Part shown: in pieces, positions 1 through 64,000 of the stretch
Numbering within the stretch: position 1 is the first letter of the stretch
Layout: each line of letters opens with the position of its first letter
NCBI GenBank assembly: GCA_023266575.1
Contig: JAHFPV010000005.1
Span: 62,001-126,000 of the forward strand
Source of the DNA: Sphingobium sp.
GTDB taxonomy: Bacteria > Pseudomonadota > Alphaproteobacteria > Sphingomonadales > Sphingomonadaceae
DNA: 64,000 nucleotides
Reading direction: 5' to 3'
Notes under the pieces: model-generated
The model's input: only the letters and a program-made list of their open reading frames with translations
Told to the model about the DNA's origin: nothing
Database searches by the model: none
Program-made: the position numbers and the translations under genes

Positions 1-1283
1 CGGTCGCCGATTCGCGGCCCTCGCTCGTCGCCTGCGCGACCAAGATCGGCTATGGTTCGCCCAACAAGGCAGGCACGTCGGGCGTCCACGGTTCCGCGCT
101 GGGCGAGGCCGAGGTCGCCGCCGCGCGCGAATTTCTGGGCTGGGACGCGGCACCCTTTGTTATTCCGACGGACATTGCTGCCGCCTGGAAGGCGATTGGC
201 GCCAAGGGCGGCGATGTTCGCACTGCGTGGGAAGCTCGGCTTGCAAGCCATGAGAAGGGAGCGGAATTTACGCGCCGCATGGCTGGCGATCTGCCCGCCG
301 ATTTCTCGCTCGAAGCCTATATCGACAGCCTGATCGCCGCGCCGCAGAAAGTCGCGACCCGCAAGGCCAGCGAACTGACGCTAGGCGCGATCAACGACCT
401 GCTGCCCGAAACGCTGGGCGGTTCGGCGGACCTCACCGGCTCCAACAATACCAAGACCAAGTCTACCGGTCCGCTGACGAAGGATGATTATTCGGGCCGC
501 TATGTCTATTATGGCATCCGCGAATTCGGCATGGCCTGCGCGATGAACGGCATGGCGCTGCACCGCGGCGTCATCCCCTATGGCGGCACTTTCCTGGTCT
601 TTTCCGACTATATGCGCGCCGGCATCCGCCTCGCCGCGCTCCAGCAGCAGCGCGTCATCCATGTGCTGACCCATGACAGCATCGGCCTTGGCGAAGATGG
701 CCCGACCCATCAGCCGATCGAGCATGTCATGTCGATGCGCATGATCCCCAACCTGGACGTCTATCGCCCCGCCGACATTGTCGAGACGGCGGAATGCTGG
801 GAACTCGCCTTGAAGGATGCGACCGGCCCGTCGGTGCTGGCGCTGACCCGCCAGAACCTGCCGCAGCTGCGCACCGAAAAGGCTGAAAATCTGTCGGCCA
901 AGGGCGCCTATCGCCTGCGCGCCGCCACCGCCGACCGCAAGGTCGTGCTGATCGCCACTGGTTCCGAAGTCGAAATCGCGGTCGATACCGCCAAGGCGCT
1001 GGAAGAACAGGGCATTGGGGCCGATGTCGTGTCCATGCCAAGCTGGGCGCATTTCGAGGCGCAGCCGCAGTCCTACAAGGACGATCTGCTGCCGCACCAT
1101 GTGCTGCGCGTATCGATCGAGGCGGGGACGACCTTTGGCTGGGAACGCCATACCGGCATCGCGGGCCTGCGCTTTGGCATCGACAGCTTCGGCGCGTCGG
1201 CCCCGGCGGAAGCGCTTTACGACCATTTCGGCCTGACCGCCGCAAAGATTGCGCCGCAGATCGTGGCCGCTCTCAACAACTGA
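1..1283 (+). CDS. tkt: Transketolase, C-terminal two thirds (5' end outside window)
   Basis: Thiamine-diphosphate enzyme of the pentose phosphate and Calvin-type sugar shuffles, moving two-carbon ketol units between sugar phosphates. The frame is open from base 3 and gives 426 residues. The first readable part ([21 protein letters not shown], then [11 protein letters not shown]) is the classic transketolase stretch that lies about 230 residues into the full protein, so roughly one third is missing. The cofactor-binding half ([52 protein letters not shown]) and the C-terminal domain are complete. It is followed 29 bases later by gap on the same strand, the usual tkt-gap-pgk-fba cluster of alphaproteobacteria. 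The start cannot be seen. Confidence 0.97.
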
Positions 1284-1312
1284 CCGAACAACAACTTCAG
1301 GAGGCTAGTGCA

Positions 1313-2323
1313 GTGGCAACGAAGGTAGCAATTAACGGTTTCGGACGTATCGGTCGCCTGGTGGCGCGCGCCATCCTTTCGCGCACTGACCATGACCTGG
1401 AACTGGTCAGCATCAACGATCTGGGCGACGTCAAGTCCAACGCCCTGCTGTTCAAGCGCGATTCGGTGCATGGCAACTGGAAGGGCGACGTCAGCGTCGA
1501 TGGCGATTTTCTGGTCGTCGATGGCAAGAAGATCAAGGTGACCGCGGAGCGCGACCCCGCCAACCTGCCGCACGCAGCGCTGGGCGTCGAAATCGCGCTG
1601 GAATGCACCGGCATCTTCACCGCCAAGGACAAGGCAAGCGCGCATCTGACCGCTGGTGCGAAGCGCGTCATCATTTCCGCGCCCGGCACCAATGTCGATC
1701 GCACCGTTGTGTTCGGCGTCAACCATGACGCGCTGACCGCCGATGATATCGTCATTTCCAACGCCAGCTGCACCACCAACTGCCTGGCCCCGCTCGCCAA
1801 GGTGCTGAACGACGCCATCGGCATCGAAAGCGGCTTCATGACGACGATCCACAGCTACACCAACGACCAGAACACGCTGGACCAGCTGCACAGCGACATG
1901 CGCCGCGCCCGCGCCGCTGCCCTCTCGCAGATCCCGACCTCTACCGGCGCTGCCCGCGCGGTGGGTGAGGTTCTGCCTGAACTCAAGGGCAAGCTGGACG
2001 GTTCGTCGATCCGCGTGCCGACGCCCAATGTCTCGGTCGTCGATCTGAAGTTCATTCCGAGCCGCCCGACCACGAAGGACGAAGTCAACGCCCTGCTGAA
2101 GGCCGCGTCGGAATCCGGTCCGCTCAAGGGCGTACTGGGCTATTCGGACGAGCCATTGGTCTCGATCGACTATAATGGCGATCCGCGCAGCTCGACCGTC
2201 GACAGCCTGGAAACCGCCGTGGTCGATGGCAAGCTGGTCCGTGTGCTCAGCTGGTACGACAATGAATGGGGCTTCTCGAACCGCATGATCGACACCACCG
2301 GCGTGGTGGCGAAGTTCCTGTAA
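1313..2323 (+). CDS. gap: Glyceraldehyde-3-phosphate dehydrogenase, type I
   Basis: Converts glyceraldehyde 3-phosphate, NAD(P)+ and phosphate to 1,3-bisphosphoglycerate in the cytoplasm. The 336-residue protein opens with the Rossmann motif [11 protein letters not shown] and carries the catalytic motif [11 protein letters not shown] with the nucleophile at Cys153, followed by HSYTNDQ and the C-terminal [13 protein letters not shown] signature. The start is GTG, chosen because a perfect AGGAGG (1299-1304) lies 8 bases upstream and the frame opens exactly with [11 protein letters not shown]. It sits between tkt and pgk, so it probably belongs to one glycolytic/pentose-phosphate operon, though a palindromic repeat separates it from pgk. 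Confidence 0.98.
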
Positions 2324-2336
2324 GGAACATATAAAT

Positions 2337-2434
2337 CCGTTCGCCCTGAGCGAAGTCGAAGGGCTCGGCTGAGCGTAGCGAAGCCACTTCGCCTTCGCTC
2401 AGTAAAGGGCTTCGACTTCGCTCAGCCCGAACGG
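2337..2434. repeat. REP-like nested inverted repeat between gap and pgk
   Basis: The outer arms (2337-2365 and about 2406-2434) share the core CTTCGACTTCGCTCAG in opposite orientation. An inner pair (TGAGCGTAGCGAAG and CTTCGCCTTCGCTCA) forms a second stem, so the whole unit can fold as a cruciform or long mRNA hairpin. The core is the kind of extragenic palindrome found in many copies in sphingomonad chromosomes (established for the group; copy number not checked here). It fills nearly the whole gap between gap and pgk and could stabilise the upstream mRNA or attenuate pgk. Confidence 0.8.
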
Positions 2435-2457
2435 GTTGGGAACATAGGAAAATTCCA

Positions 2458-3660
2458 ATGACCAAGCCGTTCAAGACACTCGACGATATGGGCGACATCC
2501 ACGGCAAGGTCGTGCTGGTGCGCGAGGATCTGAACGTGCCGATGCAGGACGGTTCGGTCAGCGACGATACCCGCCTGCGTTCGGCCATGCCGACCGTGCT
2601 GGAATTGGCCGATCGTGGTGCGAAAGTGCTGATCCTCGCCCATTTCGGTCGTCCCAAGGGGCAGAAGAACCCCGAATATTCGCTGTCCAAGATCACCCGG
2701 CCCTTGAGCCAGGTGCTGGGCCGTGAAGTGCAGTTCGTCCCTGATTGTCAGGGGGACGCGGCGACCGATGGCATCGCGGTGATGCGTCCTGGCGACATTG
2801 CGATTTTGGAAAATACCCGCTTCCACGCGGGCGAGGAAAAGAACGATCCCGTTCTGGTCGATGCGATGGCGGCGATTGCCGACCTTTATGTCAACGACGC
2901 CTTCTCCGCCGCACACCGTGCCCATGCCTCGACCGCGGGGATCGCGCACAAGCTGCCGTCGTTCGCGGGCCGCGCGATGGAGCGCGAACTCGATGCGTTG
3001 CAGGCCGCGCTCGGCACCCCGGTCAAGCCGGTGGCCGCTGTCGTGGGCGGCGCGAAAGTCTCGACCAAGCTCGACGTGCTGAACCATCTGGTCACCAAGG
3101 TCGATCATCTGATCATCGGCGGCGGCATGGCCAACACCTTCCTCCACGCGCGTGGCGTCGATATCGGCAAGTCGCTGTGCGAAAAGGATCTGGCCGCCAC
3201 CGCGGACGCCATTTTCGACGCGGCGGAAGCGGCCGGTTGCACCATCCATCTGCCCTATGACGTGGTGGTCGCGAAGGAATTTGCCGCCAACCCGCCATCG
3301 GTCCGCACCTGCAACGTCCATGAAGTCGCGGCCGACGAAATGATCCTCGACGTCGGCCCCGCCGCCGTAGAAGCGCTCGCCGATGTCCTCAAGACCTGCC
3401 GCACGCTCGTGTGGAACGGGCCATTGGGTGCGTTCGAAATTCCCCCGTTTGACACCGCAACGGTGGCGCTCGCCCGCACGGCGGCGGCGCTGACCAAGGA
3501 AGGGCAGTTGACCTCGGTCGCCGGTGGCGGTGATACTGTGGCAGCCCTCAACCATGCAGGGGCAGCAGCCGATTTCACCTTCGTTTCGACGGCGGGCGGC
3601 GCGTTCCTGGAATGGATGGAAGGCAAGGATTTGCCGGGCGTAAAGGCTTTGATGGCCTGA
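2458..3660 (+). CDS. pgk: Phosphoglycerate kinase
   Basis: Transfers the acyl phosphate of 1,3-bisphosphoglycerate to ADP, the first ATP-yielding step of lower glycolysis, and runs in reverse in gluconeogenesis. The 400-residue protein has the family signature [14 protein letters not shown] near residue 20, the substrate-binding [11 protein letters not shown], the basic [13 protein letters not shown] segment, [13 protein letters not shown], and the C-terminal nucleotide-binding [11 protein letters not shown] followed by [15 protein letters not shown]. The length is normal. The ATG has AGGA (2447-2450) a few bases upstream. It is cotranscribed in orientation with gap and fba and is separated from gap by the REP-like element. 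Confidence 0.98.
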
Positions 3661-3728
3661 CGACCGGTCAACGGTGGCACCGCCTTGGAGAGGGCGGCGC
3701 CATCTCCATTAAGAGAGAGTATGTGCAG

Positions 3729-4634
3729 ATGCTGGATCAGGTTCAGAAGCAGAAGATTGCGACAGGCGAAGGCTTTATCGCCGCACTCGACCAGAGCGGC
3801 GGGTCAACGCCCAAGGCGCTTAAGGGCTATGGCATCGAAGAGGGTGCTTGGGGCTCTGACGAGGAAATGTTCGGCCTGATCCACGCGATGCGCAGCCGCA
3901 TCATCACTTCGCCCGTGTTCACCGGCGACAAGGTGCTGGGCGCGATCCTGTTCGAGCGCACGATGGACGGCACCGTCGATGGCAAGCCGACCCCGCAGGC
4001 GTTGATCGAGCGCGGCGTCGTGCCCTTCATCAAGATCGACAAGGGTCTGGAGGATGAGGCGAACGGCGTTCAGGTGATGAAGCCCAATCCCGACCTCGAC
4101 GTGCTGCTCCACCGCGCCAAGGCGCTGGGCGTGTTCGGGACCAAGGAACGCTCGGTCATCAACCTGGCCAACCGCGACGGCATTGCCGCCGTCGTCAAGC
4201 AGCAGTTCGAAATTGGTCAGCAGGTGCTTGCCGCCGGCCTCATGCCGATCATCGAACCCGAAGTGAACATCAAGTCGCCCGAACGCGCCGAGGCCGACGC
4301 GATCCTGCTTGACGAACTGGTCAAGGCGCTCGACGCGCTGCCCGCCGATCAGCAGGTGATGTTGAAGCTCTCGCTGCCGGTGCAGCCGGGCCTGTTCGAC
4401 CCGCTGGTCGATCATCCCCGTGTGCTGCGCGTCGTGGCACTGTCGGGCGGCTTTGCCCGTCCCGAAGCCTGTGTCGAACTGGCCAAGAATCGCGGCATCA
4501 TTGCCAGCTTCAGCCGCGCGCTGCTCAACGACCTGCGTCACCAGATGAGCGACGATGAATTCAACGCATCGCTGGGCGAAGCGATCGACGAAATCCACGG
4601 CGCATCGGTCGCCAAGACGGCGGTCGCGGCGTAA
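3729..4634 (+). CDS. fba: Fructose-bisphosphate aldolase, class I
   Basis: Schiff-base aldolase interconverting fructose 1,6-bisphosphate with dihydroxyacetone phosphate and glyceraldehyde 3-phosphate. The 301-residue protein matches the short bacterial class I family: GFIAALDQSGGSTPKALKGYG near the N terminus, LFERTMDG, VPFIKIDKGL, PIIEPEVNI, and MLKLSLPVQ, whose lysine is the likely Schiff-base residue. The frame is open further upstream (to 3612, inside pgk), but the conserved protein begins at ATG 3729; a GTG two codons earlier (3723) is possible. A purine run AGAGAGAG (about 3712-3719) serves as ribosome site. A metal-free class I enzyme in place of the more usual class II is common in this lineage. 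Confidence 0.95.
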   Translation: MLDQVQKQKIATGEGFIAALDQSGGSTPKALKGYGIEEGAWGSDEEMFGLIHAMRSRIITSPVFTGDKVLGAILFERTMDGTVDGKPTPQALIERGVVPFIKIDKGLEDEANGVQVMKPNPDLDVLLHRAKALGVFGTKERSVINLANRDGIAAVVKQQFEIGQQVLAAGLMPIIEPEVNIKSPERAEADAILLDELVKALDALPADQQVMLKLSLPVQPGLFDPLVDHPRVLRVVALSGGFARPEACVELAKNRGIIASFSRALLNDLRHQMSDDEFNASLGEAIDEIHGASVAKTAVAA

Positions 4635-4657
4635 CGGGGTAGTTTGATTACAGGCTG

Positions 4658-4778
4658 ATCCTCCCCTTTAAGGGGAGGTGTCGGGCCGAAGGCCAGACGG
4701 AGGGGTGTCACCCTATCGATAGCTCGATACCCCTCCGTCATCGCTACGCGCTGACACCTCCCCTTGCAGGGGAGGATG
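4658..4778. repeat. Palindromic intergenic repeat between fba and thiE
   Basis: Two small hairpins (CCTCCCCTTTAAGGGGAGG around 4660-4678 and CCTCCCCTTGCAGGGGAGG around 4757-4775) bracket an inner inverted pair, GACGGAGGGGT and ACCCCTCCGTC. The whole unit is an imperfect palindrome about 120 bases long. It has the look of a dispersed alphaproteobacterial extragenic repeat rather than a simple terminator, because no T run follows. It separates the glycolytic genes from thiE. Confidence 0.75.
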
Positions 4779-4830
4779 ACGGGCAAGCCAGAGGCTTTCG
4801 TTACGATGCTGGCTGGGCTAACACCCCGGC

Positions 4831-5547
4831 ATGACCGATTTTACCGATGAAGAGCTGGCGCTCGACCCGCATTTTGCCGATCAGTTTGAACAGGGTTTCC
4901 GCCCCGCCTGCCAGCTTTACCTGATATCCCCGCCCAGCATCGACGCGACCTTCGTGGACGCCTTGGCTGCCGCGCTTGACGGCGGCGATGTCGCTGCGTT
5001 CCAGTTGCGCCTGAAAGGGCTGAACGACGACGCGATCGCAGACCTTGCCGCGCCGTTGCAGGCGCTCTGCGCCGATCGCGACGTCGCCTTCATCATCAAC
5101 GACAGCGTCGCGCTGGCGCAGCGGCTCAGCGCCGACGGTGTGCATCTGGGGCAGGGCGATGGCGATCCGCGGGAGGCCCGCAAAATCCTCGGCCCAAAGG
5201 TGCAGATCGGCGTCACCTGCCATGACAGCCGCCATCTGGCGATGGAAGCGGGGGAGGCGGGAGCCGACTATGTCGCGTTCGGCGCTTTCTACCCTACGAC
5301 GACCAAGGATGTGCTGCACCACGCCGAACCTTCGATCCTGGGCTGGTGGACCACGATTTTCGAGCTGCCTTGCGTCGCGATCGGTGGCGTGACGGCGGAC
5401 AATGCAGCGCCGCTGGTGGCGGCAGGCGCGGATTTTCTGGCGGTCAGCAGCGCGGTGTGGAACCATCCGGCGGGGCCGGGCGCTGGCGTCGCAGCGTTTG
5501 CCGACGTGCTGCAACTTTCCCGCAACGGAGCGCCGGAACCCAAATGA
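4831..5547 (+). CDS. thiE: Thiamine-phosphate synthase family protein
   Basis: Condenses HMP-pyrophosphate with thiazole phosphate to give thiamine monophosphate. The 238-residue TIM-barrel protein shows the family landmarks in order: FQLRLKGL (about residue 57), [24 protein letters not shown] (about 88-112), [30 protein letters not shown] with the PTTTK phosphate loop, and [30 protein letters not shown]. About 30 extra residues precede the usual start of the domain. A TenI-type paralogue cannot be excluded by eye, but the PTxTK and DGVHLGQ signatures favour ThiE. It overlaps the next gene by 4 bases (ATGA), implying translational coupling. Its place next to glycolytic genes, with no other thi genes in view, fits synteny remembered from related bacteria. 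Confidence 0.88.
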
Positions 5548-6167
5548 CCATCATCGTCCATCACCTCAACAACAGCCGGTCGCAACGCATCCTCTGGCTG
5601 CTGGAGGAACTGGGCGACCCCTATGACGTCGTCCGGTACGAGCGCAACGCCAAGACGATGCGCGCGCCCGCCGCGCTGCGCGCCATCCATCCGCTGGGGC
5701 GCTCTCCGGTGGTGGAGGTGGACGGTCACGCGCTGATCGAAACCGGCGCGATCATGGACTATCTGGTCGCCCGCGCCGGACGCTTCGGCCCGCCCGCCGA
5801 TGCGCCGGGCGCGATCCGCTACCGCCAATATATGCATTATGCCGAAGGATCGATGATGCCGCCGCTGCTGGCGCTGCTCATCATCGGCAAGCTCGGCCTG
5901 CTCGGTCGCCCCGCGCGGCCCACGGTGCAGCGGATGCTGGACGATCATCTCGACTGGCTGGAAAGCGAATTGGCGTCGCGCCCGTATTTTGCCGGTGACA
6001 GTTTCACCGCCGCCGACATGATGATGAGCTTTCCGATCGAAGCCTCCCGCTCGCGCGGTGGCCTGAACGACTCGCGTCCCGCTATCCTGCGCTGGCTCAG
6101 CGAGATGCAGGCGCGCCCGGCCTATCAGGCTGCCCTCGCCGCGGGCGGTCCCTATGCTTACGCCTGA
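5544..6167 (+). CDS. Glutathione S-transferase family protein
   Basis: A 207-residue cytosolic GST. The N-terminal thioredoxin-like half has [17 protein letters not shown], with a Ser-x-Arg pair at the glutathione-activating position, [13 protein letters not shown] with the cis-proline, and [12 protein letters not shown]. The helical C-terminal half has [27 protein letters not shown], the N-capping box of the family. Substrate is unknown. Start is the ATG at 5544 that overlaps the thiE stop; the open frame extends further upstream inside thiE but without GST homology. The 3' end overlaps the peptidase gene by 14 bases, so thiE, this gene and the peptidase are probably one transcript. Confidence 0.92.
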
Positions 6168-7410
6168 TCGCCGCACTGTGCTCGCCTCCATGGCGGGGCT
6201 GGCGGCAAGCGCGGTCACGCCGCGCCTGTTCGCGCAGGAGCGGGCGACGGAAGCCTTGACGCCGCTCACCGGCAACATCGCACCGATCGGCCGCCCCGAA
6301 CGCGCCGATCGCCTGACCCGCGCACAGGCCATGATGCAGCGCGCGGGGATCGATGCGCTGCTGATCGAGCCGGGCGCAAGCCTTGTCTATTATACGGGCG
6401 TCCGCTGGTGGCGCAGCGAACGGCTGACTGCCGCCATCATCCCCGCGACCGGCGCGCCGCTGATCATCTGCCCCTTTTTCGAGAAGCCCTCGATCGAAGA
6501 ATCGCTCGGCATCCCGGCGGAGGTCCGCGTCTGGCAGGAGCATGAAAGCCCCCACGCGCTGATCGCCACTTTCCTCAAGGAGCGGGGGCTGGCGCGCGGT
6601 CGCATCGGCATCGAGGAAACGGTGCGCTATTTCGCCGTCGATGGCCTGAAGGCCGCGCTGCCCGGCGCAACCCTGATCCCCGACAGCGTCACCCGCACCC
6701 TGCGGATGCGCAAGACGCCCGCCGAAATCGCGCTGATGCAGGCAGCCGCCGACGTCACCATGGCCGCCTATCGCTGGACCTATCCGCAGGTGAAGGCGGG
6801 CATGACTCCCGCCGACATCGCCGCGCTGATGACCGCGGCCACCACCGCGCTGGGCGGCAAGCCCGAATTCAATCTCGTTCTGCTCGGCGAGGCGGCTGCC
6901 TATCCCCATGGCTCCGGCAAGCCGCAAGCCGTGCGGGCAGGCGAAGTCGTGCTGATGGACTGCGGCTGCACCGTCGGCGACTATCAATCCGACATCAGCC
7001 GCACCTTCGTCCACGGCGCACCCCCCACCGCGCAACAGCGCAAGGTGTGGAACGACGTATCGCGCGGACAGAGCATCGCGATCAAGGCGGCAAAGCTCGG
7101 CGCGCCCGCAGGCTCCGTCGATGACGCAGTGCGCAGCTGGTATGAGACGCAGGGCTACGGCCCCGGCTACGCGCTCCCCGGCCTGTCCCACCGCACTGGC
7201 CATGGCATCGGCATGGAGGGGCATGAGCCGGTCAACCTGGTCCATGGCGAAACCACCAAGCTGGACGTCGGCATGTGCTTTTCCAACGAACCCGGCCTGT
7301 ATCTGCCCGGCGTGATGGGGGTGAGGATGGAGGATTGCTTCCACATGACCGCTCAGGGACCAGCATGGTTCTCCAAACCACCGGTGTCGATCGAGGAACC
7401 GATTGGGTAA
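6154..7410 (+). CDS. Exported M24-family peptidase (Xaa-Pro aminopeptidase/dipeptidase type)
   Basis: A 418-residue creatinase-fold metallopeptidase. Residues 1-28 ([21 protein letters not shown]...LFAQ) form a likely Tat signal: twin arginine, then a mild hydrophobic stretch ending in a signal-peptidase-like site. The mature part has the N-terminal creatinase domain and a pita-bread catalytic domain with metal ligands visible as LMDCGCTVGDYQSDISRTF (two Asp), LSHRTGHGIGMEGHE (His), FSNEPGLYLPG (Glu) and GVRMEDCF (Glu). It is predicted to act in the periplasm on N-terminal X-Pro peptides; actual specificity is unproven. It overlaps the GST gene by 14 bases. Confidence 0.9.
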   Translation: MLTPDRRTVLASMAGLAASAVTPRLFAQERATEALTPLTGNIAPIGRPERADRLTRAQAMMQRAGIDALLIEPGASLVYYTGVRWWRSERLTAAIIPATGAPLIICPFFEKPSIEESLGIPAEVRVWQEHESPHALIATFLKERGLARGRIGIEETVRYFAVDGLKAALPGATLIPDSVTRTLRMRKTPAEIALMQAAADVTMAAYRWTYPQVKAGMTPADIAALMTAATTALGGKPEFNLVLLGEAAAYPHGSGKPQAVRAGEVVLMDCGCTVGDYQSDISRTFVHGAPPTAQQRKVWNDVSRGQSIAIKAAKLGAPAGSVDDAVRSWYETQGYGPGYALPGLSHRTGHGIGMEGHEPVNLVHGETTKLDVGMCFSNEPGLYLPGVMGVRMEDCFHMTAQGPAWFSKPPVSIEEPIG

Positions 7411-7422
7411 GATGCAATCACG

Positions 7423-7884
7423 TTGCCGCAAATGAGGCTGAATGCTCCTATGCTTCGAGGCTTTTTTGAAGCTGTGTTGTGGGGAACACTCGCTGGAGTG
7501 GCCTTTCCCGCGATCTTTTTGGTGATCGCCATTTTGGGTTCGTTCCCGTTTAGTGGTGATGCAAGATCGGCGATTGGGATCGTTATCATGATGATCATAA
7601 TCCCCTTGGTGCTTGTATTTCTGTCAGCCGTCGCGGTTGGCATACCAGTCACGCTTATTCTCAAAAGATGGAAGTTAGAAAGTGAGACTACCTATCTTTG
7701 GGCTGGAGCGTTGACTGGCTTTCTTGTTCCAGGGATTATTCTTGCGACCGTCGAACAAAATATCGACGTATTTTTCAGGGCCGTTCCTGCCGGCATATTA
7801 GGTGCGCTAAGCGGCACGATTACTGGTCGCACATGGTGGCGTAGCTATAGGTGTGAAATGAATGAAACGGGTGGTTTGAATTGA
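7423..7884 (+). CDS. Small hydrophobic membrane protein of unknown function
   Basis: A 153-residue frame starting at TTG 7423, with in-frame ATGs at 7432 and 7450 as alternatives; no strong ribosome site marks any of them. It contains about four membrane segments: AVLWGTLAGVAFPAIFLVI, then IGIVIMMIIIPLVLVF running into LSAVAVGIPVTLIL, LWAGALTGFLVPGIILA, and AVPAGILGALSGTITG. No catalytic motif or known family is recognised. Base composition is clearly AT-richer than the surrounding genes (for example the stretch 7561-7680), which suggests recent acquisition or a lineage-specific insertion between the peptidase gene and alaS. Confidence 0.7.
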   Translation: MPQMRLNAPMLRGFFEAVLWGTLAGVAFPAIFLVIAILGSFPFSGDARSAIGIVIMMIIIPLVLVFLSAVAVGIPVTLILKRWKLESETTYLWAGALTGFLVPGIILATVEQNIDVFFRAVPAGILGALSGTITGRTWWRSYRCEMNETGGLN

Positions 7885-7955
7885 ACACCCTCATCAATCA
7901 CACAAGCCGAAAAGCCCCGCTTGTGCGGCGGGCCGCTTCCCACTAAATCGCCCCC

Positions 7956-10613
7956 ATGACATCGACCAACGACATTCGCCGCTCCTTCCTCGACTATTTC
8001 GGGGCCAACGGCCACACCATCGTTCCGTCCGCGCCGCTGGTGCCGCACAACGACCCGACCTTGATGTTCGTCAATGCGGGTATGGTGCCGTTCAAGAATG
8101 TCTTTACCGGCCTTGAAACCCGCCCCTACAAGACCGCGACGTCGAGCCAGAAGTCGGTCCGCGCGGGCGGCAAGCATAATGATCTTGACAATGTCGGCTA
8201 TACCGCGCGCCACCATACTTTCTTTGAAATGCTGGGCAATTTCAGCTTTGGCGACTATTTCAAGGAACAGGCGATCACCCACGCCTGGACCCTGCTGACC
8301 AAGGAATGGGGGCTTCCGGCCGACAAGCTGACTGCGACCGTCTATCACACCGATGACGAGGCGTTCGACCTGTGGCGCAAGATTGCGGGCCTGCCCGAAC
8401 ATCGCATCATCCGCATCCCGACCAAGGATAATTTCTGGGCGATGGGCGACAGTGGCCCCTGCGGTCCCTGTTCGGAAATCTTCTACGACCATGGCGACCA
8501 TATCTGGGGCGGCCCGCCCGGCAGCCCGGAGGAGGATGGCGACCGTTTCGTCGAGATCTGGAACCTGGTGTTCATGCAATATGAGCAGGAAGCCAATGAG
8601 ATCGTCAGCGAACTGCCCAAGCCTAGCATCGACACCGGCATGGGGCTGGAGCGCATCGCCGCCGTCATGCAGGGCGTCCACAACAATTACGACACGGACA
8701 CATTCAAGGCGCTGATCGCCGAAAGCGGGGCGATCACCCGCACCGCGACCGACGGCGATCTTCAGGCCAGCCACCGCGTCATCGCCGATCATCTCCGTTC
8801 GACCAGCTTCCTGATCGCCGATGGCGTGCTGCCCGCCAATGAAGGGCGCGGCTATGTGCTGCGCCGGATCATGCGCCGCGCGATGCGCCATGCGCACATC
8901 ATCGGCGCCAAAGACCCGCTCATGTATCGCCTGGTCGGCAGCCTCGTCTCCGAAATGGGCGGGGCCTATCCCGAACTGGTCCGCGCCCAGCCGCTGATCG
9001 AGGAAACACTGCTGCGCGAGGAAACCCGTTTCCGCAAGACGCTGGAAAACGGCCTGCGCCTGCTTGATGAAGCGACAACCGGCATGGCGGAGGGCGGCAC
9101 GCTGCCCGGCGAAACCGCGTTCAAACTCTACGACACGTTCGGCTTCCCCTATGACCTGACCGAGGACGCATTGCGCACCCAGGGTCTGGGCGTCGACCGC
9201 GCCGGTTTCGACGCCGCCATGGCTGAACAGAAAGCCGCCGCCCGCGCCGCCTGGAAGGGATCGGGCGAAAAAGCGTCGGACGACATCTGGTACGACATTG
9301 CCGAAACCCTCGGCAGCACAGAATTTGTCGGTTACGCCTCGACCAAGGGCGAAGGCGAAGTGCTGGCCATCGTCAAGGACGGCGCGCGCGTCGATAGCGC
9401 CACGGTCGGCGACAGCGTTGCGATCATTACCAACCAGACGCCTTTCTATGGCGAAAGCGGCGGGCAGAATGGCGATGCTGGGACGATCACCTCGCTCGGC
9501 GGTCTGTCCGCTGACGTTGCCGATACATCCAAGCCGTTGGGTCGCCTCCACGCGCACCAGGCCGTGATCAGCGCGGGCAGCATCAAGGTCGGCGATACGG
9601 TTCAACTGAGCGTTGATGTCGATCGCCGCGACCGCATCCGCGCCAACCACAGCGCCACCCACCTGCTCCACGCCGCGCTGCGCAAGGAACTGGGCGCGCA
9701 TGTGACACAAAAGGGCAGCATGGTCGCCGCCGATCGCCTGCGCTTCGACTTCTCGCACCCCGAAGCCCTGACCCATGCGCAGATCGCGAAGGTCGAGGCG
9801 GACGTGAACGCGCAGATCCGCCATAATGAGGAGGTCACGACTCGCCTCATGACGCCCGACGACGCGATTGCGGCGGGCGCGATGGCGCTGTTCGGCGAGA
9901 AATATGGCGATGAGGTCCGCGTTCTTTCCATGGGGAAGGGCGACGATACGCACTATTCGGTCGAACTGTGCGGCGGCACCCATGTCCGCGCGACGGGCGA
10001 TATCGCCTTGCTCAAGATCGTGTCGGAAAGCGCCGTTTCCAGTGGCGTACGCCGGATCGAGGCCTTGACCGGGGAGGCCGCGCGCCTTTGGCTGGTCGAT
10101 CGGGAGGATAAGCTCCGCCAGTCCGCCGCGACGCTCAAGACATCGCCGGAAGATGTGCCAGCCCGCATCGCCGCGCTGGTCGAGCAGAGCCGCAGGCTGG
10201 AACGCGAACTGGCCGAAGCCAAGAAGGCACTGGCGCTGGGCGGCGGCGCGTCGGGCGCGGCCCCGGCTGGTCCCGAACAGGTCGGCAATGTCAGCTTCAT
10301 GGCGCAGGTCATCGATGGCCTGGACCCCAAGGAATTGCGCGGGATCGTTGACGGCAATAAAAAGACGCTGGGCAGCGGCGTGTCGGCGATCGTCGCCGTG
10401 GTCGATGGCCGCGCCACCATCGCCGTGGGCGTCACTGACGATCTGACCGGCACGATCAGCGCGGTCGATCTGGTCCGTGTCGGCGTGGAAGCGCTGGGCG
10501 GCAAGGGCGGCGGTGGCCGTCCCGACATGGCGCAGGGCGGCGGACCGGACGGGGACAAGGCGGCGGCGGCGATCGACGCGGTCAAGGCCCGACTTGCGGG
10601 GAGTCCCGGCTAA
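7956..10613 (+). CDS. alaS: Alanyl-tRNA synthetase
   Basis: Charges tRNA-Ala and edits mischarged Ser/Gly. The full-length protein is 885 residues. The class II catalytic core occupies about residues 1-240, with [22 protein letters not shown] at the start, [19 protein letters not shown] (motif 2) and [10 protein letters not shown]-like motif 3 ([15 protein letters not shown]). The editing domain has the zinc motifs [11 protein letters not shown] and [12 protein letters not shown] at about residues 565-680. The C-terminal oligomerisation/C-Ala region ends in a glycine-rich [16 protein letters not shown] stretch as usual. hflX follows after 4 bases. Confidence 0.98.
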
Positions 10614-10617
10614 CCCC

Positions 10618-11952
10618 ATGGCCATATTCAACCGCGATTCCGATGATGAAGTCGCCCGCGGCGCCCGCGCCGTGGTCGTCCATGCCGAAACCCACGGGCT
10701 GGAACGCCGGGACAGCGAGGCAAGGCTGGAGGAAGCGCGCGGGCTGGCGCTGGCCATCGGCATCGACGTGCGGGTGGGGCAGGCGTTCCGCGTCCGCGAC
10801 CGCAAGCCCGCCACCCTGTTCGGCAGCGGTCAGGTGGACCAGATCGCCACCCTCGTCGTTCAGGAAGAGGCCGAACTGGTCATCGTCGACAATGCCCTGT
10901 CGCCGGTCCAGCAAAGCAATCTGGAAAAGGCCGTCGGTGCGAAAGTGATCGACCGCACCGGGCTGATCCTCGAAATCTTCGGCGAACGCGCGGCCACCAA
11001 TGAAGGCCGGCTTCAGGTCGAACTCGCCCATCTCGACTATCAGGCGGGGCGGCTGGTGCGCAGCTGGACCCATTTGGAGCGGCAACGCGGCGGCTTCGGC
11101 TTTCTCGGCGGTCCCGGCGAAACCCAGATCGAAGCGGACAGGCGGATGATCCGCGACCGCATGGCCAAGATCCGTAAGGAACTGGATCAGGTCACCCGCA
11201 CCCGTGGCCTCCACCGCACCCGGCGGCAACGCGCGCCCTGGCCGGTGATCGCGCTGGTCGGCTATACCAACGCCGGAAAATCCACGCTTTTCAATCGCCT
11301 GACCGGGGCTGACGTCATGGCGGAGGATTTGCTCTTCGCCACGCTCGACCCGACCATGCGCCAGATCGCGCTCCCCGGCCTCGACAAGGCGATCCTGTCC
11401 GACACGGTCGGCTTCGTCTCCGACCTGCCGACCCAGCTCATCGCCGCCTTCCGCGCGACGCTGGAGGAAGTGCTGTCCGCCGACCTCATCGTCCATGTCC
11501 GCGACATCGCCCATCCCGACAGCGACGCTCAGCGGGACGATGTGCTGGACGTGCTGAGCGAGTTGGGCGTGGCCGGGGAGGGGGCGCTCGACCGCGCCGA
11601 AGGCGAACCCGCCGCCCCGCCGATTATCGAGGCGTGGAACAAGCTCGACCTGCTCGACGCGCAAGCCGAAGCCTTGGCGAGGGAAACCGCGTCCCGCCGC
11701 GACGATGTCGTGATCCTGTCGGCGCTAACCGGAGAGGGCGTCGCCGACCTGCAACGCGCGATCAGCACCAAAATGACTGCGGGTGCCAAAGTCTATGGCC
11801 TGCGCATCGCGGCCGCCGATGGCGCGGCGCTGGCCTGGCTCCACGAACATGGCGAAGTGCTGACCAGCGATGCGCAGGGCGAAGAAACCCGCGTCGAAGT
11901 AAGGCTTTCGGACGCAGCCTTCGCGCGGTTCGGGAAACGCGGGCAGGGGTAG
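10618..11952 (+). CDS. hflX: Ribosome-associated GTPase HflX
   Basis: GTPase that binds the large ribosomal subunit and splits stalled or stress-damaged ribosomes. The 444-residue protein has the N-terminal HflX domain (FGSGQVDQI, IVDNALSPVQQSNLEKA, DRTGLILEIF, ATNEGRLQVELAHLDY), the linker GGPGETQIEADRRMI, then the G domain with GYTNAGKST (G1), DTVGFVSDLP (G3) and NKLD (G4). The ATG at 10618 is 4 bases after the alaS stop, so the two are probably cotranscribed; the open frame continues upstream but only as an alaS shadow. In many bacteria hflX follows hfq; here it does not. A strong terminator begins one base after the stop. Confidence 0.96.
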   Translation: MAIFNRDSDDEVARGARAVVVHAETHGLERRDSEARLEEARGLALAIGIDVRVGQAFRVRDRKPATLFGSGQVDQIATLVVQEEAELVIVDNALSPVQQSNLEKAVGAKVIDRTGLILEIFGERAATNEGRLQVELAHLDYQAGRLVRSWTHLERQRGGFGFLGGPGETQIEADRRMIRDRMAKIRKELDQVTRTRGLHRTRRQRAPWPVIALVGYTNAGKSTLFNRLTGADVMAEDLLFATLDPTMRQIALPGLDKAILSDTVGFVSDLPTQLIAAFRATLEEVLSADLIVHVRDIAHPDSDAQRDDVLDVLSELGVAGEGALDRAEGEPAAPPIIEAWNKLDLLDAQAEALARETASRRDDVVILSALTGEGVADLQRAISTKMTAGAKVYGLRIAAADGAALAWLHEHGEVLTSDAQGEETRVEVRLSDAAFARFGKRGQG

Positions 11953-11978
11953 GCGCTGGCGTTACGCCAGCGCTTTTT
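11953..11978 (+). terminator. Intrinsic terminator of hflX, overlapping the converging gene
   Basis: Perfect 9-bp stem GCGCTGGCG / CGCCAGCGC with a three-base loop TTA and then TTTTT. The loop TTA (11962-11964) is, on the other strand, the TAA stop codon of the converging TPR-like gene, so the stem's left arm lies outside that gene and the right arm encodes its last three residues. Confidence 0.9.
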
Positions 11979-12495
11979 CGACCACGCCGACCGCCTGCTT
12001 CAACGCTCCGGCGCGGTCGCAGCTATGTCCGCATTTTTCCTGCTGATACTGCAACTTGTGCAGGATATCGCGCGCGGCATCCGCATTGCCGAGCCGGATT
12101 TCCGCAATGGCCAGACCCGACATCGCACCGGGATGCCCGTTGCGACCGCGATAGAGGCTCTGTTCGAAATAGCGCCGCGCCGCGACCGCATCCCCCAGGC
12201 CGAGCTTGGTCATCCCCTTGAGGAAACGCGCCTGACGGCTGGGTGTCTCGCCGATCACGGTCGCGAGCAGGCTGTCAGCTTGCACATAATCGCCCGACGC
12301 AATCAACTGCTGTGCCTGCTGCAAGGACGTGGAGCGGCTGCTGCGGAAGTTGTCGGGACCAAAGCCGGTAATGGGCGTGACGCCCATCGGACTGGCCGTG
12401 TTGAAATGGATGCCGGAAATGCCAGTGCCATTTTGCTGGGCATAAGCTGGCGCCGCCACAGCGCAAAGGAGCGGGAGAAGGACAGTCAGGCGCAT
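11962..12495 (-). CDS. Secreted TPR-like protein of unknown function
   Basis: A 177-residue protein with a Sec signal peptide (MRLTVLLPLLCAVAAPAYAQ) and a mature part of tandem amphipathic helix pairs resembling tetratricopeptide repeats: QQAQQLIASGDYVQADSLLATVI, then FLKGMTKLGLGDAVAARRYFEQSL, then SGLAIAEIRLGNADAARDILHKLQ. It ends with a CGHSC pair that could form a disulfide. Start 12495 is preferred to the upstream ATG because a GGAGGAA ribosome site lies immediately upstream and a near-consensus promoter (12525-12553) would initiate transcription between the two ATGs. It is predicted periplasmic and may scaffold partners; function unknown. Confidence 0.8.
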   Translation of the reverse strand: MRLTVLLPLLCAVAAPAYAQQNGTGISGIHFNTASPMGVTPITGFGPDNFRSSRSTSLQQAQQLIASGDYVQADSLLATVIGETPSRQARFLKGMTKLGLGDAVAARRYFEQSLYRGRNGHPGAMSGLAIAEIRLGNADAARDILHKLQYQQEKCGHSCDRAGALKQAVGVVEKALA

Positions 12496-12524
12496 CGCAT
12501 TTCCTCCGTCATATGATCGGGAGA

Positions 12525-12553
12525 AAATTATGGCCTTTGCAAGCACTTGTCAA
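12525..12553 (-). promoter_or_regulatory. Sigma70-type promoter for the TPR-like gene
   Basis: On the minus strand, TTGACA (12553-12548), a 17-base spacer and TAATTT (12530-12525). Transcription would start near 12518, giving a short 5' leader of about 22 bases that holds the GGAGGAA ribosome site before ATG 12495. Confidence 0.7.
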
Positions 12554-12609
12554 ATATCAGTTTCAATTTCAAACCTTGTCTGGACTATGTCTGAGACAAG
12601 TGGGGCGTC

Positions 12610-13122
12610 TTACAACGCCCGAAACATCACCAGCGCATCCACAGTGCCAAGGGCAGGGTGATCAAAGGCGCCCGGCAAACGTCCGACCACCGCAAAGCCC
12701 ATGGCTTGCCACAGGGCCACCGCCCGGACATTGGTCGACACCACGAAATTAAACTGCATCGCGCGAAAACCCAATTCCCGCGCCAGATCGAGTGAGGCCG
12801 CGCACATGCGGCGCGCGACACCGCGTCCGGTCGCCTGCTGCGCCACGACATAGCCCGCATTGGCGACATGCGCGCCGCCGCCGCTCTGGTTCGCGCGCAC
12901 ATAGAAAACGCCCAGCACCACGCCATCCTCCTCCAGCACCCGCACTGTCCGGTCGGGTGACAGCCAGAGGGAGAGGGCGGCCTGCCGACTCATGTCGCGC
13001 GGGATGGCGAGCGTTTCGCCAGCACGGATCACTGGTTCGATGATGGCCCAGATCGCATCATGATCGGCGGGCGTGACCGCCCGGATCAAGCCGGCACTTC
13101 CGCCCGCTTGGCCCGCTGCCAC
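12610..13122 (-). CDS. GNAT-family N-acetyltransferase
   Basis: A 170-residue acetyl-CoA-dependent acetyltransferase. It begins IRAVTPADHDAIWAIIEPVI, the usual opening of the fold. It has the central strand GVVLGVFYVRAN and the acetyl-CoA pyrophosphate loop in VVAQQATGRGVARRMCAASLDLARELGF (Q/R-x-x-G-x-G/A pattern), then FNFVVSTNVRAVALWQAMGFAVVGRLPGAF. Substrate is unknown. The GTG start at 13122 lies inside mazG with an AAGGA sequence 6-7 bases upstream; an alternative TTG at 13089 would overlap the mazG stop by four bases (TTGA). Either way it is translationally linked to mazG. Confidence 0.88.
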   Translation of the reverse strand: MAAGQAGGSAGLIRAVTPADHDAIWAIIEPVIRAGETLAIPRDMSRQAALSLWLSPDRTVRVLEEDGVVLGVFYVRANQSGGGAHVANAGYVVAQQATGRGVARRMCAASLDLARELGFRAMQFNFVVSTNVRAVALWQAMGFAVVGRLPGAFDHPALGTVDALVMFRAL

Positions 13123-13865
13123 AGCATTTCCTTCTCATCCAGCGGAAGGGCGGCGAAAGCCTCCCCGGCGATGGCCTCCATCATTCTGAACCGCCGGTCG
13201 AACTTGGCGTTGCCCGCCCGTAAAGCCACTTCCGGGTCGACCTTCAGATGCCGTGCGAGGTTGACGACCGCGAACAGCAGGTCGCCCACTTCCTCCTCAC
13301 GCTCCGCCTGAGTCGCCGCGCCCTGCACCTCGTCCAGTTCCTCGACGATCTTGGCGATCGCGCCATCGCTGTCTGGCCAGTCAAACCCGGTCCGCGCCGC
13401 GCGCTTCTGCAATTTCTCGGCGCGCAGCAGTGCGGGCAGGGCGATCGCGACCCCGGCCAGCGCGCTTGGGTCCGGTTCCTTTTCCGCCCGCTCGGCGGCC
13501 TTGATCGCCTCCCACTGGGCATGGCCATCCTCGCGCCTTGCGCCTTTGCCAAAGACGTGCGGATGCCGCCGGATCATTTTCTGGGTGATGCCGTCGATCA
13601 CATCCTGCAAGCTGAAATGCCCGGCCTGTTCCGCCATCCGGCTGTGGAACGCCACCTGGAGCAGCAGGTCACCCAGTTCATCGCGCAGCGCCGCCATGTC
13701 GTTGCGCTCAATCGCGTCGGCCACCTCATAGGCTTCCTCGATCGTGTATGGCGCGATCGACGCGAAATCCTGTTCGATGTCCCAAGGGCAGCCCGTATCA
13801 GGATCACGCAACCGCGCCATGACATTGGCAAGCGGCATGATGTCGGCGGGACTGGCTGTGGACAT
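13086..13865 (-). CDS. mazG: Nucleoside triphosphate pyrophosphohydrolase MazG
   Basis: House-cleaning enzyme that hydrolyses (d)NTPs to NMP and pyrophosphate. The 259-residue protein has two all-alpha MazG repeats. The first includes MARLRDPDTGCPWDIEQDF, TIEEAYEVADAIE (EExxE) and LRDELGDLLLQVAFHSRM (ExxxD metal site). The second includes KIVEELDEVQGA and EREEEVGDLLFAVVNLARHL. RRHPHVFGKG follows the first repeat as in the E. coli enzyme. It is followed by the overlapping GNAT gene. An AT-rich promoter lies about 90 bases upstream. Confidence 0.96.
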   Translation of the reverse strand: MSTASPADIMPLANVMARLRDPDTGCPWDIEQDFASIAPYTIEEAYEVADAIERNDMAALRDELGDLLLQVAFHSRMAEQAGHFSLQDVIDGITQKMIRRHPHVFGKGARREDGHAQWEAIKAAERAEKEPDPSALAGVAIALPALLRAEKLQKRAARTGFDWPDSDGAIAKIVEELDEVQGAATQAEREEEVGDLLFAVVNLARHLKVDPEVALRAGNAKFDRRFRMMEAIAGEAFAALPLDEKEMLWQRAKRAEVPA

Positions 13866-13955
13866 GGCGGAACCTGGACTGGTGAAAGGGATGCCAACCG
13901 CGATAGTGGCTCAACAGGACGATGACCAGACTTCTCAAATTAAGTCCGATAATAT

Positions 13956-13984
13956 ATATTATGTTAAATCAAACCTCATATCAA
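13956..13984 (-). promoter_or_regulatory. Sigma70-type promoter for mazG
   Basis: On the minus strand, TTGATA (13984-13979), a 17-base spacer and TAATAT (13961-13956), within an AT-rich stretch that contrasts with the surrounding GC-rich DNA. Expected start near 13949, leaving a leader of about 85 bases before the mazG ATG. Confidence 0.6.
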
Positions 13985-14021
13985 AACGCCCACATATGTC
14001 CGGCTCACTGTCGGCTTAGCG

Positions 14022-15323
14022 TCAATCCTCCCGGATCAGGCTATTCTTTGCCGTGTCCTTCATCCGCACATAGACGACCAGAGAGATGGCGATCATTACG
14101 CTGACATAGATATAGAATGCCTGCTCCATGCCAGCCTGTTTGAACCACAGCGCCACCAGTTCCGCCGTCCCGCCAAACATCGTGTTCGCCAGCGCATAAG
14201 GCAGCGCGACGCCCAGCGCCCGGATATGCGCGGGAAACAGCTCGGCCTTCACCACTGCATTGATCGAGGTATAGCCGGTCACGATCACCAGTCCCGCCAT
14301 CACCAGCAGCCCGGCGACCAGCGGATCCTTCGTCACGGCCAGCGTCGCAAAGATTGGATAGGTGCAGATCACCCCCATGACGCCAAAGCCGATCATCAGC
14401 GGCTTGCGCCCGATCCGATCCGACAGCGCGCCAGCAACCGGCTGCAACAGCATAAAAACAAACAGGGTTGCGGCATTGATCTGCGACGCGGCCTCTCGGC
14501 TCAACCCACTCGTGTTGACTAGGAATTTCTGCATGTAGATCGAGTAAGCATAGAAAGCGATCGTGCCCCCGGCGGTGAGCAGCATCACCGTTACCGTCTC
14601 CCGCGGATGCTTGGTCAGCAGCTCAACAAAGCCGGACTTCGGCGCGCCCTCGGCCTTGGCCACGGCAAAGCTCTGCGTCTCCGCCAGCCCGCGCCGCAGC
14701 CAGAATACGACGACCGCCAGCGCCCCACCAATGAAAAAGGGTATCCGCCAGCCCCACGCATCCAGTTGCGCCTCGCTCAATGTCGCTTGCAAGACCAGCA
14801 GCACGCAGATCGCCACCAACTGCCCCGCGATCAAAGTCACATATTGAAAGCTGGAGAAAAAGCCGCGCCGGTTCCTGCCCGCCATTTCCGACAAATAGGT
14901 CGCACTGGCACCATATTCCCCGCCGATAGACAGCCCCTGCATCAACCGCGCCAGCACCAGCAACAGCGGCGCGGCGACCCCGATCGTCTCATAACCCGGC
15001 GTCACCGCGATCAGCAGCGACCCCGCGCACATCAGCGCCACCGACAGCGTCAGCCCGCTCTTGCGCCCGTGCCGGTCGGCATAGACGCCCATGATCCACG
15101 CGCCGATCGGCCGCATCAGGAAGCCGACGGCAAAGATGCCCGCCGCGCTCAGCAACTGGGCGGTGCGGTCCTGACTGGGGAAGAAATGCGGCGCGAAATA
15201 GAGGGTGAATGCGGCATAGGCATACCAGTCATACCATTCGACCAGATTGCCGGTCGAACCCCCGATAATGGCCTTCAGCCGCTCGCGCTGGGTGGGGGCG
15301 CCTGGTTCTGTTGGGGCGGTCAT
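14022..15323 (-). CDS. kgtP: MHS-family MFS transporter, KgtP-like dicarboxylate/2-oxoglutarate permease
   Basis: A proton symporter of 433 residues with 12 predicted membrane segments. The resemblance to E. coli KgtP runs the whole length: GNLVEWYDWYAYAAFTLYFA, SAAGIFAVGFLMRPIGAWIMG, DRHGRKSGL, LARLMQGLSIGGEYGASATYLSEMA, GFFSSFQYVTLIAGQL, FYAYSIYMQKFLVNT, GALSDRIGRKP, KAELFPAHIRALGVALPYALANTMFGGTAE. 2-Oxoglutarate is therefore the best-supported substrate, but related members carry citrate, proline or shikimate. It is the last gene of the long mltB operon, overlapping the aspartic protease gene by four bases (ATGA). Confidence 0.88.
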   Translation of the reverse strand: MTAPTEPGAPTQRERLKAIIGGSTGNLVEWYDWYAYAAFTLYFAPHFFPSQDRTAQLLSAAGIFAVGFLMRPIGAWIMGVYADRHGRKSGLTLSVALMCAGSLLIAVTPGYETIGVAAPLLLVLARLMQGLSIGGEYGASATYLSEMAGRNRRGFFSSFQYVTLIAGQLVAICVLLVLQATLSEAQLDAWGWRIPFFIGGALAVVVFWLRRGLAETQSFAVAKAEGAPKSGFVELLTKHPRETVTVMLLTAGGTIAFYAYSIYMQKFLVNTSGLSREAASQINAATLFVFMLLQPVAGALSDRIGRKPLMIGFGVMGVICTYPIFATLAVTKDPLVAGLLVMAGLVIVTGYTSINAVVKAELFPAHIRALGVALPYALANTMFGGTAELVALWFKQAGMEQAFYIYVSVMIAISLVVYVRMKDTAKNSLIRED

Positions 15324-15943
15324 GGCGTCAGCACCATCTCGCCATTTTGTACGCCCCAGCTTTTCAGGCGAGACAGCATGTTCATGCCAATCACATTGAC
15401 CTCACCAAAGCTGGATGACACGACAACGGGCAGGTCGTTCGCCGTAATTGGACCCACGGCCAGGCTGGCGATGCTGGATCGCCGCGCCTCCACCTTGCCA
15501 TTGGCGGTGGTCATGATCACACCCGGCGCGCCGACATCATAATTGAGGCCCGACGCCCGCGCAGTATTTTCCGACAGCGCGGTGATGGTCGCGCCGCTGT
15601 CTATCAGGAACCGGGCTGGCGTGCCATTGATCGTCGCTTCCACCCAATAATGGCCATCGGGCGCGACCGGGATGCGGATCGACTGGCCTTCGGCTTTGGC
15701 GGGCGGCGGCGCGGCAGGGGCTTCATCGACCATATCCCCCTGCTCTGCCCAACGGCCGGTCAGATAGCCTTCATTCTGCGCCAGCTTGAACAGGCCCAGC
15801 AGTCCGGCAAAGATCGCAACCCACAGCAACGCCATGCGCAATATCCCGCCCCAGGCGAGCCGCCGACCGATAAGCGCAGAGCCGACCAGCACCAGTGCCA
15901 GCACATACCAGATGGTTGATGCCGCCTGATCGCCGCTGTCCAT
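15320..15943 (-). CDS. Membrane-anchored retropepsin-like aspartic protease (TIGR02281 type)
   Basis: A 207-residue protein with two N-terminal membrane segments (IWYVLALVLVGSALIG and ILRMALLWVAIFAGLLGLF), a Pro/Ala-rich linker, and a single retroviral-type aspartic protease domain with the active-site motif ARFLIDSGATITALS (about residue 115) and the later ...NVIGMNMLSRL flap/core region. A single-domain protease must dimerise to be active. Start is ATG 15943, overlapping the upstream stop as TGATG; a TTG one codon earlier is less likely. The natural substrate is not known; the active site should face the periplasm. Confidence 0.85.
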   Translation of the reverse strand: MDSGDQAASTIWYVLALVLVGSALIGRRLAWGGILRMALLWVAIFAGLLGLFKLAQNEGYLTGRWAEQGDMVDEAPAAPPPAKAEGQSIRIPVAPDGHYWVEATINGTPARFLIDSGATITALSENTARASGLNYDVGAPGVIMTTANGKVEARRSSIASLAVGPITANDLPVVVSSSFGEVNVIGMNMLSRLKSWGVQNGEMVLTP

Positions 15944-16734
15944 CAATCCCCCTGCTCTGCCGGTTCCAAGACTATCACCATGCCGTCATAGCCCGGTTCG
16001 ACGCCGCTGGGGAGGGTGCGGTGCAATGTCGCATAATCCATGCTCTGGTCCATATGAGTCAGGATCGCGCGACCGGGCCGGGCGGCAGCGATGCCGTCCA
16101 GCGTCAACGCCAGATGCGGATGGGTCGGATGCGGCTTTTCGCGCAAGGCATCAACCACCCACACATCGACGCCGTCATACAGCGCAAGCATGTCCGGCGT
16201 CAGCTCATGAAAATCCGTGGCATAGGCGATGGACCTGCCGCCATGGCTGAAGCGGAAGCCGGTCGAATAAATGTCGCCATGAGGCTGATCGACGCAGACA
16301 ATGTCGATGTCGCCGATCCGCAGACCATCAGGCAAGACCCGCCCGTCGATGGTCGGATGATAGCCGTTGCGACCATCAAAGGCGTAGCTAAACCGCTGGC
16401 GTAGCAGGCTGAGCGTCTGCAACCGGGCATAGCCGGGCAGCGGCTCGCGGCGATGATGATAAAGCTGCCGCACATCGTCTATGCCATGGCTGTGATCGGC
16501 ATGGTCATGCGTCCAAAGGATCGCATCGATGGCGATCACGTCTGCGGCCAGCAACTGCGCGCGCATATCCGGCGAGGTGTCCACCAATATCCGCGTCGTC
16601 GCGCTTTCTACCAGAATCGACACGCGGGTCCGGCGGTTCTTTGGCTCGGCGGGGTCGCACGCCCCCCAGTCATTGCCGATGCGCGGCACCCCCGACGATG
16701 TGCCGCTGCCCAGGATCGTGAGTGTGAGGCTCAT
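15943..16734 (-). CDS. PhnP-type metallo-beta-lactamase-fold phosphodiesterase
   Basis: A 263-residue metal-dependent hydrolase. It opens with LTILGSGTSSGVPRIGNDWGACDP, typical of the PhnP/YcbX-like branch, has the ILVDTSPDMRAQLL strand, the metal motif LWTHDHADHSHGIDDVRQL (HxHxDH around residues 75-85), then a distal Asp in YATDFHELTP and a His in ILTHMDQSM. Relatives hydrolyse cyclic phosphodiesters; substrate here is not established. It overlaps tatD by four bases and is followed by the aspartic protease gene with a one-base overlap, in the arrangement tatD-MBL widespread in alphaproteobacteria. Confidence 0.88.
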   Translation of the reverse strand: MSLTLTILGSGTSSGVPRIGNDWGACDPAEPKNRRTRVSILVESATTRILVDTSPDMRAQLLAADVIAIDAILWTHDHADHSHGIDDVRQLYHHRREPLPGYARLQTLSLLRQRFSYAFDGRNGYHPTIDGRVLPDGLRIGDIDIVCVDQPHGDIYSTGFRFSHGGRSIAYATDFHELTPDMLALYDGVDVWVVDALREKPHPTHPHLALTLDGIAAARPGRAILTHMDQSMDYATLHRTLPSGVEPGYDGMVIVLEPAEQGD

Positions 16735-17504
16735 GCCACCTTCTTGAACAATGTGCGGAAATTGGCGGAAGTGGCGGCGGCCAGATCCTCCAGACTCTCA
16801 CCGCGCAAATTGGCAAGGAATTTTGCGGTGTCGGCGACGAAGGCCGGCTCGCACGGACGCCCGCGATGCGGCACCGGGGCCAGGAAGGGCGAGTCCGTTT
16901 CCACCAGCAGCCGGTCGATCGGTAGCCGAGCGGCGGTCTCCTGCAAATCCTTCGCGCTCTTGAAGGTCACGATGCCCGATATGCTGATGTAGAAACCCAT
17001 CTCCAGCGCGGCATTGGCAAAGGCCCCGCTGGCGGTGAAGCAATGGATGACGCCGGTGTAAGCGCCCTTCCCCATCTCGTCCCGCATCACCGCCAGCGTA
17101 TCCTCCTCCGCGTCGCGGGTGTGGACGATCAGCGGCAGGCCGGTGTCGCGCGCCGCGACGATGTGCGAACGGAAGCTGCTGCGCTGCCGCTCACGGTCGC
17201 TATGGTCGTAATAATAATCGAGACCCGTCTCGCCGATGCCGACCACGCGGGGATGCGCGGCGCGGGCGACCAGCTTGGCGGTGTCGATATGGGGATGCTC
17301 GTCCGCCTCATGCGGGTGGATACCGACCGTCGCCCATACGTCCGGCGCGCGGATGGCGGTGTCCAGCACCGCGTCCCACTCGCTTTCGCGCGTGGCGATG
17401 TTGAGCATCAGGTCGATGCCGGACGCGCGGGCGCGTTCCAGCACATTCTCCTGATCCTCGACCAACCCCTTGTAATTGAGGTGACAATGGCTGTCGATCA
17501 GCAT
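16731..17504 (-). CDS. tatD: TatD-family metal-dependent DNase
   Basis: A 257-residue TIM-barrel hydrolase. Metal ligands are visible as DSHCHLN at residues 4-10 (HxH), GIGETGLDYYYD (Glu), LIVHTRDAEEDTL (His), GVIHCFTASGAFA (His) and LLVETDSPFLAPVPHRGRPCEPAFV (Asp). Relatives have 3'-5' exonuclease or deoxyribonuclease activity in DNA repair and quality control. It sits four bases after metG and overlaps the MBL hydrolase gene, the metG-tatD-MBL string familiar from many proteobacteria. Confidence 0.95.
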   Translation of the reverse strand: MLIDSHCHLNYKGLVEDQENVLERARASGIDLMLNIATRESEWDAVLDTAIRAPDVWATVGIHPHEADEHPHIDTAKLVARAAHPRVVGIGETGLDYYYDHSDRERQRSSFRSHIVAARDTGLPLIVHTRDAEEDTLAVMRDEMGKGAYTGVIHCFTASGAFANAALEMGFYISISGIVTFKSAKDLQETAARLPIDRLLVETDSPFLAPVPHRGRPCEPAFVADTAKFLANLRGESLEDLAAATSANFRTLFKKVA

Positions 17505-17508
17505 GGGG

Positions 17509-19077
17509 TCACCCGTCCGCTTCGGTCAGTTCGAGCCGGGGGAAGAGCGGCTTGGGCGCAGCCAGGATGAAGTCACTTTCCGCCAGCAGCGAATACCAAT
17601 TATCGCCTATCGCGCTATAGGTCCGCTTGTCGGCGGGGATGCCCATATGGTCGAGCAGCGCAGTGGCGCTGGCCGGGATCACCGGCAACACGGCGACGGC
17701 CAGCTGCGCGATCGCGATATAGAGCGTCGCCAGCACCGTCTCCATCCGCTGCGGATCGGTCTTGCGCAGGGTCCAGGGGGCCTGCGCATCGATATACTGG
17801 TTGCAGGCAAAGGCCGCACGCAGCCAGGCGTCGATCGCCACTGATGGCGCAAGATCGGCCATGGCGGCAGGCATATCGGTGCGCACCACCCGGTCGATCA
17901 GGTCGAACAATTCGCTGTCCGCCGGATCATGGCCATGAATGGCGGGCAAGTACCCCTCCAGATTCTTGGCGATGAAGCTGAGCGTCCGCTGCGCCAGATT
18001 GCCGAACGCATTGCCCAGATCGCTGTTGGAGCGCTGGACGATCGCCTCCGCACTATAGCTCCCGTCATTGCCGAACGTGACTTCCGACAGCAGGAAATAG
18101 CGCAGCTGGTCAACACCGAACCGCTCCGCCAGTTCAATCGGGTCGGCGACATTGCCGACCGACTTGGACATTTTCTCGCCCCGGTTGAGCAGAAAGCCGT
18201 GACCAAAGACCTGCTTGGGCAAGGGCAGCTTCGCGCTCATCAGGAAGGCGGGCCAGTAAACCGCATGAAAACGCACGATATCCTTGCCGATGATGTGCGT
18301 GATGTCGCCGCCTTCCGCCCAATATCGCGCCATGCGGTCGGCATCGTCGGGATAGCCGCAGCCGGTCAGATAATTGGTCAGTGCGTCGACCCACACATAC
18401 ATGACATGGCCGTCGCTGCCCGGCACCTTGACGCCCCAGTCGAAACTGGTGCGGGAGATGGAGAGGTCCGACAGTCCACCCTCGACGAAGCGCAAAATCT
18501 CGTTGCGGCGACTGTCCGGGCGGATGAAATCGGGCTGACTCTCATAGAGCGCCAGCAATTTGTCCTGATAGTTGGACAGGCGAAAGAACCAGCTTTCCTC
18601 GACCGTCCATTCCACCGGCGTCCCTTGGGGCGAGAGCTTCACGCCCCCTTCCCCGTCGGTCAGTTCCTTTTCGTCGTAGAAAGCCTCGTCGCGGACCGAA
18701 TACCAGCCTTCATAACGGTCCAGATACAGGTCGCCATTGGCCTCCATCGCCTGCCAGATGGCCTGGCTGGCACTGTGGTGCGCCGCTTCGCTGGTTCGGA
18801 TGAAACGATCATGGCTGATATTAAGCCGATCGTTCATGGCACGGAAATAGCCCGACATTTCATCGGCCAGCGCCAGCGGTTCGATCCCCCGGTTGCGCGC
18901 GGTCTGCGCCATTTTGAGGCCATGCTCGTCCGTGCCGGTCTGAAAGAATACGTCGCGGCCCATCATCCGCTGGAACCGGGCAATCGCGTCGGTGGCGATC
19001 ACCTCATAGGCATGGCCGATATGGGGGCGGCCATTGGGATAGGAAATGGCGGTGGTGATCGTATAGGGCTTGGACAT
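17509..19077 (-). CDS. metG: Methionyl-tRNA synthetase (short form)
   Basis: Charges initiator and elongator tRNA-Met. The 522-residue protein has the class I HIGH motif in SYPNGRPHIGHAYEVIATD (about residue 15), MQTAxNRGI-type knuckle region, VWVDALTNYLTG, and the KMSKS loop in NRGEKMSKSVGNVADP (about residue 300). It lacks the C-terminal EMAP/Arc1p-like dimerisation domain found in longer forms, as is normal for alphaproteobacteria. It lies 43 bases after holB and 4 bases before tatD in the operon. Confidence 0.97.
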   Translation of the reverse strand: MSKPYTITTAISYPNGRPHIGHAYEVIATDAIARFQRMMGRDVFFQTGTDEHGLKMAQTARNRGIEPLALADEMSGYFRAMNDRLNISHDRFIRTSEAAHHSASQAIWQAMEANGDLYLDRYEGWYSVRDEAFYDEKELTDGEGGVKLSPQGTPVEWTVEESWFFRLSNYQDKLLALYESQPDFIRPDSRRNEILRFVEGGLSDLSISRTSFDWGVKVPGSDGHVMYVWVDALTNYLTGCGYPDDADRMARYWAEGGDITHIIGKDIVRFHAVYWPAFLMSAKLPLPKQVFGHGFLLNRGEKMSKSVGNVADPIELAERFGVDQLRYFLLSEVTFGNDGSYSAEAIVQRSNSDLGNAFGNLAQRTLSFIAKNLEGYLPAIHGHDPADSELFDLIDRVVRTDMPAAMADLAPSVAIDAWLRAAFACNQYIDAQAPWTLRKTDPQRMETVLATLYIAIAQLAVAVLPVIPASATALLDHMGIPADKRTYSAIGDNWYSLLAESDFILAAPKPLFPRLELTEADG

Positions 19078-19120
19078 GTCCCGTCCCTAGCGGCTGTTGC
19101 GCCGGGCGGGAAGCCGCTTT

Positions 19121-20092
19121 TCAGGCCGATTGCGGTGCCAGCGCCGCGACATGGCCCGCCAGCTCAAACACGACCGCTGCCGGATCGAGCGACAGGATCA
19201 CCGCCCCGCCCGCCAGATGCCGCGCCTTTTCCCAATGGTCGAGCGCCACGCCGAGGGCGGACCCGCTGCGGTTACGCGCGGCCTGCGCGATGAAGGCGGG
19301 CGCGCGTTCCAGAAGCGCCTCGTATCGCGGCTTGGCGGACTTGATCGCCAGCGCCTTGGCGAGCGCCAGACGGTGGCGATTATCGCGGTCGCCATCCTGC
19401 GCGATCCGCGCCATCGCGCTTTCAATGTCGGCGAGGTTCAGCCCCGCATAGCGCAGCGCCTTGCCCGGCGATCCTTCGCCCGCCCGGATCAGTGCGTCGA
19501 TCTCCGCCGGGGACAGCGTCTCATCCTTGCCCCGCAATATCGCGCGCATCGCCCCGTCATTCAGCGGATCGAAACGTAATGTACGGCAGCGCGACCGGAT
19601 CGTCGGCAGCAAACGCCCCGGCGCATGGCTCACCAGCAGGAAGAGCATGTCGGGGGGCGGTTCTTCCAGATTTTTGAGCAGCGCATTGGCCGCACCCCGC
19701 TCCAGATCGTCCGCGCTGTCGATCACCACGATCCGCCGGGTCGAGAGCGACGGCGCGGACTGGAGCAACCGGTGCAGCCCGCGCACCTGATCGACGCTGA
19801 TGTTGCGCGCAGTGACGCCATCCTTTTCCAGCGGGAAGAGTTCGGCATAATCGGGATGGGCGCTCGCCTCGATCAGGCGGCGGACAGGGTGGGTTTCCGG
19901 CACATCCAGCCCCTCCCCATCCACCGGCGGACCTGCTGCGTCAGCCAGCAGGCGCAGCGCCAGCGCACGCGCAAAACCGCCCTTGCCGATGCCCCTCGGC
20001 CCGCTCAATATCCAGCCATGATGCATCCGCCCGCTGGCCGCCGCGTCGATCAGCGTGCGGGTCTGCGCATCATGACCCAAAAGTGACGTCAT
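19121..20092 (-). CDS. holB: DNA polymerase III subunit delta'
   Basis: Clamp-loader component (323 residues) of the AAA+ fold. HHGWILSGPRGIGKGGFARALALRLL has a P-loop-like segment in which the Lys is followed by Gly rather than Ser/Thr, as expected of a delta' subunit that does not hydrolyse ATP. Then come ISVDQVRGLHRLL, RIVVIDSADDLERGAANALLKNLEEPPPDMLFLLVSHAPGRLLPTIRSRCR, the conserved SRC-containing sensor 1 region. The zinc-knuckle cysteines present in E. coli delta' are absent. It overlaps tmk by four bases, the standard tmk-holB pairing. Confidence 0.95.
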   Translation of the reverse strand: MTSLLGHDAQTRTLIDAAASGRMHHGWILSGPRGIGKGGFARALALRLLADAAGPPVDGEGLDVPETHPVRRLIEASAHPDYAELFPLEKDGVTARNISVDQVRGLHRLLQSAPSLSTRRIVVIDSADDLERGAANALLKNLEEPPPDMLFLLVSHAPGRLLPTIRSRCRTLRFDPLNDGAMRAILRGKDETLSPAEIDALIRAGEGSPGKALRYAGLNLADIESAMARIAQDGDRDNRHRLALAKALAIKSAKPRYEALLERAPAFIAQAARNRSGSALGVALDHWEKARHLAGGAVILSLDPAAVVFELAGHVAALAPQSA

Positions 20093-20715
20093 GGCAGCAT
20101 ATCCGCCAGCGCATCCAGCAGGCGGGCCGTCACCGTGTCAGCCTCACCCGACGCATCGATCGAGCGGAAACGGGCGGGTTCGTCCTTGGTAAAACGGGCA
20201 AAAGCATCAGCCACAGCGCGATGAAAACTCTGGTCGCGCCCGCCGATCCGGTCAGACTTGTCCCCGTCCCGCACCCGCGCCCGCGCTTCGGCCTCGCCCT
20301 CCGGCAATGTCAGGAACAGGGTGCGATCGGGCAAAAACCCCTCGCTACCGATCCGGTGCAGCGTCACTATATCCGCGTCGTTCAGCGCCCCCTGCCCCTG
20401 ATAGGCCCGGCTCGAATCGAGAAACCTGTCGGACAGCACCCAAGCCCCGTGCGCCAGTGCGGGCCGGATCGTCTTTTCGACATGATCGGCCCGCGCAGCG
20501 GCGAACAGCAAAGCCTCGGCCCGCGCGCTCCATCGATCCGCACCGCCCGTCAGCAACAGCGAACGGATCGCCTCCGCCCCCTCGCTGCCGCCCGGTTCGC
20601 GGGTTTCCACCACATCCAGCCCACGCGCGCGCAGGGAGGCGGCAAGTGCGCGCAACTGGGTCGATTTACCCGCGCCCTCCCCGCCTTCCAGCGTGATGAA
20701 CCGCCCTTCTATCAC
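20089..20715 (-). CDS. tmk: Thymidylate kinase
   Basis: Phosphorylates dTMP to dTDP for DNA synthesis. The 208-residue P-loop kinase opens GRFITLEGGEGAGKSTQLRALAASL, has VETREPGGSEGAEAIRSLLL with the DR[Y/E]xPG-like loop, LSDRFLDSSRAYQGQGA (substrate Arg) and PDRTLFLTLPEGEAEAR plus a LID region. I chose GTG 20715, which overlaps the dacC stop as GTGA and gives the normal family length; an ATG at 20742 would add nine residues. It is coupled to dacC upstream and holB downstream. Confidence 0.95.
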   Translation of the reverse strand: MIEGRFITLEGGEGAGKSTQLRALAASLRARGLDVVETREPGGSEGAEAIRSLLLTGGADRWSARAEALLFAAARADHVEKTIRPALAHGAWVLSDRFLDSSRAYQGQGALNDADIVTLHRIGSEGFLPDRTLFLTLPEGEAEARARVRDGDKSDRIGGRDQSFHRAVADAFARFTKDEPARFRSIDASGEADTVTARLLDALADMLP

Positions 20716-21875
20716 CCGAACAGCGATTTCAGGCCATTCCACAACCGGCCGAACATGCCCGCTTCGGCGACATCTGCGCCCGCGACCAGCGGCATCACCT
20801 GCGGCGGTGTGTCGGGCGTGGACACGATCAGGTCGGCAATCTTCTGCCCCTTGGCGATCGGCGCCTTGATCGGGCCGGTATAGACGACCTTGACCGAGAT
20901 GTTGGTCGATGCGGTGCGCGGCAGGGTGACGGCCAGATTCTGCGGCGCGACTAGAGCGACACTGGTTTCGCTGCCCAATTGAACGTCAGCGGTTTCGACC
21001 GTTGCGCCCTTCTTGAACAAGGGCTGGGCCTTCCACGCCTTGAAGCCCCAGTCCATGAAGCGGACGGATTCCTGAATACGCCCGTTAAAGCTGGTCAGCC
21101 CTGCCACCACCATCACCAGGCGGCGGCCGTCCTGTTCGGCCGATCCGGTAAAGCCGAACCCTGCCTCTTCGGTATGACCAGTCTTGAGGCCATCGGCCCC
21201 GGCGATCTTGCCCAAAATCGGATTGCGATTGCCCTGCGCAATGTCTGCGCCGCCCATCGTCTTGCCCCAGGTGAAGGAGCGGGTGGCATAGAAGCGCTTG
21301 TAGAGATCGGGCGTTTCCTCGATCGTTCCCTGCGCCAGCTTGGCCAGATCCTCGGCGGTCACATAGGTCACGCCTTCGTCCGGCCAGCCATTGCTGGTGC
21401 CGAAATGGCTGTTCTTGAGGCCCATGCGCTTGGCCTCCTCATTCATCAGCGCAACGAACGCCTGCTCGGTCCCAGCAATCCCTTCGGCCAGAACGACGCA
21501 GGCATCATTGCCCGACAAGGTGACAATGCCGTGCAGCAGATTTTCCACCGATACCTGCTCGCCCGCCGACAGGAACATGGTCGATCCTGCGGCAGGACCA
21601 TGCCACTGCTTCCAGGTTTCCGGGCGCACGGTGAACATGGTGTCGAGCTTCAAATCGCCCTTCTTGATCAGGCGGAACGCGACATGCGCGGTCATCATCT
21701 TGGCCATCGATGCGGGCGGCATCCGCGTCTCGCCACCCTTGTCATACAGCACCGCGCCCGACGACAGGTCCTTCATATAGGCGATGGGCGCTTCGCTGGT
21801 GTAAGGCGGCGCGGCGGCGGTCAGCGGCTGGGTCAACAGCCCGGTGAAAAGGAGGACTGCAACGGACTTGTTCAT
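20712..21875 (-). CDS. dacC: D-alanyl-D-alanine carboxypeptidase (PBP5/6 family, S11)
   Basis: Periplasmic enzyme that trims the terminal D-Ala from peptidoglycan pentapeptides. The 387-residue protein has a signal peptide (MNKSVAVLLFTGLLTQPLTA), catalytic Ser56-x-x-Lys59 in PPASMAKMMTAH, an SGN triad in VTLSGNDACVVLAEGIAG and KTG in GLKTGHTEEAGFG. A PBP5_C beta domain follows (about 275-365), and a C-terminal amphipathic helix (MFGRLWNGLKSLFG) should tether it to the inner membrane. Which member of the dacA/dacC/dacD group it matches best cannot be settled by eye. It sits 45 bases after rlpA and overlaps tmk. Confidence 0.93.
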   Translation of the reverse strand: MNKSVAVLLFTGLLTQPLTAAAPPYTSEAPIAYMKDLSSGAVLYDKGGETRMPPASMAKMMTAHVAFRLIKKGDLKLDTMFTVRPETWKQWHGPAAGSTMFLSAGEQVSVENLLHGIVTLSGNDACVVLAEGIAGTEQAFVALMNEEAKRMGLKNSHFGTSNGWPDEGVTYVTAEDLAKLAQGTIEETPDLYKRFYATRSFTWGKTMGGADIAQGNRNPILGKIAGADGLKTGHTEEAGFGFTGSAEQDGRRLVMVVAGLTSFNGRIQESVRFMDWGFKAWKAQPLFKKGATVETADVQLGSETSVALVAPQNLAVTLPRTASTNISVKVVYTGPIKAPIAKGQKIADLIVSTPDTPPQVMPLVAGADVAEAGMFGRLWNGLKSLFG

Positions 21876-21920
21876 GGGGCTGCCTTCAAATGGGATGGAA
21901 TCGCTTGGAGGGCGCGATGT

Positions 21921-22943
21921 CTATCGCGCGTCATTAGCCATGATGCGGCCATTCTCAAAGCCCTTGGCTGCCGCTGTGCGCACACCCGCCTGCGCGGCGT
22001 CCTGCGTGGGATAGGGACCAAAGCGCACGCGCCACAATCCGTCCCCCTCGACCGCCCTGGCACCGATGCGCTTCGCCAGCGTTTCGGCGCGGGCGCGGGA
22101 GGAGAAAGCGGCGATCTGGACGATATAGGAGCGGGCGGTCGCTGGCGCGGTGACAGGCGCAGGCGCAACCGGCGTTGGGGCCGAAGCTGCGCCTGCCTGT
22201 TCCACCACGAAACCATCCTGCCGGGCCGGCTGGGGCGCGGACTCACGTATGTCCCGCGCGCGCAGCGGCTTGGGCGGTGTCTTGACGCTTGGCCGGGCTG
22301 CGACCTTGGTTTTCGCTGGAGCAGTAACAGATCGGGCGGGCAGCTTGGCCCGCAGCGCCGTCAGCAAGGCAGGCGGGGTTTCCAGTCGCTCGGCGACCCG
22401 GCCATGGCTGCGCAGCGTTGCGCGCTCCTGATCGGGCGGGCTGACCCGCCGCACCCGCACCGCCGCCGCGCCATCGCCGATCACGCCCAGTTGCTCGGCC
22501 GCGCCCCGCGACAGGTCGATGATCCGGTCATTGGCGAAAGGCCCACGATCATTGACCCGCACCAGGATCGTCCGTCCGGTGTCCAGCGCGGTCACCTCGA
22601 CATAGCTGGGCAGCGGCAATGTCTGGTGCGCGGCGGTGATTGCGCCCGGCACAAAGGTTTCGCCATTGGCGGTCTTGTTGCCCTGCAACTCCTCACCATA
22701 CCAGCCTGCATAGCCGACCGCGTCATAATTGGGGGCATCTTCGGGCGTATAGGTGACCCGGCCCACGCTATAGGGCGCACCGATCGTCACCGGTTCATCA
22801 GCGACCATGGCGACCTGCGCCAACGGACGCGGCGATGGCGCCGGCGTAGGCGGCACAGGCACCTGCTCCCCGCCACCACAAGATGCCAAAAGCAGCATCA
22901 CTCCAGCTGCCAGCGGCAGCCTACCCCCTTCATTTGACCGCAT
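21921..22943 (-). CDS. rlpA: Septal-ring lytic transglycosylase RlpA with SPOR domain
   Basis: A 340-residue lipoprotein. Residues 1-23 include a lipobox (MLLLASC), predicting outer-membrane lipidation. The double-psi beta-barrel catalytic domain spans about 70-160: VGYAGWYGEELQGNKTANGETF, ALPSYVEVTALDTGRTILVRVNDRGPF with the conserved Asp, and IIDLSRGAAEQLGVI. After a low-complexity Pro/Ala/Lys linker, a SPOR domain (YIVQIAAFSSRARAETLAKRI ... LWRVRFGPYPTQDAAQAG) closes the protein and would target it to denuded septal glycan. Start 22943 is chosen for the signal peptide; it overlaps mltB by 14 bases. Confidence 0.93.
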   Translation of the reverse strand: MRSNEGGRLPLAAGVMLLLASCGGGEQVPVPPTPAPSPRPLAQVAMVADEPVTIGAPYSVGRVTYTPEDAPNYDAVGYAGWYGEELQGNKTANGETFVPGAITAAHQTLPLPSYVEVTALDTGRTILVRVNDRGPFANDRIIDLSRGAAEQLGVIGDGAAAVRVRRVSPPDQERATLRSHGRVAERLETPPALLTALRAKLPARSVTAPAKTKVAARPSVKTPPKPLRARDIRESAPQPARQDGFVVEQAGAASAPTPVAPAPVTAPATARSYIVQIAAFSSRARAETLAKRIGARAVEGDGLWRVRFGPYPTQDAAQAGVRTAAAKGFENGRIMANDAR

Positions 22944-23976
22944 CGGCCAGCAACCCCACAGACAGAGCATAGAAATTGGAGCAATTATAATCCAGAATCG
23001 CCCGGTAATTGCCGGTCAGAAGATAGGCGGTCTTGCCCGGCCCGTCCGGTTCCAGCAGCGTCGCCATCACCGTATCGGTGGGCCAGATGCCGCTGGCGGG
23101 AAACAGGCCCAGCTTGCGCCATTCGGCCATGGTCAGCCAGCGGCTATGCCGGTTGAACACGCGCGGGCAACGTGCCGGATTGGTCTTGGCCGCCACGCTG
23201 GCGCGATCGAAACTGGACGGCACAGACACCGCTACGCCCCAGGGCTGGCCACGGCGCCATCCGGCCTGCACGAAATAATTGGCGATCGACGCCAGCGCAT
23301 CGGCCTCGCTGGTCCAGATGTCTGCGCGCCCATCGCCATCACCATCCTTGGCCAGCCGCAGATAGACCGACGGCAGAAATTGGGGATAGCCGGTCGCCCC
23401 TGCCCAACTGCCAATCAGGCGGCTGCGCGGCACGCCATTGTCCAGCATCTTGAGCGTCGCCAGCAATTCCGGCTCGAACAAAGCGCGCCGTCGCCCTTCA
23501 TGCGCCAATGTCGCCAGCGACCGGATCAGGTCGAAATCGCCGGTATAGCTGCCATAATTGGTTTCATGGCCATAGATGGCGACCATGATCTCCTCCGGCA
23601 CGCCCGTCTCCGCCTCGATCCGCGCCAGACGCGCGCGGTTGGCCTGATAGGCGATCCGGCCCCGGCTGATCCGCGCGGCATCGACATGCTGGCGGCGATA
23701 GGGTTCGAAATTGGGGATCGGCGAATAGGCACCACCACCCGGCTGGGTCTGGTCCAGCGCTATGACGCGCGGGTTAGGGGGCAGCGTCGGAAACACGCTG
23801 TCCAGCGTCGCGTCCCGGATGCCCATCGCCCGCGCCTTGGGCCGCAGGCTTTCCAAATAGGCGCGAAAATCCGTGCTATCCTGCGCCAGCGCAGCACTGG
23901 GAACCACCGCACCAGCGGTTACGCCAGCCAGCCCCAGCAACAGCGAAAATACAGACGAACGTAGAGAATCTCTCAT
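22930..23976 (-). CDS. mltB: Lytic murein transglycosylase B
   Basis: Cleaves the MurNAc-GlcNAc bond with formation of 1,6-anhydroMurNAc. The 348-residue protein has a signal peptide (SLLLGLAGVTAGAVVPSAALAQ) and an SLT_2 domain with the catalytic Glu in MVAIYGHETNYGSYTGDFDLIRSL, then LIGSWAGATGYPQFLPSVYLRLAKDGDGDGRADIW, which resembles the EF-hand-like Ca site of MltB, and LTGNYRAILDYNCSNFYALSVGLLAD. ATG 23976 is chosen over an upstream ATG because the signal peptide begins there and GGGGA precedes it. It is the first gene of the ten-gene minus-strand operon. Its 1,6-anhydro products would feed the recycling route that ends with amgK/murU further on. Confidence 0.94.
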   Translation of the reverse strand: MRDSLRSSVFSLLLGLAGVTAGAVVPSAALAQDSTDFRAYLESLRPKARAMGIRDATLDSVFPTLPPNPRVIALDQTQPGGGAYSPIPNFEPYRRQHVDAARISRGRIAYQANRARLARIEAETGVPEEIMVAIYGHETNYGSYTGDFDLIRSLATLAHEGRRRALFEPELLATLKMLDNGVPRSRLIGSWAGATGYPQFLPSVYLRLAKDGDGDGRADIWTSEADALASIANYFVQAGWRRGQPWGVAVSVPSSFDRASVAAKTNPARCPRVFNRHSRWLTMAEWRKLGLFPASGIWPTDTVMATLLEPDGPGKTAYLLTGNYRAILDYNCSNFYALSVGLLADAVK

Positions 23977-24111
23977 TCCCCCGTTGTTGCACAGGCCGGA
24001 CGGCAGGTGAATCCCCTTAATGGCAACTATGGCCGGTTTAGACGATGAACCGAGCCACAGGCGATTTTTGCGCTTGGCAAGCCAGCACAGGGCGCTAGGA
24101 AGCGAGGCGAC

Positions 24112-24199
24112 GGAAGGGTGGCAGAGTGGTCGATTGCAGCGGTCTTGAAAACCGCCGATGCGCAAGTATCCGTGGGTTCGAATCCCACCCCTTCCGCCA
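24112..24199 (+). tRNA. tRNA-Ser(UGA)
   Basis: 88 bases including an encoded CCA end. The acceptor stem is GGAAGGG / CCCTTCC; the anticodon stem GCGGT/ACCGC holds the loop CTTGAAA with anticodon TGA (24146-24148); a long variable arm follows (CGATGCGCAAGTATCC region), then GTGGGTTCGAATCCCAC. The long extra arm and anticodon agree on serine. It is transcribed away from mltB and convergent with the PilZ gene. Confidence 0.97.
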
Positions 24200-24204
24200 G
24201 ACCG

Positions 24205-24570
24205 CTACCCATAAACGCCCGCCGATAGCCGCCGCAGGCTGATTTCGCGCTGCCGGGGTGCTTCCACGGTACGCACGGATGGCTCCGCGATGACCGCCAG
24301 CGGATCGACCTGGCGGCTCAGCAACAGGCCGCAACGCTCCACGCCGCGCCAGATCACCGTGCCGCATACTTCCAGATAGTCGGCGATCACCGTCACGCAC
24401 GCGCCGATGGGCGGCAGATAGAAGCCGGTGACCAGGGCGCCATAGGCGGAGATATTCTGGATAGTGACGGGTTCGGTGACGCCATCCCATAGCAAAGTCG
24501 CGCGGGCATTGGCCACGAAGCGGCTTTCGCGGCGACGCTCGACCTGGGGCCGATAATGGATGCTGTGCAT
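24205..24570 (-). CDS. PilZ-domain protein
   Basis: A single-domain protein of 121 residues likely to bind cyclic di-GMP. The N-terminal RRRESR matches the RxxxR phosphate-binding motif, followed by FVANARATLLWDG and IQNISAYGALVTG, which corresponds to the [D/N]xSxxG motif. The remainder is the PilZ beta-barrel plus an Arg-rich tail. ATG 24570 is preferred to one 36 bases upstream because the conserved domain begins soon after and a GGGAG lies just upstream. It could act with the diguanylate cyclase at 45383-46534; which process it controls is unknown. Its stop lies six bases past the tRNA-Ser end. Confidence 0.85.
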   Translation of the reverse strand: MHSIHYRPQVERRRESRFVANARATLLWDGVTEPVTIQNISAYGALVTGFYLPPIGACVTVIADYLEVCGTVIWRGVERCGLLLSRQVDPLAVIAEPSVRTVEAPRQREISLRRLSAGVYG

Positions 24571-24693
24571 GGCTGTCTCCCGGTTTCCCCCCAGGATCAG
24601 ATGCAACTTACTCGCAGCAACCTTGCAGAAGCGATAAGCGGGCTGGTTAATCGGGCGGCAGGCAAGAAACGGCTCGCCCGCCCCGTCCGGCGA

Positions 24694-27420
24694 TCAGGCC
24701 AGTGCGCCGTGGCAATGCTTGTATTTCTGCCCCGATCCGCAGGGGCAGAGCGCATTGCGGCTGATATCCAGATTGGCGAACTCGCCGGCAAGCGCCAGCG
24801 GCGCGCGCGGGATAGTCGTTGTGATCCCGCCAAAAGTCCCGGCGTCAAAATCGGCGCTGTTATCGTCGCCCGAAAACGGGTCGATATGGGTCGTGATGAA
24901 ATCGGGCAGCACCGGCAGATCGAATTCCGGCATCGGCGCGTCCATGCGAAACTGCACGCGGGCGATCGACCCCGTCACATCCTCGCGGATATTCTCCAGC
25001 ATCCGCTCGAACAGGGCGAAGGCTTCCTGCTTATATTCGTTGATCGGCGTCTTTTGCGCATAGGCGCGCAGATGCACGACCTGCCGCAGGGCGTCTAGCG
25101 TCGAAAGATGCTCTTTCCAGTGATGGTCCAGGCTCTGCAGCAGGATCGACTTTTCGATCATGTGCCAGTCGGCCGCATCGACCTCCTTGACCTTCTCCTC
25201 GACCGCCGCATTGGCCAGCGCGGTCAGCCGCTCCTCGATCATCTCAGGATCGACCGCATCCTCGGTCAGCCAGGCGTCGAAATCGGGTTCAAGCCCCAGT
25301 ATTTCGGACGTCCGCGCCTTGAGCTTGGCGATATCCCATTGTTCGGGATAGGTGCCGGGGGGGCAGGCGCTGCCGACGATGTCGTTGACCGTTTCATGGC
25401 GCATGTCGGTGACGACATCATCGACCGTGTCCGCATCCATGATGTCGGAGCGTTGCTCGTAGATCACCTTGCGCTGATCGTTCATCACGTCATCATATTC
25501 GACGACCTGCTTGCGAATATCGTAGTTGCGCGCCTCGACCTTCTTCTGCGCGGTCTCGATCGCCTTGCTCAGCCATTTGGACGGGGGCAGAGCCTCGCCA
25601 TCTTCCAGGTTGGATCGGATCATCTTGGCGAACATCGTGTCCGGGCCAAAGATGCGCATCAGGTCATCGTCAAGGCTGAGGTAGAAGCGCGACAGGCCCG
25701 GATCGCCTTGACGCCCAGAACGACCGCGCAGCTGATTGTCGATACGGCGGCTTTCATGCCGCTCCGTCGCCAGCACGAACAGGCCGCCCGCCGCCAGCAC
25801 TTCGGCCTTCTCGGCTGCGATTTCCGCCTTGATCGCTTCGATCGCCGCGTCACGCTCCGGCCCTTCGGGCATATCGCGCAGTTCGTCCTCGACCCGCAGT
25901 TCCAGATTGCCGCCCAGCTGAATGTCGGTGCCGCGCCCGGCCATGTTGGTGGCGATCGTCACCACGCCCTTGCGCCCGGCCTGCGCCACGATATGCGCCT
26001 CGCTCTCATGGAAGCGGGCGTTCAGAACCGCGTGCGGGACGCCTTCCTGATTGAGAAATTCGGACAGCATTTCGGACTTTTCGATCGACACCGTGCCGAC
26101 GAGGACCGGCTGGCCTTTTTCGGCATGTTCCTTGATCGTGCGGGCAATGCCGCGGAACTTGTCCTCGATATTCTTGTAGAAACTGTCCTGCTCGTCGATC
26201 CGCTGCACCGGCTTGTTGGTGGGGATGGTGACGACGTTCATCTTGTAGATTTCGTAGAACTCGGTCGCTTCGGTCGACGCGGTGCCGGTCATGCCCGAAA
26301 TCTTGGGATACATGCGAAAATAATTCTGGAAGGTGACCGAGGCGAGAGTCTGGTTCTCCGGCTCGATCTGGACGCCTTCCTTGGCCTCCACTGCCTGATG
26401 CAGGCCGTCCGACCAGCGGCGTCCGTCCATCATGCGGCCGGTAAATTCGTCGATGATGACGACCTTGCCGTCCTTGACGATATAGTCGATGTCGCGGCGG
26501 AACATCACGACCGCGCGCAGCGCCTGGTTCACATGATGGACGACCTGCGTATTCTCGAAATCATAGAGATTGCTGCCCTGGAGCAGCCCCGCATCCTCCA
26601 GCAGCCGCTCGATCTTTTCGGTACCATCCTCGGTCAGGGTGACGGAGCGTTGCTTCTCATCCTTCTCATAATCACTTTCGGTGATCTGCTTCACGATCGC
26701 ATCGACCGAGACATAGAGTTCGGACTTGTCGTCGGTCGGCCCGGAAATGATCAGCGGCGTGCGCGCTTCATCGATCAGGATCGAGTCCACCTCATCGACG
26801 ATAGCGTAATTGAACGGGCGCTGGACCATCGACGCGCGGTCATATTTCATATTGTCGCGCAGATAGTCGAAACCCAGCTCGTTATTGGTCGCATAGGTGA
26901 TGTCGGCGGCATAGGCGGCGCGGCGCTGGTCCTCGCTGATGTTCGGGACGATGACGCCGGTGGTCAGCCCCAGGAAACGATAGACCTGGCCCATCCATTC
27001 GCAGTCGCGGGTAGCCAGATAGTCGTTCACCGTGACGACATGGACGCCCTTGCCCTCCAGCGCGTTGAGGTAGGTCGCCAGCGTCGCCACCAGCGTCTTG
27101 CCCTCACCCGTCCGCATTTCGGCGATTTCGCCGCGATGCAGGACGATGCCGCCCACCATCTGCACGTCGAAATGCCGCATCCCCAGCACCCGGACAGCGG
27201 CTTCGCGCACCGTGGCAAAGGCTTCGGGCAGCAGGTCGTCCAGTGTCTCACCAGCGGCCAGCCGTTCACGGAAGCGCACAGTCTGCGCCGCCAATTCCTC
27301 GTCGCTCAACGCCTGAATCGCCGGCTCGAACGACGCGATCTTGTCGACGATCTTGCCCAGCGACTTCACATAGCGTTCGTTGGACGATCCGAAGATGGAC
27401 TTGGCGAGGGCGCCGAACAT
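24694..27420 (-). CDS. secA: Preprotein translocase ATPase SecA
   Basis: Motor of Sec-dependent export. The 908-residue protein is complete: [21 protein letters not shown] at the N terminus, [20 protein letters not shown] (Walker A, about residue 105), [37 protein letters not shown] (Walker B), [57 protein letters not shown], and a C-terminal zinc motif [14 protein letters not shown] that binds SecB or ribosomes. ATG 27420 is chosen over an upstream ATG because the family N terminus starts there and CAGGA precedes it. It is divergent from argJ. Confidence 0.98.
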
Positions 27421-27613
27421 GCAATTTCCTGACACAATAGGGAAGCGCGCCCCGGACCAGGGACCACGCGCAGACATGCGCGGCGATTTAGGGAGCGCTC
27501 AGCCGATAGTCAATCAAATCGCCGACAGGCGCGTGCGACGCTGGCGAACAAATTTGACCGCGAATCCGCTCGCTCTGGTTTGACGACCGGCGCGATTGCG
27601 CTAAGCGACGGCC

Positions 27614-28840
27614 ATGACTGATCGCTCCCCCCTCGCCCCCGCCGCCTTTCCGGTCCTGCCCTCGATTGCGGGCGTCACGCTGCGCCGCGCGCGTGCCGGA
27701 TACAAGGCGTGGGAACGATGCGACCTCACCTATGTCGAACTCGACGCAGGCACCGCCGTCGCTGGCGTGACGACGCAGAGCAAATGCCCTTCCCCCGAAG
27801 TCGAATGGTGTCGCGACGCCATTCCGCTGGGGTCGGCGCGGGCGCTTGTGGTCAATGCGGGCAATGCCAACGCCTTTACCGGCCATCGTGGCCGCGCGGC
27901 GGTGGAGGCGATCGCGGCCAAGGTCGCCAATCATCTCGCCTGCCTGCCATCGGACATTTTCATCTCCTCGACCGGGGTGATCGGCGTGCCGCTGCCGATC
28001 GACAAGGCCGAAGCGGGTCTGGAAGCCGCCTTCGCCGCCACACCCTGTAGCTGGGGAGATGCCGCCAACAGCATCGGCACGACCGACACTTTCGCCAAAG
28101 GCGCGCATGTCTCCGCCATGGTCGGGGAGACGCGGGTCGATCTGGTCGGCATCATCAAGGGGTCCGGCATGATCGCGCCGGATATGGCGACGATGCTGGG
28201 CTATATCTTCACTGACGCCGCGATCGATCCTGTGCTGCTGCAATCCATGCTGTCGGCCGCCAACAAGCGGACTTTCTCCTGCATCACGGTCGATAGCGAC
28301 ACCTCCACCAGCGACACGGTGCTGGCCTTCGCGACCGGCAAGGCGGGCAATGCGCCGCTGACCGGCATGGACGACGCAGGGGCGGACGCCTTTGCCGCCG
28401 CGCTGGCGGACCTCTGCCGCCAACTCGCCCATCTGGTGGTGCGCGATGGTGAAGGCGCGACTAAGTTCGTGGAGATCAGTGTCGAGGGCGCAACCAGCGA
28501 CGAGAGCGCGCATCGCATCGCCCTGTCGATCGCCAATTCACCCCTGGTCAAGACCGCGATTGCGGGTGAGGACGCCAATTGGGGCCGGGTCGTGGCCGCC
28601 ATCGGCAAGGCGGGCGAACCGGCTGATCGCGACCTGCTCTCGATCCGCTTCGGCGCGACCCAGGTAGCTACCGGCGGCTTGGCGGTCGAAGGCTATGACG
28701 AAGCCCCGGTCGCCGCGCATCTGAAAGGCCAGGATATCGTCATCGGTGTCGACCTCGGTCTGGGCGAAGGCCGCGCGACGGTGTGGACCTGCGACCTCAC
28801 CCATGGCTATATCTCGATCAACGCCGATTATCGCAGCTGA
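27614..28840 (+). CDS. argJ: Bifunctional ornithine acetyltransferase / N-acetylglutamate synthase
   Basis: Transfers acetyl groups from N-acetylornithine to glutamate (and may use acetyl-CoA) in the cyclic arginine pathway. The 408-residue precursor cleaves itself before Thr193 in KGSGMIAPDMATMLGYI; most relatives have Asn where this protein has Asp before MATML. Other landmarks are VVNAGNANAFTG near residue 80, ISSTGVIGVPLP, TVDSDTSTSDTVL, VRDGEGATKFVEI and AGEDANWGRVVAAIGKAG. No clear ribosome site precedes the ATG. The following phosphatase gene overlaps its stop by one base. Confidence 0.96.
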   Translation: MTDRSPLAPAAFPVLPSIAGVTLRRARAGYKAWERCDLTYVELDAGTAVAGVTTQSKCPSPEVEWCRDAIPLGSARALVVNAGNANAFTGHRGRAAVEAIAAKVANHLACLPSDIFISSTGVIGVPLPIDKAEAGLEAAFAATPCSWGDAANSIGTTDTFAKGAHVSAMVGETRVDLVGIIKGSGMIAPDMATMLGYIFTDAAIDPVLLQSMLSAANKRTFSCITVDSDTSTSDTVLAFATGKAGNAPLTGMDDAGADAFAAALADLCRQLAHLVVRDGEGATKFVEISVEGATSDESAHRIALSIANSPLVKTAIAGEDANWGRVVAAIGKAGEPADRDLLSIRFGATQVATGGLAVEGYDEAPVAAHLKGQDIVIGVDLGLGEGRATVWTCDLTHGYISINADYRS

Positions 28841-29637
28841 TGCTGGACCTGCACGCCCCGGTCGTCGCGCTGATGCGGGACGTTGCCCGCGACATTGTGA
28901 TGCCCCGCTACCAGAATCTGACGAGCAGCGAGATCAGTGCCAAGGCGGACGCCGACGATCTGGTCACCATCGCCGACAAGGAAAGCGAGATCCGGCTGGC
29001 CGAAGGACTGGCCGCGATCCTGCCCGAAGCCGGTATCATTGGCGAGGAAGCCTGCGCCGCCGATCCGTCGATACTGGATCGCGCGGGCGACGGTCTCAAC
29101 TGGATCATCGACCCGATCGACGGCACCGGCAATTTCGCGGCTGGAAGGCCGCCCTTCGGCATCATGATCGCGCTGGCTGACGCCGGGACGACGCTCGCTG
29201 GCTGGATTCTCGATCCGATCAGCGGGCGGCTCTGCCACGCGATGCTGGGTGGCGGCAGTCATATCGATGACGAACGGGTAGAGGCGCGCGAAAGTGGCGG
29301 CGATCTGCCGATCGCGGCGCTGGCGGTCTATTTCATGAGCGCAGAAGAACGCGCCGACATCACCCGCCGCTCGCAGGACAGGTTCGCGCTGGTCGATATT
29401 CCCCGCTGCGCCGCCGAACAATATCCCCGGCTGGTGCTGGGCCAGAACGACGTATCGGTGTTCGCGCGCACCCTGCCCTGGGATCATGCGCCAGGCACAT
29501 TATTCCTGAACGAAGCGGGTGGTTGCTGCCAGCGGCTCGACGGCACGCCCTATGTCGTGGGCGACACGCGCCGCGGCCTGCTCGGCGCATCCTCGCCGCG
29601 CCTGTGGGACAGGGCGGCGGAGCTATTATTCCGCTGA
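28840..29637 (+). CDS. Inositol-monophosphatase-family phosphatase
   Basis: A 265-residue Mg-dependent, Li-sensitive-type phosphatase. Metal ligands appear as ITIADKESEI-like segment (TIADKESE), GIIGEEACA (Glu-Glu), and DPIDGTGNFAAGRPPFGIMIALA (the DPIDGT motif, about residue 85); the C-terminal motif is LPWDHAPGTLFLNEAGG. Candidates in the family are inositol-1-phosphatase, histidinol-phosphatase (HisN) and 3'-phosphoadenosine phosphatase; the sequence alone does not choose. Its start overlaps the argJ stop (TGATG), so it is translationally coupled to arginine biosynthesis, which mildly favours an amino-acid role such as HisN. Confidence 0.85.
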   Translation: MLDLHAPVVALMRDVARDIVMPRYQNLTSSEISAKADADDLVTIADKESEIRLAEGLAAILPEAGIIGEEACAADPSILDRAGDGLNWIIDPIDGTGNFAAGRPPFGIMIALADAGTTLAGWILDPISGRLCHAMLGGGSHIDDERVEARESGGDLPIAALAVYFMSAEERADITRRSQDRFALVDIPRCAAEQYPRLVLGQNDVSVFARTLPWDHAPGTLFLNEAGGCCQRLDGTPYVVGDTRRGLLGASSPRLWDRAAELLFR

Positions 29638-29640
29638 TGA

Positions 29641-29671
29641 TCCGGGCCTCGTCTCTGTAACGAAGCCCGGA
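29641..29671. terminator. Hairpin between converging phosphatase gene and trxA
   Basis: Inverted repeat TCCGGGC-CTCGT / ACGA-AGCCCGGA across the 43-base space between the two converging stop codons. There is no T run, so it is at best a weak bidirectional terminator. Confidence 0.4.
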
Positions 29672-29680
29672 ACGGCCGGA

Positions 29681-30001
29681 TCAGAGAACGCTCTCGATCC
29701 AGCTCTTGAGCGCGCTCTTGGGTGCAGCGCCGACCTTGGTGGCCGCCGGTTCGCCATTTTTGAACAGGATCATCGTCGGAATGCCGCGTACGCCATATTG
29801 ACCGGGCGCGTCGGGATTTTCGTCGATATTGACCTTGGCGATCGTGATCTTCTCGCCCAGTTCATCGGAGATTTCCTCCAGCGCCGGGCCGATCATCTTG
29901 CACGGGCCGCACCATTCGGCCCAGAAATCAACAAGCACGGGCTTGTCGGAATCGATCACGTCAGCCTTGAAGCTGCTGTCGGTAACTGCCTTGGTGGCCA
30001 T
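29681..30001 (-). CDS. trxA: Thioredoxin 1
   Basis: Cytoplasmic disulfide reductase of 106 residues. The active site is WCGPC (Cys31, Cys34) in [22 protein letters not shown], with the cis-proline loop [13 protein letters not shown]. Length and order are normal. AAGGAGA lies upstream of the ATG. It follows addA after 29 bases, so it may be the last gene of the divL-tsaE-amgK-murU-addB-addA transcript or have its own promoter. Confidence 0.97.
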
Positions 30002-30030
30002 GTTAAAGTCTCCTTGTCTTGAGGCGCTAT

Positions 30031-33000
30031 CTAGGGTGTCGTCGCATCGCGCTCAACCGGTGAGAGCGGCAAATTCTCCTGCGTGGGCGCAAAGCCCGGC
30101 TTGTGCGCCGCCAACAGGGCGGGCGGAAGGATGATGAGGCGCGGCGCGCTGGTGTAGAGCAACCCCGCCTCGATCACCCGATCGGGGAAGATCACTCCCA
30201 GTGCGGCGGCATAGGCAGCCATCTGCCGGACATGCGCCGTCGGCACATCGTCCACGCCCAGCGGCGCAACCCGGCCCGTCTTGAAATCGACGAGCTGGAT
30301 GCGATCCGGCCCGACGCATAGCCGGTCCACCGTCCCTGCAATCACCGCTTCGCCCACCACCGCTGCAATCGGCGCTTCGGCCAGCGCATCGGGGCTGAAC
30401 AGATCGGCAAAATCGGGAGCTTCGATCACGCGCAGTGCCTGCGCGATAACATCCTGCCTGACGGCGGCATCCCCCGCCCCCTGCTGGACCAGCCAGCGAT
30501 CGGCAGCGTCGCGACGGCGCTCAGGCTCCACGCCAGGCAGTCGCTCAAACAGGGCGTGGAGCCAACGCCCCCGCTCCGCAGCCGCACGCATCGCCGGGGT
30601 TGGCGGCGGGTAAGGCACATCATCCTCGACCGGTGCGGAAGGAGCCAGCGGTCTCGGCGGGCGCGCCTCGACCGGGGCGGGCTGACGCAGCCAGTCGGGC
30701 ATGTCCGCCGCCGTGCCTTCTTCTGCCGTCTCCGGCTCCGCCTTCCTGGACGGCAAATCCTCGGTACCGCGCCAGCGTCGCGTCGCGCCCCAGATCGGAT
30801 CAGCCTCCCACTCCGCGCCCAGCGACACCATCGCGCCCTCGACCGCGGCGAACCAGCTTTCGGGCTTCACTTCGCCCTTCGCTCGTGGTCCCAGCGATCC
30901 GGCGACGATCAGTTTCTCCTCTGCGCGGGTGAGGGCGACATAGAGCAGCCGCCAATGCTCCTCCCGTTTGACCGCAGCCGCCTGTTCGGCCACCTCGCCA
31001 ATCGGCCCCTGCCGCTCCGGCTTGCGCGGGGCCAGGATCGGCAGGCCGTTCCACAACAGCGAATCAGCGCGATTGCCCGCGTCGGGATCAAGGCAGGCAT
31101 CGGCCAATATGACGATCGGCGCCTGCAACCCCTTGGCCCCATGCACCGTCAGCAGGCGCAGCATGTCGCCCTGCGCCGCCGCATCGCGCACTATGTCGAC
31201 TTCGCCCCGGTCGAACCAATCAATGAAGCGCTGGAGCGAGGGATGGTCGTCACTCTCGAATGCCAGCGCGGCATTGAGCAATTCCTCGATCGGATCGACC
31301 GCTTCGGCCCCCAATCGCTCGATCAGGCGGCGGCGACCGTCCATCGGCCCGGACAGGATCGCCTCCAGATAGCGATAGGGGGTGGTGAAATCCGCCACCG
31401 CCAACAGATCGCGCAGGGGCCGCAACGTCGCATCGTCCAGCGTCTGGTTGAGGTGCCGCCACAGCCCGGTCTTGCGCCCGATCAGCCGGTGCATCAACTC
31501 GTCCTGGGTCCAGCCGAGCAGCGGCGACACGAGCAGCGACGCCATGTTCAACTCATCGTCGGGTTGCACCGCGAAGCGCAGCGCCGCCAGCAGATCGCGC
31601 ACCGCCAGCGGCGCATTCAGCCGCAGCCGGTCGATCCCCGCTACCGCCACCTTCTCCTCATACAGCCGCGCCACGATCAGCCGCGCCAGTTCGCTCCGCC
31701 GCCGGACCAGGATCATGATGTCCCCCGCGCGCACCGGACGTCCCCGGCTTTCCAGCATCACGCCTTCGTCGATCCACTGCTTGATCTGCTGCGCGATCTT
31801 CTGCGCCAACACCCGCTCCTGATCGGCGGCCCAATCCTCCTCACCCTCGGCATCATCGGACAGGTTGGCCACGACCGGCTTCCACAACATCACTTCGCCC
31901 GGATGCCGGTTGGCGCTGATATGACGGACGTCGCCCGCGACCATCCCCAGCTTCTCAGCCGTCAAAGTCGCAATGGTGCGGTCCACCACGTCCAGCACTG
32001 CCGGGGTGGAGCGGAAACTACGGTCGAGCGACAGCTCATGGAAATCATGCCCGCTATTGTCCGCGTCCCGCTGGAACAATATTTGCGCGGCGGCGAAATT
32101 GGCGGGGCTGGTCCCCTGGAAGCCGAAGATAGCCTGCTTGAAATCGCCCACGGTGAAGATGGTCCGCACCTTGTCGCCCGGCTGCCATTCGGTGGCAAAA
32201 AACTCCTCCGCCAGCGTCCGCACGATCCGCCATTGCGCGGCATTGGTGTCCTGCGCCTCATCCACCAATATATGGTCGATCCGCTGGTCCAGCTTGTAGC
32301 GGATCCATTCGGCGATCCCGTCCTGCTCCAGCAGCGCGGCGGCGCGGGCGATCAGATCGTCGAAATCCACCGCCCCCGCCAGCCGCTTGGCCTGCGCATA
32401 GGCCCGCGCATAAGCCCGCCCGGCATGAAGCGCCTGCCCTAGCAACGCGGCATAATCGGCGCGCAGCTTCATCGCGATCAGTTCGCCAGTGCGGTCATAC
32501 AGCCGCGTCGCCATCTCTGCATAACCGTCGATCGAGGGGACATAGCCCTTGGTCAGCATGATGTCGCCATCCGCCTTGGCCCAGGCGCGATGCAGGTCGG
32601 TCAGGGTGGCAGCGCGTCCGGCCGGATCGAGTGCGCGCCATGCGGCGATCCGGTCGCACCGTTCCAGCCCGCGACCCTTGCCCCATTGCACGTTCGCCTG
32701 CACGATCCGGTCCAGCGTTCGCATGTCGAAGCTGGCATCCTCGCACTGATCAGCCAACCACTGGTCGATATCGCCCTCCGGCAATCCCAGTTCCGCCATG
32801 ATCCAAGGCGTAATCGGATCGGGCAAGGCGTCCAGCGCCTCTACCCTGGCGGCGCAGCGCAGAAGATAGCTCTCCGCCCCGCCCTCGCCCAGCCGCAGGC
32901 TGATCGCCTGCAACGCCGCAAACAGCGCTTCGTCGCCCGTCTCATGCGCTCGCACCACCATGTCGGCCAGCGTCTGTCGGGCCAGGTTGGTCTGCTCCCG

Positions 33001-33462
33001 CTGGTCGAGCGGGCTGAAACCGGGCGTCAGGTCCGCCTCCAGCGGGAAGGCGGTCAGCAATTGCTGGCAAAAACCATGGATCGTCTGGATGCGCAGCCCA
33101 CCGCCGGTCGATTCCAGCACTTCGGCGAACAGCCGACGGGCAAAGTCACGCGCGTCCGGCCCGGACTCCTCGCCCAGCGCCTCCAGATCGGCAAACAGCC
33201 CCTTGTCATCCATCTGCACCCAGGCGGCGAGCCTGTCATGGATGCGATCGGCCATTTCCGCCGCACCCGCCTTGGTAAAGGTCAGGCACAATATATTTTC
33301 CGGTCGCACGCCTTGCAGCAGCAGGCGGAACACACGCGCGGTCAGCACATGGGTCTTGCCCGTGCCCGCCGACGCCGACAGCCAGACATGCGCGTCGGGC
33401 GCCGCGGCGCGGGCCTGATTGCCCAGCAAGGGTTGCAGCCCCTTAGCCATCGTCGCGGCCAT
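30031..33462 (-). CDS. addA: Double-strand-break repair helicase-nuclease AddA
   Basis: 1143-residue UvrD-like 3'-5' helicase with a C-terminal RecB-type nuclease, working with AddB to resect DNA ends to a recombinogenic 3' tail. It has Walker [21 protein letters not shown] at about residue 30, motif Ia [18 protein letters not shown], Walker [66 protein letters not shown], and nuclease core [14 protein letters not shown]. The start at 33462 overlaps addB by 20 bases; an in-frame ATG at 33450 is equally possible. Confidence 0.96.
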
Positions 33463-36412
33463 ACCATTCCTCCAGCCGCATCAACTGGTCATAATCGCCA
33501 TAATTGGCGACTTCAGGGTTGATCTCGGCACGGAAGGGTGCGCTGCCGAGCAGGAAGGCCTGCGCCAGTTCCTCGAACTGTTCATGAACCTTTGCCGTGA
33601 ACTCGGTTGTGACCATCTTGTCGCGCTTGCCAGTGGGATCGACCGGACTTTCGCGATAGCCGAACTGATCGCCCTTTTTTGCCAGCGACCAATATTCAAA
33701 ACCGCCCGCGATCTTCTTGCCACCGACGCCGTCAAACCCGCCAAGTTCGGCGATCACCCCCAACAGGCCGAGTTGCAGCGCAAAGCCCGCCTTCACCTGC
33801 CGCGCACTGGGCGGCTTACCGGTCTTGTAATCGATGATGCCCAGCGTGCCGTCGGGCAGCCGGTCGATCCGGTCGGCCTTCCCCATCAGCGTGACTTCGG
33901 CAATGTCGGCCCGCCCTTCCTTTTCGACCGCAAGGATGGTGCGCCCGTCCGCCTTGTCGCGCACGACCTCGGCAGCGATCCAGCGGATTGCCTCGATCAG
34001 GCGCGGTTGCCACAGCGCGCGCAGCAGCGGATGGACTTCGGGCCGGTTAAACATGGCGCGGGCGCGCGCTTCCAGATCGGCGGGGTCATGTGTTCCCGCC
34101 TCCGCCCAATGCTGGAGGATGTCATGCACCGCCGTCCCGCGCCAGGCTGGCCCGGCATCGGCATCGACCGGATCGAGCCGCGCGAGCCGCAGCACGCGCC
34201 GGGCGTAGAAAGCGTAAGGGTCCGCCTTCAACCGGTCGACATCGGTGACCGGAATGACGGTCGGGCGGGCCGAAACCGGTGGCGCAGGCACGGGACGAGC
34301 AACGGGATTATGCGTAGCAGGCGTGTCCAGCCCCCGCGCCTGTGCGGCATAGCGATCCGCCACCTTCCATTGCGGCCCGGCCATCGCCTTCAGTCGCAAC
34401 CAAAGCCGCGACGCGACCGCAGGCCCACCGCTGCCCCGCCGCGCACGGGTGATCAGCACATGCGGCGCGCCCAGCGCACTGGCGAAATCATGCGCGGCAA
34501 GGCCGATGCGCGTTTCCACCCCCGGCAAGCCCAGTTCCCGCCGGATACGCGGCGCCAGCCACGGATCAGGCGCGGGCAGCCCTGGCCAGGTGCCTTCGTT
34601 AAGGCCACCCAATATCATGAGGTCCGCCTGCACCAGCCGCGCCTCGATCAGGCCCAATATCGCGATGCGCGGATGCCCCCCCTGCGGCGGGCGAACCGAC
34701 ACCCCGCCCAGCATATGGTCGAGCAGCACTGGCAATGCCCGAATATCCGCCTGACGCGGGCCTTCATCGGCGGCTGCCTCCATTTCGGCGAACAGATCGG
34801 CGGCGGCATGGCCCTGATGCCCGGCCCAGACTGCATCACCCGTTAGCACACTCGACTGCTCGCGGATCGCAGCCAGTTGCCCCGCCAGATCGGTCGCAAC
34901 GCCAAAGGCCTGCTCCAGCGGTTCCAACAGAGCACGCGCGGCAGGCCACCAGTCTCGCACCTGATCGCGGACCGTGCGCTGCCGGTCATCCTCCCGCGCA
35001 GCCATCAGCATATCGATGCCCACCAGCCCCGCCTGCGGCCGCGGCCCGCGTAATAGCAAGTCCAGCGCCCGCACCCCGTCCAGCCAGGGCAGCCGCCCCT
35101 CGCCGCGCATGACCAGCGGATGCTTGAGCAATGTCAGCAGCGGCACCGGCGCGAACCGCTCCGCTACCGCCTGCGCCATCGCAATCAGCAACGTGCCAGG
35201 CGGCAGGCGCGACAGCGGCAGGCCCGCCGAATCGTCCGCTTCAATCCCCCAGCGTTTCAGATGCGCCGACACCCGCGTCGCAAGCTGCCGGTCAGGCGTC
35301 ACCAGCGCGGCGGTGCGTTTCTCCGTTTCCAGCGCCTCGCGCAGCGCAATCGCGATGGCCTGCGCCTCCTCTCCCGGTGTCGCCACCTCCAGCGCGGCGA
35401 CATCCGCCAGCGACCGATCCGCCGTCTTGAGGTCGCGCCACCGGCTGGTAAGCTTGGGCGGCAGCATCGCGTTCGAGATATTGCGCCCGCGCACCGCCCG
35501 CGCATCATGCTCACTGCCCCAGCGCCATTGCGCCACATCGTCGCGGGTCGCGCTCATGGCGTGGAGCAGGCGTTTCAGCGCATATTGCGGATGGCTCTCA
35601 TGTCCGGCGGGGGCATGGCCGGTGACCGGATCGGCGTCGAACGGACCAATCGCTTCCCACGCCTCATCGTCCATATGCTGGTCCAGCCCGGCAAACACCA
35701 CCATGCCGCCGGGCAGTTCACCGATCCGCCGCAGCAGCCCGGCAACCGCAGGCGCAGTCGTGGAAATACCAGCCGCAACAACAAAACCCGTCGGCGGATG
35801 GTCCCGCCAGCGCGCCGCCAGCCGGTCGAACAGCCGGTTGCGCCGCTCGGTCAGGTCCATGCAGCCCAGCCGCGCCAGTTCGTCCGGCCAGCGGGCAATC
35901 ACGATCTCGAACAGATGCAGCGACGTCTGCCAGTGGCGCGACAATTCATCGGACAGGGTCAGGTCGCGCAAGGCCGTCACCGGCACCCGCTCCACCTGCA
36001 TCTGGTCCAGCACTGCGCCCAGCGCCTGCCCCAGTTGCAGCGCCTGGCCCGCGTCAATATCGCCCTTCACCTGCTGCACCATCCGCGCCAGGATCATCTG
36101 GCGGCGCATTGGCGCAATCGCGGGCGGCAGTGGCTCCCCTTCCCCCAGCGGATCGAGCGCGCTGCCGACCTGCTCGCCAATGTCCGGGTCGCCGATCGCC
36201 ACCAGCCGGGGCAGCAACAGCCCGCCCCCCGACGCCCGCACAAACGCATCACTAACCGCCCGCACCGCGCGGTTGCTCGGCAACAGGATCATGCCCTGCG
36301 CCAGCGCCATCGGATCGCCACCATGGCGCGCCAACAGGCCAGCGACCAGCGCATCGGAAAAGGCGCGGTGCGCCGGAATGGAAAATAGCGCGGGGCGCCC
36401 GCGATCACCCAT
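33443..36412 (-). CDS. addB: Double-strand-break repair protein AddB (iron-sulfur-free type)
   Basis: 989-residue partner of AddA with an inactivated helicase part and a C-terminal PD-(D/E)xK nuclease core in GKADRIDRLPDGTLGIIDYKTGKPPS. It contains only one cysteine in its whole length. At the places where Bacillus-type AddB carries its 4Fe-4S ligands, this protein reads DPYAFYARRVLRL and VANYGDYDQLMRLEEW, with the cysteines replaced. It therefore belongs to the cluster-free alphaproteobacterial class. It overlaps murU by eight bases and addA by twenty. Confidence 0.93.
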   Translation of the reverse strand: MGDRGRPALFSIPAHRAFSDALVAGLLARHGGDPMALAQGMILLPSNRAVRAVSDAFVRASGGGLLLPRLVAIGDPDIGEQVGSALDPLGEGEPLPPAIAPMRRQMILARMVQQVKGDIDAGQALQLGQALGAVLDQMQVERVPVTALRDLTLSDELSRHWQTSLHLFEIVIARWPDELARLGCMDLTERRNRLFDRLAARWRDHPPTGFVVAAGISTTAPAVAGLLRRIGELPGGMVVFAGLDQHMDDEAWEAIGPFDADPVTGHAPAGHESHPQYALKRLLHAMSATRDDVAQWRWGSEHDARAVRGRNISNAMLPPKLTSRWRDLKTADRSLADVAALEVATPGEEAQAIAIALREALETEKRTAALVTPDRQLATRVSAHLKRWGIEADDSAGLPLSRLPPGTLLIAMAQAVAERFAPVPLLTLLKHPLVMRGEGRLPWLDGVRALDLLLRGPRPQAGLVGIDMLMAAREDDRQRTVRDQVRDWWPAARALLEPLEQAFGVATDLAGQLAAIREQSSVLTGDAVWAGHQGHAAADLFAEMEAAADEGPRQADIRALPVLLDHMLGGVSVRPPQGGHPRIAILGLIEARLVQADLMILGGLNEGTWPGLPAPDPWLAPRIRRELGLPGVETRIGLAAHDFASALGAPHVLITRARRGSGGPAVASRLWLRLKAMAGPQWKVADRYAAQARGLDTPATHNPVARPVPAPPVSARPTVIPVTDVDRLKADPYAFYARRVLRLARLDPVDADAGPAWRGTAVHDILQHWAEAGTHDPADLEARARAMFNRPEVHPLLRALWQPRLIEAIRWIAAEVVRDKADGRTILAVEKEGRADIAEVTLMGKADRIDRLPDGTLGIIDYKTGKPPSARQVKAGFALQLGLLGVIAELGGFDGVGGKKIAGGFEYWSLAKKGDQFGYRESPVDPTGKRDKMVTTEFTAKVHEQFEELAQAFLLGSAPFRAEINPEVANYGDYDQLMRLEEWYGRDDG

Positions 36413-37115
36413 GGGTGATCATGGATTCCACGACGGGGATGGCCTTGGGCGTGCCGACATCGAACCACAGCCCCTGATGCGAAACGCCGTAGAGCCGCCC
36501 CGCCTCGATCGCCCGGTTCCAGAAGATGTTGGTGGAAAACATGTCAGCGGGTGGATCGCGCAACAGCGAGGGCGACAATATCTCCACCCCGGTAAAAACG
36601 AAGGGCGCAACATGGGCGGTCTTGCGCCGGGTCAGGCGGCCGCCAGCGTCCATATGGAAATCGCCCGGCCCGCTATGGCAATGCGCCCGCGCCAGCGGCA
36701 CCAGCAACAGCAGCGCATCCATCCTGTCCGGGTCCCAGATGCGCTGCATCATGCCCAACGTTTCCTGCGGTCCGTCAATCCACAAATTGTCGCTATTGGC
36801 GCAAAAGAAGGGCTTGTCGCCCAGCAATGGCGCGGCATGGATCAGGCCGCCGCCGGTTTCCAGCAATTTGGCGCGCTCGTCGGAAATGACGAATTCCATG
36901 CCGCCCTTGCGCGTGCGCAAATGCGCCTCGACCGTGTCGGCGAGATAATGGACATTGACCACCACCTTGCGGATGCCGCCCGCTTCCAGCCGGTCGAGCG
37001 CATGGTCCATCAGCGGCTTACCTGCCACCTTGACCAGCGGCTTGGGCCGGGTGGCGGTCAGCGGACGCATCCGCTTCCCAAGGCCCGCCGCCATCAGCAT
37101 CGCTGTCTCGATCAT
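36405..37115 (-). CDS. murU: N-acetylmuramate-alpha-1-phosphate uridylyltransferase
   Basis: A 236-residue sugar-phosphate nucleotidyltransferase. The N-terminal AMLMAAGLGKRMRPLTATRPKPLVKVAGKPLMDHAL is the nucleotide-binding signature with the catalytic Arg/Lys; VVNVHYLADTV, SDERAKLLETGGGLIHA and FCANSDNLWIDG (metal Asp) follow. It makes UDP-MurNAc from MurNAc-1-phosphate, letting the cell reuse MurNAc without de novo synthesis through MurA. The assignment rests on the family plus the overlapping AmgK-like kinase directly upstream, the pair defined in Pseudomonas. A generic hexose-1-phosphate enzyme is the alternative. Confidence 0.88.
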   Translation of the reverse strand: MIETAMLMAAGLGKRMRPLTATRPKPLVKVAGKPLMDHALDRLEAGGIRKVVVNVHYLADTVEAHLRTRKGGMEFVISDERAKLLETGGGLIHAAPLLGDKPFFCANSDNLWIDGPQETLGMMQRIWDPDRMDALLLLVPLARAHCHSGPGDFHMDAGGRLTRRKTAHVAPFVFTGVEILSPSLLRDPPADMFSTNIFWNRAIEAGRLYGVSHQGLWFDVGTPKAIPVVESMITHG

Positions 37116-38098
37116 GCTGGAGCATGTTCCGCCAGCGCATCATGGCGCTGATCAGCCGGTATGTTGGCGGTGAACCACTGCGCCACCGGGGCCAGCGCGG
37201 GATGGGCCAGGTCGCGCTCCAGCAATCCCCACATGCGCGGCAGGAAGCTGAGGTAACGCGGCTTGCCGTCGCGCTGCCACAGGCGGGTGAAGATGCCGAT
37301 GATCTTGGCGTTCCGCTGCGCCCCAAGCACCGCATAGGCCGCGTCGAAATCATCTGGCGGCGCAGCAATCGCCTTGTAGCGCGCCAGCATCGCCGCCTCG
37401 ACCTGCGGCGGCACGTCACGCCGCGCGTCCTGCAACAGCGACACCAGATCATAGGCCGGATGCCCGGCTAGTGCGTCCTGAAAATCGAGCAGGCCCAGGC
37501 CATGAGACGTCGCCCGGTCGATCAGCATGATATTTTCCGCATGATAGTCGCGCAGCACGGTGACGGTCGGACTGGCGGACTGTTCGACGACCGGCAGCAC
37601 TGCGTCCCACGCCGCGACATAGGCGTCCTGATCGACCGAAAGACCGATGGCGGGGCAATACCACTCGGTGAGCAGTCCTACTTCCCGTTGATAGACCGCC
37701 CGGTCATAAGGCGGCACCGGCGCGGCGGGCAGGCGGTGGAGGTCGGCCAGCAGATCGATAGCGCGGCCATAGACCGCCAGTTCCGCATCCGGCTGATCGT
37801 CAACATGCTCCTTGACCCGCAGGTCGCCAAAATCCTCGATCAGCACCAGCCCCCGTTCCAGATCGCGTGCCAATATCCGTGGCGCGGCAAAGCCATCTTC
37901 CAGCAGATGTTCGGCAATCGTGATGAACGGGCGCGGATCTTCATGCGGTGGCGGCGCATCCATCAGCACCGCGCGGCGTCCGCCGTCGATGATGCGGAAA
38001 TAGCGGCGGAACGAAGCGTCCCCGGCCAGCGGCACGATGGCGGCATCGCCCCATCCGGCTTGGCCGAGGAAAGCCGGCGCGGCGGCGGGGGGGATCAT
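37112..38098 (-). CDS. amgK: Anomeric MurNAc/GlcNAc kinase AmgK (aminoglycoside phosphotransferase fold)
   Basis: A 328-residue kinase that phosphorylates MurNAc at C1. It has ASFRRYFRIIDGGRRAVLMDAPP near the N terminus (ATP-binding Lys/Met region), VLIEDFGDLRV, VTVLRDYHAENIMLIDR (catalytic loop with Asp) and HGLGLLDFQDALAGHPAYDLVSLLQDARRDV (metal Asp in DFQD), all typical of AmgK and related APH-fold kinases. ATG 38098 overlaps the tsaE stop as ATGA, so I prefer it to in-frame ATGs at 38110 and 38122. It overlaps murU by four bases. Together they form the recycling shortcut that confers fosfomycin tolerance in other bacteria. Confidence 0.88.
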   Translation of the reverse strand: MIPPAAAPAFLGQAGWGDAAIVPLAGDASFRRYFRIIDGGRRAVLMDAPPPHEDPRPFITIAEHLLEDGFAAPRILARDLERGLVLIEDFGDLRVKEHVDDQPDAELAVYGRAIDLLADLHRLPAAPVPPYDRAVYQREVGLLTEWYCPAIGLSVDQDAYVAAWDAVLPVVEQSASPTVTVLRDYHAENIMLIDRATSHGLGLLDFQDALAGHPAYDLVSLLQDARRDVPPQVEAAMLARYKAIAAPPDDFDAAYAVLGAQRNAKIIGIFTRLWQRDGKPRYLSFLPRMWGLLERDLAHPALAPVAQWFTANIPADQRHDALAEHAPA

Positions 38099-38553
38099 AT
38101 CTGTGACCATCGATCCGTCCAAGCGTCGGGCACGTCCGCTGTCAAGCGCCGAGCGCCATCCGCCTCAATCGTGATGGTCAAACGCAAGGCGTGGGACCAT
38201 AGCCGCGCGCCCAGCCGGTCGGGCCATTCGATGATCAGAAGGCTCTCCATCAGATAGTCGCCCAGCGCCAGTTCCTCCGTCTCCTCCGGCGTATCGAGCC
38301 GATAGAGATCGACATGCGCGACCGGCAGCCGGACTTCAGGCACGTCATAGGGCTGGACGATCGCGAAGCTCGGACTGGGCGCTTCGCCCGCCAGTCCCAA
38401 TGCTTCCAATATGCCCCGCGCCAGCGTTGTCTTGCCCGCGCCAAGCCCGCCCTCCAGCCCAATGACATCGCCGATTCGCACATGGGTGGCGATGCGATGG
38501 CCCAGATCCAGCATCGCCGCTTCATCCGTAAGATGCAGCGCCGCGTCAGCCAC
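38095..38553 (-). CDS. tsaE: tRNA threonylcarbamoyladenosine biosynthesis ATPase TsaE
   Basis: A 152-residue P-loop ATPase that works with TsaB, TsaD and TsaC in making t6A37 on ANN-decoding tRNAs. It shows IGLEGGLGAGKTTLARGILEALG (Walker A, about residue 40), PSPSFAIVQPYD and HVDLYRLDTPEETEELALGDYL (Walker B-like DLYR), and LLIIEWPDRLG. It overlaps the kinase gene upstream by eight bases and amgK by four. The tsaE-amgK-murU order recurs in proteobacteria. The other tsa genes are outside the window. Confidence 0.95.
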   Translation of the reverse strand: MADAALHLTDEAAMLDLGHRIATHVRIGDVIGLEGGLGAGKTTLARGILEALGLAGEAPSPSFAIVQPYDVPEVRLPVAHVDLYRLDTPEETEELALGDYLMESLLIIEWPDRLGARLWSHALRLTITIEADGARRLTADVPDAWTDRWSQI

Positions 38554-40909
38554 GGGGCAGCTCGATCACCACCATCGTCCCCTGCCCGGCCTGCGATACC
38601 AGCTCCAGCGTCCCGCCATGCGCCTGCGCCAGCTGCCGGGCCAGCGGCAGGCCGATCCCGGCCTTGCCCCCGGTGCGCGCCTGTCCGGCGCGGGCGGTGG
38701 GATCGAACAACAATTTCTGCTGTTTTACGGAGATGCCCGGCCCATTGTCGGAAATAACGATCCGCGCACGATCCGCCCCGCCATCGCCATGCAGCAGCAC
38801 CCGCGCGCTCTTGCCGCAGTAACGCACTGCATTTTCGAGGAGATGGTCGATCGCCTGCCCGATCCGGCGGGCGTCCCCCTGCACCTGACCCAGGCTGGCC
38901 TCTATCGTCACCGCCAGATCAATCCCCTTCGCGTTCGCATCGGCACGGACGCGATCGGCGCTGGCGCGCGCAACGGCGGCCAGATCGACCGGCGCGCGGT
39001 CGATCGGCAACGTCCCGGCCTCGCCCTGCGTCAGGTCCAGCACATTGTCGATCAGCATCGACAGCCGCCCCGTGCTTTGCAGGATTCCATCGACATAGTC
39101 CTTGGCCGATGCGCTCAGTTCCCCGGCATAGCCCGCGCTCATCATCTCGGCGAACCCGGCGATCGTCGTCAGCGGCGTGCGCAATTCATAGCTCATATTG
39201 GTGACGAAGGCGGTCTTGACCTCATCGGCCTGCTCCAGCGCCACGTTGCGGTCGCGCAGCACCTGTTCGACACGGCGGCTGTCAGTCACATCGAGCATGG
39301 TGAAAAGCGCGTTGCCATCGGGCAGCGGGATGGCGGCAAATTCAAAAATGCGTCCGTCGGCAAAACCGACATGGCCAATCCGCTGCTTGCGCTCGACCGT
39401 CGCGGCGCGGACCAGTTCGCGCACCAGATTGGACTGTTGCGGCTTGGCCAGACGTTCCTGCACCGCGCGCATCAGATCATCGATACGTGGATGGGTCGCC
39501 AGCATGTCCTCGTCCGCGCCCCAGACGGTGCGGAAACGGCTGTTCCACATCTGGAGGCGCCCATCGGACGAAAACACCCCGATCGATTCGAACAGATTGT
39601 CGAATGTCGCCGTCCGCACCCGCAGCAGCGTGTCGCGCGCACTCGACAGCTGCACCTGCTCGGTGCGATCCTCAAAGATCAGCAGCAGGCCGCCGTCGGG
39701 TAGCGGCTGGGCATAGACGCGCAAATGGGTGCCGTCCTGCAACAGCCAGTTTTCCTCGACCGGATCGGGCGACAGGAACCAGTCGCGCCGTTCCCCGCGC
39801 CAGGCGGGAAAGTCGCGATGTTCGGGCAGGCGGCGGGCATCCCGCATCTGGTCCAGCACCCGCTCGAACAGGGGCGCGTCGGCCAATTGCTCCTGATGCA
39901 GGCCGAACAGGCTGATGAAGGGCTGGTTCCAGAAACGCAGCGCCCGGTCGGGACCAAAGCGCGCGACGCCCGCCGACAGCCGATCCAGCAAGTCGCGTTG
40001 CGCCGCCTCCAGACGGCGATGCTCGACCCGCGCCTGTTCCAGCTCATGTTGATCGACCGCATAGCCAGCCACTCCGGCCTCGCCCAGCGGCACATCGACC
40101 ACGCGCATGGTGCGCCGTTCGCCGTCGATGGTGGCCGGGACCATGCGCTCGACCGGTTCGCCCCGCGCCAGCGCATCGGCGGCGGCGGCTTGCGGGGTCA
40201 GTCCGCTCACCGCCTCGACCAGTTCCACGCCGCTGCCAATCACCTCGCGCGCATCGGCGCCGTCCACCGCGCGGACATAGGCGCTGTTGACGAGGCTGAG
40301 GCGCAGGTCGGGGGTGCGGTGCCACATCGGGAAGGGCGCAGCTTCGACCAGACCGGCCAAAGCCTCCAGCGCATCGCGCAGCTGCTCCACCTGGCCTTTG
40401 AGCGCCTGAATTTCGGACTGGCTGTCGGTCGCGTCGAAAATCCACAGCACGACGCCGCCATTGGATGCCAGACCGGGCGAGGCAGGTGCGCCGCGCACGA
40501 GCAACAGCCGCGACGACCCGACGCCCCGCACCGGCAGGGCAAAGCTCTTGCCTGCTTTCTGTGCCGACGCGATCTCGCGCGCCAGCGCGGCGGCATCGTC
40601 AGGTTCCAGCCCGCCGTCAGCGGCAATCAGTTCAGAAGCAAAGGTCGGAACGCGGGGCTTGCCCAGCCATTTGGCGAGGCGATCGGCCGCCTCCAGCCTG
40701 CCATCGGGATGGATAACGACGGGCGCGGCAGGCGCGGAAGCCAGCAGCATCGCAAGCCGATCAAGCTTGCCCTGCGCCTGCATCCCCTCGCGCCGCATCC
40801 GCTGGCCGGTGGCGAGCGCCCACACGGCGCCCCCCAGCCATAGGGCCAGCACGACACCCAATATGATGGCGGCCATGGGGGTCAGCGTCATTGCGCCCTC
40901 TGCTCCCAT
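38546..40909 (-). CDS. divL: DivL-like cell-cycle tyrosine pseudo-histidine kinase
   Basis: A 787-residue membrane protein: one N-terminal membrane helix (MAAIILGVVLALWLGGAVWAL), a region of PAS-like sensor domains (about 60-540), a DHp domain and a HATPase. The DHp motif reads AFVTNMSYELRTPLTTIAGFAEMM, so the expected acceptor His is Tyr574 (codon TAT, 39188-39190). The catalytic domain is intact: HLLENAVRY (N box), ISDNGPGI (G1) and GGKAGIGLPLARQLA (G2). Tyr at this place is the hallmark of Caulobacter DivL, which controls CckA and hence CtrA in response to DivK. An ATG at 40891 has a better ribosome site (GAGGG) and would remove six residues. It heads the tsaE-amgK-murU-addBA string. Confidence 0.85.
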   Translation of the reverse strand: MGAEGAMTLTPMAAIILGVVLALWLGGAVWALATGQRMRREGMQAQGKLDRLAMLLASAPAAPVVIHPDGRLEAADRLAKWLGKPRVPTFASELIAADGGLEPDDAAALAREIASAQKAGKSFALPVRGVGSSRLLLVRGAPASPGLASNGGVVLWIFDATDSQSEIQALKGQVEQLRDALEALAGLVEAAPFPMWHRTPDLRLSLVNSAYVRAVDGADAREVIGSGVELVEAVSGLTPQAAAADALARGEPVERMVPATIDGERRTMRVVDVPLGEAGVAGYAVDQHELEQARVEHRRLEAAQRDLLDRLSAGVARFGPDRALRFWNQPFISLFGLHQEQLADAPLFERVLDQMRDARRLPEHRDFPAWRGERRDWFLSPDPVEENWLLQDGTHLRVYAQPLPDGGLLLIFEDRTEQVQLSSARDTLLRVRTATFDNLFESIGVFSSDGRLQMWNSRFRTVWGADEDMLATHPRIDDLMRAVQERLAKPQQSNLVRELVRAATVERKQRIGHVGFADGRIFEFAAIPLPDGNALFTMLDVTDSRRVEQVLRDRNVALEQADEVKTAFVTNMSYELRTPLTTIAGFAEMMSAGYAGELSASAKDYVDGILQSTGRLSMLIDNVLDLTQGEAGTLPIDRAPVDLAAVARASADRVRADANAKGIDLAVTIEASLGQVQGDARRIGQAIDHLLENAVRYCGKSARVLLHGDGGADRARIVISDNGPGISVKQQKLLFDPTARAGQARTGGKAGIGLPLARQLAQAHGGTLELVSQAGQGTMVVIELPRG

Positions 40910-41020
40910 TTCGGCCGAACCTGCCTGTCGCTATCCATAATCGCACCCGGACTAACGCAAGTCGGGCGCAGCGGGAAGAAGGCGATGCAAAGAATTGCCC
41001 CTACTAACGAAGGGCAATGA

Positions 41021-41053
41021 AAAAAGGGGGAAGGCATCGCCCTCCCCCTTTTT
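41021..41053 (-). terminator. Intrinsic terminator of ahcY
   Basis: On the minus strand, a stem of GGGGGAGGG with CCTTCCCCC around a short GCGAT-type loop, flanked by A and T runs and ending in TTTTTT, 7 bases after the ahcY stop. A second small inverted repeat, ATTGCCC / AGGGCAAT, lies just beyond at 40993-41018. Confidence 0.85.
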
Positions 41054-41059
41054 GCCTGA

Positions 41060-42478
41060 TCAGTAGCGGTAATGGTCGGGCTTGAACGGCCCTTCGACCG
41101 GCACGCCGATATAGTCGGCCTGTTTCTGGCTCAGCTTGGTGAGCTTCACGCCCAGCTTTTCCAGATGCAGTTCGGCGACCTTCTCGTCCAGATGCTTGGG
41201 CAGGACATAGACCTCGTTCTTATACTGCTCGCTCTTGGTCCATAGCTCGATCTGCGCCAGCGTCTGGTTGGTGAAGCTGGCCGACATGACGAAGCTGGGG
41301 TGGCCGGTGGCATTGCCCAGGTTGACCAGACGCCCCTTCGACAGGACGATGATCTTCTTGCCGTCGGGAAACTCAACTTCGTCCACCTGCGGCTTGATCT
41401 CGGTCCATTTGAAATTCTGGAGACCGGCAATCTCGATCTCGCTGTCGAAATGGCCGATATTGGACACGATCGCCATATTCTTCATCGCGCGCATATGATC
41501 GACGGTCAGCACGCCTTCATTGCCGGTCGCGGTGACGAAAATGTCGGCGCGCGGGGCGGCCTCTTCCATCGTCACGACTTCATAGCCTTCCATCGCCGCC
41601 TGCAACGCGCAGATCGGATCGACTTCGGTGACCAGCACGCGCGCGCCGCCATTGCGGAGCGACGCGGCAGACCCCTTGCCGACGTCGCCGAAACCCGCGA
41701 CGCACGCGACCTTGCCGGCCAGCATCACGTCGGTGCCGCGACGGATCGCGTCGACGAGGCTTTCCTTGCAACCATAAAGATTGTCGAACTTTGACTTGGT
41801 GACGCTGTCATTCACGTTGATCGCGGGGAAAGGCAGCTTGCCCTTCTTGGCCAGCTCATACAGGCGATGGACGCCGGTGGTCGTCTCTTCCGACACGCCC
41901 TTGATGGCGGCGACCGTCTTAGTCAGGAAGCCGGGACGTTCGGCAAGAACGCGCTTCAGCACCGCGCAGAAGATTTCCTCTTCTTCGTTTGACGGCGTGA
42001 ACAGCTCTTCACCGGCCTCGACCCGTGCGCCCCACAGGGCAAACATGGTAGCGTCGCCGCCATCGTCCAGGATCATGTTGCACACGCCCGACGGATCATT
42101 GTGCCAGTCGAAGATGCGTTCGACATAGTCCCAATATTCCTGCAGCGTTTCGCCCTTGATGGCGAACACGGGAACGCCCGACGCGGCGATCGCGGCGGCG
42201 GCATGGTCCTGCGTTGAATAGATGTTGCAGGTCGCCCAGCGAACCTGCGCGCCCAGCGCAGTCAGCGTTTCGATCAGCACGGCGGTCTGGATCGTCATAT
42301 GCAGCGAGCCGGTGATGCGCGCGCCTTTCAGCGGCTGCGACGGGCCGAATTCCGCGCGCAGGGCCATCAGGCCCGGCATTTCGGTTTCGGCGATATCCAT
42401 TTCCTTGCGGCCGAAATCGGCCAGGGCGATATCGGCGATCACATAATCCTGCGCCAGGGTGGCGGAAGCGGTGGCCAC
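41060..42478 (-). CDS. ahcY: S-adenosylhomocysteinase
   Basis: NAD-dependent hydrolysis of S-adenosylhomocysteine to adenosine and homocysteine, keeping the methyl cycle running. The 472-residue protein shows the family blocks: [66 protein letters not shown], the NAD-binding [35 protein letters not shown], and a C-terminal KPDHYRY that closes the active site of the neighbouring subunit. Start is GTG with GGAG eight bases upstream. The leader holds a terminator-like hairpin and, further up, a palindrome (both listed separately), pointing to regulated expression. Confidence 0.98.
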
Positions 42479-42520
42479 GGTCGTGTCTCCGTAAACTTGA
42501 AATGATGCCTGTACCGCTGG

Positions 42521-42572
42521 AAAAAAGTCCGGGCGGCGGCGATGGCAAGCGCTTTACCAACCGCCGCCGCCC
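42521..42572 (-). promoter_or_regulatory. Terminator-like hairpin in the ahcY leader (attenuator or yqgE terminator)
   Basis: On the minus strand, GGGCGGCGGC pairs with GCCGCCGCCC around a 22-base loop that itself contains the palindrome AAGCGCTT, and is followed by GGACTTTTTT. It lies 43 bases before the ahcY GTG. It either ends yqgE transcription or works as a transcription attenuator within the ahcY leader. It does not match the SAH riboswitch consensus as I remember it. Confidence 0.7.
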
Positions 42573-42585
42573 GTGGCAACTCAAT

Positions 42586-42601
42586 ATAAAGATTTCTTTA
42601 T
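42586..42601. promoter_or_regulatory. 16-bp palindrome upstream of ahcY, candidate operator
   Basis: ATAAAGA-TT-TCTTTAT: perfect 7-base arms with a two-base centre, in an AT-rich island inside GC-rich DNA. It would overlap or adjoin the -10 region of an ahcY promoter reading left. Palindromes of this form are associated with methionine-cycle regulators such as the ArsR-type SahR in proteobacteria; that link is from memory and unverified. Confidence 0.6.
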
Positions 42602-42632
42602 GTGCTAACGCTAATGGCCATCGAAAGCCGCG

Positions 42633-43196
42633 TCAGGCCGACCCGGCGCCTCGGACCAGATGTGACGCATCAACGCCGGCCGCCGCATAGGATGCGGCCC
42701 ATTTACGATGCGTCGGGACGTCGAACAGCAGATCCGCATTGCCAGGTGCCAGGAACCAGCTGTCGCTCGTCATCTCGCGTTCCAGCTGTCCCGGCCCCCA
42801 TCCGGCATAGCCCAGCGCGACGAGATAGCGGCTTGGCCCCCGCCCCTGTGCAATCGCCTTCAATATATCGAGCGAGCCGGACAATCCCCATTGCCCGCCG
42901 ACCTGCACCATATCCTGACCCGACCAGTCGAGCGAATGGAGAACGAAACCGCGCCGCGGCTCGACCGGACCGCCGCGCAGCACTGGCCTGTCGGGAATCG
43001 CGCTGCCGTCGATTTCGAAACTGTCGAGCAGGCCATGCAGGCTCACCCCCTCCATCTCCTCCCCGACCGCAATGCCCATCGCGCCGTCGGAGTCATGGAC
43101 GCACAGCGCGATCACGCTATGGTCGAAGCGCAGATCAGCCATGCCGGGAAGCGCCAGCAGAAAATGCCCGCCAAAGAAAGTCGTCTGGTCCATCAT
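42633..43196 (-). CDS. yqgE: YqgE/AlgH family protein (DUF179)
   Basis: A 187-residue protein from ATG 43196 (an ATG at 43241 would add 15 residues; neither has a clear ribosome site). It has the family blocks GGHFLLALPGMADLRFDHSVIALCVHDSDGAMGIAVG, VLRGGPVEPRRGFVLHS, ALGYAGWGPGQLEREM and SWFLAPGNADLLFD. The family is widespread and structurally known but its biochemical role is unsettled; it has been tied to regulation of alginate and stress functions. It is divergent from the peroxiredoxin gene, sharing a 117-base spacer. Confidence 0.92.
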   Translation of the reverse strand: MMDQTTFFGGHFLLALPGMADLRFDHSVIALCVHDSDGAMGIAVGEEMEGVSLHGLLDSFEIDGSAIPDRPVLRGGPVEPRRGFVLHSLDWSGQDMVQVGGQWGLSGSLDILKAIAQGRGPSRYLVALGYAGWGPGQLEREMTSDSWFLAPGNADLLFDVPTHRKWAASYAAAGVDASHLVRGAGSA

Positions 43197-43313
43197 CGGA
43201 ATATAGACAAAGACAGGATGATGCCAAGGATCAGGCGGCATATTCTATCCCGGCTCTTGACAGTGCGCCCGCCAGCAACGACCTGCGCCTTCGTGAGTTT
43301 CAGGAGACGATGC

Positions 43314-43796
43314 ATGACCATTACCAAAGGCGACCGCCTTCCCAGCACGACCTTCACGAAAATGACCGAGGATGGCCCGGAGTCCGTGGCGTCGGATGAC
43401 TATTTCGCGGGCCGTACGGTCGCGCTTTTTTCCGTTCCGGGTGCCTACACGCCAACCTGTTCGGCCAAGCATCTGCCCGGCTTCATCGAAAAGGCCGACG
43501 CGCTCAAGGACAAGGGCGTCGATGAAATCGCCTGTACCGCCGTCAACGACGCCTTCGTCATGGGTGCATGGGGCAAGTCTGCCGGCGCCGATGGCAAGGT
43601 GACGATGCTGGCCGATGGCAATGGCGATTTCGCAAAAGCGGTGGGCCTGACCATGGATGGCAGCAAATTCGGCCTGGGCCAGCGCGGCCAGCGCTTCTCG
43701 ATGATCGTCAAGGACGGTGTCGTCGCCGAACTCAATGTTGAGGCACCCGGCGACTTCAAGCTGTCGTCGGCCGACCATATGCTGGGCCAGCTCTGA
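43314..43796 (+). CDS. Prx5-type peroxiredoxin
   Basis: A 160-residue thiol peroxidase. The N-terminal half reads FAGRTVALFSVPGAYTPTCSAKHLPGF, with the peroxidatic cysteine at Cys49 in the PGAYTPTCS motif of the Prx5/redoxin branch; VNDAFVMGAWGKSAGA and GQRGQRFSMIVKDGVVAELNVE follow. Relatives reduce H2O2 and alkyl hydroperoxides with glutaredoxin or thioredoxin as donor. ATG 43314 is chosen because AGGAG (43302-43306) sits just upstream; the open frame runs further 5' only as a shadow of yqgE. A TTGACA at 43257-43262 may be its -35 element but no good -10 follows. Confidence 0.94.
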   Translation: MTITKGDRLPSTTFTKMTEDGPESVASDDYFAGRTVALFSVPGAYTPTCSAKHLPGFIEKADALKDKGVDEIACTAVNDAFVMGAWGKSAGADGKVTMLADGNGDFAKAVGLTMDGSKFGLGQRGQRFSMIVKDGVVAELNVEAPGDFKLSSADHMLGQL

Positions 43797-43869
43797 TTTC
43801 GGGCGTCGGCGCGCGTTTTTGATCGCGCGCCGACTTTCCTCCGTCATGCAACTGCGGTAACAGGGGGCG

Positions 43870-45324
43870 ATGACACAAAGCATCGGCAGCGCCACGGTCG
43901 CGCAACTGGACCGCCTCTACCAGACATCCATCGACACATTGCGCGACGCCATGCGCGCCTATGGCCGCGACGGCAGCATACCCCCGCCCCAGGCAAGGCA
44001 CGACCAGCGTTTCTGCTATCCTGAATTGCGCATCACCTATCATGGGGACAGCGACGCACCGCCGCCGGGCCGCTCCTTCGCCCGCCTGTCCAAACCCGGT
44101 AGATACGTCACCACGGTTACCCGTCCCGCGATGTTCGCCGATTATCTCGCCGAACAGATCGACTTGCTCGTCCGCGACTATGGGGTGGAGATTGAAACCG
44201 GGCTGAGCCACCAGCAAATCCCCTTCCCTTATGTGCTGGACGGGCTTGACATGGGCGCGCTCGACGGCACCCCGCCGACCGAACTGGCGCGCTACTTCCC
44301 CACGACCGAACTGGCCGAGATTGGCGACGAGATTGCCGATGGCCTCTTCATGCCCGATGCTGATGGCGATCGGCCGCTGGCGCTGTTCGATGGATTGCGC
44401 ACGGACTTTTCGCTGGCGCGCCTCAAACATTACACCGGCACGCCTGCCGATCATGTGCAAAGCTACATCCTGTTCACCAACTATCATCGCTATGTGGATG
44501 AATTTGTCGCCTGGGCCTGCGCGGAATTACAGCGGGAGGGTAGCCGCTTCACCGCGCTGTCGGGCGCAGGCGGCGTCTATGTGACCCCGGAAACGGCCGA
44601 TCCGGCGCAGATGATCGCCGACAGCGCCTGGCGCAAGCATCAGATGCCGGCCTATCATCTGATCGCGCCCGACGGCAGCGGCATCACGCTGGTCAATATC
44701 GGCGTCGGCCCATCCAATGCCAAGACGATCTGCGATCATCTAGCCGTGTTGCGGCCCGAAGCCTGGCTGATGATCGGCCATTGCGGCGGGCTGCGGCCCA
44801 GCCAGCGGATCGGCGACTATGTGCTGGCGCACGCCTATCTGCGCGATGACAAGGTGCTGGACGCCATGCTCCCGCCCGAAATCCCGGTCCCGGCCATCGC
44901 CGAAGTGCAGGTGGCGATGGCGCAGGCGGCAGAAGCGGTATTGGGCGGTCGCGACCCGGAGGATTTCAAGCGCCGCCTACGCACCGGCACCGTGGTCACC
45001 ACCGACGATCGCAACTGGGAATTGCGCTATTCCAGCTCGGCCCTGCGCTTCAGCCTGTCGCGAGCAGTCGGCATCGACATGGAATCGGCGACCATCGCGG
45101 CGCAAGGCTATCGGTTTCGCGTCCCCTACGGCACGCTGCTGTGCGTATCCGACAAACCGATCCACGGCGAACTCAAGCTGCCCGGCCAGGCCAATCGCTT
45201 CTATGAAGAAGCGATTGCCAGCCATTTGCGCGTCGGCCTCATGACCTGCGAGTTGCTCCGTGAAGGGGGCGCGAAGTTGCACAGCCGCAAGCTGCGCGCG
45301 TTCAACGAACCGCCATTCCGATAA
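43870..45324 (+). CDS. amn: AMP nucleosidase
   Basis: Splits AMP to adenine and ribose 5-phosphate, buffering adenylate pools. The 484-residue protein has the N-terminal AMP nucleosidase-specific domain (about 1-180, with YPELRITYHGD, IPFPYVLDG, RTDFSLARLKHYTGT and the Tyr/His-rich ILFTNYHRYVDEFV), then a nucleoside-phosphorylase-like catalytic domain: LVNIGVGPSNAKTICDHLAVLRPEAWLMIGHCGGLRPSQRIGDYVLAHAYLRDD, VGIDMESATIAAQGYRFRVPYGTLLCVSDKPIHGELK. Length matches E. coli Amn. It follows the peroxiredoxin gene by 73 bases and is probably a separate unit. Confidence 0.95.
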   Translation: MTQSIGSATVAQLDRLYQTSIDTLRDAMRAYGRDGSIPPPQARHDQRFCYPELRITYHGDSDAPPPGRSFARLSKPGRYVTTVTRPAMFADYLAEQIDLLVRDYGVEIETGLSHQQIPFPYVLDGLDMGALDGTPPTELARYFPTTELAEIGDEIADGLFMPDADGDRPLALFDGLRTDFSLARLKHYTGTPADHVQSYILFTNYHRYVDEFVAWACAELQREGSRFTALSGAGGVYVTPETADPAQMIADSAWRKHQMPAYHLIAPDGSGITLVNIGVGPSNAKTICDHLAVLRPEAWLMIGHCGGLRPSQRIGDYVLAHAYLRDDKVLDAMLPPEIPVPAIAEVQVAMAQAAEAVLGGRDPEDFKRRLRTGTVVTTDDRNWELRYSSSALRFSLSRAVGIDMESATIAAQGYRFRVPYGTLLCVSDKPIHGELKLPGQANRFYEEAIASHLRVGLMTCELLREGGAKLHSRKLRAFNEPPFR

Positions 45325-45326
45325 GA

Positions 45327-45369
45327 GGGATTTCGAGTGAAATGGATCATTTCACGGCTCGGAAATCCC
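45327..45369. terminator. Long perfect-like hairpin between amn and the converging GGDEF gene
   Basis: The outer stem is GGGATTTC-GAG / CTC-GGAAATCCC and an inner stem is GTGAAATGGATCATTTCAC, so nearly all 43 bases pair. It begins two bases after the amn stop. No T run follows on either strand, so it may act as a bidirectional mRNA 3' end or barrier rather than a classical intrinsic terminator. Confidence 0.6.
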
Positions 45370-45382
45370 GACAAGAAAAGGC

Positions 45383-46534
45383 TCAGGCCGCGTTGCGCCA
45401 GATAGCGACACGGTCCTTGCCGTCGCGCTTGGCATTGTAGAGCGCAGCGTCGGCGCGAGCGACCATGTCGTCCAGTTTCTCGTCGCCTGCCTGCAATTCC
45501 GCCACGCCGAAACTGGCGCGGAGTTGCGCGCGTGGGGCATTGGGCAGGATCAGGCATGTTATTTCCGCGCGCACCCGCTCCATGACGTCAGCCGCCGCCG
45601 CTGCCTCGGTTTCCACCAGCAGCAGGCCGAATTCATCGCCGCCCATGCGCGCTACGATGTCGCCGCGCCGTACCGCACTGGTCAGCAACTGGGCAAAGCC
45701 GCGCAGGGCGGCGTCGCCTGCGATATGGCCATGGCCGTCATTCAGTGCCTTGAACCCGTCAAGATCGCACACCACCAGCGCCAGCGGCCGGTTGTAACGC
45801 CGGGCATTGGCGATGGCGCGCGCCGCCGCCTCATCCAGTCCGCGCCGGTTGAGAACGTTGGTCAGCGGATCATGCCGCATCTGCCGCCGCAACTGGTGCG
45901 CCAGATCGCCAGCCACGACCATGACAGCAGCCACGCCAGTGCCGACATAGATGGATGGCAGGCCAAGGCCCAATATGGCCCGATACGCCGCAAGCCCTGC
46001 GCCGGGTGCCCGCCCCAGATCGGCAGCGGCACTGATGGCAAGCGCAGACTGAAACAGCGCGAACAGCAGGAACATCGTGAAAAACGCGATCTCAGGTGCA
46101 TTGAACCGCCGTCCCTGCGGCCAGAGCGAGGCGGCCGAACAGAGCATCAAGATGCCGACATAACCCGGCACAATCATGCCCTGAAGCGATCGATCGTGGG
46201 TCAATGCTGCATAGATGCCGCCTGCCGCCGCCACGCAACCAGCGCCAATTATTAATCGCCATGGGATTTTTTGCGTCGATCGCTGGCGAACGCCGACCAG
46301 AACCAGCGTGCCGCTGACGACGATGCAACTCGCCGCTAGCGCCATCAGTGGCCCGCTTTTCAAGGCGATGCCACCAGCATTGGCGATCCACTGGATCATC
46401 GCCGCACAATAGGACAGCGCCCAGCTCAACACATGCCGCTGCCGCCCGAAGTGTAACCACGCCACCCCCATCGCCAGCGCCATGATGACGCTGGTGAAGA
46501 AGAGCAAAGCAATGATGATGATCGCCGGGTCCAC
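45383..46534 (-). CDS. Membrane diguanylate cyclase (GGDEF)
   Basis: A 383-residue protein with about seven membrane segments in the first 200 residues (for example IIIIALLFFTSVIMALAM, LVLVGVRQ flanked segments, LIIGAGCVAAAGGIYAAL, IVPGYVGILMLCSAASLW, AFFTMFLLFALFQSALAI) and a GGDEF domain from about 215. The active motif is RMGGDEFGLLL with GGDEF at residues 298-302; RRGD five residues earlier is an intact inhibitory I-site, so it should make cyclic di-GMP and be product-inhibited. Substrate Asp/Asn residues in DLDGFKALNDGHGHIAGD are present. Start is GTG. The sensor segment matches no family I can name with confidence. It lies 31 bases after the M2 peptidase gene on the same strand. Confidence 0.9.
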   Translation of the reverse strand: MDPAIIIIALLFFTSVIMALAMGVAWLHFGRQRHVLSWALSYCAAMIQWIANAGGIALKSGPLMALAASCIVVSGTLVLVGVRQRSTQKIPWRLIIGAGCVAAAGGIYAALTHDRSLQGMIVPGYVGILMLCSAASLWPQGRRFNAPEIAFFTMFLLFALFQSALAISAAADLGRAPGAGLAAYRAILGLGLPSIYVGTGVAAVMVVAGDLAHQLRRQMRHDPLTNVLNRRGLDEAAARAIANARRYNRPLALVVCDLDGFKALNDGHGHIAGDAALRGFAQLLTSAVRRGDIVARMGGDEFGLLLVETEAAAAADVMERVRAEITCLILPNAPRAQLRASFGVAELQAGDEKLDDMVARADAALYNAKRDGKDRVAIWRNAA

Positions 46535-46565
46535 GGGTGGGGCCTTTACTGACTTTACTTGGGCA

Positions 46566-48443
46566 TTACCAGCCGCAAGACTTGCCCTTATTCTGCTGGA
46601 CCAGCCATTTCTGCAACGGCGCGAAATAGGCGGTCATCGCCTGGCCCGAAATCTCGCGCGTGCCGGTAAAGGCCTGCAACGCATCGGGCCAGGGCTTGGA
46701 CGCGCCCATTTCCAGCATCGCGTTGAGTTTGGCCCCTACGTCCTTGTTTCCATAGAAGGAACAGCGGTGGAGCGGCCCCTTCCAGCCCGCCTGTTTGCAG
46801 GCCGCTTCATAGAATTGTTGTTGCAAAATGCCTGCCAGAAAATAGCGGGTATAGGGCGTGTTGCCCGGAATATGGAATTTGGCGCCCGCGTCGAACTTCG
46901 TTTCATCGCGGGACACGGGCGGGACGATGCCCTGATATTGGCGACGCAGGTCCGTCCAGCCCTTTTCATACTGGCTCTGTGGGATCGTGCCATTGAACAC
47001 ACCCCAGCGCCACTTGTCGACCAGCAGGCCAAAGGGCAGGAAAGCGACCTTGTCCATAGCCTGCCGCAGCAACAGGCCGATGTCCTTGTCCGGTCCCGGC
47101 ACCTTGGCAGCATCCAGCAGGCCGATCTTCACCAGATAGTCCGGCGTGATCGACAAAGCGACAAAATCGCCGATCGCTTCATGGAAGCCATCATTGGCGC
47201 CGTCCAGATAGAGCGGCTTCTGCTTCTGATAGGCGCGTTGGTAATAATTATGGCCCAGTTCGTGATGGATGGTCACGAAGTCGTCGCTATTGACCTTCGT
47301 ACACATTTTGACGCGAATATCGTCCTTGTTGTCCAGGTCCCAGGCCGACGCATGGCAGACGACTTCGCGGTCCAGCGGCTTGATGAACTGGGTCCGGTCC
47401 CAGAAGGTCGCGGGCAGCGGCGCAAAGCCCAGCGAGGAATAGAAACCCTCGCCAATCTTGAACATCTGCTTTTCCCAATAGCCGCGCCGCTGCTGTTCGG
47501 GCGTGTCGGGCGTATCGACCTGACCGGGGCGGGTTTCCACATAGCCCTTGGCCTTCAGCAATTCGCCCACATCATAACCCAGATCGCCCGCCCCTTTGGG
47601 CGCCACGACATCATAGATATTGCCCCAGGATTGCGCCCACATATTGCCGAGAAGGTCGGCACGGATCGGACCGGATGCAGGCTGCACCGCATCGCCATAT
47701 TTCTCGTTCAGCTTGGTGCGGGTGTAGCAATGCAGCTGGTCATAGAGCGGCTTGACCTCTGCCCATATCTTGTCGGTCAGCTTGGCGAAATCATCGGCGG
47801 GCATGTCATATTTGGACCGCCACATCGCGCCGGTATCGGCAAAGCCCAATTCCTTGGCCCCGGCATTGGCGATATCGACCAGCTTGGCATAATCGCCGCG
47901 CATCGGCGCGCCGACATTGTCGTGCCAGCTGACCCACATTTCCTTCAGTTCTTCGGGGTTGCGGTTATTCCCCATCTGCTCTTCAATGTCGCTGCCGTTG
48001 ATCGGCTGACCTTTCAGTGTTCCCCTGCCCTTGCCATAGGCGGACTGGAGTCGGGTCGCCAGATCGTTCAACTCCTGCGCCGCGCCCGGCGCAGTCGGCG
48101 CGGGCAGCGTCAGCGCAGTGCGCAACAGGTCCAAGCGGCGCTTGGTTTCCACTGACAGGCCCGGCGCGGTCGCATATTTGGCGGCTTCCAGCGCATAATC
48201 GACATTCATCGACGTGCGGATCGCCCCGAAATAAGCGGCGACCGCGTCGCTATCATCGCTCAGATAGGTGGAATTGACCCAGTCGGCACGGCTGGAGATC
48301 AGCGAATGATCGAACATCGCCTTTTCCGCCTTGGCGAGGAAGGCTTCGGCCTCAGCTGCGGTCGGCGCAGGAGCCTGCTGGGCAAGAACAGGCGATGCAG
48401 TAAGCGCGGCCGCAAGTGCGGCAAGCGAGATGGCGATTTTCAT
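46566..48443 (-). CDS. M2-family peptidyl-dipeptidase (ACE-like)
   Basis: A secreted zinc dipeptidyl carboxypeptidase of 625 residues related to angiotensin-converting enzyme. The signal peptide is MKIAISLAALAAALTASPVLAQ. The zinc motif is FVTIHHELGHNYYQRAY (HExxH around residue 393), followed about 25 residues later by the third ligand in GANDGFHEAIGDFVALS. LSDRLHC-type substrate regions (YDMPADDFAKLTDKIWAEVKPLYDQLHC) and GNTPYTRYFLAGILQQQFYEAAC also match. ATG 48443 is chosen for its signal peptide and AGGGGAA site; an ATG 15 bases upstream is in frame. The enzyme would release dipeptides in the periplasm for nutrition. Confidence 0.93.
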   Translation of the reverse strand: MKIAISLAALAAALTASPVLAQQAPAPTAAEAEAFLAKAEKAMFDHSLISSRADWVNSTYLSDDSDAVAAYFGAIRTSMNVDYALEAAKYATAPGLSVETKRRLDLLRTALTLPAPTAPGAAQELNDLATRLQSAYGKGRGTLKGQPINGSDIEEQMGNNRNPEELKEMWVSWHDNVGAPMRGDYAKLVDIANAGAKELGFADTGAMWRSKYDMPADDFAKLTDKIWAEVKPLYDQLHCYTRTKLNEKYGDAVQPASGPIRADLLGNMWAQSWGNIYDVVAPKGAGDLGYDVGELLKAKGYVETRPGQVDTPDTPEQQRRGYWEKQMFKIGEGFYSSLGFAPLPATFWDRTQFIKPLDREVVCHASAWDLDNKDDIRVKMCTKVNSDDFVTIHHELGHNYYQRAYQKQKPLYLDGANDGFHEAIGDFVALSITPDYLVKIGLLDAAKVPGPDKDIGLLLRQAMDKVAFLPFGLLVDKWRWGVFNGTIPQSQYEKGWTDLRRQYQGIVPPVSRDETKFDAGAKFHIPGNTPYTRYFLAGILQQQFYEAACKQAGWKGPLHRCSFYGNKDVGAKLNAMLEMGASKPWPDALQAFTGTREISGQAMTAYFAPLQKWLVQQNKGKSCGW

Positions 48444-48497
48444 GGGAATTCCCCTCATAGACTTATGAAGGGAAGGTGACTTGGCCGGGCGATACAG

Positions 48498-49259
48498 TCA
48501 AGCAGTCAGGAAATCGACCATCGCCTGCCCCATTTCCTTACGGGTGACGGCGTTCATATGATTGCCCGGTATTTCGACATAGCGACCATTGGGCAGCAGG
48601 TCGGCCAGTTCCTGCGCCACGCCATTATCCCGATCGTCCGCACCGCAGATAATCTCGGTCGGCTGCTGAATGGCAGCGATCGTCTCGCGCGGCGTATCGA
48701 CAAAGGTGTTCAGGATATGCAGCATCGCCACCGGATCGCCCTTGGTGGTCTTGAGGAACGCCTCGGTCATCCATTCCGACGTGCCACGCTCGAACGTGCC
48801 AAGGTTGTTGAGGACATTCTTGTAATAGCCGCCCTTGTCGAGCGTCTGCACCAGCCCGCGCAACCCCATGCCCGCCAGGATGACCCGCCGCGGCGCAGCC
48901 CCGCGCGCCAGCATCCGCACACTCGTCCGCGCACCCAGCGAATAGCCACCCAGATCATAGTCGGTCAGCCCAAGCTGCTCGACCAAAGCCAGCCCGTCAT
49001 CGGTCAGCGCATCGGGCGGATAGGCGGAAATGTCATGCGGCTTCCCGCTCTCCCCATGACCGCGCAGGTCCGGCATGATCAGGCGAAAACCGGCCTCGAC
49101 CAGTTTTGCGGCATGACCGTAACGAATCCAGTTAGTGTAGGCATTGGAGAAATAGCCGTGGATCAACACAAGATCCCGACCCTCCCCCACCATATGCACC
49201 GTGATCGGCAGGCCATCGAAACCTTTGATCTCATGGCGTTCGATCGGCAGGTCGGTCAT
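48498..49259 (-). CDS. Alpha/beta-fold hydrolase
   Basis: A 253-residue cytosolic hydrolase without signal peptide. It has the oxyanion segment LVLIHGYFSNAYTNW, then IMPDLRGHGESGKP, the nucleophile elbow DLGGYSLGARTSVRML (Ser in GYSLG, about residue 110), an acid in EIICGADDRDNGVA and a histidine in IPGNHMNAV. This is the full triad of an esterase, epoxide-hydrolase-like or haloperoxidase-like enzyme; the substrate cannot be told. It lies 54 bases upstream of the M2 peptidase gene on the same strand and might share its transcript. Confidence 0.9.
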   Translation of the reverse strand: MTDLPIERHEIKGFDGLPITVHMVGEGRDLVLIHGYFSNAYTNWIRYGHAAKLVEAGFRLIMPDLRGHGESGKPHDISAYPPDALTDDGLALVEQLGLTDYDLGGYSLGARTSVRMLARGAAPRRVILAGMGLRGLVQTLDKGGYYKNVLNNLGTFERGTSEWMTEAFLKTTKGDPVAMLHILNTFVDTPRETIAAIQQPTEIICGADDRDNGVAQELADLLPNGRYVEIPGNHMNAVTRKEMGQAMVDFLTA

Positions 49260-49333
49260 CGGGGCAAATCCTTACACAGCGGCGGCGCTTGCCGATATGG
49301 CGTCAGGCGCGGCGGCGCAAGAGCGCTATCCTG

Positions 49334-49771
49334 TCATTCCGCCCAGGAAGAGCGATCCATCAACGCCGAAACCAGCGCTGCAAAAGGCGTGTCAGCACAG
49401 CGCCGGACCAGCCTGCGGTCAGCGGTGACCATAACCGTTTCCAGCATCTCGGCGGTGGCGAGAAAGAAGCAGTCATAGGCGGGGTGGTCCAGTGCCAGAC
49501 TGATCGCCATCGCTCGATCGGCCAGTTGTCCGGTCGGGATCAGGTCGACAAGATCGGGCAGGATCGCCACGGCTTCGCGCGCCTGTGCTGCATCAATTTC
49601 CTGCGCGCGCACCTTCTTCCACATCACGTTGGCGAGTTCGGCGGTCAGCAGGTCCGGCGCGATCAGCCGAAGCGGCAGCAGCGTAAGCGCCACGGTCGTT
49701 TCAGCAGACATCGCCGGATCGTCGCTACCGACGACCCAGCGGGCCGCCACGCTGGTATCCACCACCAGCAT
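49334..49771 (-). CDS. vapC: PIN-domain toxin, VapC/FitB-like
   Basis: A 145-residue ribonuclease-fold protein. It opens MLVVDTSVAARWVV with the first acidic residue Asp5, has a conserved Glu in LIAPDLLTAELANVMWKKV (about residue 44) and further acidic residues in LDHPAYDCFFLATAEML and MVTADRRLV. VapC toxins cleave initiator tRNA or rRNA when freed from their antitoxin. Its start codon overlaps the antitoxin stop by one base, the normal coupling of such pairs. The target is unknown. Confidence 0.88.
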   Translation of the reverse strand: MLVVDTSVAARWVVGSDDPAMSAETTVALTLLPLRLIAPDLLTAELANVMWKKVRAQEIDAAQAREAVAILPDLVDLIPTGQLADRAMAISLALDHPAYDCFFLATAEMLETVMVTADRRLVRRCADTPFAALVSALMDRSSWAE

Positions 49772-50013
49772 CAGCGGCGATCATCATCCCGGAGCAAATC
49801 TTCGGCAGGTGTCTGCCGGACATGTTTCGGAGTCATCGCACGGATGGTTTCGAGGCGCGCGAGCGTCGCGTGCAGGCGCTCACTTGTCATCGGTCGCCCG
49901 CGCGTCAGCGCTTCACGCAGTTCCGCTTCCAGTGAACGCTGGTTACGCGCCGCAAGTTCGCGATAGGCCGCGATCAGGCTGTCGTCGAGATTGCGGATAA
50001 GAACCTGGCCCAT
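49771..50013 (-). CDS. vapB: FitA/VapB-like ribbon-helix-helix antitoxin
   Basis: An 80-residue protein with an N-terminal ribbon-helix-helix DNA-binding domain (GQVLIRNLDDSLIAAYRELAARNQRSLEAELREAL), the FitA-type signature, and an Arg-rich flexible tail that would wrap the toxin. It is expected to neutralise the PIN toxin and repress its own operon. The ATG forms one end of a 35-bp palindrome that is the obvious operator, and no Shine-Dalgarno sequence is visible, so translation may be leaderless or start on a structured leader. Confidence 0.87.
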   Translation of the reverse strand: MGQVLIRNLDDSLIAAYRELAARNQRSLEAELREALTRGRPMTSERLHATLARLETIRAMTPKHVRQTPAEDLLRDDDRR

Positions 50014-50047
50014 GCGGTCATGCTATCATCATGATAGCATGACCGCA
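50013..50047. promoter_or_regulatory. 35-bp perfect palindrome at the vapBC start, likely operator
   Basis: Arms of 17 bases (TGCGGTCATGCTATCAT and its exact complement) around one central base at 50030. Its first base is the A/T of the antitoxin ATG. Ribbon-helix-helix antitoxins bind such inverted repeats as tetramers. Confidence 0.85.
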
Positions 50048-50058
50048 AGGAAGCAGGC

Positions 50059-51084
50059 TCAGCCCTTCTTGAGGTGGCGACGGCCCAGCAGTTCGGCGAT
50101 CTGCACCGCGTTCAGCGCCGCGCCCTTGCGCAGATTGTCGCTGACGCACCAAAGCGAAATGCCGCTGTCGACCGTCGGGTCCTCACGCACGCGGCTGATG
50201 AAGGTCGCGAAGTCACCGACACATTCAATCGGAGTGATGTAGCCACCATCCTCGCGCTTATCGACCAGCATGATGCCGGGGGCTTCACGCAGGATATCCT
50301 GCGCTTCCTTGGCGCTGATTTCCTTCTCGAACTCGATGTTGATCGCTTCGGAGTGACCCACGAACACCGGCACGCGCACGCAGGTGGCGGTCAGCTTGAT
50401 CTTGGGATCGAGGATCTTCTTGGTTTCCGCGACCATCTTCCATTCTTCCTTGGTCGACCCATCGTCCAGGAAAACGTCGATATGCGGGATCACGTTGAAG
50501 GCGATCTGCTTGGTGAACTTCTTGGCTTCGGCCGGATCGCCTACGAAGATGTTGCGCGACTGCTCGAACAGCTCGTCCATGCCAGCCTTGCCCGCACCGG
50601 ACACCGACTGATAGGTCGAGACGACCACGCGCTTGATGATCGCGGCGTCATGCAGCGGCTTCAAAGCCACCACCATCTGCGCGGTCGAGCAGTTGGGGTT
50701 GGCGATGATATTCTTCTTCTTATAGCCGTCGATCGCGTCTGGGTTCACTTCGGGCACGATCAGCGGCACGTCCGGGTCCATGCGGTAGAGCGAGCTATTG
50801 TCGATCACGACGCAGCCGGCCGCTGCCGCCTTGGGCGCATATTCAGCCGTCGGGCCGCTGCCCGCGGCGAACAGGGCGATGTCCCAGCCGGTAAAGTCGA
50901 AATGTTCGATATTCTGGCATTTGATCGTCTTGCCGCTGTCACCGAAATCGACGGTCAGCCCCTGCGAGCGCGACGATGCGACCGCGGCGATCTCGTCAAT
51001 CGGGAACTCGCGCTCGGCGAGAATGGTCAGCATTTCGCGGCCCACATTCCCGGTGGCACCTACGACGACGACCCTGTAACCCAT
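50059..51084 (-). CDS. asd: Aspartate-semialdehyde dehydrogenase
   Basis: Reduces aspartyl phosphate to aspartate semialdehyde, the branch point to lysine/diaminopimelate, threonine and methionine. The 341-residue protein opens GYRVVVVGATGNVGREMLTIL, has SSRSQG, FAAGSGPTAEYAPKAAAAGCVVIDNSS, the nucleophile Cys in IIANPNCSTAQMVVAL, and VVSTYQSVSGAGKAGMDEL, followed by RVPVFVGHSEAINIEF with the acid-base His. ATG 51084 starts exactly at the Rossmann strand and has GGAG upstream; an upstream in-frame ATG (51147) would add 21 unconserved residues. It is monocistronic in appearance. Confidence 0.97.
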   Translation of the reverse strand: MGYRVVVVGATGNVGREMLTILAEREFPIDEIAAVASSRSQGLTVDFGDSGKTIKCQNIEHFDFTGWDIALFAAGSGPTAEYAPKAAAAGCVVIDNSSLYRMDPDVPLIVPEVNPDAIDGYKKKNIIANPNCSTAQMVVALKPLHDAAIIKRVVVSTYQSVSGAGKAGMDELFEQSRNIFVGDPAEAKKFTKQIAFNVIPHIDVFLDDGSTKEEWKMVAETKKILDPKIKLTATCVRVPVFVGHSEAINIEFEKEISAKEAQDILREAPGIMLVDKREDGGYITPIECVGDFATFISRVREDPTVDSGISLWCVSDNLRKGAALNAVQIAELLGRRHLKKG

Positions 51085-51197
51085 GACTGAACACTCCACT
51101 CCGATGCAGATATAACGGAAGTGCGCGCCATAGCGGCGTTGCGCCATTTGTCCAGTGGCAAGCCGTTTGTTGCGCGAAAGGCCAGCTTTTGACGCTG

Positions 51198-51222
51198 GAC
51201 GTTGCCGGGATGCGGCAACGTC
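51198..51222. terminator. Hairpin after the DPP-IV-like gene
   Basis: Perfect 9-bp stem GACGTTGCC / GGCAACGTC with a 7-base loop, starting 8 bases past the minus-strand stop; a second small stem CCAGC / GCTGG follows. The T run is missing, so termination is plausible but not certain. Confidence 0.45.
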
Positions 51223-51230
51223 CTTGCCGC

Positions 51231-53465
51231 CTATGGCTTGGTTGCGTCAGGCGACACGCCGCGCCGCGCCAGGAAATCCTCGATCGTGCGCCACAGATGA
51301 ACGCTGATCCCCGGCCCGCCGACGCGGTGGGTCTGGCCCGGATAGGCCATCATCTCGAACGGCACTGCCGCGCCCTGCATCTTCGCCATCAACGCGGTGG
51401 CATTGTCGAACACCACATTATCGTCGGACATGCCGTGGATCAGCAGCAAAGGATCGCTGATCTTCACCGCCTCCTCGATCGCGCCGGACGCGGGATAGGC
51501 GCTGGCCTTGTCCTGCGGCATCCCCAGATAGCGTTCAGTATAATGGGTGTCGTAGAGTTCCCACTTCGTCACCGGCGCGCCCGCGACCGCCGCCGCGAAT
51601 ATGCCCGGTGCCTTCTCCAGAAGCTTCAGCGACATATAGCCACCGTAAGACCAGCCATAGGTCGCAATCCGCTTGGGATCGACGAACGGCTGGGCCTTGA
51701 GCCAATCCACGCCAGCCAGTTGGTCCGCCACCTCGACCGTCCCCATGGCGCGATAGAGATGATCCTCGAACGCCTTGCCACGATCGGGCGTGCCGCGATT
51801 GTCGACCGCAAAGACGATCCAGCCCCGATCGACCAGATATTGGTTCAGCGCCCCGGACCAGGTGTTCATCACCTGCCGCCCGCCGCCCGGCCCGCCATAA
51901 TGGATCATGAACACAGGATAGCGTTTGCCCGGTTCGATCGGCGGGGTCATGATCTTGGTATAGAGCGTCGTGCCGTCCTTGGCCCTGATCGTGCCGAAGC
52001 GGGTTTTGACATGGCTCGCCAGATAGGGCGCATAGGGATGATCACCCTTCAGCGCGTTTTCCGACAACCATTGCAATTGCTTGCCACTACTGTCGGCCAG
52101 ATAGACCTGCTTGGGCTGGTCGCTATTCTGGCGGGTGATGACGACCCGGCTTGCCGCGCCATCCATCACCGCGTCATTCCACCAGCCGCTGGTCGTGATC
52201 TGACGCGGCGCAGCGGCCTTGCCGATCGGCGCGCTGTACAGCTGCTGCTCCAGCGGGGTTTCGCGATTGCCAGTGAAATAGACTAGCCCGGCCTTCTCAT
52301 CGACCGCCACCAGCGTTTTGACCTCCCAGTCGCCGCTGGTCAGCGCCGTCCATTTGCCGTCGTGAACCCGGTAGAGATGGCCATGGCCGCTTTTTTCCGA
52401 CCACCAAAGGAAATCGCCGCCAGCCAGCGGATGGAAATTGTCGCTGAGGTTGATCCAGCTTTTGGCCGTTTCAGCGAGGACGATCTTCGCCTTGCCGGTA
52501 AACGGATCGACCGCCAGCAGGTCGAGCCGCTTCTGGTCGCGCGTCTCGCGCTGGACATAGAGCGTCCGGCCATCCTTCGCCCAATCGACCCGCGCCAGAT
52601 AAATGTCGCGATCCGACCCCAGATCGACCTTCACCTGCCCCGACCCGTCCGGCTTCATGACATAGAGATCGACGATCGCATTGGGTGTCCCGGCGGCGGG
52701 GTAGCGCTGCTGATAAACCTTCGTCCCCTCCCCGCCGATCGCGGTGCGGGTGACTATGCCGACCGGGCTTTCATCCACCCGCGCGACCGCAATCAGGGCA
52801 TCGTCGGGCGACCACCAATAGCCGGTCCGCCGGTCCATTTCCTCCTGCGCGACAAATTCGGCGACACCCCAACTGACGGTATCGCTGGCCCCCTGCGTCA
52901 CCTGCCGTTCCGCCCCACCGATGGGCTGTACGAACAGATTGCCCCCGCGAACGAAGGACACGAACCCGCCGTTGGTGCTGACCACGCCATTCAGTTCACC
53001 ATCGGGCGTATCGGTCAGCCGCTGCACCTTGCCATCCAGAGCAGCCAGGTAGAGATCGCCATCGACCGGCACCAAAATGCTCTTGCCATCGGGTGACCAG
53101 TCATAGCTGGTAATGCCGCTGCTGCCCGCAACCGAGCGGTCCCGCTCCCGCTGCATCTTTTCCGCTTCGGACAGGGCTGCGCCGCTCCCCGTCTTACGCG
53201 AATCGACCAGCATCCGCTGCTTGCCTGTGCGTGTGTCGATCGCCCACAGGTCGAGCCGCTCCTTCTCATCCGCGCGGGGCTTTAGCAGGGTAACGAGCGA
53301 CCCATCGGGCGACAATTTGAGCGCGCGCGGCTGCGGCCCGGCCAGGTCGGGGCTGGCAAAGACCCGTTCGAGCGTCAGCGTCTCCTGCGCCATGACAGGC
53401 GTGGCGGACAGCATGAGCAGCGCGCCAAACGCTGCGCCGGATTTCCAATAGGGAGGCATCGACAT
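51231..53465 (-). CDS. Exported S9B dipeptidyl-peptidase-IV-like serine protease
   Basis: A 744-residue prolyl-oligopeptidase-family protein with signal peptide (WKSGAAFGALLMLSATPVMAQ). The N-terminal part (about 40-480) is a beta-propeller with repeated blades such as LKLSPDGSLVTLLKPRADEKERLDLWAIDTRTG and SYDWSPDGKSILVPVDGDLYLAAL. The double-Glu-type substrate motif appears in WGVAEFVAQEEMDRRTGYWWSPDD. The C-terminal hydrolase has YGWSYGGYMSLKLL (Ser at about 606), an Asp in LLIHGMSDDNVVFDNA and a His in PGQTHRVGG. It should remove X-Pro or X-Ala dipeptides in the periplasm. Start may be Met1 or Met3. Confidence 0.92.
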   Translation of the reverse strand: MSMPPYWKSGAAFGALLMLSATPVMAQETLTLERVFASPDLAGPQPRALKLSPDGSLVTLLKPRADEKERLDLWAIDTRTGKQRMLVDSRKTGSGAALSEAEKMQRERDRSVAGSSGITSYDWSPDGKSILVPVDGDLYLAALDGKVQRLTDTPDGELNGVVSTNGGFVSFVRGGNLFVQPIGGAERQVTQGASDTVSWGVAEFVAQEEMDRRTGYWWSPDDALIAVARVDESPVGIVTRTAIGGEGTKVYQQRYPAAGTPNAIVDLYVMKPDGSGQVKVDLGSDRDIYLARVDWAKDGRTLYVQRETRDQKRLDLLAVDPFTGKAKIVLAETAKSWINLSDNFHPLAGGDFLWWSEKSGHGHLYRVHDGKWTALTSGDWEVKTLVAVDEKAGLVYFTGNRETPLEQQLYSAPIGKAAAPRQITTSGWWNDAVMDGAASRVVITRQNSDQPKQVYLADSSGKQLQWLSENALKGDHPYAPYLASHVKTRFGTIRAKDGTTLYTKIMTPPIEPGKRYPVFMIHYGGPGGGRQVMNTWSGALNQYLVDRGWIVFAVDNRGTPDRGKAFEDHLYRAMGTVEVADQLAGVDWLKAQPFVDPKRIATYGWSYGGYMSLKLLEKAPGIFAAAVAGAPVTKWELYDTHYTERYLGMPQDKASAYPASGAIEEAVKISDPLLLIHGMSDDNVVFDNATALMAKMQGAAVPFEMMAYPGQTHRVGGPGISVHLWRTIEDFLARRGVSPDATKP

Positions 53466-53577
53466 CCTTTCAGGTCGGCGACCGCACGGGACGCCGGATC
53501 AAGGGCAATGATTAGCCCGATGAGACTGAAAAGATCAATGGAGGGAAATAATCTGTCCCGGCCATGGCGCTCTGCCA

Positions 53578-53652
53578 TGGTGGGCGCGGCAGGGATTGAA
53601 CCTGCGACCCCACCCGTGTGAAGGGTGTGCTCTACCACTGAGCTACGCGCCC
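53578..53652 (-). tRNA. tRNA-Val(CAC)
   Basis: 75 bases on the minus strand with encoded CCA. The acceptor stem is GGGCGCG / CGCGCCC, the D arm GCTCAGTGGTAGAGC, and the anticodon stem CACCC / GGGTG around loop TTCACAC, whose anticodon CAC reads GUG. T arm GCAGGTTCAATCCCTGC. Placed upstream of the DPP-IV-like gene on the same strand. Confidence 0.96.
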
Positions 53653-53732
53653 CTTGTAAGGAGGAGGCGGCCATTGGCATCGCTGGCGCGCCCTGTCAAG
53701 CGCGGGGGCATCCCGTCCCGCAAATTGCGCCT

Positions 53733-53761
53733 TTGCACTGCGTCGCGCACGCGCTTAAAAC
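53733..53761 (+). promoter_or_regulatory. Candidate promoter of the entericidin-like gene
   Basis: TTGCAC, a 17-base spacer and TAAAAC, ending 31 bases before the ATG at 53793. No EcfG-type GGAAC/GTT pair is seen, though entericidins are often under general stress control. Confidence 0.45.
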
Positions 53762-53792
53762 GGTCCCGCCGCAAATATGGAGTGACGGATTG

Positions 53793-53909
53793 ATGCGTAA
53801 AGCGCTGTTCCCGGTGATCTTGGCCACGCTGGCCGCGTGCAACACGGTGCAGGGTGTGGGTCGCGATATCGAGTCCGTGGGTCGCGCCGGGAAAGACGCA
53901 ATGCGCTGA
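53793..53909 (+). CDS. ecnB: Entericidin A/B-family lipoprotein
   Basis: A 38-residue lipoprotein precursor. Residues 1-15 form a signal with lipobox LAAC, and the mature part CNTVQGVGRDIESVGRAGKD is the entericidin signature, an amphipathic helix on a lipid anchor. Entericidins are stress-induced small membrane lipoproteins; the B form is described as bacteriolytic with A as antidote. Only one copy is present here, so a paired toxin-antidote role is doubtful. GGAG lies about ten bases upstream of the ATG. Confidence 0.85.
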   Translation: MRKALFPVILATLAACNTVQGVGRDIESVGRAGKDAMR

Positions 53910-53924
53910 CCAATAGTCGGTGAA

Positions 53925-54113
53925 TTATTGCAACACGCGCCCGATGGCTGTCGCATTTTTCCGCAGACGGACGCCGTCGCACCCCGGTTCGCCACAGTTG
54001 CAGGCTTCGATCGTGTAGCGCACACCACACATGACCAACACGTCATGATCGAAACTATAGTTGGAAATGCCCGCGCGCTCGACCTTTTCCTGTGCTCTGG
54101 CCTTGAGAGTCAT
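53925..54113 (-). CDS. Small cysteine-containing protein of unknown function
   Basis: A 62-residue protein: a basic helical start (MTLKARAQEKVERAGI), then YSFDHDVLVMCGVRYTIEACNCGEPGCDGVRLRKNATAIG. The four cysteines, in the order C-x10-C-x-C-x4-C, could bind a metal or form disulfides; the CNCGEPGCDG centre is striking. ATG 54113 is supported by a GGGGGGA ribosome site; the frame is open further upstream without such support. There is no signal peptide. I do not recognise the family. Confidence 0.65.
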   Translation of the reverse strand: MTLKARAQEKVERAGISNYSFDHDVLVMCGVRYTIEACNCGEPGCDGVRLRKNATAIGRVLQ

Positions 54114-54286
54114 GCGAGTCCCCCCGTAAATGCGGATACTGATGATTGATGTTGCGATGCACAATGTCAATTGATCGACATTTGTTCCTGAACGAATTGT
54201 CAGAATATTGTCGCCAAAATGCAACGCTTCGTCGTCGCTGCTGAGGTGACTTGCACCACACGGCACAGCGTCCCATATGCCGCCCC

Positions 54287-54853
54287 ATGAACGACCATAA
54301 CAGCAGCGCCATGCCGGTCTGGCATGGCACCACCATCATGTCCGTACGCAAGAATGGAAAGGTCGTCGTCGCTGGCGACGGTCAGGTTTCCATGGGCCAG
54401 ACGGTGATGAAACCCAACGCCCGCAAGGTGCGCCGCCTGCATGACGGCAGCGTCATCGGCGGCTTTGCCGGGGCCACGGCCGACGCCTTCACCCTGTTCG
54501 AGCGGCTGGAGGCGAAGCTGGAGCGCCACAATGGCCAGCTGATGCGATCCGCCGTGGAATTAGCCAAGGACTGGCGCACCGACAAATATCTGCGGAACCT
54601 GGAAGCGATGATGATCGTCGCGGACAAGGATGTGACCCTGATCCTGACCGGCAATGGCGATGTGCTGGAGCCGGTGAACGGCGTAGCCGCGATCGGATCG
54701 GGCGGCAATTTCGCCCTCGCGGCTGCCCGTGCGCTGGTGGATTATGAAGCGGACGCGGAGACGCTGGCGCGCAAGGCCATGGCCGTGGCGGCGGACATCT
54801 GCGTCTATACCAATGATCAGCTGACCATCGAAACGCTGGACAGCGCTGCTTGA
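54287..54853 (+). CDS. hslV: ATP-dependent protease peptidase subunit HslV
   Basis: Proteasome-like threonine protease of 188 residues that forms a double hexamer capped by HslU. The catalytic threonine follows HG in [32 protein letters not shown], so a propeptide of about 14 residues is removed. Further blocks are [29 protein letters not shown] and [16 protein letters not shown]. Starts at 54287 or 54311 are both possible, neither with a good ribosome site. hslU follows, but 103 bases away because a palindromic repeat lies between. Confidence 0.96.
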
Positions 54854-54855
54854 AT

Positions 54856-54944
54856 CCCCCTCCCGCTTGCGGGAGGGGTTAGGGGAGGGCCTGTAACGGC
54901 GTTCCTCGACATGCCCTCCCCCGACCCCTCCCTGAAGGGAGGGG
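54856..54944. repeat. Palindromic repeat between hslV and hslU (copy 1)
   Basis: The left hairpin CCCCTCCCGCTTGCGGGAGGGG (54857-54878) and the right hairpin CCCCTCCCTGAAGGGAGGGG flank an inner inverted pair (GGGGAGGGC and GCCCTCCCC). The right edge merges with the GAGAAGG ribosome site of hslU. A related copy lies after hslU. Confidence 0.8.
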
Positions 54945-54956
54945 AGAAGGACCGAA

Positions 54957-56258
54957 ATGAACGACAATCTGACCCCAAAAGCCATCGTCGCCGCATTGGA
55001 CGCGCATATCATCGGCCAGCACGACGCCAAGCGCGCCGTTGCTGTCGCCCTGCGCAACCGCTGGCGTCGCCAGCACCTGCCCGATGATTTGCGCGACGAG
55101 GTGACGCCCAAAAATATCCTGATGATCGGGCCGACCGGCTGCGGCAAGACGGAGATCAGCCGTCGCCTTGCCAAATTGGCCGACGCCCCGTTCGTGAAGG
55201 TCGAAGCGACAAAATTCACCGAAGTCGGCTATGTGGGTCGCGACGTCGAGCAGATCGTCCGTGATCTGGTCGAGGAAGCCGTGCGCCTGGAAAAGGACCG
55301 CCGCCGCGAAGCCGTGCGCGAGGCCGCGTCCGAGGCCGCCATGGGCCGCCTGCTCGACGCATTGACCGGCAAGGAAGCCAGCGAGGCCACCCGCCTCTCC
55401 TTCCGCCAGAAGATCGAACAGCATCAGATGAACGATGTCGAGGTCGAGGTGGAAGTCGCCGACAGCCCCTCCATGCCGATGGAAATCCCCGGCATGGGCG
55501 GTCAGGTCGGTATGATCAACCTGTCCGACATGATGTCCAAGGCGTTTGGCCAGCAGCAGAAGAAGCGCCGCAAGATGCGCGTCGCCGATGCGTGGGACAA
55601 ACTGGTCGAGGAAGAGCAGGACAAGCGGCTGGATCAGGATGACGTCGCCCGCGTCGCCATCACCAGCGCCGAACAAAATGGCATCGTGTTCCTCGACGAG
55701 ATCGACAAGATCGCGGTCAGCGATGTGCGCGGCGGGTCCGTCAGCCGCGAGGGCGTGCAGCGCGACCTGCTACCCCTGATCGAAGGCACGACCGTCTCGA
55801 CCAAATATGGCCCGCTCAAGACCGACCATATTCTCTTCATCGCGTCCGGCGCGTTCCACGTCGCCAAGCCCAGCGACCTGCTGCCCGAACTCCAGGGCCG
55901 CCTGCCGATCCGCGTTGAGCTAAAGGCGCTGACCGAGGAGGATTTCGTCGCGATCCTCTCCGACACCAAGGCGAGCCTCGTCGCGCAATATCGCGCGCTG
56001 CTGGCGACCGAGGAAGTGACGATCGACCTGACGCCAGACGGCATCCGCGCGGTCGCCCGCATCGCCGCCGAGGTGAATGGCGAAGTCGAAAATATCGGCG
56101 CCCGCAGGCTCCAGACGGTGATGGAAAAGCTGCTGGAGGATGTGAGTTTCGAGGCGGAGGACCGTCGCGGCGAAACGCTGGTGATCGACGCTGCCTATGT
56201 GGAGAAGCAGTTGAGCGCGATCGCGCACGACACCGACCTAAGTAAATATGTGCTGTAA
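54957..56258 (+). CDS. hslU: ATP-dependent protease ATPase subunit HslU
   Basis: AAA+ unfoldase of 433 residues feeding HslV. It shows [34 protein letters not shown], Walker [42 protein letters not shown], the species-variable I domain (about 110-240), Walker [15 protein letters not shown], sensor 1 [29 protein letters not shown], and the C-terminal SKYVL-type tail (LSKYVL) that docks into HslV. GAGAAGG provides the ribosome site. The gene is bracketed by two related palindromic repeats. Confidence 0.98.
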
Positions 56259-56267
56259 TTTCCAGTT

Positions 56268-56394
56268 CCCCCTCCCGCAGGCGGGAGGGGGCTAGGGGGT
56301 GGGCGAGCGCAACCTCGCTACATGCCCACCTCGCTGCGACTAAATTCGCCTTTGGCTCATAAAGTCTCGCTGCCCCTCCCGCCTGCGGGAGGGG
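56268..56394. repeat. Palindromic repeat after hslU (copy 2)
   Basis: CCCCCTCCCGC-AG-GCGGGAGGGGG (56268-56291) has perfect 11-base arms, and CCCCTCCCGCCTGCGGGAGGGG (56373-56394) is its mirror at the far end. GGGTGGGC and GCCCACC pair internally. It belongs to the same family as the repeat before hslU and lies between the converging hslU and proS stops, so it may also serve as their transcription end. Confidence 0.8.
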
Positions 56395-56405
56395 ATTTTG
56401 CCCGT

Positions 56406-57932
56406 TTAATAACTCCGCCCCACCAGCACCCGCTCGACCGCCGTCTCGCCGGTAAACACGCACACCCCGTCAGCGGCCTCCGCATCATTGGGCACATTGC
56501 GCAGCGTCAGCTTCTCGCCCTTGAGCCACTGCACCACCTTCTCCAGCGCCTCGCCGGTCGGTTTTGCCCATTGCACCAGCGCCCAGCCGGGCTTGGCACT
56601 GGCATTGAAATAGGCCTTGAGCGCATCAATGTCGGTGATCGACTTGTCGATGCTGCCGTCGAGACGCGCCTTGGCATCGGCGAACAATGAATCTTGGATT
56701 TGGCCAAGTGTAACAGTGACACCTGCCACGAAGGTTTCCTTTTTTGAAAGAACCGAATTTAACTTGCCATCCTCACGATACAGTTCGTCGCGTCGGAACC
56801 ATGAAACCATGCCGTTTGCAACGTCACGCGGCCCAACCTCGATCACGATCGGCGCGCCCTTCTTGACCCAGCCCCAGCGCTTGGTCGCCGCCTTCGCCGG
56901 GCGACGGTCGAGCAGCGCCCGCACCGGCTCACGGAACACGTCCAGCGCGTTCAGCTGTGCCACCAGATCGGCGCAATAATCGACGATTGCGGCGTCCTCG
57001 TCGGTGTCGCGCAGCATCGGCACCACGACGATCTGATAGGGCGCAACGCGCGGTGGGACGCGCAGCCCGTCATCGTCGCCATGGACCATGATCAGGCCGC
57101 CGATCATGCGGGTGGACATGCCCCAGCTGGTCGTCTGCGCCAGCTCCTGTTGCCCTTCGGCATTCTGATATTTGATATTCTGCGCTTGGCTAAACGTCGT
57201 GCCCAGAAAATGCGACGTGCCTGCCTGCAACGCCTTGCCGTCCTGCATGATCGCTTCGATTGAGTAGGTGGCGACCGCGCCGGGGAAGCGTTCATTTTCT
57301 GGCTTCTCGCCCGCGACGACCGGCATCGCGACGCAATCCTCGGCAAAGCTGCGATAGACTTCCAGCATCTTCATCGTCTCTTCCATCGCCTCATCGACGG
57401 TGGCGTGGGCGGTGTGGCCTTCCTGCCAGAGAAATTCGGTCGTGCGCAGGAACATGCGGGTGCGCATTTCCCAGCGCACGACATTGGCCCACTGGTTGAT
57501 GAGGACAGGCAGGTCGCGCCATGACTGGACCCAGCGGCTGAAGGCCGCGCCGATCACCGTTTCCGATGTGGGGCGCACGACCAGCGGCTCCTCCAGCTTC
57601 GCTTCGGGATCGGGGACCAGCTTGCCGTCCTTCTGGATCAGCCGGTGATGGGTGACGACCGCCATTTCCTTGGCGAAGCCGTCGACATGCTCGGCTTCCT
57701 TCTCGAAATAGGAGAGCGGGATGAACAGCGGGAAATAGCAATTTTCATGCCCGGTCGCCTTGATCCGCGCGTCGAGCAGGGTCTGGATCCGTTCCCAAAT
57801 GCCATAGCCCCATGGCCGGATGACCATGCAGCCGCGCACGCCGCTTTCTTCGGCCAGGTCAGCCTCCGAAATGACGGCCTGATACCAGGCGGAGAAATCC
57901 TGCTCGCGGGTGATGGAAAGGGCATGTTTCAC
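56406..57932 (-). CDS. proS: Prolyl-tRNA synthetase, archaeal/eukaryote-type
   Basis: Charges tRNA-Pro. The 508-residue protein belongs to the short, non-editing group: HALSITREQDFSAWYQAVISEADLAEESGVRGCMVIRPWGYGIWERIQ (motif 1 region), VVRPTSETVIGAAFSRWVQSWRDLPVLINQWANVVRWEMRTRMFLRTTEFLWQEGHTAHA (motif 2), TTSWGMSTRMIGGLIMVHGDD (motif 3), an anticodon domain (VAPYQIVVVPML) and a C-terminal domain ending VLVGRSY. The insertion editing domain of the classical bacterial enzyme is missing. GTG 57932 matches the family start; an upstream ATG adds 27 unrelated residues. It lies downstream of the phaR-hypothetical pair. Confidence 0.95.
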   Translation of the reverse strand: MKHALSITREQDFSAWYQAVISEADLAEESGVRGCMVIRPWGYGIWERIQTLLDARIKATGHENCYFPLFIPLSYFEKEAEHVDGFAKEMAVVTHHRLIQKDGKLVPDPEAKLEEPLVVRPTSETVIGAAFSRWVQSWRDLPVLINQWANVVRWEMRTRMFLRTTEFLWQEGHTAHATVDEAMEETMKMLEVYRSFAEDCVAMPVVAGEKPENERFPGAVATYSIEAIMQDGKALQAGTSHFLGTTFSQAQNIKYQNAEGQQELAQTTSWGMSTRMIGGLIMVHGDDDGLRVPPRVAPYQIVVVPMLRDTDEDAAIVDYCADLVAQLNALDVFREPVRALLDRRPAKAATKRWGWVKKGAPIVIEVGPRDVANGMVSWFRRDELYREDGKLNSVLSKKETFVAGVTVTLGQIQDSLFADAKARLDGSIDKSITDIDALKAYFNASAKPGWALVQWAKPTGEALEKVVQWLKGEKLTLRNVPNDAEAADGVCVFTGETAVERVLVGRSY

Positions 57933-58019
57933 GGGAATGGCTTGCCTGCTGTAGGGAATGGATCGGCGCGCAATAGGCCATGCGCGCTGTCCCCGTCCAC
58001 CCCCGACGCACATTGGTGT

Positions 58020-58364
58020 TCAGCTAACGGCGACACCCAGTTTTTCGAGCCAGGCCCGCGCCTGTTTTGGCTCGCCCGGCGCGTCAGACGCCACCGGGCC
58101 GCGTGCGGCGAGAAAGGACTGGTGCAGCGCAAACGGCTCCAGCCCCAATTGATCGCGCAGATTGTCGATATCGGCGGCCAGTTCATCCAGCGCCGCGACG
58201 ACCGGCGCGGCCTTGGCACGCGCCTGCCGGTCAGGCTTATGGTCGAACAGGCCCCAAACCCCGCCTGCCGTGACCTGAAGCGCCGCGATCAGCGCCGCGT
58301 CATAGTCGGCTTCCAGCTCGACCCGCCGCACGTCCAGTCGTTCCAGCCGGTCGGCCTTTGCCAT
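58020..58364 (-). CDS. Conserved-looking hypothetical protein
   Basis: A 114-residue, mainly helical, acidic-to-neutral cytosolic protein. It begins MAKADRLERLDVRRVELEADYDAALIAALQVTAGG and contains VVAALDELAADIDNLRDQLGLEPFALHQSFLAA, ending in a Pro/Glu/Lys segment. There is no signal, membrane segment or known motif. It starts six bases after the phaR stop and precedes proS by 87 bases, all on the minus strand. Gene position suggests cotranscription with phaR, but a role in polymer granules is only a guess. Confidence 0.7.
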   Translation of the reverse strand: MAKADRLERLDVRRVELEADYDAALIAALQVTAGGVWGLFDHKPDRQARAKAAPVVAALDELAADIDNLRDQLGLEPFALHQSFLAARGPVASDAPGEPKQARAWLEKLGVAVS

Positions 58365-58370
58365 TGGGGT

Positions 58371-58961
58371 TCAGCCCAGCTTGTCGATCTTGGCGTTGAG
58401 CGCGGCAAGCTGCGCCTTCAGCACCGCGATCTCATCGTCCTTTTCGGCTTCGGCCGGGGTCGCCACACCGGGCATACCCGGCATACCGGGGACACCCGGC
58501 ATCAGCCCGCCAGCGCCCTTGAACGCGCTGGTCGCCGCTTCGAACATCTGCATGTTGCGCTTGGCGATCTCGGCCAGTGGGCCGCCGCCGAATGCGCCCT
58601 GCATCGCTTCCTGAAACTGCAACTGGTTCTTGCGGAACGCATCCATCGACGCTTCGAGATATTGCGGCACCATCGATTGCATCGAATCGCCATACATGGA
58701 GATCAGCTGACGCAGGAAATTGACCGGCAGCATATTTTCGCCGCGCTGTTCTTCTTCCATGATGATCTGGGTCAGGACATTATGGGTAATGTCCTCGCCG
58801 CTCTTGGCATCAACCACAGTGAACTCGCGGCCCTCGCGCGTCATCTGCGACAACAGATCAAGGGTGATGTAACTGGACGTTTCGGTGTTATAAAGCCGCC
58901 GGTTAGCGTATTTCTTGATAACCACCGGCTCTGATTCATTAGCCGCTTTAGATTTGGCCAT
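58371..58961 (-). CDS. phaR: Polyhydroxyalkanoate synthesis repressor PhaR
   Basis: A 196-residue regulator that binds PHB and DNA and represses phasin and pha genes until polymer accumulates. The PHB_acc_N domain is clear: VVIKKYANRRLYNTETSSYITLDLLSQMTREGREFTVVDAKSGEDITHNVLTQIIMEEEQRG; FLRQLISMYGDSMQSMVPQYLEASMDAF follows. A short Pro/Gly/Met repeat (MPGVPGMPGMPGV) precedes a C-terminal coiled coil (EIAVLKAQLAALNAKIDKL). ATG 58961 has GAGAGG upstream. Its start codon overlaps that of the divergent PhaC-like gene. Confidence 0.93.
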   Translation of the reverse strand: MAKSKAANESEPVVIKKYANRRLYNTETSSYITLDLLSQMTREGREFTVVDAKSGEDITHNVLTQIIMEEEQRGENMLPVNFLRQLISMYGDSMQSMVPQYLEASMDAFRKNQLQFQEAMQGAFGGGPLAEIAKRNMQMFEAATSAFKGAGGLMPGVPGMPGMPGVATPAEAEKDDEIAVLKAQLAALNAKIDKLG

Positions 58962-60048
58962 GGACACCTCTCCCGCACCTGCACACTCCTCAATAGCACA
59001 GGGCGTTGCCGCACCGCAACATGGCCCAAGGCCTTTACCCCTTTTTCTCAACATTTTATGGCGCGAAACAGAGGGCGATCCAGAGCTGCGCAAACGCGCC
59101 TTCATCGGCCTGCGCCGTTATCAACAGGCGCAGCGCCCTCCCCCCCCGCCTGCCCCCGCCAGCATGGTGCAGGTCGGCAGCGCGCGGTTGCTGCGCTATG
59201 GTGTTGATAATGGCCGCGCGCCGGTGGTTTTCGTACCCTCGCTCATAAATCCGCCGCAGGTGCTGGACCTGTCCGAACGCCGATCTTTGCTGCGCCACAT
59301 GGCTGCAGCAGGACATGACGCCTGGCTCGTCGACTGGGGCAGTCCGTCGGCTCAGGATGCGATGATGGGGCTGGATGGCCACATCACGAACCGGCTTTTG
59401 CCATTGATAGCCTCCCTGCCGCGCCCCCCCATATTGGTGGGCTATTGCCTGGGCGGCACGTTGGCGCTGGGCGCTGCCATGCTGCACCCGATGCGGGCGG
59501 TGGCGACGATCGCTTCGCCCTGGCGATTCGACGGTTTCAGCGATGCCGACCGGCAGGAAATCAGCGCCCTGTGGCGCGGAGCCAAGCCCATGTGCGATCG
59601 GCTGGGCTATGTGCCGATGGAGGTGCTGCAATCGGGTTTCTGGGCGATGGACCCGGCCCGCACGATCCGCAAATTCGCCGCTTTTGCCGATGTAGCGGCG
59701 GGATCGGACGGAGAGCGCGCCTTTATGGCAGTGGAGGATTGGGCCAATGGCGGGCCGCCGCTGACCTATGCGGCGGGACGCGATCTGTTCGATGACCTTT
59801 ATGCCGGTAACGCCAGCGGAGAGGGACGTTGGCGTGTCGGAGGCCAGACAGTCGATCCACATGGGCTTGCCTGCCCGACCCTGTCGATCCGCTCGACGAC
59901 GGATCGCATCGTCCCTGCCGCCGCTTCGACCCAATTGGCTACAGACTGGCAATTCAAACTGGGTCATGTCGGCATGGTGGTGGGCGGACAGGCGCGCGAA
60001 ACGCTGTGGTTTCCATTGTCCCAATGGCTTTCCAGCCATGGCGGATGA
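58960..60048 (+). CDS. Short PhaC-like alpha/beta hydrolase (polyhydroxyalkanoate synthase family)
   Basis: A 362-residue protein with the polyester-synthase version of the hydrolase fold. The lipase-like box is GYCLGGTLALGAAML with Cys163 as nucleophile in place of serine; PVVFVPSLINPPQVLDLSERRSLLRHMAAAGHDAWLVDWGSP matches the PhaC oxyanion region; the acid is in SIRSTTDRIVPA and the His in LGHVGMVVGG. The class I N-terminal domain of about 200 residues is missing, making it near the size of a class III PhaC, yet no PhaE partner is visible. ATG 58960 is the only usual start before the conserved part, apart from one inside phaR; no ribosome site is seen. phaA follows after 49 bases. Confidence 0.82.
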   Translation: MDTSPAPAHSSIAQGVAAPQHGPRPLPLFLNILWRETEGDPELRKRAFIGLRRYQQAQRPPPPPAPASMVQVGSARLLRYGVDNGRAPVVFVPSLINPPQVLDLSERRSLLRHMAAAGHDAWLVDWGSPSAQDAMMGLDGHITNRLLPLIASLPRPPILVGYCLGGTLALGAAMLHPMRAVATIASPWRFDGFSDADRQEISALWRGAKPMCDRLGYVPMEVLQSGFWAMDPARTIRKFAAFADVAAGSDGERAFMAVEDWANGGPPLTYAAGRDLFDDLYAGNASGEGRWRVGGQTVDPHGLACPTLSIRSTTDRIVPAAASTQLATDWQFKLGHVGMVVGGQARETLWFPLSQWLSSHGG

Positions 60049-60097
60049 TGCTATGTGCGCCTGCGAAAAGAGACCCCAATAATAGAGGATCGAGCCT

Positions 60098-61270
60098 TTG
60101 TCAGATATCGTCATTACCGCCGCCAAGCGCACGGCCGTCGGCAGCTTCATGGGCGCGTTCGGATCGACCCCGGCGCATGAACTGGGCCGTCAGGCGATCA
60201 TCGCCGCGCTGGCGCAGGCCGGTGTCGCGCCCGACGAAGTGGACGAGGTGATTTTGGGCCAGGTGCTGAGCGCCGGTCAGGGCCAGAACCCCGCGCGTCA
60301 GGCCGCCGTCAATGCGGGCATCCCGGTCGAGCGCACCGCGATCGGCCTCAACCAGCTGTGCGGCTCCGGCCTGCGCGCCGTTGCACTGGCGGCTCAGGCG
60401 ATCCGCGCCGGGGACGCGAACATCATGGTGGCTGGAGGGCAGGAAAGCATGTCGCTTGCTCCCCATGCGCAATATCTGCGCGCGGGCAACAAGATGGGCA
60501 ATGTCAGCCTGGTCGACACGATGATCCATGACGGCCTGACCGACGCCTTCAACAATTATCATATGGGCATCACCGCGGAAAATCTGGCCGAGAAGTATCA
60601 GATCAGCCGGGAAGCACAGGACATCTTTGCCGTCGCCAGCCAGAACAAGGCCGAAGCCGCACGGGCATCGGGCCGTTTCGTCGACGAAATCGCGCCGGTC
60701 ACGATCAAGGGCCGCAAGGGCGACACCATCGTTGATGCCGACGAATATATCCGCGCCGGTGCCACCATCGAAGCGATGGAGAAGCTGAAGCCTGCCTTCA
60801 AGAAGGACGGCACCGTCACCGCCGCCAATGCCAGCGGCCTGAACGATGGCGCCGCCGCACTGGTGCTGATGACCGCAGATACCGCTGCGAAGCGCGGCGC
60901 GACCATTTTGGGCCGGATCGCCGGCTTTGCGACCTGCGGTGTCGATCCTTCGATCATGGGCATCGGCCCGGCCCCGGCCAGCCGCAAGGCGCTGGAGAAG
61001 GCGGGCTGGTCGATCGCGGACCTCGACCTGATCGAAGCCAATGAAGCCTTTGCCGCGCAGGCGCTGTCGGTGGGTCAGGAACTGGGCTGGGATGCGTCCA
61101 AGGTCAACGTCAATGGCGGCGCGATCGCCATCGGCCATCCGATCGGCGCGTCGGGCGCGCGGGTGCTGACCACCCTGCTCTATGAAATGGCAAAGCGCGA
61201 TGCGAAAAAGGGTCTGGCGACCCTGTGCATCGGCGGCGGCATGGGCGTTGCGATGTGCATCGAACGCTGA
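60098..61270 (+). CDS. phaA: Acetyl-CoA acetyltransferase (thiolase)
   Basis: Condenses two acetyl-CoA to acetoacetyl-CoA, the first step of polyhydroxybutyrate synthesis, and works in reverse in degradation. The 390-residue protein has the acyl-enzyme Cys88 in [33 protein letters not shown], the His in [22 protein letters not shown] and the C-terminal Cys in [14 protein letters not shown]. Start is TTG with AGAGGA about 10 bases upstream. It shares direction with the PhaC-like gene and is followed by a strong terminator; no phaB reductase lies in the window. Confidence 0.95.
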
Positions 61271-61286
61271 TCGACTGAGAGATTAC

Positions 61287-61325
61287 AAAAGGCCGTCGCT
61301 CCCAACGGAGCGGCGGCCTTTTTCG
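61287..61325. terminator. Bidirectional terminator between phaA and the DUF2256 gene
   Basis: AAAAGGCCGTCGCTCC / GGAGCGGCGGCCTTTTT with a four-base loop (one mismatch), flanked by A and T runs so that it can stop transcription from both converging genes. Confidence 0.92.
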
Positions 61326-61327
61326 TG

Positions 61328-61477
61328 TCAGGCTTGGCGCGGGGCGCTGCGGCAACGGTCGGAACAATAGACCACATTGTCCCAGTCGCGTTCCCACTTC
61401 TTGCGCCAGGCAAAGGGGCGCTGGCAGACCGGGCAGGTCTTGGTTGGCAGATCCCGCTTTGCAACGCCGCGTGGCAT
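61328..61477 (-). CDS. DUF2256 small zinc-ribbon protein
   Basis: A 49-residue protein with two cysteine pairs: [19 protein letters not shown] and [10 protein letters not shown], the DUF2256 pattern, very likely binding one zinc. The family is widespread in proteobacteria and has no established role; it is often found near photolyase or MFS genes. It follows the MFS gene by 19 bases on the same strand and ends right at the shared terminator. Confidence 0.88.
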
Positions 61478-61496
61478 GGATGATTCCCCGGTTGTG

Positions 61497-63086
61497 CTAA
61501 GCGTCGAGCTGGCGGTCTCTGGTTTCCGGCAGCGCGACCAGACAGCTAGTAAGCGCCAGGGCCACGACGGCCAATGTGTACCAAAGCCCGGCATAGGGAT
61601 CACCGGTTCGCGCGACGATATATTGGCTGACCAGCGGCAGGAAACCGCCGAAATAACCAGTGCCGATATGATAGGGGATCGACAGCGACGAATAGCGGAT
61701 ACGCGCCGGGAAATATTCCGACAGGAGCGCCGCGACCGGCCCATAGGTCGCGCCTGACAGCGTCCAGAGTAACAACAATGCCGCGAAAATTGCCATCGCG
61801 CGAGGCCAGTCCGGCGTCACGCTGCCGGTCGGGTAGCCCCCCGCTTTCAACGCGGCGTCAAGGCCATCGGCGCTCAGGTCCGTGACGACCAGATCGCCAA
61901 TCCGCACCGCGGGCGTGGCCGCGGCCTGCTTGTCATAGGGGATGCCGCGTTTGGAAAAATGGTCGAGCAATTTGCCGCAGGCGGTCGGCTGGACCTTGGC
62001 AAAGGGATCGAACAGGCAGTCCGGGCCGCGCACCACGACCGGGGCACGCTCCGCCGCCGTGCTGAGCGTCGGGTTCGCCATGACGCCCATGAACTGGTAA
62101 AGCGGCATGAGCAGAACAAGCACCAGCGCATACCCGATCATAATGGGTTTGCGGCGACCGATACGATCGGACAAATGTCCGAAATAGATCATCGACGCCA
62201 CCCCGGCCAGGGCGCTGACCCCGACCAATAGCTGCGCCATACCCTGCGTGACATGCAATCCGCTTTGCAGAAAGCTGAGCGCCTGGAACATGACTGTATA
62301 GGCGATCACTGTGAACCCGGCAGCGACACCGATCATCGCGACCAGCATCCGTTTCTTGTTGCCCGGATAGGTGAAGGCTTCCTTGATCGGATTTTTCGAC
62401 TGGGTGCCTGCCTTCTTCATCGCGGTGAATACCGGACTTTCGCGCAGCATCAGCCGCATCCACAGCGATATGCCGAGCAGGGCAAGCGAGAAAAGAAAGG
62501 GCAGCCGCCAGCCCCAATCGGCCCAGATTTCCGGCCCGACCAGCCATTGCGTGCCGACCACGACGATCAGCGAGAGGATGAAGCCGCCGATCACCCCGGC
62601 CTGAATGAAGCTGGTATAAAAACCGCGCCGTCCCGGCGGCGCATGTTCGGCGACATAGATGGCCGCCCCGCCATATTCGCCGCCCAGCGCCAGCCCCTGC
62701 GCGATCCGCAGCGTGATCAGAATGATGGGCGCGGCAATGCCGATGCTGACGGCGGAAGGGGTGAGGCCAACCCCAGCCGTCGCGACGCCCATCAGGATGA
62801 TCGTGGCCAGGAAGGTATATTTGCGCCCCAGCCGGTCGCCCAGATAGCCGAACAAGGCCGCGCCGATCGGACGGAAGGCAAAGCCGATCGCGAAACCCGC
62901 CAGCGTGTAGAGCAGTTCGACGGTAGGATTGTCGGTCGGGAAGAAGGTCCGCCCGATGATCGGTGCGAGGACGCCATAGATGTAGAAATCATACCATTCG
63001 AACACGGTGCCGAGCGCTGAGGCGGTGATGACCAGCCGGTCGCGCCTGACGTCCATCACATAGTCGCTGCCGACCGCTCCGCTCAT
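61497..63086 (-). CDS. MHS-family MFS transporter with extended loop
   Basis: A 529-residue proton symporter. The first half is typical of the family ([88 protein letters not shown]), and [15 protein letters not shown] marks the middle repeat. An extra hydrophilic loop of about 85 residues (roughly 335-420) carries two cysteines (GPDCLFDPF and PTACGKLL) and separates late membrane segments, as in longer Burkholderia-type relatives. Shikimate, citrate and proline carriers are all in the family; substrate cannot be assigned. A 16-bp palindrome lies 49 bases upstream. Confidence 0.9.
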
Positions 63087-63134
63087 CCCCTGCCCCCTTA
63101 ACTTCGCACTTTTCCCGGTAATTGTGAAATTGCG

Positions 63135-63150
63135 TTACCCCACGGGGTAA
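63135..63150. promoter_or_regulatory. 16-bp palindrome upstream of the MHS transporter
   Basis: TTACCCC-AC-GGGGTAA, perfect 7-base arms, inside an AT-rich stretch that probably holds the transporter promoter. It is a plausible operator for an unknown regulator. Confidence 0.5.
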
Positions 63151-63251
63151 TTAAATTTCCAACACCGCTTTGCGCAACCGCCACTGTCGGCGCGCGGAAC
63201 AGGGGCCGATATCGCATGAAGCGGGGGCAATAGGACAGGCTAAAAAAGGCC

Positions 63252-63941
63252 TCAGCGGCGCAGTTGCAGCGTGACCAGCAGGACATGGTCGACATCATCG
63301 GCCCGACCGCGATTTTTGACATATTGGTTGAGATAGCCGACCTCCACGGTCGACTTGCCCGCCACCGGCACTTCCAGCCCGGCAAAGCTGCGCAGCCGGT
63401 CAAACCCTTCACGCGCGCCCCAGTCGGTATCGTTCAGCGCCACGAACCCTTCCGCATAGGTCAGCGCCGACACGCCGCCCGGCTTGCCGGTCAGCGGCAC
63501 CGCCAGCCGCAACCATTGCCGCAGCCGCCAGCCCATATCGTCGCCGCTCGACACCCAGCGTTGCTCGATCCGCGTGCGCGAGGAGAGCGGTCCGCCAGCC
63601 AACTTGCCCAGCGACCAGTTGATCTGCTGGAAGCTGCGATGCTCGCGCGTATCCCCGCCACCGGACCGCGGCGTGCGGACATAGGCATAGCCCTGAAAGA
63701 CGGTCAGCCGGTCGGACAGTTTGACGCCGATCGCGGGCCTCAGCAGCATCTGGTCCAGCCCGTCCATGTCCCTGCCAAAGCGCGACTGCACCTCGGCAAA
63801 ATAGACGATGTCGCCGGAGATCGGCCCCTGCGCGATGGTCTGCAGCCAATATTGCTCATCTTCGGCACCGTGCGCCGGCAGCGCTATCATGGCCGTGAAG
63901 AGGGCGGAAAGGCGGAGGATCGTCTGTCGCAGGCTGCTCAT
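63252..63941 (-). CDS. DUF2490 outer-membrane-type protein
   Basis: A 229-residue protein with signal peptide (LRLSALFTAMIALPAHGAE) and a run of alternating amphipathic strands: QYWLQTIAQGPISGDIVYFAEVQSRFG, LLRPAIGVKLSDRLTVFQGYAYVRT, RSFQQINWSLGK, SSRTRIEQRWVS, WRLRQWLRLAVPLTG, ALTYAEGFVALND and a final STVEVGYLNQYVKNRG ... VLLVTLQLRR. This is the DUF2490 pattern, a small predicted beta-barrel of unknown function. It is upstream of the transporter on the same strand with a 165-base gap, so it is probably a separate unit. Confidence 0.85.
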   Translation of the reverse strand: MSSLRQTILRLSALFTAMIALPAHGAEDEQYWLQTIAQGPISGDIVYFAEVQSRFGRDMDGLDQMLLRPAIGVKLSDRLTVFQGYAYVRTPRSGGGDTREHRSFQQINWSLGKLAGGPLSSRTRIEQRWVSSGDDMGWRLRQWLRLAVPLTGKPGGVSALTYAEGFVALNDTDWGAREGFDRLRSFAGLEVPVAGKSTVEVGYLNQYVKNRGRADDVDHVLLVTLQLRR

Positions 63942-64000
63942 GCCGCGGCTGCTAGGGGAAAGGCCGGGACCGGGGCAAGGCGCGACAGCCCAGCGAAACA

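Follow-up and report, generated by a model that had tools for sequence, protein, structure and literature searches.

Background

The closest described counterpart of the gene considered here is DivL of Caulobacter crescentus (PDB 4q20; PMC4211667), which has a PAS-DHp-CA layout and a tyrosine at the phospho-acceptor position. In the part of that report available to us, no activity as a kinase or a phosphatase is found for Caulobacter DivL in vitro, its essential functions are independent of a phosphorylated DHp domain, and its DHp domain binds phosphorylated DivK (DivK~P), the effect of which is thought to be a changed action on CckA; tyrosine is given there for alphaproteobacterial DivL throughout, with Magnetospirillum magneticum (alanine) as the exception. 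The gene context also has a described counterpart, the bvrR/bvrS operon of Brucella, where RT-PCR placed ahcY, an unknown gene, divL, tsaE, a nucleotidyltransferase gene, addB and addA on one transcript of 16 genes, an arrangement that the accessible portion of the source calls ancestral to the class (PMC9491525). Among sphingomonads the DivJ-PleC-DivK system was described in 2010 as degenerate or lost, and several of them were said to have a divK-like gene whose phylogeny is unusual (PMC2877005, in excerpt).

Here we follow up a divL-like gene in a 64,000-nucleotide stretch of Sphingobium sp. DNA, which we call the window. An earlier note, made from the sequence alone, had read it as a DivL-type gene heading a tsaE-amgK-murU-addBA operon. 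We find that the gene is very probably the Sphingobium DivL orthologue, and that neither its tyrosine nor its gene context is unusual in the class, so that the find as such is not new; certain natural variants of the protein in its relatives are worth more than the find itself.

Evidence for a DivL orthologue in the window

The translated gene has a hydrophobic N-terminal stretch and scores above the Pfam cut-offs for PAS_7, PAS_4, PAS_8, HisKA (residues 565-632) and HATPase_c (residues 678-786). Its DHp motif reads FVTNMSYELRTPLTTI, and the tyrosine codon located by the earlier note was recovered on translation of the minus strand, a detail missing from that note. The histidine that marks active kinases of the PleC/DivJ type is absent, with Tyr574 there instead. 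The ATP domain retains LLENAVRY, DNGPGI and GKAGIGL, which we take to be the N, G1 and G2 boxes; all three are readable, as had been claimed. The annotated start is the ATG at 40909; in the homologue alignments the match to many relatives begins only near residue 7, so that Met7 (40891) is a likely alternative and may be the real start. The protein is 99% identical to DivL of S. terrigena (98% in the kinase region), which also has the tyrosine.

Among solved structures the best match is Caulobacter DivL 4q20, with 134 bits versus 97 for the next, and the two proteins have the motif SYELRTPLTTI in common. Alignment with the DivK-docking positions of Caulobacter DivL (numbered as in the available part of PMC4211667) showed that R553 and T557 are kept as R577 and T581, whereas Y562 and H579 correspond to the aromatic residues F586 and Y605; in addition, Ala601 of the Caulobacter protein is Thr627 here. 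F586 and Y605 are the commonest letters of their columns in the class (128/144 and 130/144), and the T557 column holds asparagine in 105 and threonine in 27 of the 144 loci; these class counts are biased, as the loci are the best 144 of 176 matching non-family genomes, with 32 lower-scoring ones unread. At a threshold of E<=1e-30 the underlying class search matched 181 of the 289 genomes, five of them in the family.

A maximum-likelihood tree of the kinase region, one of the checks proposed in the earlier note, placed 67 DivL-type rows, Caulobacter DivL among them, apart from 12 other kinases of the same genome, including CckA; PleC and DivJ reference proteins were not among its rows. The separating branch has a bootstrap of 97, itself not quite settled, and an SH-aLRT of only 76. 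Before drops, the class rows comprised all 7 with histidine, 12 otherwise odd ones and a random 34 of the 121 with tyrosine; to these were added 8 of 32 family and 7 of 80 named loci, and the acceptor column was kept in the alignment. The rows L084, L096 and L126 and the own-genome rows L260, L262, L265, L267 and L271 were dropped.

The genome also holds the partners known from Caulobacter. Its DivK (L309) matches Caulobacter DivK with 133 bits versus 71 for the next, its CckA matches the solved proteins of that name 5idj and 5idm with 242 and 148.5 bits (559 bits to the model NF046020, below the cut-off of 1000), and ChpT is present at 119 bits. Unlike in Caulobacter, no DivJ model scored above its cut-off in the 18 scanned of the genome's 25 HisKA-bearing frames. 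A CheY-like gene beside cheB had been a candidate for DivK-PleD and was rejected on reading its sequence. Five lines of evidence support the identification as DivL: the closest solved structure, the placement in the tree, the tyrosine at the acceptor position, the gene context and the three partner proteins encoded in the genome.

Table 1. Features of the divL locus (window positions)
Feature	Position	Strand	Basis
divL: PAS-DHp-CA pseudo-histidine kinase, 787 aa	38546..40909	-	ORF translation and domain search
Tyr574 codon TAT, phospho-acceptor position (= Caulobacter Tyr550)	39188..39190	-	translation, alignment
tsaE, overlaps divL by 8 bp	38095..38553	-	TIGR00150, 110 bits, cut-off 60
amgK-like MurNAc/GlcNAc kinase, start uncertain	37112..38122	-	NF045698, 236 bits, below cut-off 500
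murU-like MurNAc-1-P uridylyltransferase	36405..37115	-	NF045697, 256 bits, below cut-off 370
addB	33443..36412	-	TIGR02786, 893 bits, cut-off 486.5
addA	30031..33462	-	TIGR02784, 1028 bits, cut-off 861
ahcY, upstream neighbour	41060..42478	-	TIGR00936, 586.5 bits, cut-off 497.6
terminator-like hairpin and T-run between ahcY and divL	41027..41048	-	sequence rule

The acceptor position across relatives

The alignment of the acceptor position across sphingomonads, likewise proposed earlier, showed tyrosine in every family locus read, 33 of 33, out of 89 matching genomes; G302 and G338 were read in addition. Of the 80 named loci, 79 have the tyrosine, as do 121 of the 144 class loci, the remaining 23 having His (7), Phe (4), Thr (3), Arg (2), Val, Ser and Gly (1 each) or gaps (4). 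Within the window genome, which has 25 HisKA matches, the position is histidine in 16 of 17 aligned kinases, with tyrosine in DivL alone. The earlier note had named orthologues with histidine as evidence that would count against DivL; such orthologues do occur outside the sphingomonad loci read, but they do not undo the identification.

The eightieth named locus (L222, Sphingobium sp. Ant17) has a divL frame that breaks before the acceptor, through a frameshift or a sequencing error.

Gene neighbourhood and transcription

The neighbours named in the earlier note do lie downstream of divL on the same strand (Table 1), AmgK and MurU scoring below their own NCBIfam cut-offs. Successive genes from divL to addA overlap by 8, 28, 4, 8 and 20 bp, where the value of 28 depends on a TTG start that was assigned mechanically. 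Of the 80 named loci, all have tsaE and amgK on the same strand as divL, 77 have murU there and 75 addB, some contigs ending early. We also took 119 class loci with flanks of about 4 kb, or as far as the contig reached: on the strand of divL, 75 have ahcY upstream and 57 have tsaE downstream, 88 have at least one of the two and 31 have neither, to which contig ends may contribute. The ahcY-divL-tsaE order is present in the window, which shares with the Brucella operon a set of genes in the same order, co-transcribed there. The Brucella gene annotated as mannose-1-P guanylyltransferase would be the counterpart of MurU; amgK is absent from the operon table in the available part of that report (PMC9491525), whereas the window has an amgK-like gene. 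The association of divL with the tsaE-amgK-murU-addBA neighbourhood is old, class-wide and already in print.

Unlike Brucella, where ahcY and divL share a transcript, the window has a terminator-like hairpin between them, which suggests that divL heads its transcript here. A similar hairpin with a T-run follows ahcY in 38 of the 67 named loci with ahcY in view, versus 1 of 670 shuffles, by a home-made rule that scans the first 120 bases after ahcY (25/36 in a mostly Sphingobium subset; absent in 29/67; a looser earlier version gave 45/67 and had no control). Because of this recurrence divL probably begins its own transcript in many sphingomonads. The claim that divL heads an operon is thus plausible in view of the gene overlaps and the hairpin; that a single transcript would run from divL through tsaE-amgK-murU-addBA is a prediction from the gene arrangement. 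No promoter-like site was found upstream of divL. The window has no perfect or one-mismatch TTAA-N7-TTAA, which we take to be the CtrA-type site, with 1.6 expected by chance, and no GANTC site was seen in the 150-base ahcY-divL spacer.

Absence of DivL and DivK in the family

Searches of 99 family genomes gave a DivL match in 89 (E<=1e-60) and a DivK-like match in 86 (E<=1e-25), the window DivK being the only one compared with a solved DivK. Absence of DivL here denotes no match at that threshold, which missed a remnant in G299, and a diverged DivL elsewhere is possible. DivK is without a match in 9 of the 10 genomes lacking a DivL match versus 4 of the 89 with one (Fisher 4e-9), so that the two proteins tend to be missing from the same genomes. 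This tendency comes from just two independent tree events for DivL and is not significant once kinship is counted. By DivK match, the ratio of acceptor tyrosine to other letters is 113:8 with and 6:6 without (p 3e-4, kinship uncorrected). A strict rule is contradicted by G302, G338 and G339, which have a tyrosine-bearing DivL and no DivK match, and by G242 and G162, which have DivK and a blank DHp position in the best DivL frame, the only frame considered.

Eight sphingomonads (L362-L364, L366-L369 and L371) have no DivL match within 1.5 kb of tsaE; tsaE, amgK and murU are kept there and ahcY lies upstream in seven. Five of the eight lack ChpT, and the other three give a weak ChpT match. One more genome, G373, gave neither a DivL nor a tsaE match, which may reflect an assembly gap. 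The counts of 86 and 89 of 99 update the 2010 picture of the sphingomonad DivJ-PleC-DivK system (PMC2877005, in excerpt). Since most family genomes give both DivK-like and DivL matches, Sphingobium is a place to study a DivL-DivK switch; no DivJ model passed among the frames scanned in the window genome.

Alternative readings and a proposed mechanism

We consider it likely, with a probability of roughly 0.88, that the window gene is a DivL orthologue acting most likely as Caulobacter DivL does, and that the genes beside it were inherited as a cluster and do not belong to the switch. That it might be an ordinary sensor kinase with a chance tyrosine, through pseudogenization or a sequencing error, found no support: the frame is open, the tyrosine recurs in 33/33 family loci read and 79/80 named ones as well as in S. 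terrigena, and 16 other aligned kinases of the same genome have histidine, all of which argues against chance and makes this reading negligible. On a proposal originally made for Caulobacter DivL, Tyr574 would itself take up phosphate and the protein would be a tyrosine kinase; the N, G1 and G2 boxes, as we have named them, are indeed still readable. However, the Caulobacter protein shows no activity as a kinase or a phosphatase, and a phosphorylated DHp is not required for what it essentially does in the cell, at least in the available part of PMC4211667; we hold this reading to be very improbable.

The earlier note went further in proposing that one transcript jointly sets the level of DivL, wall recycling and DNA repair. 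The tight overlaps, the same-strand conservation in the named loci (tsaE and amgK 80/80, murU 77/80, addB 75/80, with some contigs ending early) and the co-transcription of divL, tsaE, the nucleotidyltransferase gene, addB and addA in Brucella (RT-PCR; PMC9491525, in part) are what such a functional link would lead one to expect. Yet the neighbourhood is class-wide, all eight sphingomonads without a DivL match at the locus keep tsaE, amgK and murU, in 31 of the 119 class loci ahcY and tsaE are both missing from the strand of divL (contig ends may contribute), and Caulobacter without amgK has no significant shape defect as far as the accessible text goes (PMC13046382). We regard a coupling of checkpoint, wall turnover and repair as unlikely.

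Under the preferred reading, a DivL orthologue beside inherited neighbours, the protein would be a membrane-anchored PAS pseudokinase whose DHp domain would no longer accept phosphate and would offer a surface on which phosphorylated DivK docks and is sensed. The state of DivL would then determine whether CckA works on the ChpT-CtrA relay in its kinase or its phosphatase mode, with the neighbouring genes lying outside this switch. We infer DivK~P binding, control of CckA and absence of kinase activity for the window DivL from its likeness to the Caulobacter protein. Its physiological weight may differ from that in Caulobacter, because ctrA is non-essential in Sphingomonas melonis (PMC8116508, in excerpt).

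Natural variants of DivL

Two sister sphingomonads (G299 and G327; support 95/55) encode a DivL that has lost the DHp domain and keeps the PAS part and a decaying CA domain (L365 and L370), the deletion spanning about residues 540-635 in G299 and 565-628 in G327. Neither has a DivK match (E<=1e-25), and both keep ChpT (90.8 and 95.1 bits). The short DivL of Rhodobacterales likewise keeps the PAS part, and in the portion of the report available it has no pseudokinase part and no DivK, in contrast to the window DivL, which has DHp and CA domains and a DivK in its genome (PMC9430884).

The converse variant has histidine at the acceptor position. In all three genomes sampled of the family f33 (L064, L080 and L081) the motif reads VSHELRTPLNTIIG, the N, G1 and G2 boxes are intact, and the full ahcY-divL-tsaE-amgK-murU-addB order is present. 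L045 combines the histidine with intact boxes and shows none of these neighbours in the stretch visible; in L127 and L129 the histidine and the neighbours are present and the ATP boxes have decayed; in L121 the histidine goes with a changed G1 box, again with none of the neighbours visible. Each of the seven genomes gave a DivK match, a weak one (4e-22) in the case of L121 (G203). The seven rows fall among tyrosine-bearing DivL rows in the tree, and an AU test did not reject their grouping as one clade (p 0.1), so that the histidine may have one origin or several. A limited literature search, including the available part of PMC4211667, found no published report of a His-bearing DivL orthologue.

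The f33 proteins are possibly active DivL kinases. Because they combine histidine, intact boxes, the locus order and a place among the tyrosine rows, we tentatively suggest, with some doubt, that the tyrosine is no dead end for DivL, an active kinase perhaps having been kept or regained in f33, and that G327 and G299 may be a natural domain-removal experiment for DivK sensing. The f33 histidine forms and the DHp-less forms are natural variants with which to test why DivL lost its histidine.

Other departures were seen among the relatives. L022 (G260) has a TAG stop exactly at the acceptor codon of a DivL frame that otherwise continues, which may be an error of the draft genome. L131, L137 and L139, from the 0.8-1.0 Mb genomes of the family f44, have threonine there, decayed ATP boxes and no DivK match. 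A second DivL-like match (C38:3120-5399) was found in G053, the genome that also holds L017.
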